A DNA stretch of 51,951 nucleotides, from assembly GCA_014874415.1 (NCBI GenBank), contig JACWAI010000114.1, positions 1 to 51,951 on the forward strand, written 5' to 3'. The position numbers and the translations under genes were made by a program. The stretch is from Nitrososphaerales archaeon. Its GTDB lineage: Archaea > Thermoproteota > Nitrososphaeria > Nitrososphaerales > Gagatemarchaeaceae. The notes below the pieces were generated by a model. It was not told the DNA's origin. It made no database searches and worked only from the letters and a program-made list of their open reading frames with translations. Shown here one piece after another: positions 1 through 51,951 of this stretch; the stretch's first letter is position 1; each line of letters opens with the position of its first letter.

Positions 1-608
1 AGCAGGATGAGAAGTACTGCGGGGAGGATGACTACGTGCAGGTCGAAGAACCTGAGGAGCTCTCCAGCGTCTCCTCCGCTCCCCACGATCAGGAAATTGA
101 GGAGATTGGAGAGCGGCTGCGGGAGGGCGCTTACCATCCCGACCCCGACGTGGGTCGCTGAATAGGACACAACGGTCCAGGGGAGAAGGTATCCTGTGAA
201 CCCGAAACCGAGCGTGACGAACCCCATCAGCATCCCGACCACCCACATGACTTCTCTGGGTTTCTTGTGGACTGAGACGAAGTATCCGCGCATCATGTGC
301 ATGAAGGCAAGCATTATCATCGCGTAGGCGGTGTACAGGTGGACCGTTTCCAGGAACCTCCCGTTGGAGACGCTCTGGAAGATGTAAAGTGTCGACGAGT
401 AGGCCTGGGTGGGGCTGGGGATGTAGTACAGCATCATGATGATGCCTGTCACACCCTGGATCACGAAGGCTACGACAGCCAGCGCCCCGAGCCAGTAAAA
501 CGGGTTCATCGCATATTGGGGGACGGGGCGGAGGAAGGGGTGGCTCAGGCCCAGCCTGGAGTCGAACCAGCCGGCTAGCTTTTCAGCGAGGGGCTCTTTC
601 TCTGCCAT
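1..608 (-). CDS. Cytochrome b, N-terminal part (cut by window edge)
   Basis: Reading the minus strand from ATG at 608 gives an open frame to the window edge, about 202 residues, beginning MAEKEPLAEK. It is the heme-binding half of the cytochrome b of a quinol-oxidising bc-type complex in the membrane. A helix carries ETVHLYTAYAMIM followed by FMHMMRGYF, and a later stretch has ATHVGVG and DLHVVILP. These are the paired histidines, about 13-14 residues apart, that hold the two b hemes in this family. The phrase GFTGYLLPW is also typical. The gene starts 9 bp after the Rieske stop, so the two are almost certainly co-transcribed. The C-terminal part lies outside the window. Confidence 0.9.
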   Translation of the reverse strand, partial: MAEKEPLAEKLAGWFDSRLGLSHPFLRPVPQYAMNPFYWLGALAVVAFVIQGVTGIIMMLYYIPSPTQAYSSTLYIFQSVSNGRFLETVHLYTAYAMIMLAFMHMMRGYFVSVHKKPREVMWVVGMLMGFVTLGFGFTGYLLPWTVVSYSATHVGVGMVSALPQPLSNLLNFLIVGSGGDAGELLRFFDLHVVILPAVLLIL

Positions 609-617
609 CCTGAGTCA

Positions 618-1259
618 CTATGAACCTGACACCAAGGTGCCCCCGCGGAGGTCGTCGTCGACGTTCTCCGACCCTGTGTTATGACCAAAGACCGATGGGG
701 GACCCATCCCCACCGCGTAGATGTCCCCCGAGGCGTCGACGTCGAGTGTGACCTGAGGGATAGGGCGCGGGGACGGGCCGCCTAACACCTTGCCCGATTC
801 GGCCAAATCGAACACGCTTCCGTGGCAGGGGCAATAGCCCACCGGCCCGGCTGCGACGTAGGACTTGTTGACGTTCGGAGACCCTCCCGGAGGGACGTAC
901 CCCCAGTCGCATCCGAGGTGCTGGCAGATGTCGCTGAACGCCACAATGTCCCCGTCGGCGCCGACGCCACCTTCGGCCTTGGCCCCCAGCTTGACGAGGA
1001 AGTTGGGCTCGTCGTCGAGCGGATAGTTGAAGGGGACGACGACCCCCGTCGTAAGCTCGCTCAACCTCGATATCTTCACTCTCGGGAAAGAGGTCGCGGC
1101 GCCCGCGGGGATCGAAGGGAAGACGACAACCTTCATCACCGAGGCTATCCCACCTATGGCAAGGACCGCGGAGACTGCAGCCGCTATCTTGAGGAACTCG
1201 CGCCTCGACTCGTCGTCGGCGCCTTCGCCTGCTGCTCCCTCGCCGTCTTCCGTCACCAT
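618..1259 (-). CDS. Rieske [2Fe-2S] protein
   Basis: This 213-residue protein is the Rieske subunit of a cytochrome bc-type complex. It takes electrons from quinol and should sit on the outer face of the membrane. Residues 112-117 (CQHLGC) and 143-148 (CPCHGS) give the two Cys and two His cluster ligands plus the two disulfide cysteines. The N-terminus has RREFLK at 19-24 followed by a hydrophobic helix at about 25-50, a Tat-type signal anchor, which fits export of a folded Fe-S protein. It lies between the cupredoxin-like gene (36 bp upstream) and cytochrome b (9 bp downstream) in one operon. The assignment is secure; which terminal acceptor it serves is not visible here. Confidence 0.96.
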   Translation of the reverse strand: MVTEDGEGAAGEGADDESRREFLKIAAAVSAVLAIGGIASVMKVVVFPSIPAGAATSFPRVKISRLSELTTGVVVPFNYPLDDEPNFLVKLGAKAEGGVGADGDIVAFSDICQHLGCDWGYVPPGGSPNVNKSYVAAGPVGYCPCHGSVFDLAESGKVLGGPSPRPIPQVTLDVDASGDIYAVGMGPPSVFGHNTGSENVDDDLRGGTLVSGS

Positions 1260-1295
1260 GCGGTCGCCCGCTGGAGGGATGATGGAATCAGTTTA

Positions 1296-1961
1296 TCAGC
1301 TCGCCACCAGGGTGCCTGTCATCCATCCTGGCGTAGACATGGGCGCGTCCCCGCAAGCGGTCTCGCAGAACCAAAGGAAGCTCCCTGCCTTGCTTATTGT
1401 GAAGTAAGCAACGACCGTGGAGCTCACAGGGACGGGTATGTTCAGGTTCAGGCTTGGGACGGTGAACGTGTGCGCAACGTCTACCGCTGGAACGCTGGAG
1501 ACCGTCTGTCCTCCCGTTATTACTATCCCCGAAGATCCCTGGCTTGCGTTTATGTTGGAGTTGGAGGCGACGAACACGGTCCCGCCTGCGGTCCCTGATA
1601 CGACGTTGTCGTTGGGGACGTTGAGGGAGGCGTTGCCGTCGTCATAGTTCATAATTACAAGCTTGATCAGGCGGTTGGCCGGGAGACTCATGTTCTGAGA
1701 CGACTGCAGGCCGTTGGCGCCCAGGACGAAATAAGCGGGCTGCGAGCCTTCGGTGGAGTTGTAGACGCTGTTGGTGGCTATGACCAGGGTCACCACGAAA
1801 GGAGATCCTGTGGAGGAGTTGGTTACCGTCGAGGTTAGCGAGGTCGTGACAGTCCTGCCGCCTCCTCCAACGGCGAGGGCGGCACCGAATCCTGAAAGCA
1901 CGAGGGCCACGGCCAAGACGGCGATAGTCAGCCCACCCATTAGGGAAGAAGTCCGGTTCAA
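1296..1961 (-). CDS. Membrane-anchored cupredoxin / degenerate CuA-domain protein
   Basis: This 221-residue protein has an N-terminal membrane anchor (about residues 8-32) and a C-terminal cupredoxin fold. H164 in HTFTVPSLNL corresponds to the first CuA ligand of cytochrome oxidase subunit II, and C199 and C203 in FCETACG match the C-x3-C pair. The following His and Met of the CuA pattern (C-x3-C-x3-H-x2-M) are replaced by P207 and T210, although Met is present at 208 and 215. It may bind one copper or none. It is first in the operon with Rieske and cytochrome b, so it may exchange electrons with that complex. The TTG at 1961 is preferred because a TATA-like CTTAAAT lies about 28 bp upstream; ATG at 1940 is the alternative. 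Confidence 0.75.
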   Translation of the reverse strand: MNRTSSLMGGLTIAVLAVALVLSGFGAALAVGGGGRTVTTSLTSTVTNSSTGSPFVVTLVIATNSVYNSTEGSQPAYFVLGANGLQSSQNMSLPANRLIKLVIMNYDDGNASLNVPNDNVVSGTAGGTVFVASNSNINASQGSSGIVITGGQTVSSVPAVDVAHTFTVPSLNLNIPVPVSSTVVAYFTISKAGSFLWFCETACGDAPMSTPGWMTGTLVAS

Positions 1962-2057
1962 CGTCCTAATTTCTGCCAGAAAGCCGATTTAAGCCAACCG
2001 GATGATTCTCAATATTGATAATGAGGAACGCCGGCGCCTAATCTGAGGTCGAATCCC

Positions 2058-2064
2058 CTTTAAG
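2058..2064 (+). promoter_or_regulatory. TATA-like element of the class III aminotransferase gene
   Basis: CTTTAAG lies in a GC-rich context and is centred 26 bp before the GTG at 2087. That is archaeal TATA spacing for a leaderless mRNA and it supports the GTG start. Confidence 0.5.
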
Positions 2065-2086
2065 GCCCGCGGGCCCGGTCGCCGGG

Positions 2087-3454
2087 GTGGAGGCAGTTCA
2101 GATAGACGAACGGGCGGTGATCGCCAGGTTCGAGGCAAGGACGCGGTCCTCGGCCAGGATGTTCCGCAGGGCCGCCTCGGTGACTCCTGGCGGTGTCAGC
2201 GCCGGAATCAAGTTCTTTGAGCCTTACCCACTCTTCATGGAACGGGCAGGCGGTTCCCATATCTGGGACGTCGACGGGAACGAGTACGTCGACTACCTGA
2301 TGAGCTACGGGGCGATAATCCTCGGCCACGGGGACGACGTCGTCAAAGGCGCCATTGATTCGGTCCTGAAAGGATCTGGCACGACGGTTCTCGGAACTCC
2401 TACAAGGGCGGAAGTCGAGCACGGCGAGACTCTCAGGGACATCTACCACCCGGACGGCATGGTCAGGTTCACGAACTCGGGCCTGGAGGCGACCCTCCTG
2501 GCCACCCGGCTAGCGAAAGCCTTCACAGGCAGGAGAAAGGTCGCGAAGTTTGAGGGGCACTACCACGGAGCAGTCGACCGCCTACTTTTCAGTTACGCTC
2601 CGCCGCTGGGGAGAATAGGGAACAGAGCTTCCCTCGCGCCCTTTGCCGACAGCGCGGACGTGGATGAGGGCATCCTCTCCGATTCCCTCGTCCTAGAGTT
2701 CAACGACTGGGAGTCGACGGAAGAGAGGCTCCGCCAGCATGCGAAGGAATTGGCTTGCGTGATAATGGAGCCTTTCGAGGAGGGCGTGATCCCGGGGGAC
2801 AGGAAATTCATGGCCGACCTCAGGAAGCTCACGAGGGACCTCAAGGTCCCGCTGATCTACGACGAGGTGAAGACAGGGTTCAGGGTCAGGTACGGCGGCG
2901 CTTCGGAGTTCTACTCGATCGTGCCTGACATCACCTGCCTGGGCAAAATCATAGGGGGCGGGCTCCCCATCGGCGCCGTAGTGGGGGACGCAGAGATCAT
3001 GGGGCTCCTCGACCCCCGGAGAGACGCCAGTTCGAGGGTCTTTCATTCGGGGACTTTCAACGGCAACCCACTTTCAATCTCGGTCGGGAAGGCGACGGTC
3101 GAGGCCCTTGGCCGCCGAGGCAGATTCGACACCCTGCTGGCACGGACAGACAGCCTGAAGCGCGGCATCTCTTCGGCTTTGAACCAGCGAGACATCCATC
3201 ATAATATGGTAGGAGAAGGGGGGATGTTCAACTTCTACCTGACAAGTAACAGAGTGAAGAACTATCGCGACGTCAAGAGGTCTGACCTTCGCTCGAGGCG
3301 GCTGCTTGACATCGACCTCATTTCCCGTGGGGTCTACCTGAAGCCAGAGAATAGATTTTGTCTTTCTCTCGCCCACACAAACGATGACGTCAAACTGACC
3401 ACCGAGAAGTTCGAGGAAACGATGGACGCAGTTGTTCCGTCATCAGTTTCCTAA
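2087..3454 (+). CDS. PLP-dependent class III aminotransferase, glutamate-1-semialdehyde aminomutase-like
   Basis: This 455-residue enzyme belongs to fold-type I, class III aminotransferases and resembles glutamate-1-semialdehyde aminomutase (HemL) most. Features seen: TPGGVSAG near the start, DGNEYVDY, GTPTRAEVEHGE, KFEGHYHGAVD, IYDEVKTGFR with the Asp that contacts the PLP ring nitrogen, and LGKIIGGGLPIGA with the Schiff-base lysine. No other tetrapyrrole gene is nearby, so the true substrate may be a different amino acid or semialdehyde. It stands alone, with divergent genes to its left and the PurD-like gene 105 bp downstream. The family is certain; the exact reaction is not. Confidence 0.85.
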   Translation: MEAVQIDERAVIARFEARTRSSARMFRRAASVTPGGVSAGIKFFEPYPLFMERAGGSHIWDVDGNEYVDYLMSYGAIILGHGDDVVKGAIDSVLKGSGTTVLGTPTRAEVEHGETLRDIYHPDGMVRFTNSGLEATLLATRLAKAFTGRRKVAKFEGHYHGAVDRLLFSYAPPLGRIGNRASLAPFADSADVDEGILSDSLVLEFNDWESTEERLRQHAKELACVIMEPFEEGVIPGDRKFMADLRKLTRDLKVPLIYDEVKTGFRVRYGGASEFYSIVPDITCLGKIIGGGLPIGAVVGDAEIMGLLDPRRDASSRVFHSGTFNGNPLSISVGKATVEALGRRGRFDTLLARTDSLKRGISSALNQRDIHHNMVGEGGMFNFYLTSNRVKNYRDVKRSDLRSRRLLDIDLISRGVYLKPENRFCLSLAHTNDDVKLTTEKFEETMDAVVPSSVS

Positions 3455-3559
3455 ACGTCGCTGACAAAATAACGAAGGACCCGTTTCGATTGCTTGTCAC
3501 CGACGATTTTCGATTTTCGCCAACAGATATTAACGAGCTGCAATTTTGAGTAGTGTCGA

Positions 3560-5884
3560 ATGAAGTTTCTCTTCGTGACTTTCGAGAGCCTTTCAGCCGA
3601 CTTGGCGTGGCAATTGAAGAAGGAGGGGCACGAGGTAAAGATGTACTGTCACGGGCAGGGTGAGAAGGACGTCGGACTTGGCTTCTTCGAAAAAGTGGAG
3701 GAGTGGGACTCGCTAAGAGACTGGGCGGACGTCGTCATCTTCGACGACATCGGGTTCGGGACGAAGGCGGAGCAGCTGAGGAACGAAGGCAAGTTTGTAG
3801 TGGGTGGAAGCCCTTACACCGACAAGCTGGAACTCGACAGAGAGTTCGGTCAATCAGAGCTCAATTCAGTTGGCGTTGACGTATTGCCGAGCTGGAATTT
3901 CACTTCGTTTGACGATGCCATCGAATTTGTGAAGAAGAACCCCGATCGGTATGTGCTAAAGCCGAGCGGGAAAGCGCAAAACGAAAAGGAGTTGCTGTTC
4001 ATTGGACAGGAAGCGGACGGGAGAGACATTCTTCAGGTCCTCGAGCACTACAAGGTGAACTGGTCGAAGAAGATCAAGGAGTTCCAGATGCAGAAGTTCG
4101 CCGAGGGGGTAGAAATCGCCGTTGGCGCCTTCTTTAACGGAAAAGAGTTCGTAATGCCAGTCTGCGTCAATTTCGAGCACAAAAGGCTCTTTCCTGGCGA
4201 ATTGGGGCCCAGTACGGGCGAGATGGGTACAGCCATCCTGTGGACACGCGACAGCCCTGTATTTGAGAGGACTTTGCTTAGAGCCAAGGAGAAGCTTGCT
4301 GCGAGCAAGTACGTCGGCTACGTAGATATCAATTGCATCGCCAATGTGAAGGGAATCTGGCCGCTTGAATGGACTTGCTTTGATGCCGATACGGAGATAC
4401 TCACCAAGTCAGGATGGAAGAGGTACTTCGAATTCGAAATAGGGGAAGAGACACTTGCGATAAACCCAGAAAATCGCGAAATCGCCTGGAAACGAATCAC
4501 GAACAAGCTCGTGAAGGACTACGCTGGGAAAATGATTAGGATCGGAGCCAAGGGCAAGAAGCATTCAGCCGTAGACGTCCTAGTCACCCCAGAACACAGG
4601 TTACTGGTCAGCACCTACGGAGGTCTGAGGATTGTCCGCGCAGACTCGATTCCGATTCATAAAACGAAACTTATCCGGACGGGGGTATTCAGGGGGGAGG
4701 GCCCAGCCTTCGTGGAGGTGCCAGAGTATGTTAGCGAACATGTCTATAGGAACGGAACAGTACTACGAACGGCGTACCCCGCAGTTCAGGTCAAGACCGA
4801 GTCCTTCGCAAAGTTTCTTGGCATTTTCCTGGCCGAAGGCTATTCGTCGGGAGATTTCGTCAAGATCTATCAGAGTCGAGACAACCCTCATTGGGAAGAT
4901 ATCAGTGGGATTCTGGATGATTTTCCCTTCAAACACACAGTCCAAACCGATGGATTCCAGATAAGCTCTGTTCAACTATGCCGTTTCATTAGGCAACTAG
5001 GGTTAGAAGGAGTCCATGCCGAAGAGAAGTTTGTACCACCCGAATTCAAGGAGCTAGATACAATATGTCTTGATGCATTAATGAACGCATTCGCTCTTGG
5101 AGATGGGCATCGCCATAAGAGAACAAAGCAGCTCTATCACCTCACTTCGTCGAAGAGACTTGCCGATGACTTTCAGGAGATGATCATCAAGACGGGAAAG
5201 GTGGCCAACATGAGAGTACAAAGACAAGCAGGGACCAAATCTATTGGCGACTACACAAGAAAGAATGATATCTACGTGCTTTCTCTCCGGAATGTCAAGA
5301 AGGATTACTCTCTCGACTCACGAGTGATAAGCGATGTAAGCTATCGGGGAATCGTATGGGATGTCGAAGTTGAAGACTGGCACACTCTTTTGGTAAGGCG
5401 AAATGGAAAGCCGTTCTGGAGTTTAAACTGTCGTTTTGGGTACCCAACTATCAGCATCCAGATGGAAGGGATAACCAGCGAATGGGGCCAGTTCCTCAAT
5501 GATATCGCCCGAGGAACCGACACTCAATTGAAGACGAAGAAGGGGTACCAGGTGGGAGTCGTGATCTCGATCCCACCTTTTCCGTTCGAGGACGAGAAGG
5601 CGTTCAAGAAGTACTCCGAAGGCGCGACTATCCTATTCAGGCGCCAGAGCCTCGACGGGATCCACATCGGTGAGGTCAAACTGGAGGAGGGGGACTGGCA
5701 TATCGCGGGGAACTCGGGCTACGCACTGATTGTCACTGGCTCGGGAGCCACGATGTCTGACGCCATTGACAAGGCATACCAGAACGTCAAGAACGTCATG
5801 ATACCGAACATGTTCTACAGGAGCGACATAGGCCAGCGATGGACCCACGACAGCGACAAGCTTCTAAGTTGGGGCTACATCTAG
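3560..5884 (+). CDS. PurD-like ATP-grasp ligase interrupted by an in-frame intein
   Basis: The 774-residue precursor holds a host protein of 423 residues (272 + 151) split by a 351-residue intein. The host length matches phosphoribosylamine-glycine ligase (PurD), and the ATP-grasp order is similar: N-terminal Rossmann-like part, YVLKPSG (ATP-binding lysine), GVEIAVGAFFNG, LGPSTGEMGT, and spliced PLEWT-CRFGYP. PurD usually has E-x-N-x-RFGDPE at that last place. Here the metal-binding Asn and the DPE are replaced, and the N-terminal GGREHA motif is missing, so the substrate may differ. The gene looks less GC-rich than its neighbours, in line with possible transfer. The insertion lies in the conserved active-site strand, so the enzyme should be inactive until spliced. 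No other purine gene is adjacent. Confidence 0.85.
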   Translation: MKFLFVTFESLSADLAWQLKKEGHEVKMYCHGQGEKDVGLGFFEKVEEWDSLRDWADVVIFDDIGFGTKAEQLRNEGKFVVGGSPYTDKLELDREFGQSELNSVGVDVLPSWNFTSFDDAIEFVKKNPDRYVLKPSGKAQNEKELLFIGQEADGRDILQVLEHYKVNWSKKIKEFQMQKFAEGVEIAVGAFFNGKEFVMPVCVNFEHKRLFPGELGPSTGEMGTAILWTRDSPVFERTLLRAKEKLAASKYVGYVDINCIANVKGIWPLEWTCFDADTEILTKSGWKRYFEFEIGEETLAINPENREIAWKRITNKLVKDYAGKMIRIGAKGKKHSAVDVLVTPEHRLLVSTYGGLRIVRADSIPIHKTKLIRTGVFRGEGPAFVEVPEYVSEHVYRNGTVLRTAYPAVQVKTESFAKFLGIFLAEGYSSGDFVKIYQSRDNPHWEDISGILDDFPFKHTVQTDGFQISSVQLCRFIRQLGLEGVHAEEKFVPPEFKELDTICLDALMNAFALGDGHRHKRTKQLYHLTSSKRLADDFQEMIIKTGKVANMRVQRQAGTKSIGDYTRKNDIYVLSLRNVKKDYSLDSRVISDVSYRGIVWDVEVEDWHTLLVRRNGKPFWSLNCRFGYPTISIQMEGITSEWGQFLNDIARGTDTQLKTKKGYQVGVVISIPPFPFEDEKAFKKYSEGATILFRRQSLDGIHIGEVKLEEGDWHIAGNSGYALIVTGSGATMSDAIDKAYQNVKNVMIPNMFYRSDIGQRWTHDSDKLLSWGYI
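4376..5428 (+). mobile_element. Intein with LAGLIDADG homing endonuclease, in the PurD-like gene
   Basis: Precursor residues 273-623 form a full-size intein of 351 residues. It begins with Cys in CFDADTEILTKSGW (block A) and has the block B TPEH near 343. Two LAGLIDADG-type helices follow, FLGIFLAEG near 419 and LMNAFALGDG near 507. Block F is VWDVEVEDWHTLL near 599, and the intein ends in WSLN before Cys+1 of the host (CRFGYP). The terminal Asn is present, but the usual penultimate His is Leu. Removing it restores a continuous ATP-grasp sequence, which is strong internal evidence. The DNA is visibly AT-richer than its surroundings, as expected for a recent arrival. Both LAGLIDADG motifs keep an acidic residue, so the nuclease may still be active. 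Confidence 0.93.
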
Positions 5885-5889
5885 GACGG

Positions 5890-6309
5890 CTACTTCGCGC
5901 CATCGTCATCTCCAGCGGTCCCAGACTCTGAACCGGGCCATGACCAGGGGTCGTTCCTTCGGGTCGAAACTATGTAGTAGACAACTAGCCCCACGATCAG
6001 CGCTTCGGCGACGGACCCGAGGACCAGGGTGACGGTCGCAGGGACGTCCCCGTTCTCAACAAACGCGTAATGTTCGGGCTGAGATAGCGTCTCGACCAAG
6101 GCGACGGCGGCCAGCACCAAGCCGAGAAAATAGGACGCCCTCGGACGGAAAAAGGTGAGGATCGCGTCGACGACGAACAACAGCCATCCGAATGTCAGGG
6201 CGTAGAAGACTTCCGATGGGAGGAGGGGGTAGGCCTGCCAGAGGAAGAAGACACCTAGGACTATCGAGAACAGTATGAGCACCTGTATCGCCCTTGTCAC
6301 GGTGCCCAT
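5890..6309 (-). CDS. Small integral membrane protein, unknown function
   Basis: This 139-residue protein has about four predicted hydrophobic helices (residues about 7-27, 34-52, 57-75 and 92-113) and an acidic, disordered tail ending GDDDGAK. I recognise no family motif. It is convergent with the PurD-like gene (5 bp between the stops) and divergent from the M1 peptidase. The ATG at 6309 has a weak AT-rich element about 26-30 bp upstream. Its composition and codon use look like those of the surrounding genes, so it is probably real. Confidence 0.7.
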   Translation of the reverse strand: MGTVTRAIQVLILFSIVLGVFFLWQAYPLLPSEVFYALTFGWLLFVVDAILTFFRPRASYFLGLVLAAVALVETLSQPEHYAFVENGDVPATVTLVLGSVAEALIVGLVVYYIVSTRRNDPWSWPGSESGTAGDDDGAK

Positions 6310-6390
6310 GCTTCGCGCCGCCAGGGATACGCTATTTCAAACTATGGCGCCTCGAAAGTCTTTTGAAGCGTGGGCGGACCGCCGGCCCCC

Positions 6391-8886
6391 ATGGCGCAGG
6401 GCTCACGTAAATCGTTCCGCCTGCAAGAATCGAAGCCCCACTATCCCCCTCCCCGAGACTTCCAGACGAACCATGTCAGGATAGAATTGGCGGTCGACTT
6501 CGAGAGGAGGTCCATAGCCGGGTCGTGCACCCTGGAGATCACCCCGTTCGATCCGGCCCTCGATCGCATCCGCCTCGACGCCGGCGAGCTCGACATCAAG
6601 GCGTGCCAGATCGATGGAGCCAAGGCGGACTTTGAGTACGACGGCGAGAAACTCGAAGCCGTCATGAACCCAGGCAAGGACACCCGCTCCGTCAGGGTCG
6701 AATACGGGGCATCCCCGAAGGAGGGCCTCTACTTCACGGGCCCTGACGCAGAGCATCCCGAAAAGGAGGTACAGGCGTGGACGCACTGCGAGCCGGAGTC
6801 AGCGAGGTTCTGGTTCCCCTGCCACGACCATCCAGCGGACAAGGCCACGAGCGAAACGATCATCTCCGTGCCGAAGGGGTTCAGAGTGATCTCGAACGGC
6901 AGGCTCATTTCCACGAAGGATGCCGGGGACATCACGACTTTCCACTGGAAGGAGGACACCCCTCACTCGAGCTACCTGACGTCGTTCATCGCCGGACGAT
7001 TCGGGGCAATCACCCAGGAGGTGGACGGGATCAAGCTGCACTACAACTTCCCAGAGTCGAAGAGAGAGGATGTGCTGAGATATTTCGGGGAGACGCCGCG
7101 CATAATCCAGGTGCTGGGGGAGCTGACAGGGGTGAAGTACCCCTACGAGAAGTACGACCAGACCACCGTGGAGGACTTCATAGCCGGGGGGGAGGAGAAC
7201 ATCAACGCCACGACACTCGCCATGAACTACTACCCCGAAGCCGGGTCGGAGGAGGATTTCCAGCCGTCCTACGGCACGCCCTTCAACGACGCAGTGAACC
7301 TCGTGACCCACGAAGCCGCCCACCAGTGGTTCGGCGACCTCGTCACCTGCTCTGACTGGTGCCATGCCTGGATCAACGAGGCATTCGCCACATACCTCCA
7401 GTCCCTCTACCTCGAAAGGACGAGGGGGGTGGACCACATGCGATGGCAGATGAGGGCCCGCGAGGCGGAGTACTTCGAAGAAGACGAGGACGAATACAGG
7501 AGGCCCATAGTCGAGAGGAACTACGTCTGGCCCCACGACGTCTTCGACCACACGCTCTACCGCAAGGGGGCGGCCATGCTCCACGAGCTCAGATACGTTA
7601 TGGGGGACGATGCTTTCTTCAGGGGGATCAGTTCCTTCCTGAAGGCGCACTCTCGCGGGTCCGCCGACACCGACGACTTTCGGAAATCTATGGAGGGGAC
7701 CAGCGGCCTGTCCCTCGAAGATTTCATCGAGCAGTCCTTCCTCAAGCCGGGCTACCCAGAGTTCCAGGTGGAATACAGCTGGGACGATGGCGCCAAGGCG
7801 GCGACGCTGCACGTGAAGCAGACCCAGGACACTTCCGACGGGACCCCCATTTTCAAGCTCCCCTGCGACATAGTCTTCTACGTCGGCGGGAGGAGAAGGA
7901 AGTTCAGGACGACCCTTGACGCCCCCGAGCAGACAATGGTGTTCACTCTTGAGGAGAAACCCACAGTCGTCGAGTTCGATCCAGAAAGGTGGCTCCTGAA
8001 GAAGGTCAGGTTCGAAAAGAGCATGCGCCTCCTCAAGAACCAGCTACAGCAGAGCAAAGACGCGTTCAGCAGGGCCGAGGCCGCGACTGCTCTGGGGAGG
8101 ACCCTCTCGGACGGCGCCATAGCTGCGCTCAAAGACGCAGCCCTGAGAGATGACTTTTGGGACGTCCGGTCGTGCGCGCTTCGCGCCCTGGGGGAGATAG
8201 GGAGCGACTCTGCGCTGGCTGCGCTCTTGGAGGTCGGGCTCCCCGATCACAGGCGCGTGAGGAGGAGCCTCGTGAAGGCGCTGGGGGGCTTCAAGGACGA
8301 AAGGCCGAGGAAGGTCCTCGTCAGGCTGCTGGAGGAGGACTCGAGCCCGTACGTCAGGTGCGAAGCGGCCCTCGCCGTAGCAAAGTCTTGGCCCGAGGGG
8401 GCACTTCCATACCTCAAGAAGGGGTTGGGCACGCACTCCCCCAACGAGACGCTCGCCGAAGCTTGCCTCGAAGCGATGGGGAAGCTCAAGGATGAGGAAT
8501 CGAAAGGGATCATAGACGAGAACCTCGCCTACGGGAAGCCCACCCGCATGAGGATAGGCGCACTGAAGGCGATCAAGGCGAGGGGGAAGATAGCCGAGGA
8601 CGAGCTCCCAATTTTGAAGGGGATGCTGCGCGACAAGGAGTTCAGGGTCAAGCAATACCTGATCTCCACAGTCATCAGGGAGCTCGGAGACGGCAGGTTC
8701 GCCGAAGCTCTCTTGGACGTCTCCAGGAAGGACAGAAACCATGGCATAGGAAGGAAGGCGCTGGAGACGTACTACGAGCTTAGCGGGGGGCTAGAGCGGT
8801 CTTCTGCCCTTCGGAAGCTCAAGGCGGAGGTCGAAGAGCTCAAGGAGGACAGCCGGAGGCTTGCCAGGTCCGCATCCCCGTCCTAG
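6391..8886 (+). CDS. M1-family zinc aminopeptidase with C-terminal HEAT repeats
   Basis: This protein is 831 residues from the ATG at 6391; a GTG at 6370 would add seven. The N-terminal beta domain is followed by the catalytic domain with H307-E-A-A-H311 and E330 in NEAFATY, the complete HExxH-x18-E zinc site. It should therefore remove N-terminal residues from peptides. The substrate motif, usually GAMEN or GGMEN, reads GGEEN (about 266-270), a Met-to-Glu change. From about residue 550 to 815 there are HEAT/PBS-like helical repeats (for example LGRTLSDGAIAALKDAAL and LGEIGSDSALAAL), an arrangement like TAF2-type M1 relatives. The TAG stop shares the palindrome CTAG with the stop of the convergent next gene. 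Probably cytosolic, as no signal peptide is seen. Confidence 0.93.
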   Translation: MAQGSRKSFRLQESKPHYPPPRDFQTNHVRIELAVDFERRSIAGSCTLEITPFDPALDRIRLDAGELDIKACQIDGAKADFEYDGEKLEAVMNPGKDTRSVRVEYGASPKEGLYFTGPDAEHPEKEVQAWTHCEPESARFWFPCHDHPADKATSETIISVPKGFRVISNGRLISTKDAGDITTFHWKEDTPHSSYLTSFIAGRFGAITQEVDGIKLHYNFPESKREDVLRYFGETPRIIQVLGELTGVKYPYEKYDQTTVEDFIAGGEENINATTLAMNYYPEAGSEEDFQPSYGTPFNDAVNLVTHEAAHQWFGDLVTCSDWCHAWINEAFATYLQSLYLERTRGVDHMRWQMRAREAEYFEEDEDEYRRPIVERNYVWPHDVFDHTLYRKGAAMLHELRYVMGDDAFFRGISSFLKAHSRGSADTDDFRKSMEGTSGLSLEDFIEQSFLKPGYPEFQVEYSWDDGAKAATLHVKQTQDTSDGTPIFKLPCDIVFYVGGRRRKFRTTLDAPEQTMVFTLEEKPTVVEFDPERWLLKKVRFEKSMRLLKNQLQQSKDAFSRAEAATALGRTLSDGAIAALKDAALRDDFWDVRSCALRALGEIGSDSALAALLEVGLPDHRRVRRSLVKALGGFKDERPRKVLVRLLEEDSSPYVRCEAALAVAKSWPEGALPYLKKGLGTHSPNETLAEACLEAMGKLKDEESKGIIDENLAYGKPTRMRIGALKAIKARGKIAEDELPILKGMLRDKEFRVKQYLISTVIRELGDGRFAEALLDVSRKDRNHGIGRKALETYYELSGGLERSSALRKLKAEVEELKEDSRRLARSASPS

Positions 8887-9239
8887 TCTGTTCTCCGCGG
8901 AGTTGACCCGTGGGTCGATGTGACCCTCGACTGCTTCGAAGAGAGGAGCCTCTTCATCTTGGGTCCCATGGAGTCGAACACGGCTGCTATGTTGTAACCG
9001 GTCTCCGAGAACGAGTGCCTCTCCCTGGGAGTGAAGACCTCGACGGAAACTTCGTACCTGGCGTGATCCTTTCCAGGCTTCTTCGACTTTACGACCGCCC
9101 TTATCTCCTCGATGAAGGGATAGACCCTGTAGAGCTCTGCCGAGAGTTTTTCGAACTTCATCTTCGCTTCGTCGGCCTCGATGGGTTCCTCGGGGAGGCC
9201 GACGATATAGAACGGAGGAGTAGCGGGTTTCGCTGCCAT
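8883..9239 (-). CDS. Small basic protein, possibly related to ribosome hibernation factors
   Basis: This 118-residue protein has a central RYEVSVEVFTPRERHSFSE followed by a helix ending KMKRLL and a basic tail. The strand-strand-helix pattern and the phrase VEVFTP recall the HPF/RaiA fold, but I cannot confirm this by eye, so the function is left open. It starts 11 bp after the stop of the GMC oxidoreductase and is the last gene of that minus-strand set. Its stop overlaps the M1 peptidase stop in the tetranucleotide CTAG. Confidence 0.6.
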   Translation of the reverse strand: MAAKPATPPFYIVGLPEEPIEADEAKMKFEKLSAELYRVYPFIEEIRAVVKSKKPGKDHARYEVSVEVFTPRERHSFSETGYNIAAVFDSMGPKMKRLLSSKQSRVTSTHGSTPRRTD

Positions 9240-9249
9240 GGGAGAACGT

Positions 9250-11262
9250 TCAACGACTCTGGAGGGCCGTCTTTATGGATTCTGCCGTCCTCCTCGACAT
9301 GGCCATTATGGAGATCATCGGATTGACCGCGGGGGTGGTGGGGAAGACGCATGCGTCCCCTACGAAGAGGTTCTTCACCGTGTGAAGCTCCCCCGAGGGG
9401 GAGGTCGGACCAAGGGAAGGGTCAGCGCTCATCCTGCAGGACCCCATTATGTGGGCGCTGTAGAGCATCATCCTGTTGTATTGCACTCCTTTCTTCCTCA
9501 AAAGGGCTGAGAAGGCGTCCAGGTCTCCGGGCTTGAGGGGGCTCTTGCCGTCCCCGGCGAACACCTGGTCGTTGTGCGTGGTCCATACCCCTCTCCCGCC
9601 TGCCGCCGCGATGATCCTTGCCGTTTCTTCCATGCCTCGGATCAGGGTATCCTTGTCAGGCCGCTCCAGGTCGTAGGTGACCGACCCGTACCCGTCCTTG
9701 TCTATGGACACCGCCCCCGAGCTCCTCTCTCTGACGAGGACGATCGAAGCTGACGACCGGGAGTAGTAGTCCCGCATGAAGTCCTTGTGCTGCCTTCCGC
9801 TGACCCACGGGATCGAGAGGGCGAACAGCCCCGGATGGGCTGGGGCCGCCTCGACCCAGAACCCATGATAGGTGCCGTCCAGGTCGATGAACTTCCACAC
9901 CGCGACCGTCTGGGGCGGACCCTTCCATGGCTCGATTGGCCTCTCGAATATGCCGCCGACCGCAGCGGTCGGGTCGAGGCGGAGATATTTCCCGACGTTC
10001 CTGTCTTTCACCCCCGACCTGAGAAGGAGCGCAGGGGTCTCGATGCCCCCGCAGGCGGCCACCACCGCCCTCGAAGACACCTCGAGCCTGAGGGCTCTGC
10101 CCCCGGACTGGCAGGTGGCGACGACCCCCCTGGCCTCCCCCCCTTCTATGACGACGCGCTCGGCGCGGCAGTCAAAGACGAACCTGGCCCCCCTTCCCTG
10201 GGCCGAGGGGAGATAGTTCATGGCTGTCGACCTCTTCGCCGAGTAGATGCACCCGTAGGTGCAGTAGTCGCACCTCTGTTCGCACCCCACCGCATTCCTC
10301 TCTATCAGGTGATAGTCGGAGCCTTCCTTGTATCCGAGGGCACGGCAGCCGTCCCAGAGGACCTGGTTGTTGCCGTTCCTCTGGCTCTCTGAGGGGTTCA
10401 CCTCCATGGCCCGCCACACCTCGTCGAGGTACGAGGCGAAGCCCGGGCCCGCGACGCCGTCGATCCCGAAATCGTTCTCCCATTCCGAGAGCACGCGGAG
10501 GGGCGGCTTCAGGCACGTGTTCCAGTTCACCGTGGTCCCGCCCCCTGCCCCCCTCCCTGCCAGCAGGACGAAGGAGAGGTCCTTGGTCGCAGCGGTCCCG
10601 CTCTGCTGGAAGAGCTTCTGCATCATCCTCATCTCGTTCTGCCTGAACGTCTCCGAAGTCTCGTAGGGCCCCTGCTCGAGCACTATCACGTCATAGCCGT
10701 AGCCAGCAAGGGTGTCTGCGATGACGCTCCCCCCCGCGCCGGACCCGACCACCACCACGTCGCAGGCGAGCTTCGCATCCGAGGTGATTGAAAGCGGCTT
10801 CAGGCGGAGCCTGTCGGGGACCGGGACCGGGGGGTCGCCGTGCGAACCGGGGTATCCGATGTCAGCCCAGTTGGGGTTATGACCCTGCTCGTCCACGGAC
10901 GCATAAGCGAGGAAGAGGGTGAGCCTCTTGAGCGCCTGAAAGGCAGTCCTCTTCAGAGGGATTGGGCTGTCCCGCCAGGACTGGAGGTACCTCTCCCTGG
11001 CGGCGGGGCCGAGAGCGGAGAATCGCGCCCACCTCCTCAAGAGGATCAGGTTGTACGCGGGGCTCTCGAACACGGAGACGACCCTGCGGAAGTCCTTCGC
11101 GTTGCCCGGCTGGAGCGAGTGCTGGACCGCGTCCGCCAGCATTTCGGAAATGTGAAGCTCAGAAGCGCTGCGTCGGTAAAGGGGGCCGCCATCCTGGATG
11201 GCTGGGAAAAACGTGTCACACACTGACCTCAGCGCTTCCAACTCCCGATCCCCGAGGTGCAA
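9250..11262 (-). CDS. GMC-family FAD oxidoreductase with N-terminal helical domain (alcohol/sugar oxidase type)
   Basis: This 670-residue flavoenzyme has an N-terminal helical domain (about 1-150) that looks like the gluconate 2-dehydrogenase subunit 3 / long-chain alcohol oxidase front end. The FAD-binding site follows at VVVGSGAGGSVIADTLA (about residue 170). GRGAGGGTTVNWNTCL is the GMC signature. The C-terminal SAHIMGSCRMSADP and NLFVGDACVFPTTPAVNPMISI contain the catalytic His and Asn region. A four-cysteine cluster, CEQRCDYCTYGC, lies mid-protein and could bind a metal or Fe-S cluster. The likely reaction is oxidation of an alcohol or sugar to the carbonyl. It lies 23 bp after the HAD phosphatase gene and probably shares its transcript. 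The substrate is unknown. Confidence 0.88.
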   Translation of the reverse strand: MHLGDRELEALRSVCDTFFPAIQDGGPLYRRSASELHISEMLADAVQHSLQPGNAKDFRRVVSVFESPAYNLILLRRWARFSALGPAARERYLQSWRDSPIPLKRTAFQALKRLTLFLAYASVDEQGHNPNWADIGYPGSHGDPPVPVPDRLRLKPLSITSDAKLACDVVVVGSGAGGSVIADTLAGYGYDVIVLEQGPYETSETFRQNEMRMMQKLFQQSGTAATKDLSFVLLAGRGAGGGTTVNWNTCLKPPLRVLSEWENDFGIDGVAGPGFASYLDEVWRAMEVNPSESQRNGNNQVLWDGCRALGYKEGSDYHLIERNAVGCEQRCDYCTYGCIYSAKRSTAMNYLPSAQGRGARFVFDCRAERVVIEGGEARGVVATCQSGGRALRLEVSSRAVVAACGGIETPALLLRSGVKDRNVGKYLRLDPTAAVGGIFERPIEPWKGPPQTVAVWKFIDLDGTYHGFWVEAAPAHPGLFALSIPWVSGRQHKDFMRDYYSRSSASIVLVRERSSGAVSIDKDGYGSVTYDLERPDKDTLIRGMEETARIIAAAGGRGVWTTHNDQVFAGDGKSPLKPGDLDAFSALLRKKGVQYNRMMLYSAHIMGSCRMSADPSLGPTSPSGELHTVKNLFVGDACVFPTTPAVNPMISIMAMSRRTAESIKTALQSR

Positions 11263-11285
11263 CCCGCAGGACCCTCGCTGAGCTG

Positions 11286-11954
11286 TTATTTTGGCTGGAC
11301 TCCCAGGACCGCCCCGAGCTCTGAGAGGGATGATATCACGTAGTCTGCCCCCGCGTCCTTCAGTTGGTTCATCGAATAGTTTCCTGTCGCGATGGACACG
11401 ACGCGTATCCCCGCCCCCCTGGCGGCCGCGATGTCGAAAGGACTGTCCCCCACGTAGCAGACATCCCCCTTCGGAAGCGAGAGCAGGTTGACGGCCTTCA
11501 GCAGCCCTTCGGGCTTTGGTTTCATGGTGTCGGCGTCGTCCCTGGTGATGACGAACTCGAAAAGCCCCGAAAGCCCAGCGCGCCCCAGCGCCTCGGAGGC
11601 GGGCTTCCGACCGCTGTTGGTGAGGACCGCAAGCCTGACGCCGCTTGACTTCAGCCCTTCAAGGGCTTCGTTCACGCCAGGGAGGGGAATAGTAGACGCC
11701 GCGCCCTCCAGTTCGAACGAGTCCAGTATGGCGAACACCCTCCGCCTATATGATTCGAAACCCTCCTGGCCGGCAGGGCCCATCCGAGACTTTGCTGCGT
11801 CGAGGATCATCTGGGTCGGTGTGCTCAGGTCGATGCCTTCGGTATCGACGCCCCGAGAGCTCAGCTCGTCTATCAGCGCCTTCCTCGTCCCCTGGACGTC
11901 GAACTTGAAGGTGACCAGGGTGCCATCTATGTCGAAGATGGCTGCGATTGCCAT
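11286..11954 (-). CDS. HAD-superfamily phosphatase (phosphoglycolate phosphatase-like)
   Basis: This 222-residue protein carries the HAD motifs: FDIDGTL at 7-13 (Asp nucleophile and general acid), VLTNSG (motif II), the lysine in KPKPEGLLKA (motif III) and CYVGDSPFDIAAA (motif IV). A four-helix cap lies between the first two. This is the phosphoglycolate phosphatase / beta-phosphoglucomutase type. It sits between the one-helix miniprotein (7 bp upstream) and the GMC oxidase, but no shared pathway is obvious. The substrate cannot be read from sequence. Confidence 0.9.
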   Translation of the reverse strand: MAIAAIFDIDGTLVTFKFDVQGTRKALIDELSSRGVDTEGIDLSTPTQMILDAAKSRMGPAGQEGFESYRRRVFAILDSFELEGAASTIPLPGVNEALEGLKSSGVRLAVLTNSGRKPASEALGRAGLSGLFEFVITRDDADTMKPKPEGLLKAVNLLSLPKGDVCYVGDSPFDIAAARGAGIRVVSIATGNYSMNQLKDAGADYVISSLSELGAVLGVQPK

Positions 11955-11961
11955 GGCGGAC

Positions 11962-12102
11962 CTAGATCTTCTTCTTCGAAAAAAGTATCAGGATCGCCAG
12001 CCCGACGAAACCGAGGGCCACGACAAGTATCGCGATGGCTGTCAGGGTGTCCGAGCCGGACGCCAGCAGGACTGGCGAGAAAGAAACCAACCCGATGCTC
12101 AC
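11962..12102 (-). CDS. One-helix membrane miniprotein (46 aa)
   Basis: On the minus strand a GTG at 12102 opens a 46-codon frame ending in TAG at 11962-11964. An in-frame TAA lies just upstream, so GTG is the only reasonable start. The protein has a short polar N-terminus, one strong hydrophobic helix (residues about 19-41, TLTAIAILVVALGFVGLAIL) and the basic end SKKKI, consistent with a cytosolic C-terminus. It lies 7 bp before the HAD phosphatase start and is divergent from the nuclease gene. AATAAATA upstream could be a TATA element, though it is only about 16 bp away. The function is unknown. Confidence 0.5.
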   Translation of the reverse strand: MSIGLVSFSPVLLASGSDTLTAIAILVVALGFVGLAILILFSKKKI

Positions 12103-12149
12103 CTTCGAAGTTCGTATTTATTCCTTGTCTGGTTTGAAACGTTGCAACC

Positions 12150-12159
12150 ATTAAGTAGG
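12150..12159 (+). promoter_or_regulatory. TATA-like element of the RNase J-like gene
   Basis: ATTAAGTAGG is centred about 26 bp before the GTG at 12180. It supports a leaderless transcript and that start. Confidence 0.45.
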
Positions 12160-12179
12160 TTGCGGGGCCGTCGCTCACC

Positions 12180-13544
12180 GTGCTGCCGAAGGTCACCTGC
12201 TATGGCGGTGTAGGGGAGATAGGGGGGAACAAGTTTCTCCTGGAAGACGAGGGGGCGAGGGTGCTGCTCGACTTCGGCGCGGGGTTCGCCGACGGCGCAG
12301 ACTACTTCGACTCGACCATATCCCCTAGAGGGGTCAACGGCGCCGGGGACCTTTTCGAGTTCGGGCTCCTGCCAGAGATGAAGGGGCTCTATTCCGAGAA
12401 GGCGCTGCAGAACACCGAGGTGAAGTACGCCGAACCTGAGGTGGACGCCGTCATCCTCAGCCACTACCATTGGGACCATACGGGGAGGATCGGATATACC
12501 GACCCGAAGATACCGGTCTACTGCGGGGAGACGACCACGCTCATCCATGACGCCTACAGCGAATCGTCAGGGTCTCCGTTGGACGGCCACGCAATAAGGA
12601 AGTTCAGGACGGGGGACAGGTTCAGGGTGGGGTCGATGGAGTTCGTCCCGATCCACGTGGACCACTCCATTCCAGGAGCCTACGGGTTCGTGATCCACAC
12701 CAAAGGTGGGACGCTGGCCTACACCGGAGACTTCCGATTCCACGGGCCGGCGGGGTCCATGACAAGAGACTTCGTCGAAGGCGCGAGATCGGAAAAGCCC
12801 AGCCTGCTCCTCACCGAGGGGACCAGGGTGAGCGAGAAAGACCAGAAGACGAACATGAGCGAAAAGGCAGTGCTGGACGAAGCAACTAGGATGGTGGAGG
12901 GGACGAAGGCTCTCGTCTTTTCGACCTTCAGGGGGAACGACGTCGACAGGATAAACACGTTCTATCACGCGTGCGAGGTTTCGGGGCGAAGGTTGGTGGT
13001 CTCGATGAAGATAGCCATCCTGCTTGAGAGGCTCAAGGCAGACAAGAGTCTCCGGGTGCCCCGCGTAGGAAGGGACGTGGACGTCTACCTGCGCAGGAAG
13101 AAGACAGGGAGGCTCGACGACTCTGACTACTACGCTTGGGAGAGGCCCTTCGTCGGCCGGGGGGTCGACGCGGAACAGGTGAGGAAGAAGCAGGGGGAGG
13201 TGTTCCTCCACCTCGAGGCAAGGAACTTCCCAGAGCTCATCGACATTAGGCCGGAGAAAGGGGGGACGTACATCCACGCTGCCACGGAGGCGTACAACGA
13301 AGAAGGAGAGAAGGAGGAGTCGATAATCAGGAACTGGATAGAGCACGTGGGTTTCAGGTATTCGCAGCTCCACGCTTCGGGGCACGCGCCAAGGAAGGAG
13401 GTGGAGGAGCTGGTGGACGGGATTTCTGCGAAGAAGGTGGTCCCGGTGCACACCGAGCATCCGGCTCTATTCAGGGAGTTCAAGTCCAGGAAGTGGGACC
13501 TCGAGCTCCCCGTGAAGGGGAAGCCGATCTCGGTAAGCGCCTAG
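12180..13544 (+). CDS. Metallo-beta-lactamase / beta-CASP nuclease, RNase J-like
   Basis: This 454-residue protein opens with GGVGEIGGNKFLLE, typical of RNase J-type enzymes. It has the zinc motif HYHWDH (HxHxDH), then HVDHSIPGAYG and YTGDFRFHGP, and near the C-terminus LHASGHAPRKEVEEL and VVPVHTEHP (beta-CASP motifs). The expected role is cytosolic RNA processing or 5'-3' decay. A roughly 40-residue stretch after the first strands (about 35-75) is an insertion compared with the usual compact start. The TldD gene follows within about 50 bp, but its own TATA-like element suggests separate transcription. The exact subfamily is uncertain. Confidence 0.85.
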   Translation: MLPKVTCYGGVGEIGGNKFLLEDEGARVLLDFGAGFADGADYFDSTISPRGVNGAGDLFEFGLLPEMKGLYSEKALQNTEVKYAEPEVDAVILSHYHWDHTGRIGYTDPKIPVYCGETTTLIHDAYSESSGSPLDGHAIRKFRTGDRFRVGSMEFVPIHVDHSIPGAYGFVIHTKGGTLAYTGDFRFHGPAGSMTRDFVEGARSEKPSLLLTEGTRVSEKDQKTNMSEKAVLDEATRMVEGTKALVFSTFRGNDVDRINTFYHACEVSGRRLVVSMKIAILLERLKADKSLRVPRVGRDVDVYLRRKKTGRLDDSDYYAWERPFVGRGVDAEQVRKKQGEVFLHLEARNFPELIDIRPEKGGTYIHAATEAYNEEGEKEESIIRNWIEHVGFRYSQLHASGHAPRKEVEELVDGISAKKVVPVHTEHPALFREFKSRKWDLELPVKGKPISVSA

Positions 13545-13565
13545 TGGGACAAACTCGAAAAGCCA

Positions 13566-13573
13566 GAAATAAC
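13566..13573 (+). promoter_or_regulatory. TATA-like element of tldD
   Basis: AAATAACA is centred about 26 bp before the ATG at 13595. It decides against the longer upstream frame opening at 13493. Confidence 0.4.
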
Positions 13574-13594
13574 ATCCCGATTGCTCGCGCGACG

Positions 13595-15034
13595 ATGGGG
13601 AGCGAAAGAGCCAAGGACCTGGCAGAATTGGCGGTCGCCACGGCCCGGGTGGCTGGGGCTGCCTATGCGGAGGCGAGGGTGCAGAGCACATGGGAAAGGA
13701 TGTTCGTGCTCAAGAACGGGGAGCCGCAGCCCTCTTTTTTCGGGGAAGGGTATGGCATAGGCATCAGGGTCGTCTCGAAGGGGGCCCTGGGTTTCGCCGC
13801 CACAAACTCCATGGCCAGGTCTTCCATAAGGGAGCTCGCCCGGAAGGCGGTCAAGCTTGCGGATGCGTCGTCTCAATATCTAGAGAGACCGGTGCTGCTC
13901 GACGATTCGAAGCCGGTCCGGCGGCGATGGGCACCGCCGGAGACGAGGAAGGTCGAAGACGCCGACGCGGAGTGGCTAAGGGGTGTTCTGCTTGAAATCG
14001 AGGGAAGGATAGCCGACGGCAGGCCGGGAGTGAAGCTGCCAGGGCGACTTCTCTACCTTGGGGCTGAGCTCGAGGGGAGATATTACGTCAACAGCGACGG
14101 TGCAAGGGTAGAAGGGAGGATCCCGAGGGTCGGGTTCGCAGGCTCCCTCACGGCCGTGGAAGGGGGGGCTACGGCTCAGAGGTTCATCCAGCAGGGGGAG
14201 ACAGGCGGCCTGGAGGTGGTGAAGCGGGTGAAGCTTGTCGACAGGGTGGAGGAGGAGGCCAAAGCAATGGGGAGGGTTCTGAAAACGGCGGAGAAGCCAC
14301 CCAGAGACGAGGTAGACGTCGTACTGAGCCCCGAACTCTCAGGCATCGCGGCCCATGAATCGGTCGGCCATCCCCAGGAGGCGGACAGGGTGCTGGGGCG
14401 TGAAGGCGCCCAGGCGGGGGAGTCGTACCTGAAGGAGGACAGCCTGGGCCGGAAGATAGGCAGCCCGGAGGCGAACGTCAGCGATGACCCGACCCTGTTG
14501 CATTCGAACGGGTTCATACCAGTGGACGACGAAGGGGTGGAGGCGAAGAAGCGCTTTCTGATAAAGGAAGGAGTGATCAACGAGTTCCTTCAGAACAGGA
14601 CGACAGCTGGCGCTTTCGGCCTGCGCAGCAACGGGGCGGCCAGGAGCGTGTCCTTCGACAGGGAGCCGATAATCCGGATGTCGAACACGTTTGTCGAGCC
14701 AGGAGATTACTCCACCGAGGAGGTCTTCAAAGAGGTCAGGCACGGCGTCTTCTTCAAGTCGTTCACGGAATGGAACATAGACGACAAGAGGCTGAACCAG
14801 AGGTACGTCGCCCTGGAGGCGTATCTAATCGAACATGGGGAGCTCAGGGGATTGGTGAAGTCCCCGGTGCTCGAGATCACGACCCCCAAGCTCTGGGGGA
14901 GCGTCAAGGCGCGCAGCAAGCACATGGATTTCGAGGCAGCGAACTGCGGCAAGGGGGACCCGATGCAGTCTGCCCCGGTCTGGACGGGGGGACCTGAGAC
15001 CCTCCTTTCGGGGATAAGGCTGGGATCGAGATGA
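13595..15034 (+). CDS. tldD: TldD-type metalloprotease subunit
   Basis: This 479-residue protein is the catalytic half of the TldD/TldE (PmbA) heterodimer, a zinc protease that degrades unfolded peptides and matures certain modified peptides in bacteria. H254-E-S-V-G-H259 is the HExxxH zinc motif, and the Cys in NCGKGDP near the C-terminus is the third ligand position. Its stop overlaps the ATG of the TldE gene by 4 bp (ATGA), so translation is coupled. The ATG at 13595 is chosen for its TATA spacing and because upstream residues overlap the nuclease gene. The family assignment is firm; the archaeal substrate is not known from this context. Confidence 0.94.
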   Translation: MGSERAKDLAELAVATARVAGAAYAEARVQSTWERMFVLKNGEPQPSFFGEGYGIGIRVVSKGALGFAATNSMARSSIRELARKAVKLADASSQYLERPVLLDDSKPVRRRWAPPETRKVEDADAEWLRGVLLEIEGRIADGRPGVKLPGRLLYLGAELEGRYYVNSDGARVEGRIPRVGFAGSLTAVEGGATAQRFIQQGETGGLEVVKRVKLVDRVEEEAKAMGRVLKTAEKPPRDEVDVVLSPELSGIAAHESVGHPQEADRVLGREGAQAGESYLKEDSLGRKIGSPEANVSDDPTLLHSNGFIPVDDEGVEAKKRFLIKEGVINEFLQNRTTAGAFGLRSNGAARSVSFDREPIIRMSNTFVEPGDYSTEEVFKEVRHGVFFKSFTEWNIDDKRLNQRYVALEAYLIEHGELRGLVKSPVLEITTPKLWGSVKARSKHMDFEAANCGKGDPMQSAPVWTGGPETLLSGIRLGSR

Positions 15035-16371
15035 ACACCATGGACCTGGATGAGCTGAACGAGACGGCGGTCTCGGCCGCCAAGAGACTGGGAGTCGACG
15101 ACGCGGTAGCCCTGAGCGCCAGGACAGCGGACAGCATGATCAGGTTCGCCAACAACTCGGCCACTGTCGTAAACAGGGTCGAAGAGGCGGAGCTCACGGT
15201 CTATCTCGCAAAGGACAGGAGGAAGGCCATAGCCTCGACCTCCAACCTCGAGAAGGCGGCGGTCTTGAAGTTCGTCCGAGACCTCTTCGCCTCGATGAAG
15301 GGGCTCCCCGAATCCGAGTACGCCCCCCTCCCCGAGAGGCCCACCAGGTTCTCCCCCAGCAGGCTCGGCTTCGACAGGAAGCTGGAAGACGCCGACGACC
15401 AGCTCCCAGGTCTGGCGAAGACGGCCATCGACTCCGCCAGTTCGGCCGGAGGGAAGAGGTCGGCGGGGGTCATAAGCGCTGGCAGCGGGACCATCGCCAT
15501 CCTCACGTCAGCGGGGACCAGGGGGACCGATTCGAGGACAGCGATCACCCTCAACATCAGGTCCTTCGCAGAGAATGAAGGGAGCGGGCACGGATTGTCC
15601 TGTTCCCCTTGCCTTTCAGATTTCGACCCAGAAGAAGCGGGAAGGAGAGCCGGGGAAGGGGCGAGGTCGATGCGGGAGGCTTCCGAGCCCGAGGCGGGAA
15701 AGTACGAGGTGCTACTCAGCCCCACCGTGGCGTCCAACCTGGTGGAGACTGTAGCCGGGGCGGCGTCTGCGTTCTCCGTCGACGCAGGGACATCCTATCT
15801 CGCGGAGAAGGTGGGGAAGGAGGTGGCAGCAAAATCGTTCAGCCTGACCGACCACGGGGTGACCGGAGGCGGCCTGGGAGGGAGGGTATTCGACGACGAG
15901 GGGGTCAAGACGCGTTCTAACAAGATAATCGAGTCCGGGGTCCTTCTGGGATACCTCCACAACCTGACGACTGCGAAGAAGTGGAAGGTGAAGAGCACAG
16001 GGAGCGCCGGCTTCGTCTCCCCCCACCCCTGGAACCTGGAGGTCGGAGCGGGTGATGCTTCCTACGAGGAGATGGTCAAGGGCATGAAGAAGGGGATCAT
16101 ACTGACGAGCAACTGGTACACGCGGTTCAAGAACTACAGGACAGGCGAGTTCTCGACCGTCCCCCGGGACGGGGCGTACCTCGTAGAGGGGGGCAGGGTC
16201 GTGAAGTCGTTGAAGGGGATGAGGGCAGGGGACGACCTCCAGAGGCTCTTCTCGTCAGTGAGGCTGCTCTCGAAAAAGAGAGAGTGGATCCAATGGTGGG
16301 AGGTGGACACTCCTACGCTCTGTCCCTGGATGCTCATCGAAGGTGTCACGATAACGCGCGCCTACGGGTAA
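15031..16371 (+). CDS. tldE: TldE/PmbA-type protease partner
   Basis: This 446-residue partner of TldD has the same fold but lacks an HExxxH motif, as is normal for the non-catalytic TldE subunit. Recognisable parts are YEVLLSPTVASNLVETV, the LTDHGVTGGGLGGRVFDDEG region, GYLHNLTTAKK and FSTVPRDGAYLVEGG. The gene overlaps tldD by four bases. It converges on trpB2, with a GC-rich hairpin between the two stops. The protein ends ITRAYG. The role is inferred from the pairing. Confidence 0.92.
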   Translation: MNTMDLDELNETAVSAAKRLGVDDAVALSARTADSMIRFANNSATVVNRVEEAELTVYLAKDRRKAIASTSNLEKAAVLKFVRDLFASMKGLPESEYAPLPERPTRFSPSRLGFDRKLEDADDQLPGLAKTAIDSASSAGGKRSAGVISAGSGTIAILTSAGTRGTDSRTAITLNIRSFAENEGSGHGLSCSPCLSDFDPEEAGRRAGEGARSMREASEPEAGKYEVLLSPTVASNLVETVAGAASAFSVDAGTSYLAEKVGKEVAAKSFSLTDHGVTGGGLGGRVFDDEGVKTRSNKIIESGVLLGYLHNLTTAKKWKVKSTGSAGFVSPHPWNLEVGAGDASYEEMVKGMKKGIILTSNWYTRFKNYRTGEFSTVPRDGAYLVEGGRVVKSLKGMRAGDDLQRLFSSVRLLSKKREWIQWWEVDTPTLCPWMLIEGVTITRAYG

Positions 16372-16382
16372 AAGTGGGGATG

Positions 16383-16400
16383 GCCGCGCACCAGCGCGGC
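16383..16400. terminator. GC-rich hairpin between convergent tldE and trpB2
   Basis: A perfect inverted repeat with 7-bp arms, GCCGCGC / GCGCGGC, and a 4-nt loop (ACCA) lies in the 42-bp gap between two converging genes. No T-run follows on either strand, so it is not a standard intrinsic terminator. It could mark or stabilise the 3' ends of both transcripts. Confidence 0.5.
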
Positions 16401-16413
16401 TGACTTCCGCAGT

Positions 16414-17781
16414 CTAGCGGACGACGGGAACCGCTTCCAGTGCCTGGCTGAGGGCCCGATCGTCGGGCTCGTAGTCGACTAGCTTGTTCGCTAGCTTGTC
16501 CTCGTATGCCTTCAGATCGAGGAGGCCGTGCCCGCTGAGGTTGAAGAGGATGGTCTTCTCCTCACCCTTCCGTTTGCACTCCAGAGCGATGTCTATGGCT
16601 GCCTTCACAGCGTGGTTGGTTTCGGGCGCTGCCACTATGCCCTCCGTCTGGGCAAGGAGGATGCCCGCCTCCATGATCTCGTTCTGTGAGTAGGCGACGC
16701 TGCGCATGTACCCTTTGTCGATTAGCATGCACATGGACGGAGCCTTGCCGTGGTATCTCAGCCCGCCTGCGTGGATGGGGGGGCACTGGTAGGTGTGCCC
16801 GACGGTGTGCATCTTGATCAGAGGTGTCGTTTCAGCGGCGTCGGCGAAGTCGTACCTGTATGAGCCCCGCGTTGTGGACGGGACGGCCTTGGGCTCGGCG
16901 GCCACGAACTCTGCTCCGCTCTTGCCCCGGAGCTTGTCCCGCATGAACGGGTAGGCGAGGCCGGCGTAGTTGCTCCCGCCCCCGATGCATCCGACGATGT
17001 AGTCGGGGTCGTCCCCGAACTCTTCCATCTGGAGCTTCGCCTCCTGCCCGATTACCGACTGGTGGGTGAGGACGTGGTTGAGCACGCTCCCTAGGGCGTA
17101 CTTGGTGTTGTCGTGGGTGACGCAGTCCTCTATCGCCTCGCTGATGGCTATGCCCAGGCTTCCTGGGTGGTTGGGGTCCTGCTGGATGAACTTCTTGCCT
17201 GCATTGGTTCTTGAACTGGGCGACGCGTAAACCTCGGCGCCGTAGACTTCCATCAGCGTCCGCCTGTAGGGCTTCTGGTCGTAGCTGCTCCTCGTCATGT
17301 AGACGGTCAGGTCGATGTCGAAGAGCGCCGTGGCCAGAGCTAGAGCGCTCCCCCACTGGCCGGCCCCTGTCTCCGTGGCAAGCCGTTCGGTGCCCTCCTT
17401 CTTGTGATAGTAGGCCTGGGCTATGGCTGTGTTGGGCTTGTGGCTCCCCGTCGGGTTGAGGTCTTCTCGTTTGAAGTAGATCTTGGCAGGCGTCTTCAGC
17501 TTCTGCTCGAGCCTCGTGGCGCGGTAGAGGGGGGTGGGGCGCCCCAGACGGAGGTAGGCTTCCCTCACCTCGTCGGGGATTGGAATGAACTCCTGGGTGG
17601 ACACTTCCTGCATCACGCACTCCTTTGCGAAGAGGCGCAGGAGCGGCTCCGGTGCCATGGGCTTCGTTGTGCTCGGGTCGAGGGGGGGAGGGAGTGGTTC
17701 CGGGAGGTCGTGCTGGATGTTGTAGTAGTCCGAAGGCAGCTTGTCCTGTGAGAGGACGGCTTTGAGTTGGGTCCTGCTCAT
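16414..17781 (-). CDS. trpB2: Tryptophan synthase beta-like protein, TrpB2 type
   Basis: This 455-residue PLP enzyme is of the TrpB2 class. It keeps the Schiff-base lysine K115 in TGSHKPNTA, the GAGQWGSALA glycine/phosphate region and CIGGGSNYAG, which binds the PLP phosphate. TrpB2 proteins make tryptophan from indole and serine, often without TrpA. No trpA or other trp gene is visible here, consistent with a stand-alone enzyme. The ATG at 17781 is chosen because GATATATTCC lies about 26 bp upstream on the minus strand; the longer frame to 17868 would run through that promoter. The divergent neighbour is an ACT-domain regulator, possibly tied to amino acid metabolism. Confidence 0.92.
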   Translation of the reverse strand: MSRTQLKAVLSQDKLPSDYYNIQHDLPEPLPPPLDPSTTKPMAPEPLLRLFAKECVMQEVSTQEFIPIPDEVREAYLRLGRPTPLYRATRLEQKLKTPAKIYFKREDLNPTGSHKPNTAIAQAYYHKKEGTERLATETGAGQWGSALALATALFDIDLTVYMTRSSYDQKPYRRTLMEVYGAEVYASPSSRTNAGKKFIQQDPNHPGSLGIAISEAIEDCVTHDNTKYALGSVLNHVLTHQSVIGQEAKLQMEEFGDDPDYIVGCIGGGSNYAGLAYPFMRDKLRGKSGAEFVAAEPKAVPSTTRGSYRYDFADAAETTPLIKMHTVGHTYQCPPIHAGGLRYHGKAPSMCMLIDKGYMRSVAYSQNEIMEAGILLAQTEGIVAAPETNHAVKAAIDIALECKRKGEEKTILFNLSGHGLLDLKAYEDKLANKLVDYEPDDRALSQALEAVPVVR

Positions 17782-17803
17782 GGTATGGGGCGGTTCCGTG
17801 ACA

Positions 17804-17813
17804 GATATATTCC
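17804..17813 (-). promoter_or_regulatory. TATA-like element of trpB2
   Basis: Reading the minus strand, GGAATATATC is centred about 26 bp before the ATG at 17781. It supports the shorter start for trpB2. Confidence 0.5.
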
Positions 17814-17894
17814 ATCGTGCACAACTGTGAACGTGCTCTTCGTTCGGGGTTTGGCTGGAAACGCTCAAGAAAGCACACTTCGGTACACGGTGTC

Positions 17895-18401
17895 ATGTGG
17901 CCCCAGATCAAGGCCGAGTTCGAGAGGCAGGTGGTGCGTCCCGCGGTCGTCAGGAAGATGATAGAGTGCGGGATGAGGGTGTCCGACGATGAAAAGATCT
18001 ACGTCGGTGACATCGAGGTGGACTATCTCGCTGTCGCCAGGGCGGTCGGGGTGGATAGGAGGGTGGTGAAGCAGACGGCGCATCAGATCCGGACCAGCCA
18101 ATATCTCTACTCGATATTCTCCAAGACGAAGCCCTTGGGGACGAGCCTGGTCGACCTGGTGTCTCTCCTCGGGTACTCCGCCATCGTGGTGGAGGCGGAC
18201 CCGAAGTCGCCGGGGGTGATGGCAGTGGTAGCGGAAATCCTGTCCCGGCACGGGATGGTCGTAAGGCAAGCCGTGGCCGAGGACCCTGAGATGGTCCCGG
18301 ATGCGAAGTTGACCCTCGTCGTCGAAGGTCAGATCACGGGCCAGGCAATGGAGGAGCTGCATGGCCTGATGGTCGTCCGCAGCATCAAGATACTGAAGTG
18401 A
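17895..18401 (+). CDS. Predicted amino-acid metabolism regulator with ACT domain
   Basis: This 168-residue protein has an N-terminal helix-turn-helix-like part (DYLAVARAVGVDRRVVKQTAHQI, about 45-70) and a C-terminal ACT-like domain with SPGVMAVVAEILSRHGMVVRQ and LTLVVEGQI. It matches the archaeal ACT-domain regulator family often found near homoserine or aromatic amino acid genes. The ATG at 17895 gives the family's usual length. It is divergent from trpB2 (113 bp), and the next kinase gene starts 1 bp after its stop, so it is probably co-transcribed with that gene. The ligand is unknown. Confidence 0.8.
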   Translation: MWPQIKAEFERQVVRPAVVRKMIECGMRVSDDEKIYVGDIEVDYLAVARAVGVDRRVVKQTAHQIRTSQYLYSIFSKTKPLGTSLVDLVSLLGYSAIVVEADPKSPGVMAVVAEILSRHGMVVRQAVAEDPEMVPDAKLTLVVEGQITGQAMEELHGLMVVRSIKILK

Positions 18402-18402
18402 A

Positions 18403-19359
18403 TTGGCCAGAAAATTCGACGTCGCGGTGATGCACGACTTCTTTGTCGACAGGCTGGTGCATGTGGATTCACTAGACGGGATCATCGGGAAGGTGGCGGA
18501 GAAAGCGGGGTCCGGCGGCGGGGGCGTGCATGGGATCGCTCAGGAAGAGGTGAGAGGGGGGAACGCCGTCAACCTCGCCCACGCGCTCTCCAGGCTCGGG
18601 CTGAGGACCCTCCTAATCACGCACAGCGACAGGACGCACGAGCCCCTCCTCAGGCGCAGCTTCGAAGGTCTCAACGCGGAGGTGAGGGTCAAGCCCCTGC
18701 CGGCGGGGCTCACGGTGGCGTTCGAAGAGAAGGTAAACGTGATGCTCGGAGACACCAGGGGTGCCTCCGATTTCGGGCCCTCTCGCCTCGATGAAAGAGA
18801 CTGGTCTGCTCTGGAGAAGTCAAGGGTGGTCTGTTCTGTTAACTGGGCGGCGAACCTGCGGGGGACCGAACTTCTGGTCGGGCTCCGGAAGCGCCTCGGG
18901 AACGAGAAGGCGATCTTCTTCGACCCTGCCGACTTCAGGGACAGGATGCCCGAGTTCATGGAGCTACTGGAGACCATCCCCAAGAAAAGGCTCGTCGACT
19001 GGATCAGCATGAACCAGCACGAGAGCGTCGAATCCGCGAAGGCGGTCGGGGTTTACTCCGATCGCCTGACAGACGTCTGCAGGAGCCTGGCAGGTGCCCT
19101 GGGGGTGACCTTCGACCTCCACGCGGTGGAGAAGTCCTACACCAGCGAAGGTACGAGGGTGTCGAGCGCCCCGGTCCGGAGGAAGAAGCACCGAAGGCTC
19201 ACGGGCGCGGGGGACGTCTGGGACGCCGGCGCGATCTATGGCAGGCTCAAGGGGATGGACGAGGTCGACAGGCTCAAATTCGCGAACAGGGCGGCGAACA
19301 TCTATCTCGAGAGCGACGAGCTCGTGCCTCCCACAGCCAAGCAGGTGGAGGAAGGCTAG
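18403..19359 (+). CDS. PfkB-family carbohydrate/nucleoside kinase
   Basis: This 318-residue ribokinase-fold protein shows GGNAVNLAHALSRLGLRT (substrate side), VNWAANLRG and, near the end, TGAGDVWDAG with the catalytic base D271 and anion hole. It should phosphorylate a sugar or nucleoside with ATP or ADP. The start is TTG at 18403, directly after the ACT regulator stop, so the two share a transcript. The converging coiled-coil gene ends 2 bp away. The substrate cannot be read from sequence. Confidence 0.87.
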   Translation: MARKFDVAVMHDFFVDRLVHVDSLDGIIGKVAEKAGSGGGGVHGIAQEEVRGGNAVNLAHALSRLGLRTLLITHSDRTHEPLLRRSFEGLNAEVRVKPLPAGLTVAFEEKVNVMLGDTRGASDFGPSRLDERDWSALEKSRVVCSVNWAANLRGTELLVGLRKRLGNEKAIFFDPADFRDRMPEFMELLETIPKKRLVDWISMNQHESVESAKAVGVYSDRLTDVCRSLAGALGVTFDLHAVEKSYTSEGTRVSSAPVRRKKHRRLTGAGDVWDAGAIYGRLKGMDEVDRLKFANRAANIYLESDELVPPTAKQVEEG

Positions 19360-19361
19360 AA

Positions 19362-19892
19362 TTACTTCTCCAGCATCCTCGAGAAGGTCCAGGAAACGGT
19401 GCTGAGTATCTCGTTGAGCCGGGCCTTCTCTCGATAGTTTTCGATAACGACCTTGACTATGTTGCCGTTCGCTTCGTCGACGTCGTACTTCAGCTCAGCC
19501 CCCTTCGCCAGCTTCCCTGACTTTGCGAGCTCCTCGTCCTTCGCCTTCATCCCCTGGAGTATCTTCCCAAGGAGGAAGGACTTGAATGGCGGGGTCGACG
19601 ACTTCAGGACGACGCCGCTGCTCGGCTCAATCGCTACTGCGTCCGAGGTTATCGACGCCTTCGCTATCACCTGACCTCCCTTGTCTCGCTTCAGCTCCCT
19701 TGTCTCAGGCGCCTCCCTGGCTTCTGCCATCATGTCGCTTGCCTGCTTGAATGTCGAAGCGCGGAGCGTCGTGTCGACGTACCCTAATGTCTCGCTCAGC
19801 CTTTCGATTTCGTCCTGGAGCTGCGCTATCCTGTCTTCCAGCCAGAGCTTGAGCTCGGCCGCCTTCTTCATGTCGCGGTCCTGGGCAGCCAT
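19362..19892 (-). CDS. Conserved coiled-coil protein, unknown function
   Basis: This 176-residue protein has a coiled coil at about 5-45 (LKLWLEDRIAQLQDEIERL), then a beta-rich C-terminal half (AIEPSSGVVLKSSTPPFKSFLLGKIL and IVKVVIENYREK). No family is recognised. It may be an archaea-specific protein with a prefoldin-like heptad stretch followed by a globular domain. The ATG start at 19892 has a TTTTTAGC element about 26-28 bp upstream. It is divergent from the membrane transporter gene. Confidence 0.75.
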   Translation of the reverse strand: MAAQDRDMKKAAELKLWLEDRIAQLQDEIERLSETLGYVDTTLRASTFKQASDMMAEAREAPETRELKRDKGGQVIAKASITSDAVAIEPSSGVVLKSSTPPFKSFLLGKILQGMKAKDEELAKSGKLAKGAELKYDVDEANGNIVKVVIENYREKARLNEILSTVSWTFSRMLEK

Positions 19893-19982
19893 CGAGGCAA
19901 GTCCATCCGGGTTGCGCTAAAAACGTTAACGGGGAGGGGCATTGGTGAAAGTGTTAAGAACGATGGGAAGGGAACGGTTCGG

Positions 19983-20726
19983 TTGTTCGGGGGCAGGCGC
20001 CGCTCGTTCCTTGTGGCAAGCACGGCAGTCCTGGCCGCACTCTACGCGGTCCTTGGGCTGGTCCCCATATCAAGACTCGTAGGGATATCTAGCTTCATCA
20101 CTCTCAGAGAAGCCATCAGCCCCCTGATTGGGGTGATCCTGGGCCCTCTGGGGGGAGTGGCTGTGGTCATCGGTGTCGTCCTCGATTTCGGCTTGGGGAG
20201 ACCGGTAGTTTTCCTGGGCCTTGACTTCCTGATTGACTTGGCGGCGGTTATCACCGCAGGCCTTGCGTTCACTGGCAGAAGGAAGTCGGCAGTCCTGTTC
20301 TCGGGTGCCCTGATCCTGATATTCCTTGTCGGTCCTTCCTCGGCATGGCTTGTGGACGTCGGAAGCGTCCCGGTCCCTTTCGTCTGGATGCACGCCGCCT
20401 CCGTTGTAATACTGGCCGCGGCGCTCTACCTGGAATCAAGTAGGAGGATCCAGAGGCTGAGCTGGGTCTTCGTAGGCTCCGTGGTGTTCGCTTCAACCAT
20501 GGCCGGGCACATCATGGGAGGGATACTCACTGAATACGTCTACCTTAGCCAAGGAATCCTCTTCGGTGCCGGGTCTGTAGGCGCGTACTGGTCGACGGTG
20601 TTCTTCCTGTACCCGGCTGAGAGGGTGTTTCTCACACTTGCAGGGACAGCAGTGGCGCTGCCGGTGCTTCGAGCACTTTCGAGAAGGCAACAAAGCGGCG
20701 CGGCACCTGAATTGCCGGCATGTTGA
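19983..20726 (+). CDS. ECF-transporter S-component-like membrane protein
   Basis: This 247-residue membrane protein has about six hydrophobic helices. It shows the S-component-like pattern of an early small-residue helix (STAVLAALYAVLG), then TLREAISPLIGVILGPLGGVAVV, reminiscent of vitamin-specific substrate-capture subunits of energy-coupling-factor transporters. The start is TTG at 19983, with a TTAAG element about 27 bp upstream. No ECF ATPase or T component lies nearby, so it would have to share a common module. The substrate is unknown. Confidence 0.65.
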   Translation: MFGGRRRSFLVASTAVLAALYAVLGLVPISRLVGISSFITLREAISPLIGVILGPLGGVAVVIGVVLDFGLGRPVVFLGLDFLIDLAAVITAGLAFTGRRKSAVLFSGALILIFLVGPSSAWLVDVGSVPVPFVWMHAASVVILAAALYLESSRRIQRLSWVFVGSVVFASTMAGHIMGGILTEYVYLSQGILFGAGSVGAYWSTVFFLYPAERVFLTLAGTAVALPVLRALSRRQQSGAAPELPAC

Positions 20727-20750
20727 ATCAATTCGGGAGCATCCTTTAAT

Positions 20751-20764
20751 GCCCTAATCAGGGC
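20751..20764 (+). promoter_or_regulatory. Inverted repeat between TATA and start of the isocitrate dehydrogenase-like gene
   Basis: GCCCT-AATC-AGGGC is a perfect inverted repeat lying between the TATA-like TTTAAT (centred near 20746) and the ATG at 20772. Its place over the expected transcription start suits a repressor site or a 5' hairpin. No other copy was noticed. Confidence 0.35.
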
Positions 20765-20771
20765 TCGAATC

Positions 20772-21974
20772 ATGATGGAAGGACCGGGAAGATCCTTTGA
20801 CGCGGCGCTCGCCCACTTTCGCGGACTCCTGCAGGAACAGGTGGACCGCTCCGAAAGGATAGGAAAGCAAGTCGAGTGGCTCGATTATACGAAGCTGGAC
20901 AAGCTCGTAATAGGCGTCATAGGTGGGGACGGGATAGGCCCCATAATAGCCAAGGAGACGAAAAGGGTCCTAGAGCAGCTCCTCAAGGAGGAGATCAGGA
21001 CTGGGAAGGTAGAGATAAGGGAAATCGGGGGCCTCACCATCGAGAACAGGATCAGGCAGATGAAGCCCCTTCCGGACGAAGTCCTCGCAGAGATCAAGAA
21101 GTGCCACGTCCTGCTGAAGGGGCCGACCACCACGCCCGAGGAAGGGAGCGGCATGCCCAACATCGAGAGCGCCAACATCGCAATCAGGAGGACCTTCGAC
21201 CTCTTCGCGAACGTCCGCCCAGTCAGGGTGCCGTCCCTGGGCATAGACTGGGTCTTCTTCAGGGAGAACACCGAAGGAGAATACGTCCTCGGGAGCCGGG
21301 GGCTGATGGTGACGCCCCAGCTCGCCGTAGACTTCAAGGTGATCACCAGGCCCGGGGCCGAGAGGATAATCAGACTCGCCTTCGAGCACGCGAAGAAGAC
21401 CGGGAGGAAGAAAGTCACCGTCGTGACCAAGGCCAACGTGATCAAGACGACGGACGGCCTGTTCCTTGAGACGGCGAAGAAGGTGGCGGCCGAATTCCCT
21501 GAGATCAAGTGGGACGGGTGGTACGTCGACGTGTTCACAGCCAAGCTCATCGATGAAAAGAGGAGGCGCGAGTTCGAAGTCGTCGTCCTCCCGAACCTCT
21601 ACGGGGACATCGTCACAGACGAGGCAGCAGAGATCCAGGGGGGCGTCGGGACGGCCGGAAGCGCCAACATCGGCGCGAAGTTCGGCATGTTTGAGGCGAT
21701 CCACGGTTCGGCTCCCAGGATGATGACGGAGGGAAGGGGCGCCTACGCCGACCCGCTCAGCCTGATGAGGGCCTCCGTCATGATGCTGGAGCACGTCGGG
21801 ATGCTGAAGCAGGGACGGCGCCTGGGGATGGCGCTTGACGTCTGCGCCCTCTACGAAAAGAAGTCTGTCATCACTGGGCGGCCTGACGGAGCGACGGCAA
21901 GCCAGTTCGGGGACGAGGTCATCGCTGTCCTGAGGAACCCAGAGCTCGAAGCGCTATGGCTGTCTCACCAGTAG
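20772..21974 (+). CDS. Isocitrate/isopropylmalate dehydrogenase family enzyme, isocitrate dehydrogenase-like
   Basis: This 400-residue protein opens with an extension of about 40 residues, then GVIGGDGIGPIIAKE. SANIAIRRTFDLFANVRPVR and FFRENTEGEY resemble NAD-type isocitrate dehydrogenases. VTKANVIKTTDGLF, the Asp residues in NLYGDIVTDEAAEIQGG (metal site) and EAIHGSAP (cofactor site) follow. The most likely reaction is oxidative decarboxylation of isocitrate to 2-oxoglutarate, but homoisocitrate or isopropylmalate cannot be excluded by eye. It converges on acylphosphatase (18 bp). A TATA-like TTTAAT lies 26 bp upstream of the ATG. Confidence 0.85.
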   Translation: MMEGPGRSFDAALAHFRGLLQEQVDRSERIGKQVEWLDYTKLDKLVIGVIGGDGIGPIIAKETKRVLEQLLKEEIRTGKVEIREIGGLTIENRIRQMKPLPDEVLAEIKKCHVLLKGPTTTPEEGSGMPNIESANIAIRRTFDLFANVRPVRVPSLGIDWVFFRENTEGEYVLGSRGLMVTPQLAVDFKVITRPGAERIIRLAFEHAKKTGRKKVTVVTKANVIKTTDGLFLETAKKVAAEFPEIKWDGWYVDVFTAKLIDEKRRREFEVVVLPNLYGDIVTDEAAEIQGGVGTAGSANIGAKFGMFEAIHGSAPRMMTEGRGAYADPLSLMRASVMMLEHVGMLKQGRRLGMALDVCALYEKKSVITGRPDGATASQFGDEVIAVLRNPELEALWLSHQ

Positions 21975-21992
21975 GGACTCCCTTGTTTGCTT

Positions 21993-22265
21993 CTAGCCGT
22001 GGATCCTGAAGTCACGGTGGTTCCGCGGAGCGGTCGCCTCCACCAACAACCTGTCGACGCGCGCGCGGGGAGGACCGGAGCGGGCCCAGTCGAGCACCCT
22101 CTTCACGTCCCGCTCGTCCCCCTCCAGGAACGCCTCCACCGAGCCGTCGGGGAGGTTCCTCACCCACCCACGGACCCCGAGATCGGTGGCGAGCCTGGCC
22201 ATGCTCGAGCGGAAAGAAACGCCGTGGACGATGCCCTCTATCCTGAGCCGAACCGCTTTCGCCAC
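21993..22265 (-). CDS. acyP: Acylphosphatase
   Basis: This 90-residue protein matches acylphosphatase in length and motifs. IVHGVSFRSSM carries the phosphate-binding loop and catalytic Arg (usually VQGVGFR), and WVRNLPDGSVEAFLEG carries the catalytic Asn. It hydrolyses acyl phosphates such as carbamoyl phosphate or 1,3-bisphosphoglycerate in the cytosol. The start is GTG at 22265, 6 bp after the MarC stop, so both are likely on one transcript. Confidence 0.93.
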   Translation of the reverse strand: MAKAVRLRIEGIVHGVSFRSSMARLATDLGVRGWVRNLPDGSVEAFLEGDERDVKRVLDWARSGPPRARVDRLLVEATAPRNHRDFRIHG

Positions 22266-22271
22266 CCTGCC

Positions 22272-22892
22272 TCACCTGATTCCGGCGATGACGTCGGTCA
22301 ACCCGACGATGACAAAGGAAACGGCCAGCGCGGCTATGAGGAGGGCTGTGATCCTGGAAAGGGCTATGGTCCCGTTCGTGCCGAGGAACCTCCTCACCCA
22401 GTCGGAGCTGGACAGAATGAGGTACGTCAGGAAGGTGTTCAGCGCGACGACAACCAGGGCCAGGAACGGGCTGTAGGGCGAGGCGGAGATGATGATGACC
22501 GTGGATATCGCACCGGGGCCCGCGAGCAGCGGGGTGGCGAGCGGGAAGGCGGCTATCTCTGACGGCTGCAGCCCCCTCGTGCGGTCCTTCTCCCCCCTGA
22601 GGTGGTCCACGGCCACGATGAACAGTATGATCCCCCCGGCGACGCGGAAGTCATCGACCGTTATCCCGAATATGTCGAAGATGAGCCAACCGAAGAGCGC
22701 GAACACCACCAGGATGGCCGCCGAGATGATGACCGCCTCCTTGACTATCCTTTTCCTGCCTTCGGAGATGCCCTCTGTCAGGCCGATGAAGATCGGCACC
22801 GTCCCGACGGCGTCGATGACTGCGAAAAGGAGGACGAAAGCTTCGACGAAGAGCCCAAAGTCGAATGCGAAGAATGACGAGAAAAGAGACAA
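22272..22892 (-). CDS. MarC-family integral membrane protein
   Basis: This 206-residue protein has about six membrane helices in the MarC pattern: LFAVIDAVGTVPIFIGLTEG, FRVAGGIILFIVAVDHL, FPLATPLLAGPGAISTVIII and a C-terminal helix ending GLTDVIAGIR. Members are widespread, and their transport role is poorly defined. The start is TTG at 22892, about 33 bp from an AT-rich element shared with the divergent MIP18-family gene. Acylphosphatase follows within 6 bp. Confidence 0.9.
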   Translation of the reverse strand: MSLFSSFFAFDFGLFVEAFVLLFAVIDAVGTVPIFIGLTEGISEGRKRIVKEAVIISAAILVVFALFGWLIFDIFGITVDDFRVAGGIILFIVAVDHLRGEKDRTRGLQPSEIAAFPLATPLLAGPGAISTVIIISASPYSPFLALVVVALNTFLTYLILSSSDWVRRFLGTNGTIALSRITALLIAALAVSFVIVGLTDVIAGIR

Positions 22893-22919
22893 CTCTTCGA
22901 GACCGGGAGCCTTCCAAAC

Positions 22920-22931
22920 GGATAAATAAGC
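22920..22931. promoter_or_regulatory. Shared TATA-like element, MarC gene / MIP18-family gene
   Basis: GGATAAATAAGC is the only AT-rich block between the divergent starts at 22892 and 22957 and lies about 31-33 bp from each. One element may serve both directions. Confidence 0.45.
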
Positions 22932-22956
22932 AGTTGACTCGTTTCTTCCTAGAACC

Positions 22957-23262
22957 TTGTCTCAGGTGACCGAGTCGTCCATCAACGACGCCATGTCGAA
23001 GATAATGGACCCCGAGCTCGGGAGGCCGATTACCGACTTGAAGCTGATAGACAGGATGACGGTATCGGACGGGTCAGTCGACCTAGAGTTTCATCTCACG
23101 GCTCCCTTCTGCCCCCCTGTATTCGCCCTCAAGATTGCGAGCGACATCAAGGCGGGGCTCCTTTCCGTCCAGGGGGTGACCAGCGCCAAGGTGACCCTGC
23201 GCGGCCATTACCTCGCAGACGCGGTAAACAAGCAGGTAAACAAGCCCGCCCAGACCCAGTAG
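22957..23262 (+). CDS. MIP18/DUF59-family Fe-S assembly-type protein
   Basis: This 101-residue protein has the MIP18 pattern: IMDPELGRPITDLKLID, DLEFHLTAPFCPPVFALKIA with the conserved Cys, then VTSAKVTLRGHYL. Family members help build or deliver Fe-S clusters (SufT/CIA-type) or act in phenylacetate degradation (PaaD). The many Fe-S proteins in this genome fit the first role. The start is TTG at 22957. The YbaK gene begins 10 bp after its stop. Confidence 0.85.
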   Translation: MSQVTESSINDAMSKIMDPELGRPITDLKLIDRMTVSDGSVDLEFHLTAPFCPPVFALKIASDIKAGLLSVQGVTSAKVTLRGHYLADAVNKQVNKPAQTQ

Positions 23263-23272
23263 GGCCTTCGAA

Positions 23273-23731
23273 GTGGGAAGCCGGGAGCGCGTCGTAGATT
23301 TTCTCACGAGGTCAGGCGCGGCCTTCGAACTAAGGGACTTCGGGGAGAGCACCAGGAACTCCTCGCTCGCCGCTTCAGCCCTCGGATGCACGATCGCGGA
23401 GATAGCGAAGAGCGTGGTATTCGTCGGGAGGATGACAGCGGTGGTGACCATATCAGGGGACAGGCGGGTGGGACAATCGAAACTGTCAGGTTTGATGGGA
23501 GAGCCGATGCGCACCGCGACCCCCGACGAGGTCAGGGAGCGGACGGGGTTCCCCGTCGGAGGGGTCCCCCCATTCCCTCACAGGGAGGGGGTCCGCGTCC
23601 TCCCTGACACCTCCCTTGCCAGGTTCAGCCATGTCTGGGCCGCGGCGGGGACGCCCAATTCAGTCTTCAGGATCTCCACATCGGACCTCCTTCGACTGGT
23701 CGGAGCGGGCCCCTACGAGCTTGCGGGATAG
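23273..23731 (+). CDS. YbaK/EbsC-family aminoacyl-tRNA deacylase
   Basis: This 152-residue protein is of the YbaK/ProX editing-domain family, which clears mischarged aminoacyl-tRNA. Seen: CTIAEIAKSVVFVGR with the conserved Lys, VVTISGDRRVGQSKL, a GFPVGGVPPFPH loop and a C-terminal RISTSDLLRLVGA. The start is GTG at 23273. It probably shares a transcript with the MIP18-family gene upstream. Confidence 0.9.
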   Translation: MGSRERVVDFLTRSGAAFELRDFGESTRNSSLAASALGCTIAEIAKSVVFVGRMTAVVTISGDRRVGQSKLSGLMGEPMRTATPDEVRERTGFPVGGVPPFPHREGVRVLPDTSLARFSHVWAAAGTPNSVFRISTSDLLRLVGAGPYELAG

Positions 23732-23771
23732 GCTGGAAGGGTTTTAGAGATAGGGTTCGGGCTCTATAGAC

Positions 23772-24761
23772 GTGCCAGCCCGTAAGGCGATTGAGATGGG
23801 GGAAGGGACGATCCTCGTCTCTCTCCCCAAGGAATGGGTGAAGAAGAACGGGGTCAGGAAAGGGGACACGCTATCGGTCGAAGAGCTTTCTCCCGGGAAG
23901 CTGATGGTCAAGCCGCTGCAGGGAGGGCAGGAGGAGCCGAAGCAGGTGGTCGTGGAGTATCCAGGCGAGGACGTCAGCCAGGTTTCCAACGACGTGACAG
24001 GGGCCTATCTGCTGGGGTACGACGTCATCAAGGTGGTCGGGGCCAGAGTGATCTCGAGAGAGGACAGGGCTGGGATCAAGGCGGCGATAGGAAGGCTCGT
24101 GGGACTCGAGATAATGGACGAGGCAGCGAAGCGCATGACGATGCAGTTCCTGCTCGAACCGACCGCGATAATACCCGAGAGGATAGTCCTGCGGATGTCC
24201 GGACTGCTTGACGGGATGCTCAAGGACATGGCGGAGGCTCTCGCCAAGGGAGACAGGAAGCTGCTCGCCCTGGCGGGGGAGCGAGACGACGAAGTGGACA
24301 GGCTGTATTTCTTGCTCGTGAGGGCGACCAGGGCGGCGGTGGTCAGGCCGGAGGTCGCCGAAAGGTACGGGCTCTCTCCGGTGGACCTCCTCGACTACAG
24401 GGTCCTCGCCAGCTTCCTGGAGAGCATAGGGGACGCGACGTCCGAGCTCTCTCACAAGCTCCTAGGGCAGGCACTTCCGAAGCAGCTGTCCAGGGAGTAC
24501 TCCTCGTGCGTAGCGAAGCTGGCGACGATGAACGACCTCGCGGTGCAGGGCTTCATTTCGAGGAGGGCCGGGAGGCAGAGGACCATAAGCAGGCAGATGA
24601 ACTCGCTCTCGCTTGAAGTCACCCAGAAGCTCGAAGCCATAGCGAAGATGCCGACCGGGGACGGGGCGGGGACTGCGGAGGCGCTTGCCTCCCTCGAGCG
24701 AGTCAGCAAGCTACTGGTGGACGTTTCGGACCTCGCTGTGATAACGCAGCAGGCCTCTTAG
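23772..24761 (+). CDS. AbrB-PhoU fusion, phosphate-uptake-type regulator
   Basis: This 329-residue protein has an N-terminal SpoVT/AbrB DNA-binding fold (IEMGEGTILVSLPKEWVKKNGVRKGDTLSVEEL, residues about 7-40) followed by two PhoU-like helical repeats (around 110-320). It is the archaeal form of PhoU-type regulators that sense phosphate-transport state. No phosphate transporter gene is in the window. The start is GTG at 23772, preceded by a short AT-poor gap. CTP synthase follows after 49 bp with its own promoter. Confidence 0.88.
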   Translation: MPARKAIEMGEGTILVSLPKEWVKKNGVRKGDTLSVEELSPGKLMVKPLQGGQEEPKQVVVEYPGEDVSQVSNDVTGAYLLGYDVIKVVGARVISREDRAGIKAAIGRLVGLEIMDEAAKRMTMQFLLEPTAIIPERIVLRMSGLLDGMLKDMAEALAKGDRKLLALAGERDDEVDRLYFLLVRATRAAVVRPEVAERYGLSPVDLLDYRVLASFLESIGDATSELSHKLLGQALPKQLSREYSSCVAKLATMNDLAVQGFISRRAGRQRTISRQMNSLSLEVTQKLEAIAKMPTGDGAGTAEALASLERVSKLLVDVSDLAVITQQAS

Positions 24762-24781
24762 CCGCTGGATTCTTCGGAACC

Positions 24782-24790
24782 CTTAATTAC
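24782..24790 (+). promoter_or_regulatory. TATA-like element of pyrG
   Basis: CTTAATTAC is centred about 25 bp before the ATG at 24811, consistent with leaderless transcription of CTP synthase. Confidence 0.5.
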
Positions 24791-24810
24791 GCAAGCTCCT
24801 CTGATGCTAC

Positions 24811-26454
24811 ATGCCGAAGTATCTCTTCGTTACCGGCGGAGTTATGTCGGGGCTCGGCAAGGGCATCATCACGTCCTCGGTGGCGAAGCTTCTCCAGCTG
24901 TCAGGCGTCGAAGTGACATGCCTGAAGATAGATCCATATCTCAACTTCGATGCCGGGACGATGAACCCCTACACCCACGGCGAGGTTTTCGTCACGGACG
25001 ACGGAGGGGAGACGGACATGGACCTGGGGAACTACGAGCGCTTCCTGAACAGGGATCTTACGAAAGCGAACAACATCACAACGGGGCAGATCTACAAGAA
25101 GGTGATAGACGACGAGCGGAGGGGACGCTTCCTCGGCAAGTCGGTCCAGATAATCCCGCACGTAACCGACGAGATAAAGCGTCGGATAAGGGAAATAGCC
25201 GAGAAGGAGAAGGTCGGCATCCTGGTCGTGGAGTGCGGGGGGACGGTCGGGGACATCGAGAGCCTTCCTTTTCTCGAGGCGTTCCGCCAGATGAGGATGG
25301 AGGAGGGGACGTCGAAGACTCTCTTCCTGCACGTCAGCCTCGCCCCTGAGCTTTCGGTGGTCGGGGAGATGAAGACGAAGCCGACCCAGCACAGCGTCCA
25401 GGAGATGAGGAGGATAGGCATCCAGCCTGACATAATTGTCATACGCGGGACGAGGGCCCTTCCTCAAGACGCCAAGGACAAGATCTCCCTCTTCACGAGC
25501 GTCCCTCTAGAGAGCGTGGTGTCAGACCCGGACGTGGAGACGATCTACCAGGTTCCGCGCCTCCTTGAAAGGGAAGGGGTGATGAAACCTATCCACAGGC
25601 AGCTGGGTGTCCGGTCGAGGCTGAACATGGGCGGATGGAACGCAGTCGCCGACAGGTTCGTCGACCACCACACCACTATCAGGATAGCGATGGTTGGAAA
25701 GTACGCCAACCTGGCGGATAGCTACGTGAGCGTGAACCAGGCGCTGTCGCACGCGGGCGCAGTCAACGGCGCGAGCACGAGGATATCATGGATAGAGTCA
25801 GAGGAGATAGAGAAGGACGAATCGAAGCTTGACCTGATGGAGGGGTACGACGGCGTCGTGCTGCCGCAGGGCTTCGGAAGCAGGGGGATCGAAGGCAAGA
25901 TCGCCGCGGCCAACAAGGCCAGGACTGCGGGCATACCTTTCCTGGGCCTCTGCTTTGGCTTCCAGCTGGCGAGCGTCTCATTCGCCAGGCATGTACTGGG
26001 GTTGAAAAGGGCGAACACCACGGAAGCAGACCCAACGACCCCGCACCCCGTTATCGACCTGCTCCCGGAGCAGAAGGCCGTCACTGACCTGGGCGGGACG
26101 ATGAGGCTTGGGGGGCACGACGTGCACATCAAGCGGCCGAGCAGGGCATTCGACATTTACAAGGCAGACAAGATAAGGGAGAGGCACAGGCACAGGTTCG
26201 AGCTCAACCAGGCGTACCTGAAGAAGTTCGAGGAGAAGGGGATGAGGTACACGGCGTTCAGCGACAATGGGAGGAGGGCTGAGATAATGGAGCTCGAAGG
26301 GCACCCGTTCTATATGGGGACGCAGTACCACCCGGAATACGTCAGCAGGCCGGAGAGGCCGGAGCCTATCTACGTGGCTTTCGTCGAGGCGTGCGTGAAG
26401 CGCGCTCGTCAGACGGAGAGGGAACCTGAAAAGATCAAGGCCCTAAACCGCTGA
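24811..26454 (+). CDS. pyrG: CTP synthase
   Basis: This 547-residue protein makes CTP from UTP, ATP and glutamine. The synthetase domain starts KYLFVTGGVMSGLGKGI, with the P-loop, and continues with DPYLNFDAGTMNPYTHGEVFVTDDGGETDMDLG. The class I glutamine amidotransferase domain has the nucleophile C381 in GLCFGFQ and the H507/E509 pair in YHPEY. All catalytic residues are present and the length is normal. Its last 12 bases overlap the convergent ThiR gene. Confidence 0.98.
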   Translation: MPKYLFVTGGVMSGLGKGIITSSVAKLLQLSGVEVTCLKIDPYLNFDAGTMNPYTHGEVFVTDDGGETDMDLGNYERFLNRDLTKANNITTGQIYKKVIDDERRGRFLGKSVQIIPHVTDEIKRRIREIAEKEKVGILVVECGGTVGDIESLPFLEAFRQMRMEEGTSKTLFLHVSLAPELSVVGEMKTKPTQHSVQEMRRIGIQPDIIVIRGTRALPQDAKDKISLFTSVPLESVVSDPDVETIYQVPRLLEREGVMKPIHRQLGVRSRLNMGGWNAVADRFVDHHTTIRIAMVGKYANLADSYVSVNQALSHAGAVNGASTRISWIESEEIEKDESKLDLMEGYDGVVLPQGFGSRGIEGKIAAANKARTAGIPFLGLCFGFQLASVSFARHVLGLKRANTTEADPTTPHPVIDLLPEQKAVTDLGGTMRLGGHDVHIKRPSRAFDIYKADKIRERHRHRFELNQAYLKKFEEKGMRYTAFSDNGRRAEIMELEGHPFYMGTQYHPEYVSRPERPEPIYVAFVEACVKRARQTEREPEKIKALNR

Positions 26455-27375
26455 GTACGCGTCGGCTACCTCGAGTGCCTCTTCTGCAGCTCCCCCCGCG
26501 CTGTCTGAGAAGAGGTACAGGTTGGGCTCGATGCCGCTTCCTCCCTCGTCGACAAGGGCATCGAACCGCCCGGGACTCGACTTCAGGGACCGTTCGAGGG
26601 CTCCGATGGTCGGATCGTCCCCCGTGTCTGGATAGTTCTTGAGCCGCATGGTGCGCAGGCCGAGCTTCTTGACGGCTTCTCCCATCCTGCGGTCAAACCT
26701 CAGGTTGACGCATGCCCTGATGTCCGATCGGCTGCCTTTCACTAGGAGTAGCACCCTGGCCATGTGGGCAGAAGCGCCTGCTTCAGGCGGGAGCATCGCC
26801 TTGGCCCTCCCCTTGACCTTTACAATTCTCCCCGGGATGGCCACCACGTCAGCGGGTGACTCGGCTCCCCCTGCCACGCAGGCTATGTTCACCGACACCT
26901 CCGGCATGACCTGGACGAAATTGACTGAACCCTCCAGGATCTTGACCGCCTGGGCCACCTCTCTTATTGCCTCGGCCCTCGTCCCGCCGCCCCCTCCGAA
27001 CTCTTTGATGCACATGTCGCAGTCGGCCAGGGAAGGGTAGAGCACCCGATGCGGCCCGCAGGCGTTTCCCCTGCCGAGGAGATCCGTCCAGATCGAGTAC
27101 AGCATGCCGACCCCCTCCGAGGAGCTCCTCTTCACCGCCCCGGTCAGCGAGCTCGCGTAGTCGTCGGCTTGCTTGTGTGAAACCGAGAAGCTTTCCAGGG
27201 TCGAATACGCCTTCTTCGGGCCCGACTCGAGGTATAGGCTGACCGAGGCCTGGGTTATCCCGAGGAGCGAAGCGACCCTATTCTGTGAGAGCCCTTCCTT
27301 TCGGAGCCGCTGCGCGGCCAGCTGGCGCATCGAAGGCAGAAATGACTCGGTCATGAGCTCGTCAGGCGGGAGCAT
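26443..27375 (-). CDS. thiR: ThiR: HTH-ThiN thiamine-responsive transcription regulator
   Basis: This 310-residue protein has an N-terminal helix-turn-helix (LSQNRVASLLGITQASVSLYL, about 29-49), a linker with CxxC-type cysteines (CDMCIKEF) and a C-terminal ThiN domain. That domain shows VMPEVSVNIACVAGGAESPADVVAIPGRIVKVKGR, GASAHMARVLLL, CVNLRFDRRMGEAVKKLG and FDALVDEGGSGIEPNLYLF. ThiN is related to archaeal thiamine-phosphate synthase; coupled to an HTH it is the known archaeal regulator ThiR, thought to sense thiamine phosphate. It is divergent from an ECF transporter gene, with a perfect inverted repeat in the 56-bp gap. This suggests that it controls the transporter and itself. Confidence 0.9.
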   Translation of the reverse strand: MLPPDELMTESFLPSMRQLAAQRLRKEGLSQNRVASLLGITQASVSLYLESGPKKAYSTLESFSVSHKQADDYASSLTGAVKRSSSEGVGMLYSIWTDLLGRGNACGPHRVLYPSLADCDMCIKEFGGGGGTRAEAIREVAQAVKILEGSVNFVQVMPEVSVNIACVAGGAESPADVVAIPGRIVKVKGRAKAMLPPEAGASAHMARVLLLVKGSRSDIRACVNLRFDRRMGEAVKKLGLRTMRLKNYPDTGDDPTIGALERSLKSSPGRFDALVDEGGSGIEPNLYLFSDSAGGAAEEALEVADAYSAV

Positions 27376-27378
27376 GAT

Positions 27379-27399
27379 ATAAGTGACTTATCCACTTAT
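27379..27399. promoter_or_regulatory. Probable ThiR operator (perfect inverted repeat)
   Basis: ATAAGTG, 7 bases, CACTTAT: a perfect inverted repeat with 7-bp arms. Arm centres are 14 bp apart, so a dimer would contact more than one helical turn. It lies in the 56-bp gap between thiR and the transporter gene and touches the AT-rich TATA block at 27396-27406. Binding would block transcription in both directions. Confidence 0.7.
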
Positions 27400-27406
27400 T
27401 TATAAT
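27396..27406. promoter_or_regulatory. Bidirectional TATA-like element, thiR / ECF transporter
   Basis: TTATTTATAAT reads as TATA-like on both strands. Its centre is about 26 bp from the thiR ATG (27375) and about 31 bp from the transporter ATG (27432). It partly overlaps the operator-like repeat. Confidence 0.6.
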
Positions 27407-27431
27407 CCCATGCCTCCAGACATCCGAAGGC

Positions 27432-28016
27432 ATGGCCACTCAGCAGGCATCGGGTGCACCCGTCAAGGAAGCGAGGCCGAGCATAACGCTTGCAGTCACA
27501 GCCGTCTTCTCTGCGCTCATCGCGGTCGGCACCATGATAGCCATACCCTTCCCCAAGCCCTTGGCTGAGATCACGCTCGCCCCCGCTATCTACCTCTCAC
27601 TCGCGGTCCTGGCGGACAGGTGGACAGCCTTCAACGCCACCGCCATTGGATCGTTCATCGGGGAGTCGATAAATGGGGCGCTCTACGGCTACCCATTCAT
27701 CTATTCATTCGGGATAGTCTGGGCAAGGGCTCCAGAAGCCCTGATCGTAAGCTGGGCGAGCAAGAGGGGGACGAAGACGCTCGTCGCCGCCATGGTGGGC
27801 GCCACAGTCTTCGAAACGCTCGCCTTCTTCTTCTCTGACTGGGCCTTCTACGCCTACGGGCTGTTCCAATATGGGAACTCCAATTTGGGATTGTCCTCAG
27901 GGTTCGCGGCGGCGTCCCCTGACTTCCTGACCATGCTCGACCTGCTGTTTGTGCCCGTGGCGTTGGTCCTCATCAGAGCGGCCCGCCCAGCGTTTAGAAG
28001 ACTAGGGTTCGAGTAG
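27432..28016 (+). CDS. ECF transporter S component, probably for thiamine or a precursor
   Basis: This 194-residue membrane protein has about five to six helices and S-component features: SITLAVTAVFSALIAVGTMIAIPFP, EITLAPAIYLSLAVLADRW and a C-terminal DLLFVPVALVLIRAARPAF. It is divergent from thiR across a single operator-like repeat, so the ligand is inferred to be thiamine, HMP or thiazole. I cannot tell which from sequence. It needs a shared ECF ATPase/T module, which is not in the window. The PurM-superfamily gene follows after about 16 bp, probably in the same transcript. Confidence 0.8.
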   Translation: MATQQASGAPVKEARPSITLAVTAVFSALIAVGTMIAIPFPKPLAEITLAPAIYLSLAVLADRWTAFNATAIGSFIGESINGALYGYPFIYSFGIVWARAPEALIVSWASKRGTKTLVAAMVGATVFETLAFFFSDWAFYAYGLFQYGNSNLGLSSGFAAASPDFLTMLDLLFVPVALVLIRAARPAFRRLGFE

Positions 28017-28032
28017 GCCCGCCGGGTTGACC

Positions 28033-29076
28033 ATGGTCGGGAAGGAGGGGAAGGATTTCATGGAGAGTGTGGTGTATGCCAACCTGGGCAGATATTCTTC
28101 GAAGGTAAAGGTAGGGCCGGGCGTAGGGCTCGACAACGGGGTGGTCGCCCTTTCCACGGGGAAGGTGATGATACTCACCTCGGACCCCATATCTGTAATC
28201 CCGTCGTTCGGGATGGAGCTTTCAGCCTGGCTGAGCGTCCACCTCATCGCTTCGGACTACTCGGCCTCGGGGGCGGATCCCGAATTCGCTGTCTTCAGTT
28301 ACAACTTTCCGGGTCCGATGAACAGCCGCCAAAGGAAGGACTACGTCCGTTGGATCGGGTTGGAGTGCCGGAGGCTGGGGATAGCCATCGTAGGAGGGCA
28401 CACCGGGAGCTACCCCGGGGGCGGCTTCACAGTGATAGGGGCGGGGACCATGATGGGGGTCGCCGAAGAAGGAGGATACGTGACGCCGGCCATGTCGCGA
28501 GTCGGGGACGTGGTGATGATGACAAAGCACGCGGGAATCGAGGCGACCGGCTCGCTTGCGATGGCATTTCCCGAATACGCTCGCAAGATTGTCGGGACGA
28601 AGATGGCGAGGACGGCTGCGGAGGAGATATGGCTCGCGTCGACCGTGAGGGATTCTCAGATTGCGAGGACGGTAGGTCTCGGCCCCGGACGCGTCACATC
28701 GATGCACGACGCGACAGAAGGGGGGGTCCTCGGGTCCCTTGCCGAGATGTCAATGGCCTCGGGGAAGGCCATCGTCGTCGATTTGGATGTCATCCCCGTG
28801 TCCTCCGAGGCGACGGGTGTCTGCGGAGCCTTCGGGCTTGACCCTCTGGCGACCATGGGGGAAGGCGCCCTCTTGATTACCTGCGGCCAAGCAATGGTGC
28901 CCGAGTTGGAGAAGAAGATGGCGCGGGCCAGGATACCATTGAGCGCGATCGGGCGGGTCGCCGACGGGACTGGACTCGTCGTGCACCGGGGGAGGGGGAG
29001 GAAGAAAAGGTACAGTCCCGCCCACGACCGCTATTGGGACGCCTACCGACGGGCAGCTCGGATCGGGCCGAGGTGA
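28033..29076 (+). CDS. AIR synthase-related (PurM/HypE/ThiL superfamily) protein
   Basis: This 347-residue protein has the PurM-fold halves. The N-terminal part has GPGVGLDNGVVAL and LTSDPISVIP with the metal-binding Asp; the middle has GGHTGSYPGG; the C-terminal half has MHDATEGGVLGSLAEMS, the HypE/AIRS signature. Superfamily members phosphorylate or activate substrates with ATP (ThiL, HypE, SelD, PurM). The position after an apparently ThiR-controlled transporter suggests a role in thiamine or pyrimidine salvage, which is inference. ATG at 28033 or TTG at 28027 could start it. A basic C-terminal tail (GRGRKKRYS) is unusual. Confidence 0.82.
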   Translation: MVGKEGKDFMESVVYANLGRYSSKVKVGPGVGLDNGVVALSTGKVMILTSDPISVIPSFGMELSAWLSVHLIASDYSASGADPEFAVFSYNFPGPMNSRQRKDYVRWIGLECRRLGIAIVGGHTGSYPGGGFTVIGAGTMMGVAEEGGYVTPAMSRVGDVVMMTKHAGIEATGSLAMAFPEYARKIVGTKMARTAAEEIWLASTVRDSQIARTVGLGPGRVTSMHDATEGGVLGSLAEMSMASGKAIVVDLDVIPVSSEATGVCGAFGLDPLATMGEGALLITCGQAMVPELEKKMARARIPLSAIGRVADGTGLVVHRGRGRKKRYSPAHDRYWDAYRRAARIGPR

Positions 29077-29083
29077 CCAGCGT

Positions 29084-29971
29084 TTGTCGACAACTGAAAA
29101 CGCTGCCCGCGTACTGAAGTCCCTGAAGGACGAGGAGTGGCGGACCCTGGCCGGGCTGGAGCGGGCGTCTTCTGGCTTCGGTACCCCTGACATTGGAAGG
29201 ATTTCCCGTACGAGCCGCCTCCCTCCTGAACGAGCCCGTTTCGCGACGGACGCCCTCGAGAAGAAGGGGCTTGCAATGAGGAAGGGGCAGGGATTCGTGC
29301 TGACGAAGCAGGGGGTGGAGGCGATGGCTCTGAAGGACTACGTGAAGAAGGACCTCATCTATGCCCTGGGAGCGATAATCGCGAAGGGGAAGGAGTCTGA
29401 TGTCTACGAAGCGCTGACGGAGGAGGGGACGGTGTACGCGCTGAAGCTCTACAAGATAGGGAGGGTCAGCTTCACCAGCATCAGGAAGACGCGCGTGGTG
29501 GAGAGCGCGGAATTCAAAAGCTGGATGACAGCCAACTATGACGCCGCCAGGCGGGAATACCACGCCTTGCGGAAGCTCGAAGGACTGTCCCAGGCATTCC
29601 CAAGGGCGGTGGCGTACAGCCGCAGCACCGTCCTGCTCGAAGAGGTTTCCGGGGTCAGGCTCTCCCAGCGCCCGATCCTCGAAGACCCCAATTCGTTGCT
29701 GAGGAAGGTCGTCGAGTCCATGAGGATCGCCTACGTGAAGGCTGACCTCGTGAACGCGGACCTCAGCGAATACAACATCCTCACCAACGGGGCATCCATC
29801 TGGCTGATTGACTGGCCCCAGGCGGTGGACGCCAGCCATCCGAACGCGAGAGACCTCCTCGACCACGACGTCAAGGTCGTGTTGGCTTTCTTCAGGAGGG
29901 CGTACTCGGTGAATCTGGACCAGGAGAAGGCCCTCGGATACGTCATTGGGAAATCTGATAGCCTAGAGTGA
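29084..29971 (+). CDS. rio2: RIO2-type atypical protein kinase
   Basis: This 295-residue protein has a RIO2 winged-helix N-terminus (about 1-85) and a RIO kinase domain. It shows KGKESDVYEA (P-loop-like, 102-110), the lysine K121 in YALKLYK, ADLSEYN (catalytic D226, metal-binding N231) and LIDWPQ with the metal-binding D243. The residue two before D226, often His in RIO2 proteins, is N224. RIO2 acts in 40S/30S subunit maturation. It begins with TTG at 29084, 7 bp after the PurM-superfamily gene. A hairpin separates it from the convergent LSm gene. Confidence 0.92.
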   Translation: MSTTENAARVLKSLKDEEWRTLAGLERASSGFGTPDIGRISRTSRLPPERARFATDALEKKGLAMRKGQGFVLTKQGVEAMALKDYVKKDLIYALGAIIAKGKESDVYEALTEEGTVYALKLYKIGRVSFTSIRKTRVVESAEFKSWMTANYDAARREYHALRKLEGLSQAFPRAVAYSRSTVLLEEVSGVRLSQRPILEDPNSLLRKVVESMRIAYVKADLVNADLSEYNILTNGASIWLIDWPQAVDASHPNARDLLDHDVKVVLAFFRRAYSVNLDQEKALGYVIGKSDSLE

Positions 29972-29983
29972 GGTCGATGTCCG

Positions 29984-30013
29984 CCTGGCACCTCGCCTCC
30001 TGGCGAGTGCAGG
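29984..30013. terminator. Hairpin between convergent rio2 and LSm genes
   Basis: GCAC(C)TCGCC, loop TCCT, GGCGAGTGC: a nine-pair stem with one bulged C, extended outward by CCTG/CAGG. It fills most of the 42-bp gap between two converging genes. There is no T-run, so it is a candidate 3'-end structure rather than a proven terminator. Confidence 0.5.
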
Positions 30014-30265
30014 CTAGAGTCTGTCTTCGATCTTCACGTAGAGGACGTTGTTTCCGCGGATGACGACCTTCCCATAGTTCGCCACCTTAGCCCCGTTCTC
30101 CGTTTCCTCTGCGTCGACCAGGATCACGTTCATGTAAGGGTCCACGTTGGACAATTTTCCCCTGTATTCGATCTCGTTCTTCAGCCTCACGGAGACCTGC
30201 TTGTTTGTCGCCTTCTGCAGGGTGCTCAGTGGCCGTTTGGTCTGAGGAGGAGGTTGAGGATTCAC
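30014..30265 (-). CDS. LSm (Sm-like archaeal) RNA-binding protein
   Basis: This 83-residue protein matches archaeal Sm proteins: LQKATNKQVSVRLKNEIEYRGKLSNVDPYMNVILVDAEE is the Sm1 motif and KVVIRGNNVLYVKIE the Sm2 motif. It forms heptameric rings on U-rich RNA. A proline-rich start (NPQPPPQ) precedes the fold. The start is GTG at 30265. It is divergent from the RadB-like gene and convergent with rio2. Confidence 0.95.
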   Translation of the reverse strand: MNPQPPPQTKRPLSTLQKATNKQVSVRLKNEIEYRGKLSNVDPYMNVILVDAEETENGAKVANYGKVVIRGNNVLYVKIEDRL

Positions 30266-30284
30266 TCGAGGACTTTTTTCCTGG

Positions 30285-30316
30285 GCACCGACTCACAGTT
30301 AAAAAGACATCGGTGC
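30285..30316. promoter_or_regulatory. Inverted repeat around the TATA-like block between LSm and RadB-like genes
   Basis: GCACCGA at 30285-30291 and TCGGTGC at 30310-30316 are perfect complements, 18 bases apart, and enclose AGTTAAAAAGA. This is the only promoter-like block between the two divergent genes. It could be a regulator site flanking the TATA box or a chance stem. Confidence 0.35.
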
Positions 30317-30381
30317 TGAAAGGAGGATGAAAGCGAGGTCAATAGAAAACGTCGGGGTCCTGGGAGACCGCGGAAAGTTCG

Positions 30382-31056
30382 GTGGAGAAAGTATCCGCTT
30401 TCCCGTTCTTCAGCACCGGTTCGACGGAGATAGACAGGCTCCTGGGGGGAGGATTCCGCGCAGGACGCCTCACCGAGCTCTTCGGAAGGAGCAACAGCGG
30501 CAAGACTCAGCTTGCGATGCAGACGGCGTTGATGGCAGCGAAGCAGGGGACCAAGTGCCTGTACGTCGACACGGAGGGCTCCTTCAGGCCGGAGAGACTC
30601 GAAGAGATGGCGAGGGCGAGGGCTTGGGAGGTCCAGGAGTTGCTGGAGAGGATCGTCTACGTGAGGTCAGACTCATCTTCAGAACAAGTCGAGTTGGTAA
30701 GGAGCATGGATTCGCGGCCCGCCACTTCGGGGTGCCGGCTGGTCGTGGTGGACACGATCACCAGGAACTTCACCCTCGAGTTCCCCGGGAGGTCGAACCT
30801 GGCGAGCAGGCAGGCTGCGCTGAACGTCCATCTGAGCGAGATGTCCAGGGATTCCTATCTGAATGGGAGGGCGTACCTCCTCGCGAACCGGGTCACCTTC
30901 GGCGCTGTGCGGGACGTGAGCATTGGGGGGAGGACCGTCGAGCAGTTGGTCCACGAGTCTCTGATGCTTGAGAAGGCCCCCGGCAAGGTGAAGGTCACGC
31001 GCTTGCCGAGCGGTGAGAGCGTTTCCGCCCAGATGGGGACCGCCGGCGTCGACTGA
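30382..31056 (+). CDS. radB: RadB-like RecA-family ATPase
   Basis: This 224-residue RecA-fold core without the N-terminal domain of RadA fits the RadB type of recombination mediator. FSTGSTEIDRLLGGGFRAG is followed by Walker A GRSNSGKTQ (35-43) and YVDTEGSFRPERL; Walker B is LVVVDTI. L2-like NRVTFGAV and GRTVEQLVHESLMLEK come later. The start is GTG at 30382; an in-frame TAG at 30343 rules out a much longer protein. A strong GGAGG before an ATG at 30327 belongs to another frame. RadB is best known from Euryarchaeota, so its lineage here deserves a tree. Confidence 0.82.
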   Translation: MEKVSAFPFFSTGSTEIDRLLGGGFRAGRLTELFGRSNSGKTQLAMQTALMAAKQGTKCLYVDTEGSFRPERLEEMARARAWEVQELLERIVYVRSDSSSEQVELVRSMDSRPATSGCRLVVVDTITRNFTLEFPGRSNLASRQAALNVHLSEMSRDSYLNGRAYLLANRVTFGAVRDVSIGGRTVEQLVHESLMLEKAPGKVKVTRLPSGESVSAQMGTAGVD

Positions 31057-31122
31057 AAGTGACCCATTGTCTAAAGATTTTGCGCCACGAGTTAAAGGAA
31101 GGTTAAATATCGTGTAATCAAT

Positions 31123-31455
31123 GTGCTCACGAAAGTCGTGCAGGAATCAATAGCCTCGATCCTCGATTCCCTAAGGCGATCAGACCTTGAAGAGGCGAAG
31201 CACAAGATACAGGCGCTGACCCCCGATGTCAAGTCTGAGAAGGAGAGAGGCGGCCTCCTGGCGGCCGCGGGGATCTATGCGAGCATGGCGAAGGCGAAAG
31301 AAGGGACGATGCAGACCTGGGACGCAGGCAGGATAGAAAGGGCCGCCAAGTCGATCGTTGCGAGCCAGATGGCGGACGAGTTCGACGCGGGCTATGCCGA
31401 GACCCTGCTCAGCTACTCGAAGCTGACGGCTAGTAGCCAGCCGTCTGCAGAGTGA
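31123..31455 (+). CDS. Small helical protein, unknown function
   Basis: This 110-residue, nearly all-helical protein begins (GTG) LTKVVQESIASILDSLRRSDLEEAKHKIQAL and has a central AAAGIYASMAKAKEGTMQTWD. I recognise no family. GTTAAAGG lies about 27 bp upstream, in a 66-bp gap after the RadB-like gene, so it has its own likely promoter. Its 3' end overlaps the end of the convergent membrane gene by 26 bp. Charge pattern and codon use look real. Confidence 0.7.
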   Translation: MLTKVVQESIASILDSLRRSDLEEAKHKIQALTPDVKSEKERGGLLAAAGIYASMAKAKEGTMQTWDAGRIERAAKSIVASQMADEFDAGYAETLLSYSKLTASSQPSAE

Positions 31456-31762
31456 AGAAGAGCATCCACGAGAAGAGGAAGAGCATGATGAAGCCTCCGA
31501 TACCAGTCGTGTAGACCTTCCCCTGTCCTTGCCGACCGAGCCCCTTGTACCAAGTGAAACGGGCGGCGTAGTACGAAACCAGATAGAACAGGATCCCGAC
31601 GCTTATCCCGCTCGAGACGTCTCCGATGAGATCCGCTAGCAACCCCGCCAAGGCGGCTAAACCGAGCCGAGACCAGTATAGCTTATCAAATGACGGCAGC
31701 GGCTGAGGCTGTATGGCCGAACTCTCAGGCTTGGAAGTCTTGGCCTTGCTCAAGGAGATCAA
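31430..31762 (-). CDS. Small membrane protein, EMC6-like
   Basis: This 110-residue protein has about three helices: GLAALAGLLADLIGDVSSGISVGILFYLVSYYAARF, then GIGGFIMLFLFSWMLFFTL. The GIG-F-x-W ending and small-residue first helix resemble archaeal EMC6-type proteins of the membrane-insertase complex, but the match is by eye. TTG at 31762 is the likely start because TATATTAATAATATC is centred 27 bp upstream, inside the coding region of the divergent NFACT gene. The first 50 bases of the two genes overlap antisense. Confidence 0.68.
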   Translation of the reverse strand: MISLSKAKTSKPESSAIQPQPLPSFDKLYWSRLGLAALAGLLADLIGDVSSGISVGILFYLVSYYAARFTWYKGLGRQGQGKVYTTGIGGFIMLFLFSWMLFFTLQTAGY

Positions 31763-33533
31763 TTCGGCGCTTCGGGGAGCGTATATTAATAATATCTATT
31801 CGCTTGGAAGCTCTCAGCTCCTCCGACTGAGGAAGCACGATGCCCCCGACGCCTGGCTGGTCCTTTCTCCCAAGAAAGGCGTTTGGATTTCTTCAAGCGT
31901 ATCCGAGAGAGCGGAAACGACCGGTTTCACTTCGAAACTGAGGGGGGAGCTCGAGCGGTCTAGATTTGACGGCGCGACCCAGGTCGATCTGGACAGGGTC
32001 TTCCAGCTCGCATTCGAGGGGGCGGCCCGGCGGAAGCTCGTGGTCGAGCTGATGCCCCCCGGAAACGTCATTGTGATGGATGAAGAAGGGGTGGTGGTCC
32101 TCGCCCTGGACGAGGTGCGTTCGAAGTCTAGGCGTGTGGTAAGGGGGGAAAAGTACGCCCCCCCAAGACAGAGCAGGCTCAGTCCTACAGAGGTTGGGGC
32201 CGAAGACGTCAGGTCCATGTGGGCCCAGGAGAGGACGGTAGGGACGGCTCTCGGGAGGCATGTCGGGCTCCCTAGGAAGTATGTTTCAGAATCCCTGGCC
32301 CGGCTTGGTTTGACTGACGAGTCTCCTTCGTCCAGCCTGCGGGGGAGGGAGGAGGAGGCAGTGGAGGTTCTTAGAGGCCTCGTCAACGAAGCCAGGGACA
32401 ACCCGCGCCCGTGCATCTGCATGCTCCCCGGCGGGGAGGACCTCTTTGTTGTCCCGCCAAAGGGGGCGGAGATAGTGGCCGAGGCTGGAAGCATGTCGGA
32501 GCTGTGCGACAGGCTATTCCTCGCCGAGGCAGGAACTGGAGAGGGGCCCCCTTCGCCAGGGCAGGCCAAGAAAAAAGAGCTTGAGATCACCATTTCGAAC
32601 TTGAGTGCCGAATCTGACTCGCTCCGTGCCCAGGCCGCGAATGTCAGAACTGTGGCTGCATCGGCCAGCTCCATGTCCATCGAGGACGGTCTTGGGGCTC
32701 TGCGGGATCACGGGGTCCGCACCGCGCGTCAGCCGAGGTCTCCCTCCGCCATCTCCTCGCTCTTGTTCGACAGAGCGAAGGAACTGGAATCAAGGTCAGA
32801 GGAATCCCGTGCTGCGGCAGAGAGGCTCAAGAAGAAGCTGGCCAAGGTGGCGTCGGTGGGTCCTGAGCAGAGGAAGACCCTCTCGAGGAAGAAGGCGGAG
32901 TGGTACGAGAAGTTCAGGTGGTTCTTCACCAGCGGTGGCAGGCTGGCTGTCGGTGGGAGGGATGCCCAGACCAACTCGGCTCTGATAGGACGCCACACGG
33001 ATGACGCCGATGTGGTCTACCATGCGGACCTCTTCGGGTCCCCCTTCTTCGTTCTCAAGGGAGGAAAGCAACAAAGCGAGGGAGAGATCAGGGAGCTCGC
33101 CCAGGCGACGGTGGCGTTCAGCAGCGCCTGGAAGACCGGCCTGGGGTCGGCAGACGCCTACTGGGTCAGCCCGGAGCAGATCGCCAGAGCGGCACCGAGC
33201 GGAGAGTATCTCCCCCGAGGCAGCTTTGCGGTTCGGGGGAGGAAGAACTCCGTCACCAAGTGCGTCGTGGAGGCCGCCGTGGGGGTCGACCCCTCGGGAC
33301 GGGTCATGGCCGGACCGGAGGACGCCATAGGGAGGCACTGCGCCGGCTACCTCGTCCTGAGGCCCCAGAGAGAAAAAAGCTCGGACACCGCCAAGCGGGT
33401 GCTGAAGGAGCTCGTCAGCCTCTCACCCGGGACCGCCGAAACACTTTCGCTGGACGACGTCCTGAGGGCGTTGCCCAGCGGTGGCGGGAAGGTGGTCAGG
33501 CGCGGTGGGCACCCAGCGAGGGATGAACCGTGA
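31713..33533 (+). CDS. NFACT-family protein (RqcH/NEMF/Tae2 type)
   Basis: This 606-residue protein has an NFACT-N domain (SGLEVLALLKEINSALRGAYINNIY and LRLRKHDAPDAWLVLSPKKGVW), a long coiled-coil centre (about 285-400, with RRKKAEWYEKFRWFFTSGG-like text at its end) and the NFACT-R domain (WFFTSGGRLAVGGRDAQTNSALIGRH, DADVVYHADLFGSPFFVLK and YWVSPEQIARAAPSGEYLPRGSF). These proteins bind stalled 50S subunits carrying peptidyl-tRNA and act in ribosome quality control. The ATG at 31713 has CTTATCAAA about 27 bp upstream. It abuts the convergent Fe-S gene (stops adjacent). Confidence 0.93.
   Translation: MAELSGLEVLALLKEINSALRGAYINNIYSLGSSQLLRLRKHDAPDAWLVLSPKKGVWISSSVSERAETTGFTSKLRGELERSRFDGATQVDLDRVFQLAFEGAARRKLVVELMPPGNVIVMDEEGVVVLALDEVRSKSRRVVRGEKYAPPRQSRLSPTEVGAEDVRSMWAQERTVGTALGRHVGLPRKYVSESLARLGLTDESPSSSLRGREEEAVEVLRGLVNEARDNPRPCICMLPGGEDLFVVPPKGAEIVAEAGSMSELCDRLFLAEAGTGEGPPSPGQAKKKELEITISNLSAESDSLRAQAANVRTVAASASSMSIEDGLGALRDHGVRTARQPRSPSAISSLLFDRAKELESRSEESRAAAERLKKKLAKVASVGPEQRKTLSRKKAEWYEKFRWFFTSGGRLAVGGRDAQTNSALIGRHTDDADVVYHADLFGSPFFVLKGGKQQSEGEIRELAQATVAFSSAWKTGLGSADAYWVSPEQIARAAPSGEYLPRGSFAVRGRKNSVTKCVVEAAVGVDPSGRVMAGPEDAIGRHCAGYLVLRPQREKSSDTAKRVLKELVSLSPGTAETLSLDDVLRALPSGGGKVVRRGGHPARDEP
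31782..31796 (-). promoter_or_regulatory. TATA-like element of the EMC6-like gene, inside the NFACT coding region
   Basis: TATATTAATAATATC is centred 27 bp upstream of the minus-strand TTG at 31762 and encodes Tyr-Ile-Asn-Asn-Ile of NFACT. It uses ATT and AAT codons that stand out in this GC-rich region. Confidence 0.55.
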
Positions 33534-35357
33534 CTAGGCCAGACACTCCGCGACCATCTCCGCCACGTCTTTGACCTCCATGCCTGTGTTCATCACCTTG
33601 GTTGCGTCGTCGAGCATCGAGAGGCAGAAGGGGCATTCCGTGGCTATCTCCTTCGCGCCCGTCTTCGCCGCCTCGTCGGTCCTGATGCCCGCGATGGAGC
33701 GCTGCTGGGGCACCTTGTACCAGTAGTTGGAGCCTCCTGCTCCGCAGCAGAAAGTCTTCTCCTTTCTCCTCCCCATCTCCCTCACCTCTGACACCGACGC
33801 GTCAAGCGCCCGGCGGGGCTCGTCGAATATGTTGTTGTACCTGGAAGCGTAGCAGGCGTCGTGCAGCGTGACCGTGATTTTCCGAATCCTGTCGGCCGGG
33901 ACCCTCACCCTCCCATCCCTTATCAGATCAGAAATTAGCTGGGTGTGGTAGACGACCTCGTACCGTCCCCCGAACTCCGGGTACTCGTTCCTGAGCGCGT
34001 TGTAACAGTGGGGACAGGTGGCAATGATCTTCTTCACCCCGTAGGAGTTCAGCTTCTCTATGTTCTGATAGGCCAGCTCTTGGTACCGGCCCTCCTCCCC
34101 CAGCCTCCGGGCAGGATCGCCGATGCACATCTCCTCCGGGCCCAAAATCGCGAAGGAGACCCCTGCTTGCTTGAGTATCTTGGACAGCGCCCTCGCAATC
34201 CTCTGGGCGCGCTGGTCGAAGGACGAGAGACACCCGACCCAGTAGAGGTACTCCGCCCGGGGGTTCTTTGCCAGGGTGTCTATGCCGAGACCTTCGGCCC
34301 AGTTCCCGCGGGTGGAGCTCTTGAACCCGTACGGGTTCTGGTATTGGGCCAGGTTCTCCAGCATGGCCGACTTCTCTTTGTCGAGCTTCCCCCTGGCTAC
34401 CAGGCTCCTTCTCAGGTCGTATATCAGGTCCAGGTGCTTGACGCTGACCGGACAGCTGGCCACACATGCCCCGCAGGATGTGCATGACCACAGCTCGTCC
34501 TCCCCAACGGCAGTGAGGGGGTCCGCCTGCTCCCCCCCGGCAGTTCGGGAGAGGAGGCTGACCTTTCTTACCAGCACCCTCGGGGACAGCGGCCGACCGG
34601 ATGCCGTCGCCGGGCATGCCGCTTCGCAGGCCCCTATTTCCACGCAAGAATCGTAGGACAGCTTCTGGGAAGCGTCGAATTCTGAGATCTTGCCCACTCC
34701 CACGTGGACCTGTTCGGGCTCAATCTTCCCCGCCATGACGTCGCCGAGGCTGAATGGAGTTTTCAGGGCCGAGACCGGCCTGTCGAAATAACCTATGAGG
34801 TTCACGCTGGGCCGGCTGTAGTAAGCCGCAACGAGTAGGTTCCTAGCCACCCCGACCGTGCCCCCGACGAGCACCAGTGATGGGAGCCAGAGGAGGACGA
34901 GCTCCGACGTCGTAAGCCCTATGGCCAGAATCAGGATCCCCTGGAGCAGGGTAGAGGCGGAGGTGAAGGAATCGGACGAGCGCAATTCCTTTTCGACGCG
35001 CTTGCTCTTGATGAAGACCTGGACCCTCCAGACGAAGGCCGCGGCGAGCCCGACCGCGAGAGGGACGGAGAAGATCAGAATCAGGGTCCTGAGAAGCGGC
35101 GCGTACTCGATCACAGGGTCGAGAAGGGAGTTCGCTATCGAGAGCCCGACCCCCAGCGCAATGGAGAGGTGCATCAGGAAGACCGGGTCTCCTGTCGTAA
35201 AGCGGCGCGCCTCGTCCTTGGCGAGGCCGGCGAGGCGGCCCGGGCCGATGCTGGTCGAGCTCAGACGGGAGTGACGGAACACCGCGTAGGCGACCAGGAC
35301 GACGCTCGCCACGGTGAACGTGTAGACTGCGGCGTATGCGGGGTCGAGCCCTGCCAT
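33534..35357 (-). CDS. HdrD-like membrane Fe-S oxidoreductase, ETF:menaquinone oxidoreductase type
   Basis: This 607-residue protein has an N-terminal membrane part (about five helices, 10-180), a ferredoxin-type domain (about 230-310) and two CCG cysteine-rich domains (GCLSSFDQRAQ, ECPFCLSMLDD, TFCCGAGGSNYW, MCIGDPARRL). This is the layout of EtfAB:menaquinone oxidoreductase (FadF/EMO), which passes electrons from flavoproteins to quinone. The second 4Fe-4S motif, CTSCGACVASCP, is complete. The first reads C238, I241, C244, C248, missing one Cys. It lies 57 bp after etfA on the same strand. The function is inferred from fold and operon. Confidence 0.88.
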   Translation of the reverse strand: MAGLDPAYAAVYTFTVASVVLVAYAVFRHSRLSSTSIGPGRLAGLAKDEARRFTTGDPVFLMHLSIALGVGLSIANSLLDPVIEYAPLLRTLILIFSVPLAVGLAAAFVWRVQVFIKSKRVEKELRSSDSFTSASTLLQGILILAIGLTTSELVLLWLPSLVLVGGTVGVARNLLVAAYYSRPSVNLIGYFDRPVSALKTPFSLGDVMAGKIEPEQVHVGVGKISEFDASQKLSYDSCVEIGACEAACPATASGRPLSPRVLVRKVSLLSRTAGGEQADPLTAVGEDELWSCTSCGACVASCPVSVKHLDLIYDLRRSLVARGKLDKEKSAMLENLAQYQNPYGFKSSTRGNWAEGLGIDTLAKNPRAEYLYWVGCLSSFDQRAQRIARALSKILKQAGVSFAILGPEEMCIGDPARRLGEEGRYQELAYQNIEKLNSYGVKKIIATCPHCYNALRNEYPEFGGRYEVVYHTQLISDLIRDGRVRVPADRIRKITVTLHDACYASRYNNIFDEPRRALDASVSEVREMGRRKEKTFCCGAGGSNYWYKVPQQRSIAGIRTDEAAKTGAKEIATECPFCLSMLDDATKVMNTGMEVKDVAEMVAECLA

Positions 35358-35414
35358 GATTCACCCGCGCGAGCTCGACCGTTTATAGGAAGTTCGATTG
35401 GGGGGCCGCTCGGC

Positions 35415-36344
35415 TCATCCGTGAGCTGACAGCGCCCTCCGTAGGGCGGGGACCACCTGGTACAGGTCTCCCACTATCCCGTAGTCAGAAGCCTGGAACA
35501 TCGGGGCGTCCTTGTCCGTGTTGATTGACGCGACCACCTTGGAGTCCTTCATGCCTGCGGTGTGCTGCAGCTGACCGGATATCCCGACCGCCAGGTACAG
35601 GTCTGGCTTCACGGAAACACCCGTGAGCCCGATGTGGTGCTCCTCCGGGAGCCAGCCCAGGTCAGAGGACAGCGGCCTTGAACATCCGAGGGCTCCGTGC
35701 ATCTCCCTGGCTAGGTCCTCGAGCATGGCGAGGTCTTCCTTCTTCTTCACGCCCCTTCCCGCCGAGACTATGACCTTGGCTGACTTCAGGTCCACTGCGC
35801 CGACAGCCTTCTTCTCCCTGCTGGCGACCCTGATCGGGGAGTCCACGCCCCCGACGTCCAGCTCCCTGGTCCCCCCCGGAGCGGACTCCATCCGTGGATA
35901 GGAACCGACCTTCACGGTGGCCACGGCTGGAAGGGCGCAGGTCACCTTCGCGACGACCTTGCCTGCGAAGACGTTGCGTTCTCCCAGGAGGCTCTGGCCG
36001 TCGGAGGACAGATTGTAGATTTCTGACATGCACCCGACCCTGAGCTTGGCCGCGAGCCTGGAAGCGGTCTCCCTCCCGTTCCTGGTGGCTCCCACCAGGA
36101 CTGCGGCGGGCTGGAGCTCCTTCGCGGCCCGATACAGCGCTTCCGCGACGACGCCCGGCGAGTCTGCGGACGACGGGCCCTTCAGAAGGAGCCTCCCTCC
36201 GGGCGCTCGTATCCCGGCCCTTGGCTGCGCGATCTCTACGACGACGACTTCGCCAGGACTCCCTTTCACGATGTCTGTCGCCGCCGAGGCGACCTCGTTG
36301 GACACTCCCTCGTTCTCGGAGTACGCCCAGACGACGTGGTTCAT
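35415..36344 (-). CDS. etfA: Electron transfer flavoprotein alpha subunit
   Basis: This 309-residue protein has the FAD-binding C-terminal domain: VSAGRGVKKKEDLAM, LGWLPEEHHIGLTGVSVKPDLYLAVGISGQLQHTAGM and INTDKDAPMFQASDYGIVGDLYQVVP. It shuttles electrons from acyl-CoA dehydrogenase. It overlaps etfB by four bases (ATGA), so translation is coupled, and the HdrD-like quinone reductase follows. Nothing indicates the bifurcating type. Confidence 0.97.
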   Translation of the reverse strand: MNHVVWAYSENEGVSNEVASAATDIVKGSPGEVVVVEIAQPRAGIRAPGGRLLLKGPSSADSPGVVAEALYRAAKELQPAAVLVGATRNGRETASRLAAKLRVGCMSEIYNLSSDGQSLLGERNVFAGKVVAKVTCALPAVATVKVGSYPRMESAPGGTRELDVGGVDSPIRVASREKKAVGAVDLKSAKVIVSAGRGVKKKEDLAMLEDLAREMHGALGCSRPLSSDLGWLPEEHHIGLTGVSVKPDLYLAVGISGQLQHTAGMKDSKVVASINTDKDAPMFQASDYGIVGDLYQVVPALRRALSAHG

Positions 36345-37108
36345 TTGGAGAGCACACCTTCCTTCATCAGGGCGTCCACGAGCTTTGCCGCGGCTTCGTC
36401 GGGGCTCCCCTCGATCATCACGTGCTTCCTGGTCGAGGGCTGGGCGGACATCGAAACGACCGACGCCTGCCTGTAGGCACCCGGCGGGGCGAGCTCCTCC
36501 CCGTCCATCTCTTCGACAGGCTTCTTCCCCGCCTGCATTATCTGGATGAGCGTGGGGTACCTCGGCTCGTTGATTTCGCTGACGACCGAGGCGGCGAAGG
36601 GGACCGGGACGTCTAGGATTTCGACGCTATCTTCGAGGCTGCGCTCGATCCTGGCAGTCTGGCCGTTTACTACGACCTTCCTTGCATAGCCCGCGTAGGG
36701 GACCCCCAGGAGCTCGCCGAGCATGGGCGGGACCTGTCCGCTGTAGGTGTCCGACGACCCCTCGGAGCACAGGACCACGTCGAAGGGGCCCCCCTTCCTT
36801 ATCGCAGCCGCTAGCATGTCTGCGGTGCGTAGGGAGTCGACCGCAAGGGGGTCGGCCAGGACGAGCGCCCCCCTGTCGGCGCCCATGGCCAGCGCTTCCT
36901 TCAGGGTCTTCTTCGAAGCGGGAGTCCCAACCATGAAGATGACGACTTCCCCGGTGTGGGCAGCCTTCAGCCTCAGCCCCTCCTCGACCGCATTCTTGTC
37001 GAAGGTGCTCATCTTCCCCGCCGCCCCCGCAAGCTGAGGCCTGCCGCTGGGGTCCAGCTTTAGCTCTGTCTCGTCGACGGAGTGCTTTACGCAGACGGCG
37101 ATCCTCAT
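36341..37108 (-). CDS. etfB: Electron transfer flavoprotein beta subunit
   Basis: This 255-residue protein starts MRIAVCVKHSVDETELKLDPSGRP and shows FDKNAVEEGLRLK, AMGADRGALVLADPLAVDS and CSEGSSDTYSGQVPPMLGELLGVPYAGYA, all typical EtfB features. It pairs with EtfA. The ATG at 37108 overlaps the acyl-CoA dehydrogenase stop by 4 bp (37105-37108), and its stop overlaps etfA by 4 bp. Confidence 0.97.
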   Translation of the reverse strand: MRIAVCVKHSVDETELKLDPSGRPQLAGAAGKMSTFDKNAVEEGLRLKAAHTGEVVIFMVGTPASKKTLKEALAMGADRGALVLADPLAVDSLRTADMLAAAIRKGGPFDVVLCSEGSSDTYSGQVPPMLGELLGVPYAGYARKVVVNGQTARIERSLEDSVEILDVPVPFAASVVSEINEPRYPTLIQIMQAGKKPVEEMDGEELAPPGAYRQASVVSMSAQPSTRKHVMIEGSPDEAAAKLVDALMKEGVLSK

Positions 37109-38241
37109 GGGGACCTCGCCAGCTCTCGCCTCGCTATGAGCAGACGCAGCACCTCGGACGTCCCTTCCCCTATGGTGAGGAGGCGGGCGTCCCGCCAGTG
37201 CCTGTGCAGGTCGTCGGTGGTGTAGCCGTACCCTCCGTGCACCTGGATGGCTTCGTCGCAAACCCTCAGGGACATTTCGGTGGCGAACACCTTGGCCTGC
37301 GACGCCTCCGAGGAGAAGTCTCCCCCTGACTCTTTGACGGCTGAAGCGTATAGGTAGAGCAGGCGCCCTGCGTTTATCTCCGTCTTCATGTCAGCGACCT
37401 TTTCGCGGATAAGCTGGAAATCCGAGATGGACTTGCCGAAGGCGCGCCGGGACTTGGCGTAGGCCAGGGCCTTGTCGTAGGCGATCTGAGCGATGCCTAC
37501 GTTCATGGCGGCGACGGATATCCTGGCGCCGTGGAGAATCTCCTTGGCGTAGTCCGCTCCCCTCCCTTCCTCCCCCACCAAGTTGTCTTCCGGGACGTGG
37601 CAGTCGGAGAGTATGACCTCGGAAGTCTTGGACCCCTTCATCCCGAGCTTCTTCAGTTCCCCACCGAACTTCAGGCCGGGGTTTGGGGCCTCCAATATGA
37701 AGCACGACGGTCCCTTCCGCGTCCGGGCGAAGACGAGGTAGAGGTCAGCTTCGCCGGCGTTGGTTATGAACATCTTGGAACCGTTGATGACGTACTCTCC
37801 CGCCTTCAGTTCGGCCGTGGTGGCCATGGTGCCTGCGTCGGATCCCGAAGCCGGCTCTGTGAGCGCGAATGACGCCAGGGCCTTGCCCGATATGATGCCC
37901 TCGAGATGCTTTCTCTTCTGACCCTCGTTGCCGAACCTGAAGATCCCTTCGGCCACTCCGTTGTGAATCTCCACGCTCAGGGCTATCGAGGCGTCGGCCG
38001 TGCCTAGGAGCTCGACCGCCGTCGCGAAGACCGAGAACGGGAGGCCGAGCCCGCCATACTCGGTGGGGAAGGGGATGCTGCTGATCCCCTGGTCGAAGAC
38101 CGCCTTCCGCGGACCTTTGATCGAAATCTCCCCGGCGTCGAGCTTCGGCGATATCGGTAGGATCTCCTTCTCCATGAAGGCACCTAATGAAGCGAGCAGC
38201 TCAGAATAATCCAGGTGGCGGGTGGGCTGGAAAATCTCCAT
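37105..38241 (-). CDS. Acyl-CoA dehydrogenase
   Basis: This 378-residue flavoenzyme oxidises acyl-CoA to enoyl-CoA. FALTEPASGSDAG, FITNAGEADLYLVFAR, GMKGSKTSEVILSDCHVP, RRAFGKSISDFQLIREKVADM, QVHGGYGYTTDDLHRHWRDAR and EGTSEVLRLLIARREL match the family, including the catalytic-Glu region at the C-terminus. The ATG at 38241 is chosen because GATATACAG lies about 25 bp upstream; an upstream in-frame opening (38310) is less likely. First gene of the operon with etfB, etfA and the quinone reductase. The chain-length preference is unknown. Confidence 0.96.
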   Translation of the reverse strand: MEIFQPTRHLDYSELLASLGAFMEKEILPISPKLDAGEISIKGPRKAVFDQGISSIPFPTEYGGLGLPFSVFATAVELLGTADASIALSVEIHNGVAEGIFRFGNEGQKRKHLEGIISGKALASFALTEPASGSDAGTMATTAELKAGEYVINGSKMFITNAGEADLYLVFARTRKGPSCFILEAPNPGLKFGGELKKLGMKGSKTSEVILSDCHVPEDNLVGEEGRGADYAKEILHGARISVAAMNVGIAQIAYDKALAYAKSRRAFGKSISDFQLIREKVADMKTEINAGRLLYLYASAVKESGGDFSSEASQAKVFATEMSLRVCDEAIQVHGGYGYTTDDLHRHWRDARLLTIGEGTSEVLRLLIARRELARSP

Positions 38242-38358
38242 CAGCCTTCTGTGTTCGGCGCTGTATATCGCCAAGACGAGAGACTGGCGTCCGCCGATTT
38301 TGTGCGTCATTTAATGGTTCTCGTGCGACGATTAGAATTGCTAAAGTGCAGGGCAAGT

Positions 38359-39744
38359 TTGGCCCCGGGCGTGGAGCTAGCTGGGCGGCTGGCGAGGTAC
38401 GCCCTTTCGGTGAGGTACTCGGAGTTGGACGCGGATACCGTCAGGGAGATGAAGACAAGGATCGTTGACTCGCTCGGCTGCGCCCTCGGAGCTTCCAGAG
38501 AGGAGCCCGTCAGGATCGCAAGGAGGACAGCGGCGCGCCTGGGCCGCGGTCGAGGGTCGACTATACTCGGGACAGATTCCAGCTCTTCCCCAGAGATCGC
38601 GACGTTCGTAAACGGGCTGATGGTCCGCTATTTTGATTTCAACGACACCTATCTCTCAAAGGAGCCGGCGCATCCCAGCGACAACCTCGCCCCCTGCCTT
38701 GCGGTCGCCGAGTCTGAAGGCGCGACGGGGAAGGAGCTGATAGCCGCCGCGGTGGCAGCCTATGAAATACAGTGCAGGCTCTGCGACGCGGCAGACATCA
38801 GGCACAGAGGCTGGGACCACGTGAACTACGGGCTCGCGTCCACTTCCCTCGCTGCCGCAAAGCTGCTGGGGGCGGGGGCGAAGGAGGCGACGCAGGCTGT
38901 CAACATGGCCCTCAACGGGCACATAGCGATGAGGCAGGTCAGGTCGGGGGAACTCTCGATGTGGAAGGGGGCGTCTTTCGCCAACGCAGCCAGGAACGGG
39001 GTCTTCGTTGCCATGCTGGCCAAGGAAGGGATGACGGGCCCGGCCCCCATCTTCGAGGGCGAGATGGGCTTCTTCAAGCAGGTCTCCGGCCCGTTCGAAA
39101 TAGACGTCGCGGGGTTCGGGGGGAGGAGGGGAGGATACAAGGTGAAGGAGACCTACGTCAAGTACTGGCCGGCGGAATATCACGCCCAGTCCGCCATCTG
39201 GGCGGCGCTCGAGGTGAGGAAAGTGCTGAAGGACTTCAGAGAGGTCGAGTCCGTCCTCGTGGAGACCCACGAAGCGGGGTACACGATCCTAGGGAACGAC
39301 CCCGTAAAGTGGCATCCGACTACGAAGGAGGCGGCGGACCACAGCCTCCCCTACATAGTGGGGATGGCGCTGTTGGACGGGAAGGTCGACAACAGGACCT
39401 ATTCCCAAAGAAAGATGAAGGCCAAACGGAACATCGAGTTCATCGGGAAGATCAGCGTAAGGGAGGACCCAGCTCTTACGGCCCTCTACCCCGCCAAGGG
39501 GATGGCCAACAGAGTGACAGTCACCATGAAATCAGGAGAGAGCCATTCCAAGAGGGTGGACGTCCCCCGAGGGCACCCTCTCGATCCCATGAGCAGGGGG
39601 GAGGTTGAAGCGAAGTTCAGGGGCCTCACTCGTGGAATCGTCCCGCCTCGAAGGGCAGACAGGCTGCTGGAGCTGCTGTGGAACTTCGAGGAACTCGGGG
39701 ACGTCCGGGAGCTGTTCCCCCTGCTGAGGGTCATCGACGCCTAG
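38359..39744 (+). CDS. MmgE/PrpD-family protein
   Basis: This 461-residue protein is of the 2-methylcitrate dehydratase / cis-aconitate decarboxylase-like family. It shows REMKTRIVDSLGCALGA, NGLMVRYFDFNDTYL, HPSDNLAPCLAVAE, GWDHVNYGLASTSLAAAKLLG, SMWKGASFANAARNGVF, YVKYWPAEYHAQSAI and DHSLPYIVGMALLDG. The TTG at 38359 suits the family's start; ATG 38314 and GTG 38371 are alternatives. It is divergent from the acyl-CoA dehydrogenase operon, so propionate or branched-acid metabolism is possible, but no methylcitrate synthase is in view. Confidence 0.87.
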   Translation: MAPGVELAGRLARYALSVRYSELDADTVREMKTRIVDSLGCALGASREEPVRIARRTAARLGRGRGSTILGTDSSSSPEIATFVNGLMVRYFDFNDTYLSKEPAHPSDNLAPCLAVAESEGATGKELIAAAVAAYEIQCRLCDAADIRHRGWDHVNYGLASTSLAAAKLLGAGAKEATQAVNMALNGHIAMRQVRSGELSMWKGASFANAARNGVFVAMLAKEGMTGPAPIFEGEMGFFKQVSGPFEIDVAGFGGRRGGYKVKETYVKYWPAEYHAQSAIWAALEVRKVLKDFREVESVLVETHEAGYTILGNDPVKWHPTTKEAADHSLPYIVGMALLDGKVDNRTYSQRKMKAKRNIEFIGKISVREDPALTALYPAKGMANRVTVTMKSGESHSKRVDVPRGHPLDPMSRGEVEAKFRGLTRGIVPPRRADRLLELLWNFEELGDVRELFPLLRVIDA

Positions 39745-39797
39745 CGCCGACGGTGCATGGGTGCCTCGCCCGAAGTAGGTCTAGGCGGACTTGCCAT

Positions 39798-39805
39798 CTT
39801 ATTAC
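39798..39805 (+). promoter_or_regulatory. TATA-like element of the TrmB-like regulator
   Basis: CTTATTAC is centred about 26 bp before the GTG at 39828. It also contains the ATTACC bases seen beside the two operator-like repeats downstream. Confidence 0.45.
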
Positions 39806-39827
39806 CGGCTGCCCCCGAGCCCCCAAG

Positions 39828-40604
39828 GTGGAATCCGACGGGCTCCTGAAGGAAGCCTTCGGCCTTAACTCGTACGAAGTGAAGCTTTACCTCGCCCTGC
39901 TCGGGAAGGGGATGAGAGCCGCAGAAGCGGCCCAGGCGTCCGGGGTGCCTCAGTCGCGTACCTACGACACCCTGCGCATGCTGGAGCAGAAGGGGTTCGT
40001 CATAGAATCGGACGGAAAATACATTTCGGCAAGCCCGTCGGCGGCGCTCCGTTCTAGAATCGCCAAGCACTTCTCTGACTTCGATTCCGAGCAGGAGAGG
40101 CGTCGGGCCGCCATGGTCAAGATCGTGGAGGAGCTCGAGCCCCTGTCAGACCCAGGCAGGGGGGAATCCGAAACAGTCATGCTGAAGGGACTCGAGGGCA
40201 TATCGGCTGCGTTCCTCGAGGTCCTCCGCTCTTCAGATGACGTGTTCCTGCTGGTGAGGAAGGGGTTTGAGGCAAGGGCGGCCTTCCTCGGTCTGCTGAA
40301 GCAGTCAGGAGAGGGGACGGCCAGGGTGAGGCTCATGCTGCCGGCCAGACAGAAGGTGGCGGGGAGGGAACTGCGGGAGGCAGAAGGCCTCGGGCTAGAG
40401 ATACGCTATTCGGATGGGATCCTCCTCGACATGATGGCCGGAGACGGGGGAGGGGTGATCATAGGGGTGCCCGCACGCGGAAAAGACGAGTCTTTCGCTG
40501 CCGTCGCCATATGGGTGAGGAGCCGCTCCTTCACTTCTTCCGTCCTGGGGACCCTGGAGCCCCTGTGGAAGGCTGCCAAACGTCGGCAGGCCGGAAACCC
40601 CTAA
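39828..40604 (+). CDS. TrmB-like transcription regulator
   Basis: This 258-residue protein has an N-terminal winged helix typical of TrmB (AFGLNSYEVKLYLALLGKGMRAAEAAQASGVPQSRTYDTLRMLEQKGFV, about 8-55), a short coiled coil (SEQERRRAAMVKIVEELE) and a ligand-binding C-terminal part. TrmB proteins in archaea usually sense sugars or related metabolites. It begins with GTG at 39828 and ends 18 bp before the LLM oxidoreductase, whose start carries an operator-like repeat. It is a natural candidate to bind that repeat and the similar one at 42651. Confidence 0.87.
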   Translation: MESDGLLKEAFGLNSYEVKLYLALLGKGMRAAEAAQASGVPQSRTYDTLRMLEQKGFVIESDGKYISASPSAALRSRIAKHFSDFDSEQERRRAAMVKIVEELEPLSDPGRGESETVMLKGLEGISAAFLEVLRSSDDVFLLVRKGFEARAAFLGLLKQSGEGTARVRLMLPARQKVAGRELREAEGLGLEIRYSDGILLDMMAGDGGGVIIGVPARGKDESFAAVAIWVRSRSFTSSVLGTLEPLWKAAKRRQAGNP

Positions 40605-40606
40605 TT

Positions 40607-40622
40607 ACCACTCGTCAGTAGT
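40607..40622 (+). promoter_or_regulatory. Operator-like inverted repeat at the LLM oxidoreductase start
   Basis: ACCACT-CGTC-AGTAGT lies directly before the ATG at 40623. It differs at only two positions from ACCACT-CCTC-AGTGGT at 42651-42666. In both places an AT-rich element and ATTACC come first, then the repeat, then the start. Confidence 0.55.
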
Positions 40623-41627
40623 ATGCACGTGAAGCTCGCCCTAGGTTTCAACCCCGTCCTAGGCATCCGGGACGCGGTCCGTCTGGCAGCTGAAGCCGAA
40701 GCCCAGGGATACGACTCGGTGTGGATGCATGAAAGTCTGTTCCAACGGGACGTGGTCACCTACCTGTCGGCGATGGCGACGGGGACAAGCAAGATACGTC
40801 TGGGGTCGGGGGCGATCAACACGTACACGAGGCATCCGGTCACCGCGGCGACCACCTTCGCGACCCTTTCTGAGCTCTCCAGCGGGAGGGTCGCTCTCGG
40901 CCTCGGCCTCGGGAGCTTCCCCACGGTGCCCCTCCTGGGCCACCAGATTTTCCCCGTCGAAAAGACGAAGCCCCTGCAGCGCATTAGAGAGTACGTCAAG
41001 ATAGTGAAGATGGTCTGGAAGGGGGAGAAGGTCGATTTCGAGGGGGACTTCTTCAAAGTCCACAACCTTACGCTTGGATTCAAGCCGGCCAATGATGTGC
41101 CGATCTTCATTGCCTCGCTCTCTCCCTTGACGCAGGCTTTCGCGGCGACCTTGGCTGATGGAGTGATACTCTCGCCAGCCCTGAACAGCGTGTGGGGGAC
41201 TGAGAGGATGGTGGAGAATGTCACGCGCGGCGAGGCCAGGAGCGGGAGGCGCGTGGAACGTGCCTCGTACATGCTTGCCTCGCTCGACCCTGACCCACGG
41301 CAGGCGGTCCAGGCGGTCAGGGAATACTATTTCTTCGCCTATCAGCTGGCGGAGGTCGTTCGCCCCGAGGTCCTCGTTCCCTACGGGATAAAGGAGGAGG
41401 ACCTTACGCCGATGAAGGAAGCTTGGAAGAAGGGGGACGCGGCCGAGGCAAGGAGGCTGATACCGGAAGAGGCGATAGAAACGCTCACCATAACCGGGAC
41501 CCCTGAGCACGCGGCTGAAAGGGTCGGAGAGTATAGCAGGGTCGGCATCACGCTCCCCATACTGATGCCCATCGGAAATGTCGACTACGCCATCAGGGAG
41601 CTGGCCCCGGCGTCAGGCGGCATCTGA
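40623..41627 (+). CDS. LLM-class F420-dependent oxidoreductase (Mer-like)
   Basis: This 334-residue TIM-barrel protein of the luciferase-like family shows KLALGFNPVLGIRDAVRLAAEAEAQGYDSVWMHES, IRLGSGAINTYTRHPVTAA, SSGRVALGLGLGS, FKVHNLTLGFKP, IFIASLSPLTQAFAATLADG and ITGTPEHAAERVGEYSRVG. The pattern is that of F420-dependent enzymes related to methylenetetrahydromethanopterin reductase. The substrate is unknown. It follows the TrmB-like gene and has an inverted repeat between promoter and start. It converges on the prenyltransferase gene. Confidence 0.9.
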   Translation: MHVKLALGFNPVLGIRDAVRLAAEAEAQGYDSVWMHESLFQRDVVTYLSAMATGTSKIRLGSGAINTYTRHPVTAATTFATLSELSSGRVALGLGLGSFPTVPLLGHQIFPVEKTKPLQRIREYVKIVKMVWKGEKVDFEGDFFKVHNLTLGFKPANDVPIFIASLSPLTQAFAATLADGVILSPALNSVWGTERMVENVTRGEARSGRRVERASYMLASLDPDPRQAVQAVREYYFFAYQLAEVVRPEVLVPYGIKEEDLTPMKEAWKKGDAAEARRLIPEEAIETLTITGTPEHAAERVGEYSRVGITLPILMPIGNVDYAIRELAPASGGI

Positions 41628-41639
41628 CAGAGTCCAGTC

Positions 41640-42641
41640 CTACCAGAGCGGGAGGAAAATGGAAAGCACGATCGACGCCATGTAGAGGAGGGCGAAGCGG
41701 AGCGTCAGGGCTGCGGTCCGCGGGTCTGCGTCATCGGGGATAGGGCCGTTGAACATCTTCCACAGCGGTCCTGCCCCGGGGAGGGTGAGGAAGACGAGGA
41801 GAGACCAGGCCGATATGAAGCGTGTCAGGATCTCGAGCAGGATAAAGGCGTATGCCGAAGCGAGCATCCACCCGTAGAGTCTGGCCGCCTTCTTTTCGCC
41901 CAGCCGGACGGCTATGGTCCTGTTGTTTACCGAGCCGTCATATTCGATGTCTCTGATGTTATTTGCGAACAGGACGAGGGCGACCAGAATCCCGATAGGC
42001 ACCGAGGCCACCATCGGCACCCAGGAGAGGGCCCCTGTCTGGACCACGTAGGCGCCGAGTGGGATGAGAAGGCCCCACATGACGAAGACTGTCCCTTCCC
42101 CAGCCCCCCTGGCCTTCAGCACAATGGGGTCGGCCGTGTACAGCACGCTGCCAAGGATCCCAGCGGCCGTTATGATGAGGATGTCGAAGCCGGAAGCGGA
42201 CGTCAGATATGCGGCGGCGAGCAAGGTGGCTGCGTAAAGCCCCGCGGAAAAACGCAGGACTGTCGAGATGGGCACCTCCCCCGAGGCGCCAGGATGCAGC
42301 CTGTACTTCGTGGTCGGTGCCCCCTCCTTATCCACGCCATGCCTGACGTCGTAGTAGTCGTTGAGCACGTTCGTGGCGGCGTGGAAGGCAATCATCCCCC
42401 CGAGCGTCACCAGGTACAACAGGGGGCTGAACTTCCCGCCGACCGCGGCGATCAGCGCCCCCATGGTGACCGAGGAAAAGGTCATGGTGAAAGACCAGGG
42501 GCGCGTGGAAAGGAACGCGACCTTGGCGCTCATCCCACGCCTTTGCCTGTCGCGCGACGCCTCCTCCCCCCGCTGGGCCGCTCGGTCGGAGCCAGCACCG
42601 TCGTCCCGGGAGATTTGCTCGCCCGGCGATCCTTCCTGCAT
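41640..42641 (-). CDS. UbiA-family prenyltransferase, MenA-like
   Basis: This 333-residue membrane enzyme has about eight to nine helices and the two Asp-rich motifs that bind prenyl diphosphate and Mg: NVLNDYYDVRHGVD, and NNIRDIEYDG with NNRTIAVRLG. The spacing resembles 1,4-dihydroxy-2-naphthoate prenyltransferase (menaquinone synthesis), though other UbiA roles such as archaeal lipid prenylation are possible. The ATG at 42641 fits a TATA-like AATATTAATATT about 27 bp upstream; ATG 42533 would drop a polar, weakly conserved N-terminus of 36 residues. The inverted repeat at 42651 lies between that TATA box and the start. Confidence 0.85.
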   Translation of the reverse strand: MQEGSPGEQISRDDGAGSDRAAQRGEEASRDRQRRGMSAKVAFLSTRPWSFTMTFSSVTMGALIAAVGGKFSPLLYLVTLGGMIAFHAATNVLNDYYDVRHGVDKEGAPTTKYRLHPGASGEVPISTVLRFSAGLYAATLLAAAYLTSASGFDILIITAAGILGSVLYTADPIVLKARGAGEGTVFVMWGLLIPLGAYVVQTGALSWVPMVASVPIGILVALVLFANNIRDIEYDGSVNNRTIAVRLGEKKAARLYGWMLASAYAFILLEILTRFISAWSLLVFLTLPGAGPLWKMFNGPIPDDADPRTAALTLRFALLYMASIVLSIFLPLW

Positions 42642-42650
42642 TCGCTGGTT

Positions 42651-42666
42651 ACCACTCCTCAGTGGT
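42651..42666. promoter_or_regulatory. Operator-like inverted repeat in the prenyltransferase / NTF2-like gap
   Basis: ACCACT-CCTC-AGTGGT is a perfect inverted repeat (6-bp arms, 4-base spacer) between the prenyltransferase ATG (42641) and the AT-rich element at 42667-42679. A close variant is at 40607-40622. Confidence 0.6.
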
Positions 42667-42679
42667 AATATTAATATTG
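42667..42679. promoter_or_regulatory. Bidirectional TATA-like element, prenyltransferase / NTF2-like
   Basis: AATATTAATATT reads the same on both strands and is centred about 27 bp from the prenyltransferase ATG (42641) and from the NTF2-like ATG (42701). One element can serve both leaderless genes. Confidence 0.6.
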
Positions 42680-42700
42680 GCATGGCCCAAGCTCACTTCC

Positions 42701-43057
42701 ATGGACCAATGGGTGGGTCAGCTATTCAGGAGCATCGACTCCAAGGATTCGGACGCGTTCGTGTCATACCTTACGGAAGACGCGAAATTCAAGTTCGGGA
42801 ACGGGGACGTTGTCGAGGGGAGACAGAAAATCAGGGATGCGGTCGCAAATTTCTTCGGTACCATCGAAGGGCTCCACCACGACGTCATCAACATCTGGGA
42901 GGTGCCCGGGACCGTCCTCACGGAGCTCCAGGTCACCTACACGAGGAAGGACGGAAGGAAGGTGGCGGTCCCGTGCATGAACCTCTTCGGGATGGAGGGG
43001 GCAAAGATCAGGGACTACAAGATATTCATCGACATGGCCCCCGTGTACGCCCCCTGA
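42701..43057 (+). CDS. NTF2-like (SnoaL-type) small protein
   Basis: This 118-residue cone-fold protein shows VGQLFRSIDSKDSDAFVSYLTEDAKFKFGNGDVVEGRQKIRDAVANFFGTIEGLHH and, at the end, KIRDYKIFIDMAPVY. Such proteins may be enzymes (isomerase, hydrolase) or simple binders. The ATG at 42701 is set by the TATA spacing. It is divergent from the prenyltransferase, so both may respond to the same operator. The substrate is unknown. Confidence 0.8.
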   Translation: MDQWVGQLFRSIDSKDSDAFVSYLTEDAKFKFGNGDVVEGRQKIRDAVANFFGTIEGLHHDVINIWEVPGTVLTELQVTYTRKDGRKVAVPCMNLFGMEGAKIRDYKIFIDMAPVYAP

Positions 43058-43102
43058 GAAGGCCGATGGGCATTTAACGGCGGCCCAGCGCCGGAGGGGT
43101 CC

Positions 43103-43720
43103 TTGAAAGAGGCGATCCGGAACGTGGTCGGCCTTGCCATCGTCATCCTGGGGATGGCCCCCCTCTTCGCCTTCCCGAAGGACGACTTCGCGCTGGCCAC
43201 CATCATCGCCACTTCGTGCATGACTTCGGTCGCTGTGGCCCTGGGGGGATACCGAAGGCTCTTCGCGCCCAGCGTGAAAACGGTCGCGGTTGGGCTCGTT
43301 TCCGCCGCGGGCCTCTATCTCATTTTCTTCCTTGGCAACGGGTTCATCGCCCTCGCACATCCGTTCGGAATCGGTCCCCAATCAGAGACCTCCATCTACG
43401 GCTTGATCGCCTCGCCGGGCAACTCGGTCCCCATCCAGTTCCTAGTCCTCGCGTTCGATTCGCTCGGGTTCGAGTCCTACTTCAGGGGGACTCTTCAGAA
43501 GAGACTGAGCCCGCGGATCGGGGTTGCTTCCCCGTTCGCGACCGCACTGCTCGACGCCTCGATCCACGTCGCCAGCCTGAACCCGCTTTGGGTGGTCGCG
43601 ACCTTTATCGCAGACTCGGTCTGGGGAATGACCTACTATCGCACCGGTGACCTGTCGTCTAGCATGACAAGCCATTTCGTCTGGGACGTCGCCATATTCA
43701 TCATCAGGCCCATTGGCTGA
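43103..43720 (+). CDS. CPBP/CAAX-protease-like membrane protein
   Basis: This 205-residue membrane protein has about six helices. Near residues 125-135 is FESYFRGTLQKRL, matching the EExxxR motif with the first Glu replaced by Phe. A second-motif His lies in DASIHVAS and a third in SHFVWDV. The ExxxR, H and HxxxD elements remain, so an intramembrane-protease fold is likely, but activity is doubtful. The start is TTG at 43103, with CATTTAAC about 29 bp upstream. Confidence 0.75.
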   Translation: MKEAIRNVVGLAIVILGMAPLFAFPKDDFALATIIATSCMTSVAVALGGYRRLFAPSVKTVAVGLVSAAGLYLIFFLGNGFIALAHPFGIGPQSETSIYGLIASPGNSVPIQFLVLAFDSLGFESYFRGTLQKRLSPRIGVASPFATALLDASIHVASLNPLWVVATFIADSVWGMTYYRTGDLSSSMTSHFVWDVAIFIIRPIG

Positions 43721-43796
43721 CTCTCGGGGCCATGGCGGTTCGGCAGTCTCTCCGTCGAGGCATTCGCAGGGGCTCTTCGCTTATAACCACGGGAGG

Positions 43797-45773
43797 ATGG
43801 CGACCTCCTCGATGCCGGCGGGGAAGATGCTCTGGAAGCCTGACCCGGCGTTCGCCCGAAGGACGAACATCGCGGCGTTCATGAAGTGGATGGGGAAGCG
43901 GGGGCAGACTTTCAGCGACTACGACGAGCTTTGGAAGTGGTCCGTGGACGACCTGGACGGGTTCTGGGGCGCCATCTGGAAATACTTCGATGTCGCGGAC
44001 GCGGACTATCCGGTCCTCGGCGATAGAAAGATGCCGGGCGCACGGTGGTTCGAGGGGGCGGAGCTGAACTATGCCGAGCAGGTCTTCAGGCGGAAGAGGG
44101 AAGGCGCCTCCATAGTCGCAAAGTCCGAGAGGAGGGCCGAGAAGGAGCTCAGCTGGCAGGAGCTTGAGCGCCGGGCGGCTTCGGTCGCGGCACGACTGAG
44201 GGCCGAGGGAGTGGAGGGCGGGGACAGGGTGGGTGCCTACCTCCCCAATTCTCCCGAGGCGGTCGAAGCGTTCCTCGGCTGCGCGAGCATCGGCGCCATC
44301 TGGTCATGCTGCTCGTCTGACTTCGGAGCGCCCGCCGTGATCGACCGGTTCAGCCAGATAAGACCGAAAGTCCTCATCGCGACGGACGGGTACAGCTACG
44401 GGGGGAAATGGTTCGACAGGACCGGGGCCGTGGCCTCCGTGCTCCACGCCCTCCCCGAAGTGAAGCAGCTGGTTCACGTGAAAGGCAGAGAGAAGAGCGA
44501 ACCCCTCGAGGGCTCGGTCCCCTGGGAGGACTTCGCAGCGGGGAAGGCTAGCCCCGAGTATGAGCCGCTCCCGTTCGACCATCCTCTCTGGATCCTCTAT
44601 TCCTCCGGGACGACCGGGCTCCCAAAGCCCATCGTGCACGGCCACGGCGGGATCGTCATCGAACATCTGAAGCAGCTATCGCTGCACAACGATCTGAAGC
44701 CGAAGGACAGGCTCTTCTGGTTCACGACGACCGGGTGGATGATGTGGAACTACATGATAGGCGGCCTCCTCCAGGGGGTCACGGCGGTCCTCTACAACGG
44801 CAGCCCTTCCTTCCCCGACATGAACGCGCTGTGGGAACTTGTCGAGAGCACGGAGACCACGTTCATGGGAGGGAGCGCGTCTTACTTCGCTGGGTGCGAG
44901 AAGTCAGAGGTCGAGCCGCGTTCCTCTTTTTCGCTGAAGAAGCTCAGAGGGATCGGCTCGACGGGATCCCCCTTGACGTCGGAGTCTTTCGAATGGATCT
45001 ACTCGGCGGTAGGGGAGGACATCTGGTTGGCTTCGGTGAGCGGCGGGACGGACGTGTGCGCCCCCTTCGTGGGCGGCTGCCCCATATTGCCTGTATATTC
45101 GGGGGAGATCCAATGCAGGTGCCTCGGGGCGAAGGTGGAATCCTACGACGAACAGGGGAACTCCCTGGTGGGGCAGGTCGGGGAACTTGTCGTTACAGAG
45201 CCGATGCCGAGCATGCCGCTTTATCTCTGGGGAGATGACGACGGGAGCAGGTACGTCGAGAGCTACTTCAGCATGTATCCGGGCGTCTGGAGGCATGGCG
45301 ACTGGATAGAGATAACGAAGAGGGGGACATGCATCATCCATGGTCGGTCCGACGCGACGATCAAGAGGATGGGGGTCAGGATAGGCACCAGCGAGATATA
45401 CCGGGCCGTGGAGACCCTGCCAGAAGTGGCGGAGACGATGGCCGTCGACCTCGAAGGGACAGGGGACGAGGGGAGGCTGATACTCTTCGTAGTGCCCTCC
45501 CGGGGGCATGAAGTGGACGCGGCGTTGGTCGATAAGATCAAGGCGAAGATAAGGAAAGACCTGTCCCCGAGGCACGTGCCTGACGAGATCATCGGGGCCC
45601 CCTCGATCCCCAAGACGTTGAACGGGAAGAAGCTCGAAGTCCCGGTGAAGAAGCTGCTGTTGGGCGGGGACCCGGCACGGGTCATGAACAGGGACTCGCT
45701 TTCGGACCCCGCTTCCGTGGAGTTCTACGTCGGGCTCGCCAAGAAGCGGGAGAGGAAAGCGGAAGGAAATTAA
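43797..45773 (+). CDS. Acetoacetyl-CoA synthetase-like AMP-forming ligase
   Basis: This 658-residue acyl-adenylate ligase has an acetyl-CoA-synthetase N-terminal domain (YDELWKWSVDDLDGFWGAIWKYF), P-loop LYSSGTTGLPKPIVHGHGG, then FTTTGWMMWNYMIGG, the RGIGSTGSPL region, YLWGDDDGSRY and RSDATIKRMGVRIGTSEIYRAVE, with a C-terminal PKTLNGKKLEVPVKKLL holding the acyl-AMP lysine. It best fits acetoacetyl-CoA synthetase (activates acetoacetate). ATG 43797 follows GGGAGG directly. The thiolase-like pair follows; that gene's TATA element overlaps this stop codon. Confidence 0.9.
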   Translation: MATSSMPAGKMLWKPDPAFARRTNIAAFMKWMGKRGQTFSDYDELWKWSVDDLDGFWGAIWKYFDVADADYPVLGDRKMPGARWFEGAELNYAEQVFRRKREGASIVAKSERRAEKELSWQELERRAASVAARLRAEGVEGGDRVGAYLPNSPEAVEAFLGCASIGAIWSCCSSDFGAPAVIDRFSQIRPKVLIATDGYSYGGKWFDRTGAVASVLHALPEVKQLVHVKGREKSEPLEGSVPWEDFAAGKASPEYEPLPFDHPLWILYSSGTTGLPKPIVHGHGGIVIEHLKQLSLHNDLKPKDRLFWFTTTGWMMWNYMIGGLLQGVTAVLYNGSPSFPDMNALWELVESTETTFMGGSASYFAGCEKSEVEPRSSFSLKKLRGIGSTGSPLTSESFEWIYSAVGEDIWLASVSGGTDVCAPFVGGCPILPVYSGEIQCRCLGAKVESYDEQGNSLVGQVGELVVTEPMPSMPLYLWGDDDGSRYVESYFSMYPGVWRHGDWIEITKRGTCIIHGRSDATIKRMGVRIGTSEIYRAVETLPEVAETMAVDLEGTGDEGRLILFVVPSRGHEVDAALVDKIKAKIRKDLSPRHVPDEIIGAPSIPKTLNGKKLEVPVKKLLLGGDPARVMNRDSLSDPASVEFYVGLAKKRERKAEGN

Positions 45774-45775
45774 TA
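45768..45775 (+). promoter_or_regulatory. TATA-like element of the thiolase-like gene
   Basis: AATTAATA overlaps the acetoacetyl-CoA synthetase stop codon and is centred 27 bp before the GTG at 45799. This gene may therefore also be transcribed on its own. Confidence 0.5.
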
Positions 45776-45798
45776 CCCGCCAAATCGCAGCCGCCGCC

Positions 45799-47151
45799 GT
45801 GGCCACCGGGCGGAAGGTCTACGTAATTTCCGGCGGGGTTACGAAATTCGCGAAGGCCCACCCCGAGATGGACTTCCGGCTCATGGTCAAGCGGGCCTAT
45901 GACTACGCCATGAAGGACGTCCCGGCGCTGAAAACCTCCGACATCGAGAGCAGCAGGATCTCCTACTTCTCCGACCACTTCGCCAGGCAGCTCAAGGCAG
46001 CTTCCATGGTCCAGGACTTCCTGGGGCTCAACCCCAAGGATTCACGGAGGATAGAGTGGGGAGGCGCCACCGGGGGTCAGGCTATCCAGGCCGGCTGGGA
46101 GACGGTCGCCAGCGGGCGGAACGACGTCTGCCTTGTTGCCGGGTTCGAGACCATGTCTCACGTCCGGACATGGAAAGGGAACGAGTTCATCGCGCTAGCC
46201 TCCGACACGAACTTCGACTACCCCGTAGGCGGGTTCTATACTGGTTACTACGCGCTGATGGTGCAGCGCCACATATACGAATACCTGAGGAAGAGGAAGT
46301 TCGGCCGCATCAAGGACGAGCTGAAGGCGCAGCATGCGGCGACCGAAGAGGCGAAGAGGATAATGGCCATGGTCTCTGTCAAGAACCACGTCAACGCCCT
46401 GCACAATCCGTACGCCCAGTATCCCGTGAAGCTGACAATGAAGGAGGCCGTGGGGGGCGAGATGATCGCCTGGCCCCTCAACCGTCCGTCGGTCTGCACC
46501 ATGAGCGACGGGGCGGCCGTCACGATTCTGGCTTCGGAGGACGTCGCCTACAAGTACACCGACCACCCTGTCTTGATAAGCGGGGTGGGGTGCGGCACCG
46601 ACACCATGAGGCTTGCAGACAGGCCCCATGGGAAGGTCCCCCTCTTCCCCTGGGAGACGGCAGAGTACTACGCAGACCTGGAGTATCCGGGGGTACACTC
46701 GTTCAGGGCCGGGAGGACTGCTGCTCTTGAGGCGTACAAGAACGCCGGCATCAAGGACCCAAAAGAAGAGCTCGACTTCGTAGAGCTCCACGACGCCTAT
46801 GCCAGCTCGGAGATCCAGACATACGAGGACATCGGGCTGTGCAGGTACGGAGAAGGTTACGATTTCGTGGACCTGGGCTCCCCCTTCCTTAAAGGGATGG
46901 ACTACGGACTCGACCTACCGCGAAAGGGTGAGATGCCCGTAAACCCTTCGGGAGGGCTGATAGCCTGCGGCCACCCGGTGGGCGCCACGGGAATAATGCA
47001 GGGCGTGTTCGCATTCTGGCAGCTCCAGGGGACCATAGGCAAGCACTTCGGCAACGACAGGCTCCAGGTCAGGGACGCCAAAAGAGGATTGATCCACTCG
47101 CATGCTGGGACAGGGAGCTCGGTCACGGTCACGATAATGGAGAGGGCGTGA
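45799..47151 (+). CDS. Thiolase-fold (SCP2/LTP type) protein lacking the nucleophilic Cys
   Basis: This 450-residue protein has the SCP2-thiolase fold. The C-terminal active-site elements are present: ELHDAYASSEIQTYEDIG, then ACGHPVGATG with H392, and HAGTGSSVTVTIME. The strand that normally carries the nucleophilic Cys (NACASG) reads WGGATGG, with Gly at 89. True thiolases need that Cys. Cys-less members paired with DUF35 proteins include Ltp2-type retro-aldolases. A DUF35 gene begins 1 bp after the stop. So a carbon-carbon lyase or a scaffold role is as likely as thiolase activity. Confidence 0.88.
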   Translation: MATGRKVYVISGGVTKFAKAHPEMDFRLMVKRAYDYAMKDVPALKTSDIESSRISYFSDHFARQLKAASMVQDFLGLNPKDSRRIEWGGATGGQAIQAGWETVASGRNDVCLVAGFETMSHVRTWKGNEFIALASDTNFDYPVGGFYTGYYALMVQRHIYEYLRKRKFGRIKDELKAQHAATEEAKRIMAMVSVKNHVNALHNPYAQYPVKLTMKEAVGGEMIAWPLNRPSVCTMSDGAAVTILASEDVAYKYTDHPVLISGVGCGTDTMRLADRPHGKVPLFPWETAEYYADLEYPGVHSFRAGRTAALEAYKNAGIKDPKEELDFVELHDAYASSEIQTYEDIGLCRYGEGYDFVDLGSPFLKGMDYGLDLPRKGEMPVNPSGGLIACGHPVGATGIMQGVFAFWQLQGTIGKHFGNDRLQVRDAKRGLIHSHAGTGSSVTVTIMERA

Positions 47152-47152
47152 G

Positions 47153-47689
47153 TTGGCCGAGCTGAAGAGGTTCAAGAAGTTCAGGGACGTGATGAGCGAG
47201 GTAGAAAAGAAGGGCGCCGCCGTCTACAAGAACCCTGTGGGGACGAGCGACCTCGTCGTCCTGTCCCCCTACAACATCAAGTACATACACAGCTACGCCC
47301 AGGACTCTGATTTCTTCCTTGGGCTGGCCAAGGGGAAGCTGCTGGGGAGCGAGTGCAAGAACTGCCACCACAGGTACGCCACGCCGAGAAGCCACTGCAT
47401 GGAGTGCGGGAGCGAAACGAAGTGGTTCAGGCTCCCCCTGCAGGGGAAGGTCCACTCCTGGACCACGTGCTACTTCGGGAGCGAAGAGTTCCTCAAGGAG
47501 ACGCCTTTCAACCTCGCCCTGGTCGAGTTCGAAGGCGTGGACACGCTCCTGCTTTCGAGGCTTGACGGGGTGAAGCAGGATCAGGCGTTCATAGGCATGA
47601 AGGTCAAGGCCGAGTTCCGCAAGAAGCCCCGCTACCTGATCTCGGACGTGCACTTCGTCCCGGTCGGCGGCAAGAAAACACGCAGGTAG
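47153..47689 (+). CDS. DUF35 zinc-ribbon/OB-fold partner protein
   Basis: This 178-residue protein has an N-terminal helix, a rubredoxin-like zinc ribbon (CKNCHHRYATPRSHCMEC, about 67-84) and an OB fold (VHSWTTCYFGSEEFLKETPFNLALVEFEGVDTLLLSRL). DUF35 proteins form complexes with thiolase-fold enzymes and supply an acyl-CoA binding site. The TTG start at 47153 lies right after the thiolase-like gene, so the two are coupled. A longer N-terminal region than most members may be specific to this pair. Confidence 0.92.
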   Translation: MAELKRFKKFRDVMSEVEKKGAAVYKNPVGTSDLVVLSPYNIKYIHSYAQDSDFFLGLAKGKLLGSECKNCHHRYATPRSHCMECGSETKWFRLPLQGKVHSWTTCYFGSEEFLKETPFNLALVEFEGVDTLLLSRLDGVKQDQAFIGMKVKAEFRKKPRYLISDVHFVPVGGKKTRR

Positions 47690-47722
47690 GTCGCGGTAGC
47701 AGGGTCAGACGGGAGACGTTTG

Positions 47723-48640
47723 TCAGCGAGAGACCGGCGTGAGCCACTTCGAGTAGCGCTTCGCACCGCCATGGACGGCCCGGTCGTACAGCTTGGCCAA
47801 CCTGTCTGTTATCGGCGTCCCGTCGTATCCGATCCTTCTTCCATCTATCTCCCTTACCTTCGCGATTCCTGCGGCGGTCCCGCTGAAGAACACCTCGTCA
47901 GAGGTGTATAGCTCCTCCTTGGTGGAGTCGTTGCGGAAGAACTTGATGTTCAGGTCGCGTGCGAACTGGATGACCGTGTCGCGTGTTATCCCCCTCAGTA
48001 TCCCCGAGCTGGCAGGAGGGGTGCTCAGGATCCCGTCCTTCACCCTGAAGATATTTTCTCCAGGCCCCTCGGCCACCACCCCCTGCGTGTTCAGGAGGAT
48101 GGCTTCGTCGTACCCCGAGGCGAGCGCCTGCATCTTCGCGAGAGCAGAATTGGCGTAGTTGGCCGAGCACTTTGCCTGCACGGGCATCGCCCGGGAGTCG
48201 ATCCTCACCCAGCTCGAGACCGTGGCGCGCACCCCCTTCTTCGCCGATTCTGCGCCCAGGTATGCCCCCCACTCCCAGGAAGCTATTCCCACGGAGATCT
48301 TGCTCTTGAGCGGGTTGAGCCCCATCTCGCCGTAGGCCGTGTAGGCAATCGGACGGATGTAGCATTCCTTCGCCGGATTGCTCCTGACGAGGTCTACGCA
48401 AGCCTTCTTGAGCTCCTTCGCAGAATAACCGAGGTCCATCCTGTAGATCTTGGCGCTGTTCAGGAAGCGCTCGATGTGCTCGTCGAGCCTGAAGATGGCG
48501 GTTCCGGCTGGAGTGGCGAAGGCGCGGATCCCTTCGAAGATGGCCATACCGTAGTGCAAGCCGTGAGTCAGGATGTGGATCCTCGCTTCGTCCCAGGGAA
48601 CTAGCTTCCCGTCCATCCAGATCTTGACCTGGGCCTTCAT
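47723..48640 (-). CDS. ilvE: Branched-chain amino acid aminotransferase (class IV)
   Basis: This 305-residue class IV PLP enzyme shows VKIWMDGKLVPWDEARIHILTHGLHYGMAIFEGIRAF, FRLDEHIERFLNSAKIY, the lysine in MPVQAKCSANYANSALAKMQA, and GYDEAILLNTQGVVAEGPGENIFRVKDGIL. It transfers the amino group in leucine, isoleucine and valine metabolism. The ATG at 48640 is set by CTAAATAC about 31 bp upstream. It is divergent from the thiolase gene. Confidence 0.95.
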   Translation of the reverse strand: MKAQVKIWMDGKLVPWDEARIHILTHGLHYGMAIFEGIRAFATPAGTAIFRLDEHIERFLNSAKIYRMDLGYSAKELKKACVDLVRSNPAKECYIRPIAYTAYGEMGLNPLKSKISVGIASWEWGAYLGAESAKKGVRATVSSWVRIDSRAMPVQAKCSANYANSALAKMQALASGYDEAILLNTQGVVAEGPGENIFRVKDGILSTPPASSGILRGITRDTVIQFARDLNIKFFRNDSTKEELYTSDEVFFSGTAAGIAKVREIDGRRIGYDGTPITDRLAKLYDRAVHGGAKRYSKWLTPVSR

Positions 48641-48735
48641 GATGTCAGCGCCTGCCCAATGTGCACGGTATTTAGGGACAACGCCTAACAATTGTCAAAG
48701 CCGTTTAATATCGCAGATTGACGAACCCAGGAACG

Positions 48736-49914
48736 ATGGAAGCTCCCGTGATAGTCTCCGCCTGCAGGACGCCCATCGGGAAGTTCGGCAAGAGCCTGGT
48801 GGGGGTGTCCGCCCCTCAGCTGGGGGCGCTCGTGATAGAGGAGGCGATGAAAAGGGCGAGGGTGCCCGCTGACGAGGTCGACGAGGTGATAATGGGGAAC
48901 GTCGTATCGGCGGGACTCGGCCAGAACCCCGCCAGGCAGGCCGCCATACAAGCGGGGGTACCGTTTGACGTCGGCTCGGTGACAGTCAACAAGGTCTGCG
49001 GCTCCGGGCTCAAGGCGGTCATGCTCGCCGCCCAGTCCATAAAGGCGGGAGACAACAGAATCGTGGTCGCGGGGGGGATGGAGAGCATGAGCAACGCCCC
49101 CTACCTGGCCAAGGGGGTGAGGTGGGGGACGAAGTTCGGAGACGCCAGGCTACTGGATGCGATGGTGACCGACGGGCTCTGGGACGTCTACCACAACTAT
49201 CACATGGGGATCACCGGGGAGCACATCGCGCAGAAGTTCGGGATCGGACGGAGGGAGGCCGACGAGTTCGCATACCAGAGCCACATGAAGGCCCTGAAGG
49301 CGTCCAGGGCGGGGTTCTTCGAAAAGGAGAAGGCCAGGGTGAAGATCGCGCACGAAGGAGGGGCTGTGACCGAGCTCGCCGATGACGAATGCATCCACGG
49401 AGACACGACGGTGGAGAAGCTGGGAAGGCTCAAGCCCGTCTTCAAGCCAGACGGGGTGCTCACGGCAGGGAACTCGTCTCAGCTGAGCGACGGCGCCTCC
49501 GCCCTGGTCGTCGCGTCGGAGGACACGGCAGACAGGCTTGGAGCCAAGCCCCTGGCAAAGATAGTCGCCTACGAGACAGGAGGACTGGAGCCATCCCGCG
49601 TGATGGAGGCACCCATCCCCACCACCAAGGCGCTGCTGAAGAAGGCAAAAATGACAGTCGAGGAAATCGACCTGTTCGAGCACAACGAGGCCTACTCCAC
49701 GGCGTCCATCGCGGTGCGCAGGGCCCTGGGGGTCGACGAAGCGAGATTCAACGTCAGCGGCGGGGCCGTCGCCCTGGGCCACCCGATCGGATGCAGCGGC
49801 GCCCGCGTCCTGACTACGCTGATCTACGGGCTCAAGAGGACCGGGGGGAAGACAGGGCTGGCGACGCTCTGCCTCGGCGGCGGAAACGCAGTCTCGATGA
49901 TCATCGAGACTTGA
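48736..49914 (+). CDS. Acetyl-CoA acetyltransferase / 3-ketoacyl-CoA thiolase
   Basis: This 392-residue thiolase has a complete active site: C88 in KVCGSGLKAVM, NEAYS, GHPIGCSGAR and the second Cys in TLCLGGGNA. It cleaves 3-ketoacyl-CoA or condenses two acetyl-CoA. The ATG at 48736 fits TTTAATATC about 28 bp upstream; TTG 48718 would lie too close to it. It overlaps the convergent acyl-CoA synthetase by 14 bp. Together with that ligase and the acyl-CoA dehydrogenase operon, it points to fatty-acid use. Confidence 0.96.
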   Translation: MEAPVIVSACRTPIGKFGKSLVGVSAPQLGALVIEEAMKRARVPADEVDEVIMGNVVSAGLGQNPARQAAIQAGVPFDVGSVTVNKVCGSGLKAVMLAAQSIKAGDNRIVVAGGMESMSNAPYLAKGVRWGTKFGDARLLDAMVTDGLWDVYHNYHMGITGEHIAQKFGIGRREADEFAYQSHMKALKASRAGFFEKEKARVKIAHEGGAVTELADDECIHGDTTVEKLGRLKPVFKPDGVLTAGNSSQLSDGASALVVASEDTADRLGAKPLAKIVAYETGGLEPSRVMEAPIPTTKALLKKAKMTVEEIDLFEHNEAYSTASIAVRRALGVDEARFNVSGGAVALGHPIGCSGARVLTTLIYGLKRTGGKTGLATLCLGGGNAVSMIIET

Positions 49915-51577
49915 GCTCGCGGAGCTTCCTCCTGAGGACCTTCCCGATAAGCGTCTTCGGGAGCTCCGGGACGAACTCGACCTCCTTCGGCACCTTGAAC
50001 TTCGCTATCCTCTTCATGCAGAAGTCAACGACCTCCTGCTCGGTCGTCTTCTTGGAGGGGTCCTTGAGGACGACGAACGCCTTCACCGCCTCTCCGCTGA
50101 ACTGGTCGGGGATGCCGACGACCCCAGCCTCCTTTATGTCAGGGTGCTCGAAAAGCAGGTCTTCTACCTCCCTCGGATAGACCTTGAACCCCCCTACGTT
50201 GATCATGTCCTTCTTCCTGTCCACTATGTAGAAGTACCCGTCTTCGTCCATCTTCGCAATGTCCCCGGTAAGGAACCACCCGTCGCTCAGGACCGCCCTC
50301 GTCTCCTCTTCATGGTTCCAGTAGCCCTTCATGACCTGAGGTCCCTTGACCGCGAGCTCTCCCACCTCCCCGGCAGCCAGGACCTTGCCTCTGTTCTCGA
50401 TGTCGACTATCATCGCGTCGGTAGAGGGGAAGGGAGGGCCTATCGACCCGTCCTTTACGACCCCGTTTGTGAGCGGGTTCACGTGCGTGACGGGGCTCGT
50501 CTCCGAGAGGCCGTACCCCTCGACGAGGTTCCCGCCTGTGAGCTCCATGAACTTCTTCCTGACTGCCGGAGGGAGGGCTGAACCTCCCGACATGCAGGCG
50601 CGGACGGATCTGAGGTTGAATTCCCTCGCGTTGGGCTTGCTGTTGATTGCGATGTACATCGCCGGAGCCCCCGAGAAGAGGGTGACCTTCATCTTCTGAA
50701 TCGTCTTGACTACCTCTTCGACGTGGAAAGAAGGGAGCAAGACTATGCTCGCCCCCACGGCCAAGGGCATGTTCATGGTCACGGTCATCCCGTAGATGTG
50801 GAAGAGCGGGAGGGCGCAGAGAGAGACGTCCTTCTCCGTGACAGGGAAGAGGGTGTCCCCGTAGACGGCGTTCGACACGAGGTTGTAGTGAGTGAGCATG
50901 GCCCCCTTGGCTATCCCAGTGGTCCCGCCGGTATACTGGAGGAGGGCCACGTCGTTGACCGGGTCGACGGCCACCGGATTTGCCAGTGGAGGGTTCGATT
51001 CGACCAGCCTGACGAAGTCGAGGGTGTCAGCCCGGGGGACGTTCTTCACCCCCACGAGACCGGCGAGCCGCTTCTTCAGAGGAGGGAGGTAGTCCGTGAC
51101 GCCGGTGGCGATGACGTGCTTCAGGCTCAGCCTCCCCCTGCACGCCTCCAGGCTGTTGAAGAGGTCCAGCCCCTTCACGACAGTCCTCGTCGCGACCACC
51201 ACCTGCGCCCCCGAGTCTCTGAGCTGGAACTCCAGCTCCCTCTCCTTGTAGATCGGGTTGCACATCACCACTATGGCGCCCGCCTTCAGGGCCCCGAAGT
51301 ATGCGAAGACGAGCTGCGGCATGTTCGGCATGAAGATGGCAACCCTGTCCCCCTTCTTCACCCCGAGGGAAATCAGAGCGGAAGCGAAGCGCGAAGAGGT
51401 CTCCTCTACCTTGGCGTAGGTGAAGCTCCTGCCCTGGTAGTGCATGCACAGGTTGTCTGGATGGAGCCTCGCGGAGTCGACGAGGAGGCTGTAAAGGGGT
51501 CTCTTCTCTGGAGGAGGGATCGAATACCTGCCGTCGAGCTTGACCTTCAGCCAGGGACGCTCCACCAGCTCCTGCAA
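49901..51577 (-). CDS. Long/medium-chain acyl-CoA synthetase (AMP-forming)
   Basis: This 558-residue ANL-superfamily ligase shows the P-loop LQYTGGTTGIAKGAMLTHYN, the YGLSETSPVTHVNP region, GWFLTGDIAKMDEDGYFYIVDRKKDMINVGGFKVYPREVE and the C-terminal lysine in PKTLIGKVLRRKL. It activates a carboxylic acid, probably a fatty acid, to its CoA ester. It is divergent from the DUF373 gene. The chain length is unknown. Confidence 0.94.
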   Translation of the reverse strand: MQELVERPWLKVKLDGRYSIPPPEKRPLYSLLVDSARLHPDNLCMHYQGRSFTYAKVEETSSRFASALISLGVKKGDRVAIFMPNMPQLVFAYFGALKAGAIVVMCNPIYKERELEFQLRDSGAQVVVATRTVVKGLDLFNSLEACRGRLSLKHVIATGVTDYLPPLKKRLAGLVGVKNVPRADTLDFVRLVESNPPLANPVAVDPVNDVALLQYTGGTTGIAKGAMLTHYNLVSNAVYGDTLFPVTEKDVSLCALPLFHIYGMTVTMNMPLAVGASIVLLPSFHVEEVVKTIQKMKVTLFSGAPAMYIAINSKPNAREFNLRSVRACMSGGSALPPAVRKKFMELTGGNLVEGYGLSETSPVTHVNPLTNGVVKDGSIGPPFPSTDAMIVDIENRGKVLAAGEVGELAVKGPQVMKGYWNHEEETRAVLSDGWFLTGDIAKMDEDGYFYIVDRKKDMINVGGFKVYPREVEDLLFEHPDIKEAGVVGIPDQFSGEAVKAFVVLKDPSKKTTEQEVVDFCMKRIAKFKVPKEVEFVPELPKTLIGKVLRRKLRELKSR

Positions 51578-51652
51578 GCCGTCCAGGGAGGGGCGAAACT
51601 CGCCTTAAGGGTATCCCCTAAGCGCAGAATCGTTCTCCGGCCTAGGACTAAG

Positions 51653-51658
51653 TATAAA
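51653..51658 (+). promoter_or_regulatory. TATA element of the DUF373 gene
   Basis: TATAAA is a consensus archaeal TATA box, about 29 bp before the ATG at 51685. Confidence 0.55.
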
Positions 51659-51684
51659 CCATCAAGCTTTCGAATCGCAGCGAG

Positions 51685-51951
51685 ATGTCCAAGCCTGGGG
51701 AGAAGTACCTCGTCCTCTGCGTGGACAGGGACGACGACCTGGGGACGAAAGCGAAGGTGAGTTCCCCGGTTGTCGGGAGGGACGCGATGCTTTCGGCCGC
51801 CACTAAGCTCGCCCTGGCAGACCCTGAAGAGGCAGACGCGAACGCGATGTTCGCTGCCGTGAGAAAATACGACGAGCTGATGGGGGGGAACACGCCCTGT
51901 GAAGTCGCGCTGGTATGTGGAGACGTGAACCGGGGGTTTGAGGCAGACAGG
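51685..51951 (+). CDS. DUF373-family protein, N-terminal part (cut by window edge)
   Basis: The plus strand is open from ATG at 51685 to the window end (89 residues). The reading YLVLCVDRDDDLGTKAKVSSPVVGRDAM, then ALADPEEADANAMFAAVRKYDEL and VALVCGDVN, is the typical start of archaeal DUF373 proteins. In the family this soluble part is followed by membrane helices, which lie outside the window. The function is unknown. Confidence 0.88.
   Translation, partial: MSKPGEKYLVLCVDRDDDLGTKAKVSSPVVGRDAMLSAATKLALADPEEADANAMFAAVRKYDELMGGNTPCEVALVCGDVNRGFEADR

Follow-up and report, generated by a model that had tools for sequence, protein, structure and literature searches.

The segment 4376-5428 of the window, the whole 51,951-nucleotide stretch of DNA analysed here, is very probably a cis-splicing intein of class 1 that harbours a LAGLIDADG homing endonuclease and is inserted at a position (site A) in the gene of a PurD-like ATP-grasp enzyme. 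The element is probably selfish, able to splice and still mobile, and its homing cycle appears to link viruses, DPANN archaea and Nitrososphaerota. Sequence comparison established the anatomy of the intein, occupied and empty alleles of its host gene, a second insertion site (site B), endonuclease decay in relatives, and same-site relatives in Diapherotrites and in viruses. The features of the open reading frame are the following:

3560-5884, plus strand: open reading frame of 774 aa, PurD-like precursor
3560-4375, plus strand: N-extein of the PurD-like ATP-grasp enzyme, 272 aa; GARS_A match, aligning with residues 1-272 of intein-free homologues
4205-4228, plus strand: GPSTGEMG; site B, empty in the window, would come after base 4228
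4376-5428, plus strand: class 1 LAGLIDADG intein at site A, 351 aa, Cys1 to Asn351
4376-4378, plus strand: Cys1 codon, first splicing nucleophile, invariant in 10/10 aligned inteins
4583-4597, plus strand: block B, VTPEH (Thr and His); T71 and H74 invariant in 10/10
4814-4843, plus strand: LAGLIDADG motif 1, FLGIFLAEGY, with acidic residue
5081-5110, plus strand: LAGLIDADG motif 2, MNAFALGDGH, with acidic residue
5354-5386, plus strand: block F, VWDVEVEDWHT; His336 invariant in 10/10
5423-5428, plus strand: intein C-terminus Leu-Asn, without penultimate His
5429-5881, plus strand: C-extein, 151 aa, first residue Cys+1; GARS_C match
5882-5884, plus strand: stop codon of the open reading frame

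Translation of 4376-5428 confirmed the in-frame block of 351 residues, running from Cys to an Asn before Cys+1, that a sequence-only reading of this DNA had proposed, and the TPEH string and two LAGLIDADG helices named there were located as VTPEH, FLGIFLAEGY and MNAFALGDGH. In the alignment of ten inteins V70, T71, P72 and H74 of block B and the terminal Asn were likewise invariant. The nucleophiles of a class 1 intein are present (Cys1, Asn351 and Cys+1), both helices retain an acidic residue (LAEGY and LGDGH), and the block F position that holds Asp or Cys was Asp in the site-A rows and Cys in the site-B rows; the usual block F residues of class 1 inteins are named in the available part of PMC4031507. 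The usual penultimate His is absent, with Leu in its place. Deletion of the insert was predicted to give a host of normal length, and the joined exteins indeed comprise 423 aa, the same length as the intein-free homologues.

The insert alone scored 25.5 bits against the NCBIfam model intein_Nterm, barely above the cut-off of 24.5, and with the whole precursor as query the score was 19.0, below it. In Pfam the ends of the open reading frame matched GARS_A and GARS_C above the cut-offs and matches of the middle to Hint, intein and LAGLIDADG models stayed sub-threshold, LAGLIDADG_3, Hint_2 and Intein_splicing all falling short of the curated cut-offs for the window copy. A profile built from ten relatives matched solved inteins, e.g., PI-PkoII and TliVMA. 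The AF2 model of the insert (10-row alignment) had a pLDDT of 86.5, and its first 16 Foldseek matches were all inteins (TM 0.5-0.6), followed by the endonuclease I-DmoI; the best match was 7qsu (E 1.8e-17, TM 0.60, 19% identity). The predicted structure is that of a HINT splicing fold with a nested LAGLIDADG domain. The resemblance to inteins is not due to chance, given the intein_Nterm score, the AF2 and Foldseek matches to inteins, and the site being empty in 14 genomes of the family. Profile, alignment, AF2 model and Foldseek matches back the reading of the insert as a full-size LAGLIDADG intein; the LAGLIDADG label is right, but the domain is degenerate, as its sub-threshold LAGLIDADG_3 score indicates.

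The host is called PurD-like and not PurD because it does not reach the cut-off of the PurD equivalog TIGR00877 (288 bits): the precursor scored 90.2 and an intein-free homologue 104.6 bits. A second gene of the window's genome, on C107, gave 165.4 bits, also under the cut-off, and the host is not the best PurD match of its genome. The AF2 model of the intein-free homologue L061 had a pLDDT of 91, and its first 15 Foldseek matches were GAR synthetases. In an alignment to PurD chains, the string corresponding to EFN-x-R-F/L-GDP contains site A and the one corresponding to GPNTGGMG contains site B; both strings presumably line the ATP and metal site of PurD-type enzymes. The GARS_A and GARS_C matches, this alignment and the GAR synthetase-like model agree with the earlier assignment of a PurD-like ATP-grasp host with the insert in a conserved string. 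In a sample of 300 genomes of the phylum, the one genome with the host gene at E 1e-40 was that of the window, and named host relatives belong to Micrarchaeota, Diapherotrites, Planctomycetota, Elusimicrobia, Peribacter-type bacteria, Halobacteria and others; the gene appears to be a patchy accessory gene in the phylum. A class-III aminotransferase gene lies directly 5' of the host (window 2087-3454). Neighbour clustering of 60 named host loci gave no interpretable neighbour common across phyla, and the idea of reading the function of the host from a conserved operon was rejected; the one apparent neighbour family was the antisense of the host gene.

Occupancy of the host gene was searched in 61 genomes, 37 from the window's family and 24 from other families of the order. 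The gene was present in 28 of the 37, with no match in nine, some of these incomplete, and in none of the 24. Eight of the 28 family genomes carry an intein at site A (six distinct sequences), six carry one at site B, and 14 are empty, including G027, counted as empty from the genome search, and one genome with two host copies. The segment is not a normal domain of all homologues, the sequence being contiguous in the 14/28 without intein. Site B, 49 codons upstream of site A, holds a different intein. The spliced length was 423 aa in all 27 hosts extracted. Among the relatives of the Diapherotrites genome (n = 53), 11 had the host gene, one filled at site A, two at site B and eight empty. The named collection of 60 loci, in which several genomes overlap the family set, comprised seven with site A filled, four with site B filled and 49 without intein; the +1 residue at site A in these 49 was Ser (16), Cys (15), Pro (10), Ala (6), Thr (1) or Met (1). 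Mutual exclusion of the two sites is not claimed: they were filled together in 0/39 hosts (28 family and 11 Diapherotrites-side), for which chance alone gives 0.095. The extensions of L117 and L120 were judged by eye not to be inteins, since the reading frame continues; in L120:1-2055 a PurD-like start leads in frame into what looks by eye like part of a P-type ATPase, probably in a chimeric contig. In one Nitrososphaerota clade of seven genomes the +1 residue is Pro at site A and Asn at site B, a possible parallel to the haloarchaeal MCM, where Pro at +1 blocks successful splicing and not endonuclease recognition (PMC10643990, available part).

The penultimate residue was Gly in 25 of 27 cellular inteins (window included), Ser in G024, Leu in the window and His in none; 13 of these ends were set by host flanks, and these 13 also lack His, and 14 were cut with a pattern favouring Gly, Ser or Ala. 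In the viral inteins an end was found in 70/80 with a pattern that required R-x-x-G shortly before the terminus; the penultimate residue was Gly in 58 (53 GN, 5 GQ) and in no case His. The viral inteins L130, L136, L177 and L199 seem to end in Gln, not Asn. The replacement of His by Leu had been considered odd, and the Leu is real and confined to the window among the 27 cellular inteins, but the missing His is a trait of the family (27/27 cellular inteins examined). Inteins that splice without a penultimate His are described in the available parts of PMC4031507 and PMC5050341; in the latter, a splicing phage intein has penultimate Gly, the block F His can stand in for the missing His, and a change of the native Gly to His slowed splicing. 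The penultimate Leu of the window intein could slow or block Asn cyclisation.

Both acidic LAGLIDADG residues are kept in the window, G024, G010 and L116. In G016 and G013 the first is lost and the second is Glu or Gly, and in G006 both are lost; the motifs point to a decayed endonuclease in these three relatives, which retain the splicing blocks. For the close pair G016-G013, with decayed motifs, dN/dS was 0.012 in the extein, 0.068 in the N-splicing part, 0.485 in the endonuclease and 0 in the last 28 codons. For the window and G024, a pair with dS at or close to saturation, pN and pS were 0.129 and 0.822 in the endonuclease, 0.182 and 0.687 in the N-splicing part, and 0.06 and 0.71 in the exteins. 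By these values the endonuclease of the window lineage is constrained, no less than its N-splicing part, and the selection on splicing blocks and exteins argues that the inteins splice. GC3 of the window intein was 0.54 as compared with 0.70-0.78 for its exteins; over the window, G024 and G010 (first 15 C-extein codons excluded) it was 0.54-0.61 vs. 0.64-0.78, in G016 and G013 the intein was nearly level with the exteins, and the values were 0.73 vs. 0.82-0.86 in the decayed G006 and 0.33 vs. 0.44-0.45 in L116. The use of GC3 as an arrival clock was dropped, the gap of the decayed G006 resembling that of the intact G010.

It had also been suggested that enzyme activity might depend on splicing conditions. 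As a regulatory switch, splicing would release the 423-aa enzyme from an inactive precursor under certain conditions, aided by the penultimate Leu. The insertion in a conserved ATP-grasp string, by which the unspliced enzyme should be dead, the restriction of Leu to the window among the 27 cellular inteins, and the strong effect of altering the penultimate residue on splicing of the phage intein (PMC5050341, available part) speak for such a switch. We consider it improbable, as half of the family host genomes (14/28) have no intein in the host gene, a different intein occupies a second site in relatives, and both the decay of endonucleases and the existence of relatives in another phylum agree with selfish homing. 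The suggestion is unsupported, and a selfish homing cycle is preferred because of the empty alleles, the endonuclease decay and the cross-phylum spread.

Evidence for this spread comes from the site-A locus of the Diapherotrites genome (L116), whose host is partial and begins near residue 49. Its intein is 53% identical to that of the window and its exteins 59%; for four relatives of the window's own genus the values are 43-52% and 87-91%, and for G024 77% and 89%. Contamination from the window lineage is argued against by the L116 host being 69-82% identical to 7/10 other hosts of its own side as compared with 59% to the window. At site B, the two Diapherotrites-side copies and three Nitrososphaerota copies are 56-62% identical in the inteins and 56-58% in the exteins. 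The codons TGT CGT TTT follow the intein in the window, G024 and L116 and are absent from the four other occupied cellular flanks and the nine empty flanks examined, the viral flanks L126 and L130 reading TGC CGT TTT; the T-ending codons may reflect composition. The window, G024 and L116 grouped with support of 79/67, 96/85 and 89/81 in three trees, from which G030 and G014, with site-A rows identical to others, were omitted. The AU test did not reject a single clade of the six Nitrososphaerota site-A inteins without L116 (p 0.188). An interphylum move of the intein is well supported by the identities and less so by the tree tests.

This AU result is what vertical inheritance can claim, with site A filled in the host ancestor of Nitrososphaerota and Diapherotrites and then emptied by many losses. 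Such a history is decidedly improbable, since intein identity does not track extein identity, either within a phylum or between phyla, the host gene was detected only in the window's own genome among those 300 of the phylum (E 1e-40), and same-site viral copies and common flank codons exist. That the intein is degenerate, has lost splicing through its Leu-Asn end and has broken the host gene is highly improbable: the penultimate Leu and the missed curated Pfam intein cut-offs would fit, but the frame is open, the nucleophiles, block B Thr and His and block F His are retained, the window and G024 exteins are under strong purifying selection (pN and pS given above), and a single host copy was found in the window's genome (G000).

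Scanning viral sequences with the intein profile yielded 250 relatives, of which the best 80 were kept and 23 of these placed in the tree. Ten of the best 80 (L121-L124 and L126-L131) were assigned by eye to ATP-grasp-type proteins with the intein at the site-A position. L121 matched Pfam GARS_A and GARS_C above the cut-offs and L122 matched both below them (GARS_C E 1.6e-7, GARS_A E 5.4e-4); the exteins of L123, L126 and L129 are 25-34% identical to those of the window, and those of L124, L127, L128 and L131 faintly resemble the host, as judged by eye. The cellular site-A inteins and the viral L121 and L122 formed one clade (100/100). Identities to the window were 44% for the intein and 48/48 for the exteins of L121, and 49% and 38/39 for L122. 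A virus-to-archaea direction is tentative: the trees are midpoint-drawn and contain 23 viral inteins from the best 80 of 250. A third insertion place, site C, was observed in viruses before TGEMG or TGEQG (L177, L199). Scans for the host protein gave three viral relatives with the cellular host alignment and 308 with the viral alignment A4 (tblastn E 1e-3); sites A and B were contiguous in all of the best 80 of these 308. Neither the four viral proteins tested nor the window received an ATP-grasp family name from PHROGs, and a terminase (Terminase_6N) was found in one of eight viral records tested, the contig of L126, and in none of the other seven. The L121 gene (2173-4524) comes directly after a structural-protein gene and is also downstream of one for a major head protein. 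PurD-like genes also lie beside virion genes in L201:4001-5290 (with portal) and L204:3001-4332 (weakly tail-lysin-like). The viral PurD-like proteins may modify virion or host components.

In the proposed selfish cycle Cys1 would form a thioester with the N-extein, which Cys+1 would take over; Asn351 would then cyclise, the block F His assisting in view of the penultimate Leu, and joining of the exteins would give the 423-aa enzyme. The endonuclease would cut site A of PurD-like alleles that lack the intein, with the occupied copy as template for repair of the gap, perhaps bringing along a little flanking sequence. Viral PurD-like genes would serve as reservoir or vector of the inteins. Tentatively, sites A, B and C may belong to one homing network shared by tailed phages, DPANN archaea and Nitrososphaerota, with PurD-like genes of virion modules as the reservoir that supplies inteins to archaeal copies again and again, and with one archaeal clade made resistant by its exchanged +1 residues (Pro at A, Asn at B).

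These results add an enzyme family with two archaeal intein sites and a third in viruses, and in close relatives endonucleases that are intact or decaying can be compared with empty alleles. Whether viruses carry inteins is debated, and with viral relatives at the same site the question becomes testable for archaea; resistance of the target site can be tested beyond haloarchaea in the clade that has Pro and Asn at +1.

Related inteins were observed in other proteins. One splits the Walker A motif, between GPPG and CGKT, of what looks by eye like an AAA-type ATPase in the window's genome (G000:C21:34611-35699, L049), and also in the relatives L050, L056 and L057. Others lie between SPTA and SGKT in the Walker A region of a helicase, which we take to be Ski2/Hel308-like (L048, L051, L052, L053); L048 has a second intein-like insert, by eye. 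In the window's archaeal family, further related inteins are in epimerase-like (L054, L055) and PHP-domain-like (L047) proteins, named by eye.

In a search of the open literature, no intein was found in a phosphoribosylamine or ATP-grasp host, which, for that literature, fits the earlier view that the host family is new as an intein home. One intein gene is given for 18 Thaumarchaeota genomes in a table of PMC10643990 (available part). TliVMA (7qsu/7qss), PI-PkoII (2cw7) and PI-PfuI (1dq3) have, like the window intein, a HINT fold with a nested LAGLIDADG domain, but the host enzyme and sites are different here and the penultimate His is missing. Cys1, the block B Thr and His, the terminal Asn and Cys+1 are shared with class 1 inteins as covered by the available part of PMC4031507. 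The RDF intein of mycobacteriophage Bethlehem gp51 (PMC5050341, available part) also lacks the penultimate His and, as in the window's intein family, is phage-borne; hosts of that type are mycobacteriophage proteins, whereas the ATP-grasp host here occurs in two groups of archaea as well as on viral contigs, and the window has Leu. A likeness in distribution exists with the Haloferacales MCM-a and MCM-d inteins, for which the available part of PMC10643990 reports several sites per gene, empty alleles, Pro at +1 when uninvaded and co-carried flank codons; the Haloferacales MCM is, however, essential and holds both inteins together in 38/129, whereas the PurD-like host is patchy and had A and B co-filled in no case. 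Inteins of this kind were known already; what is new is the host family with its sites, together with the apparent link of viruses to DPANN archaea and Nitrososphaerota.
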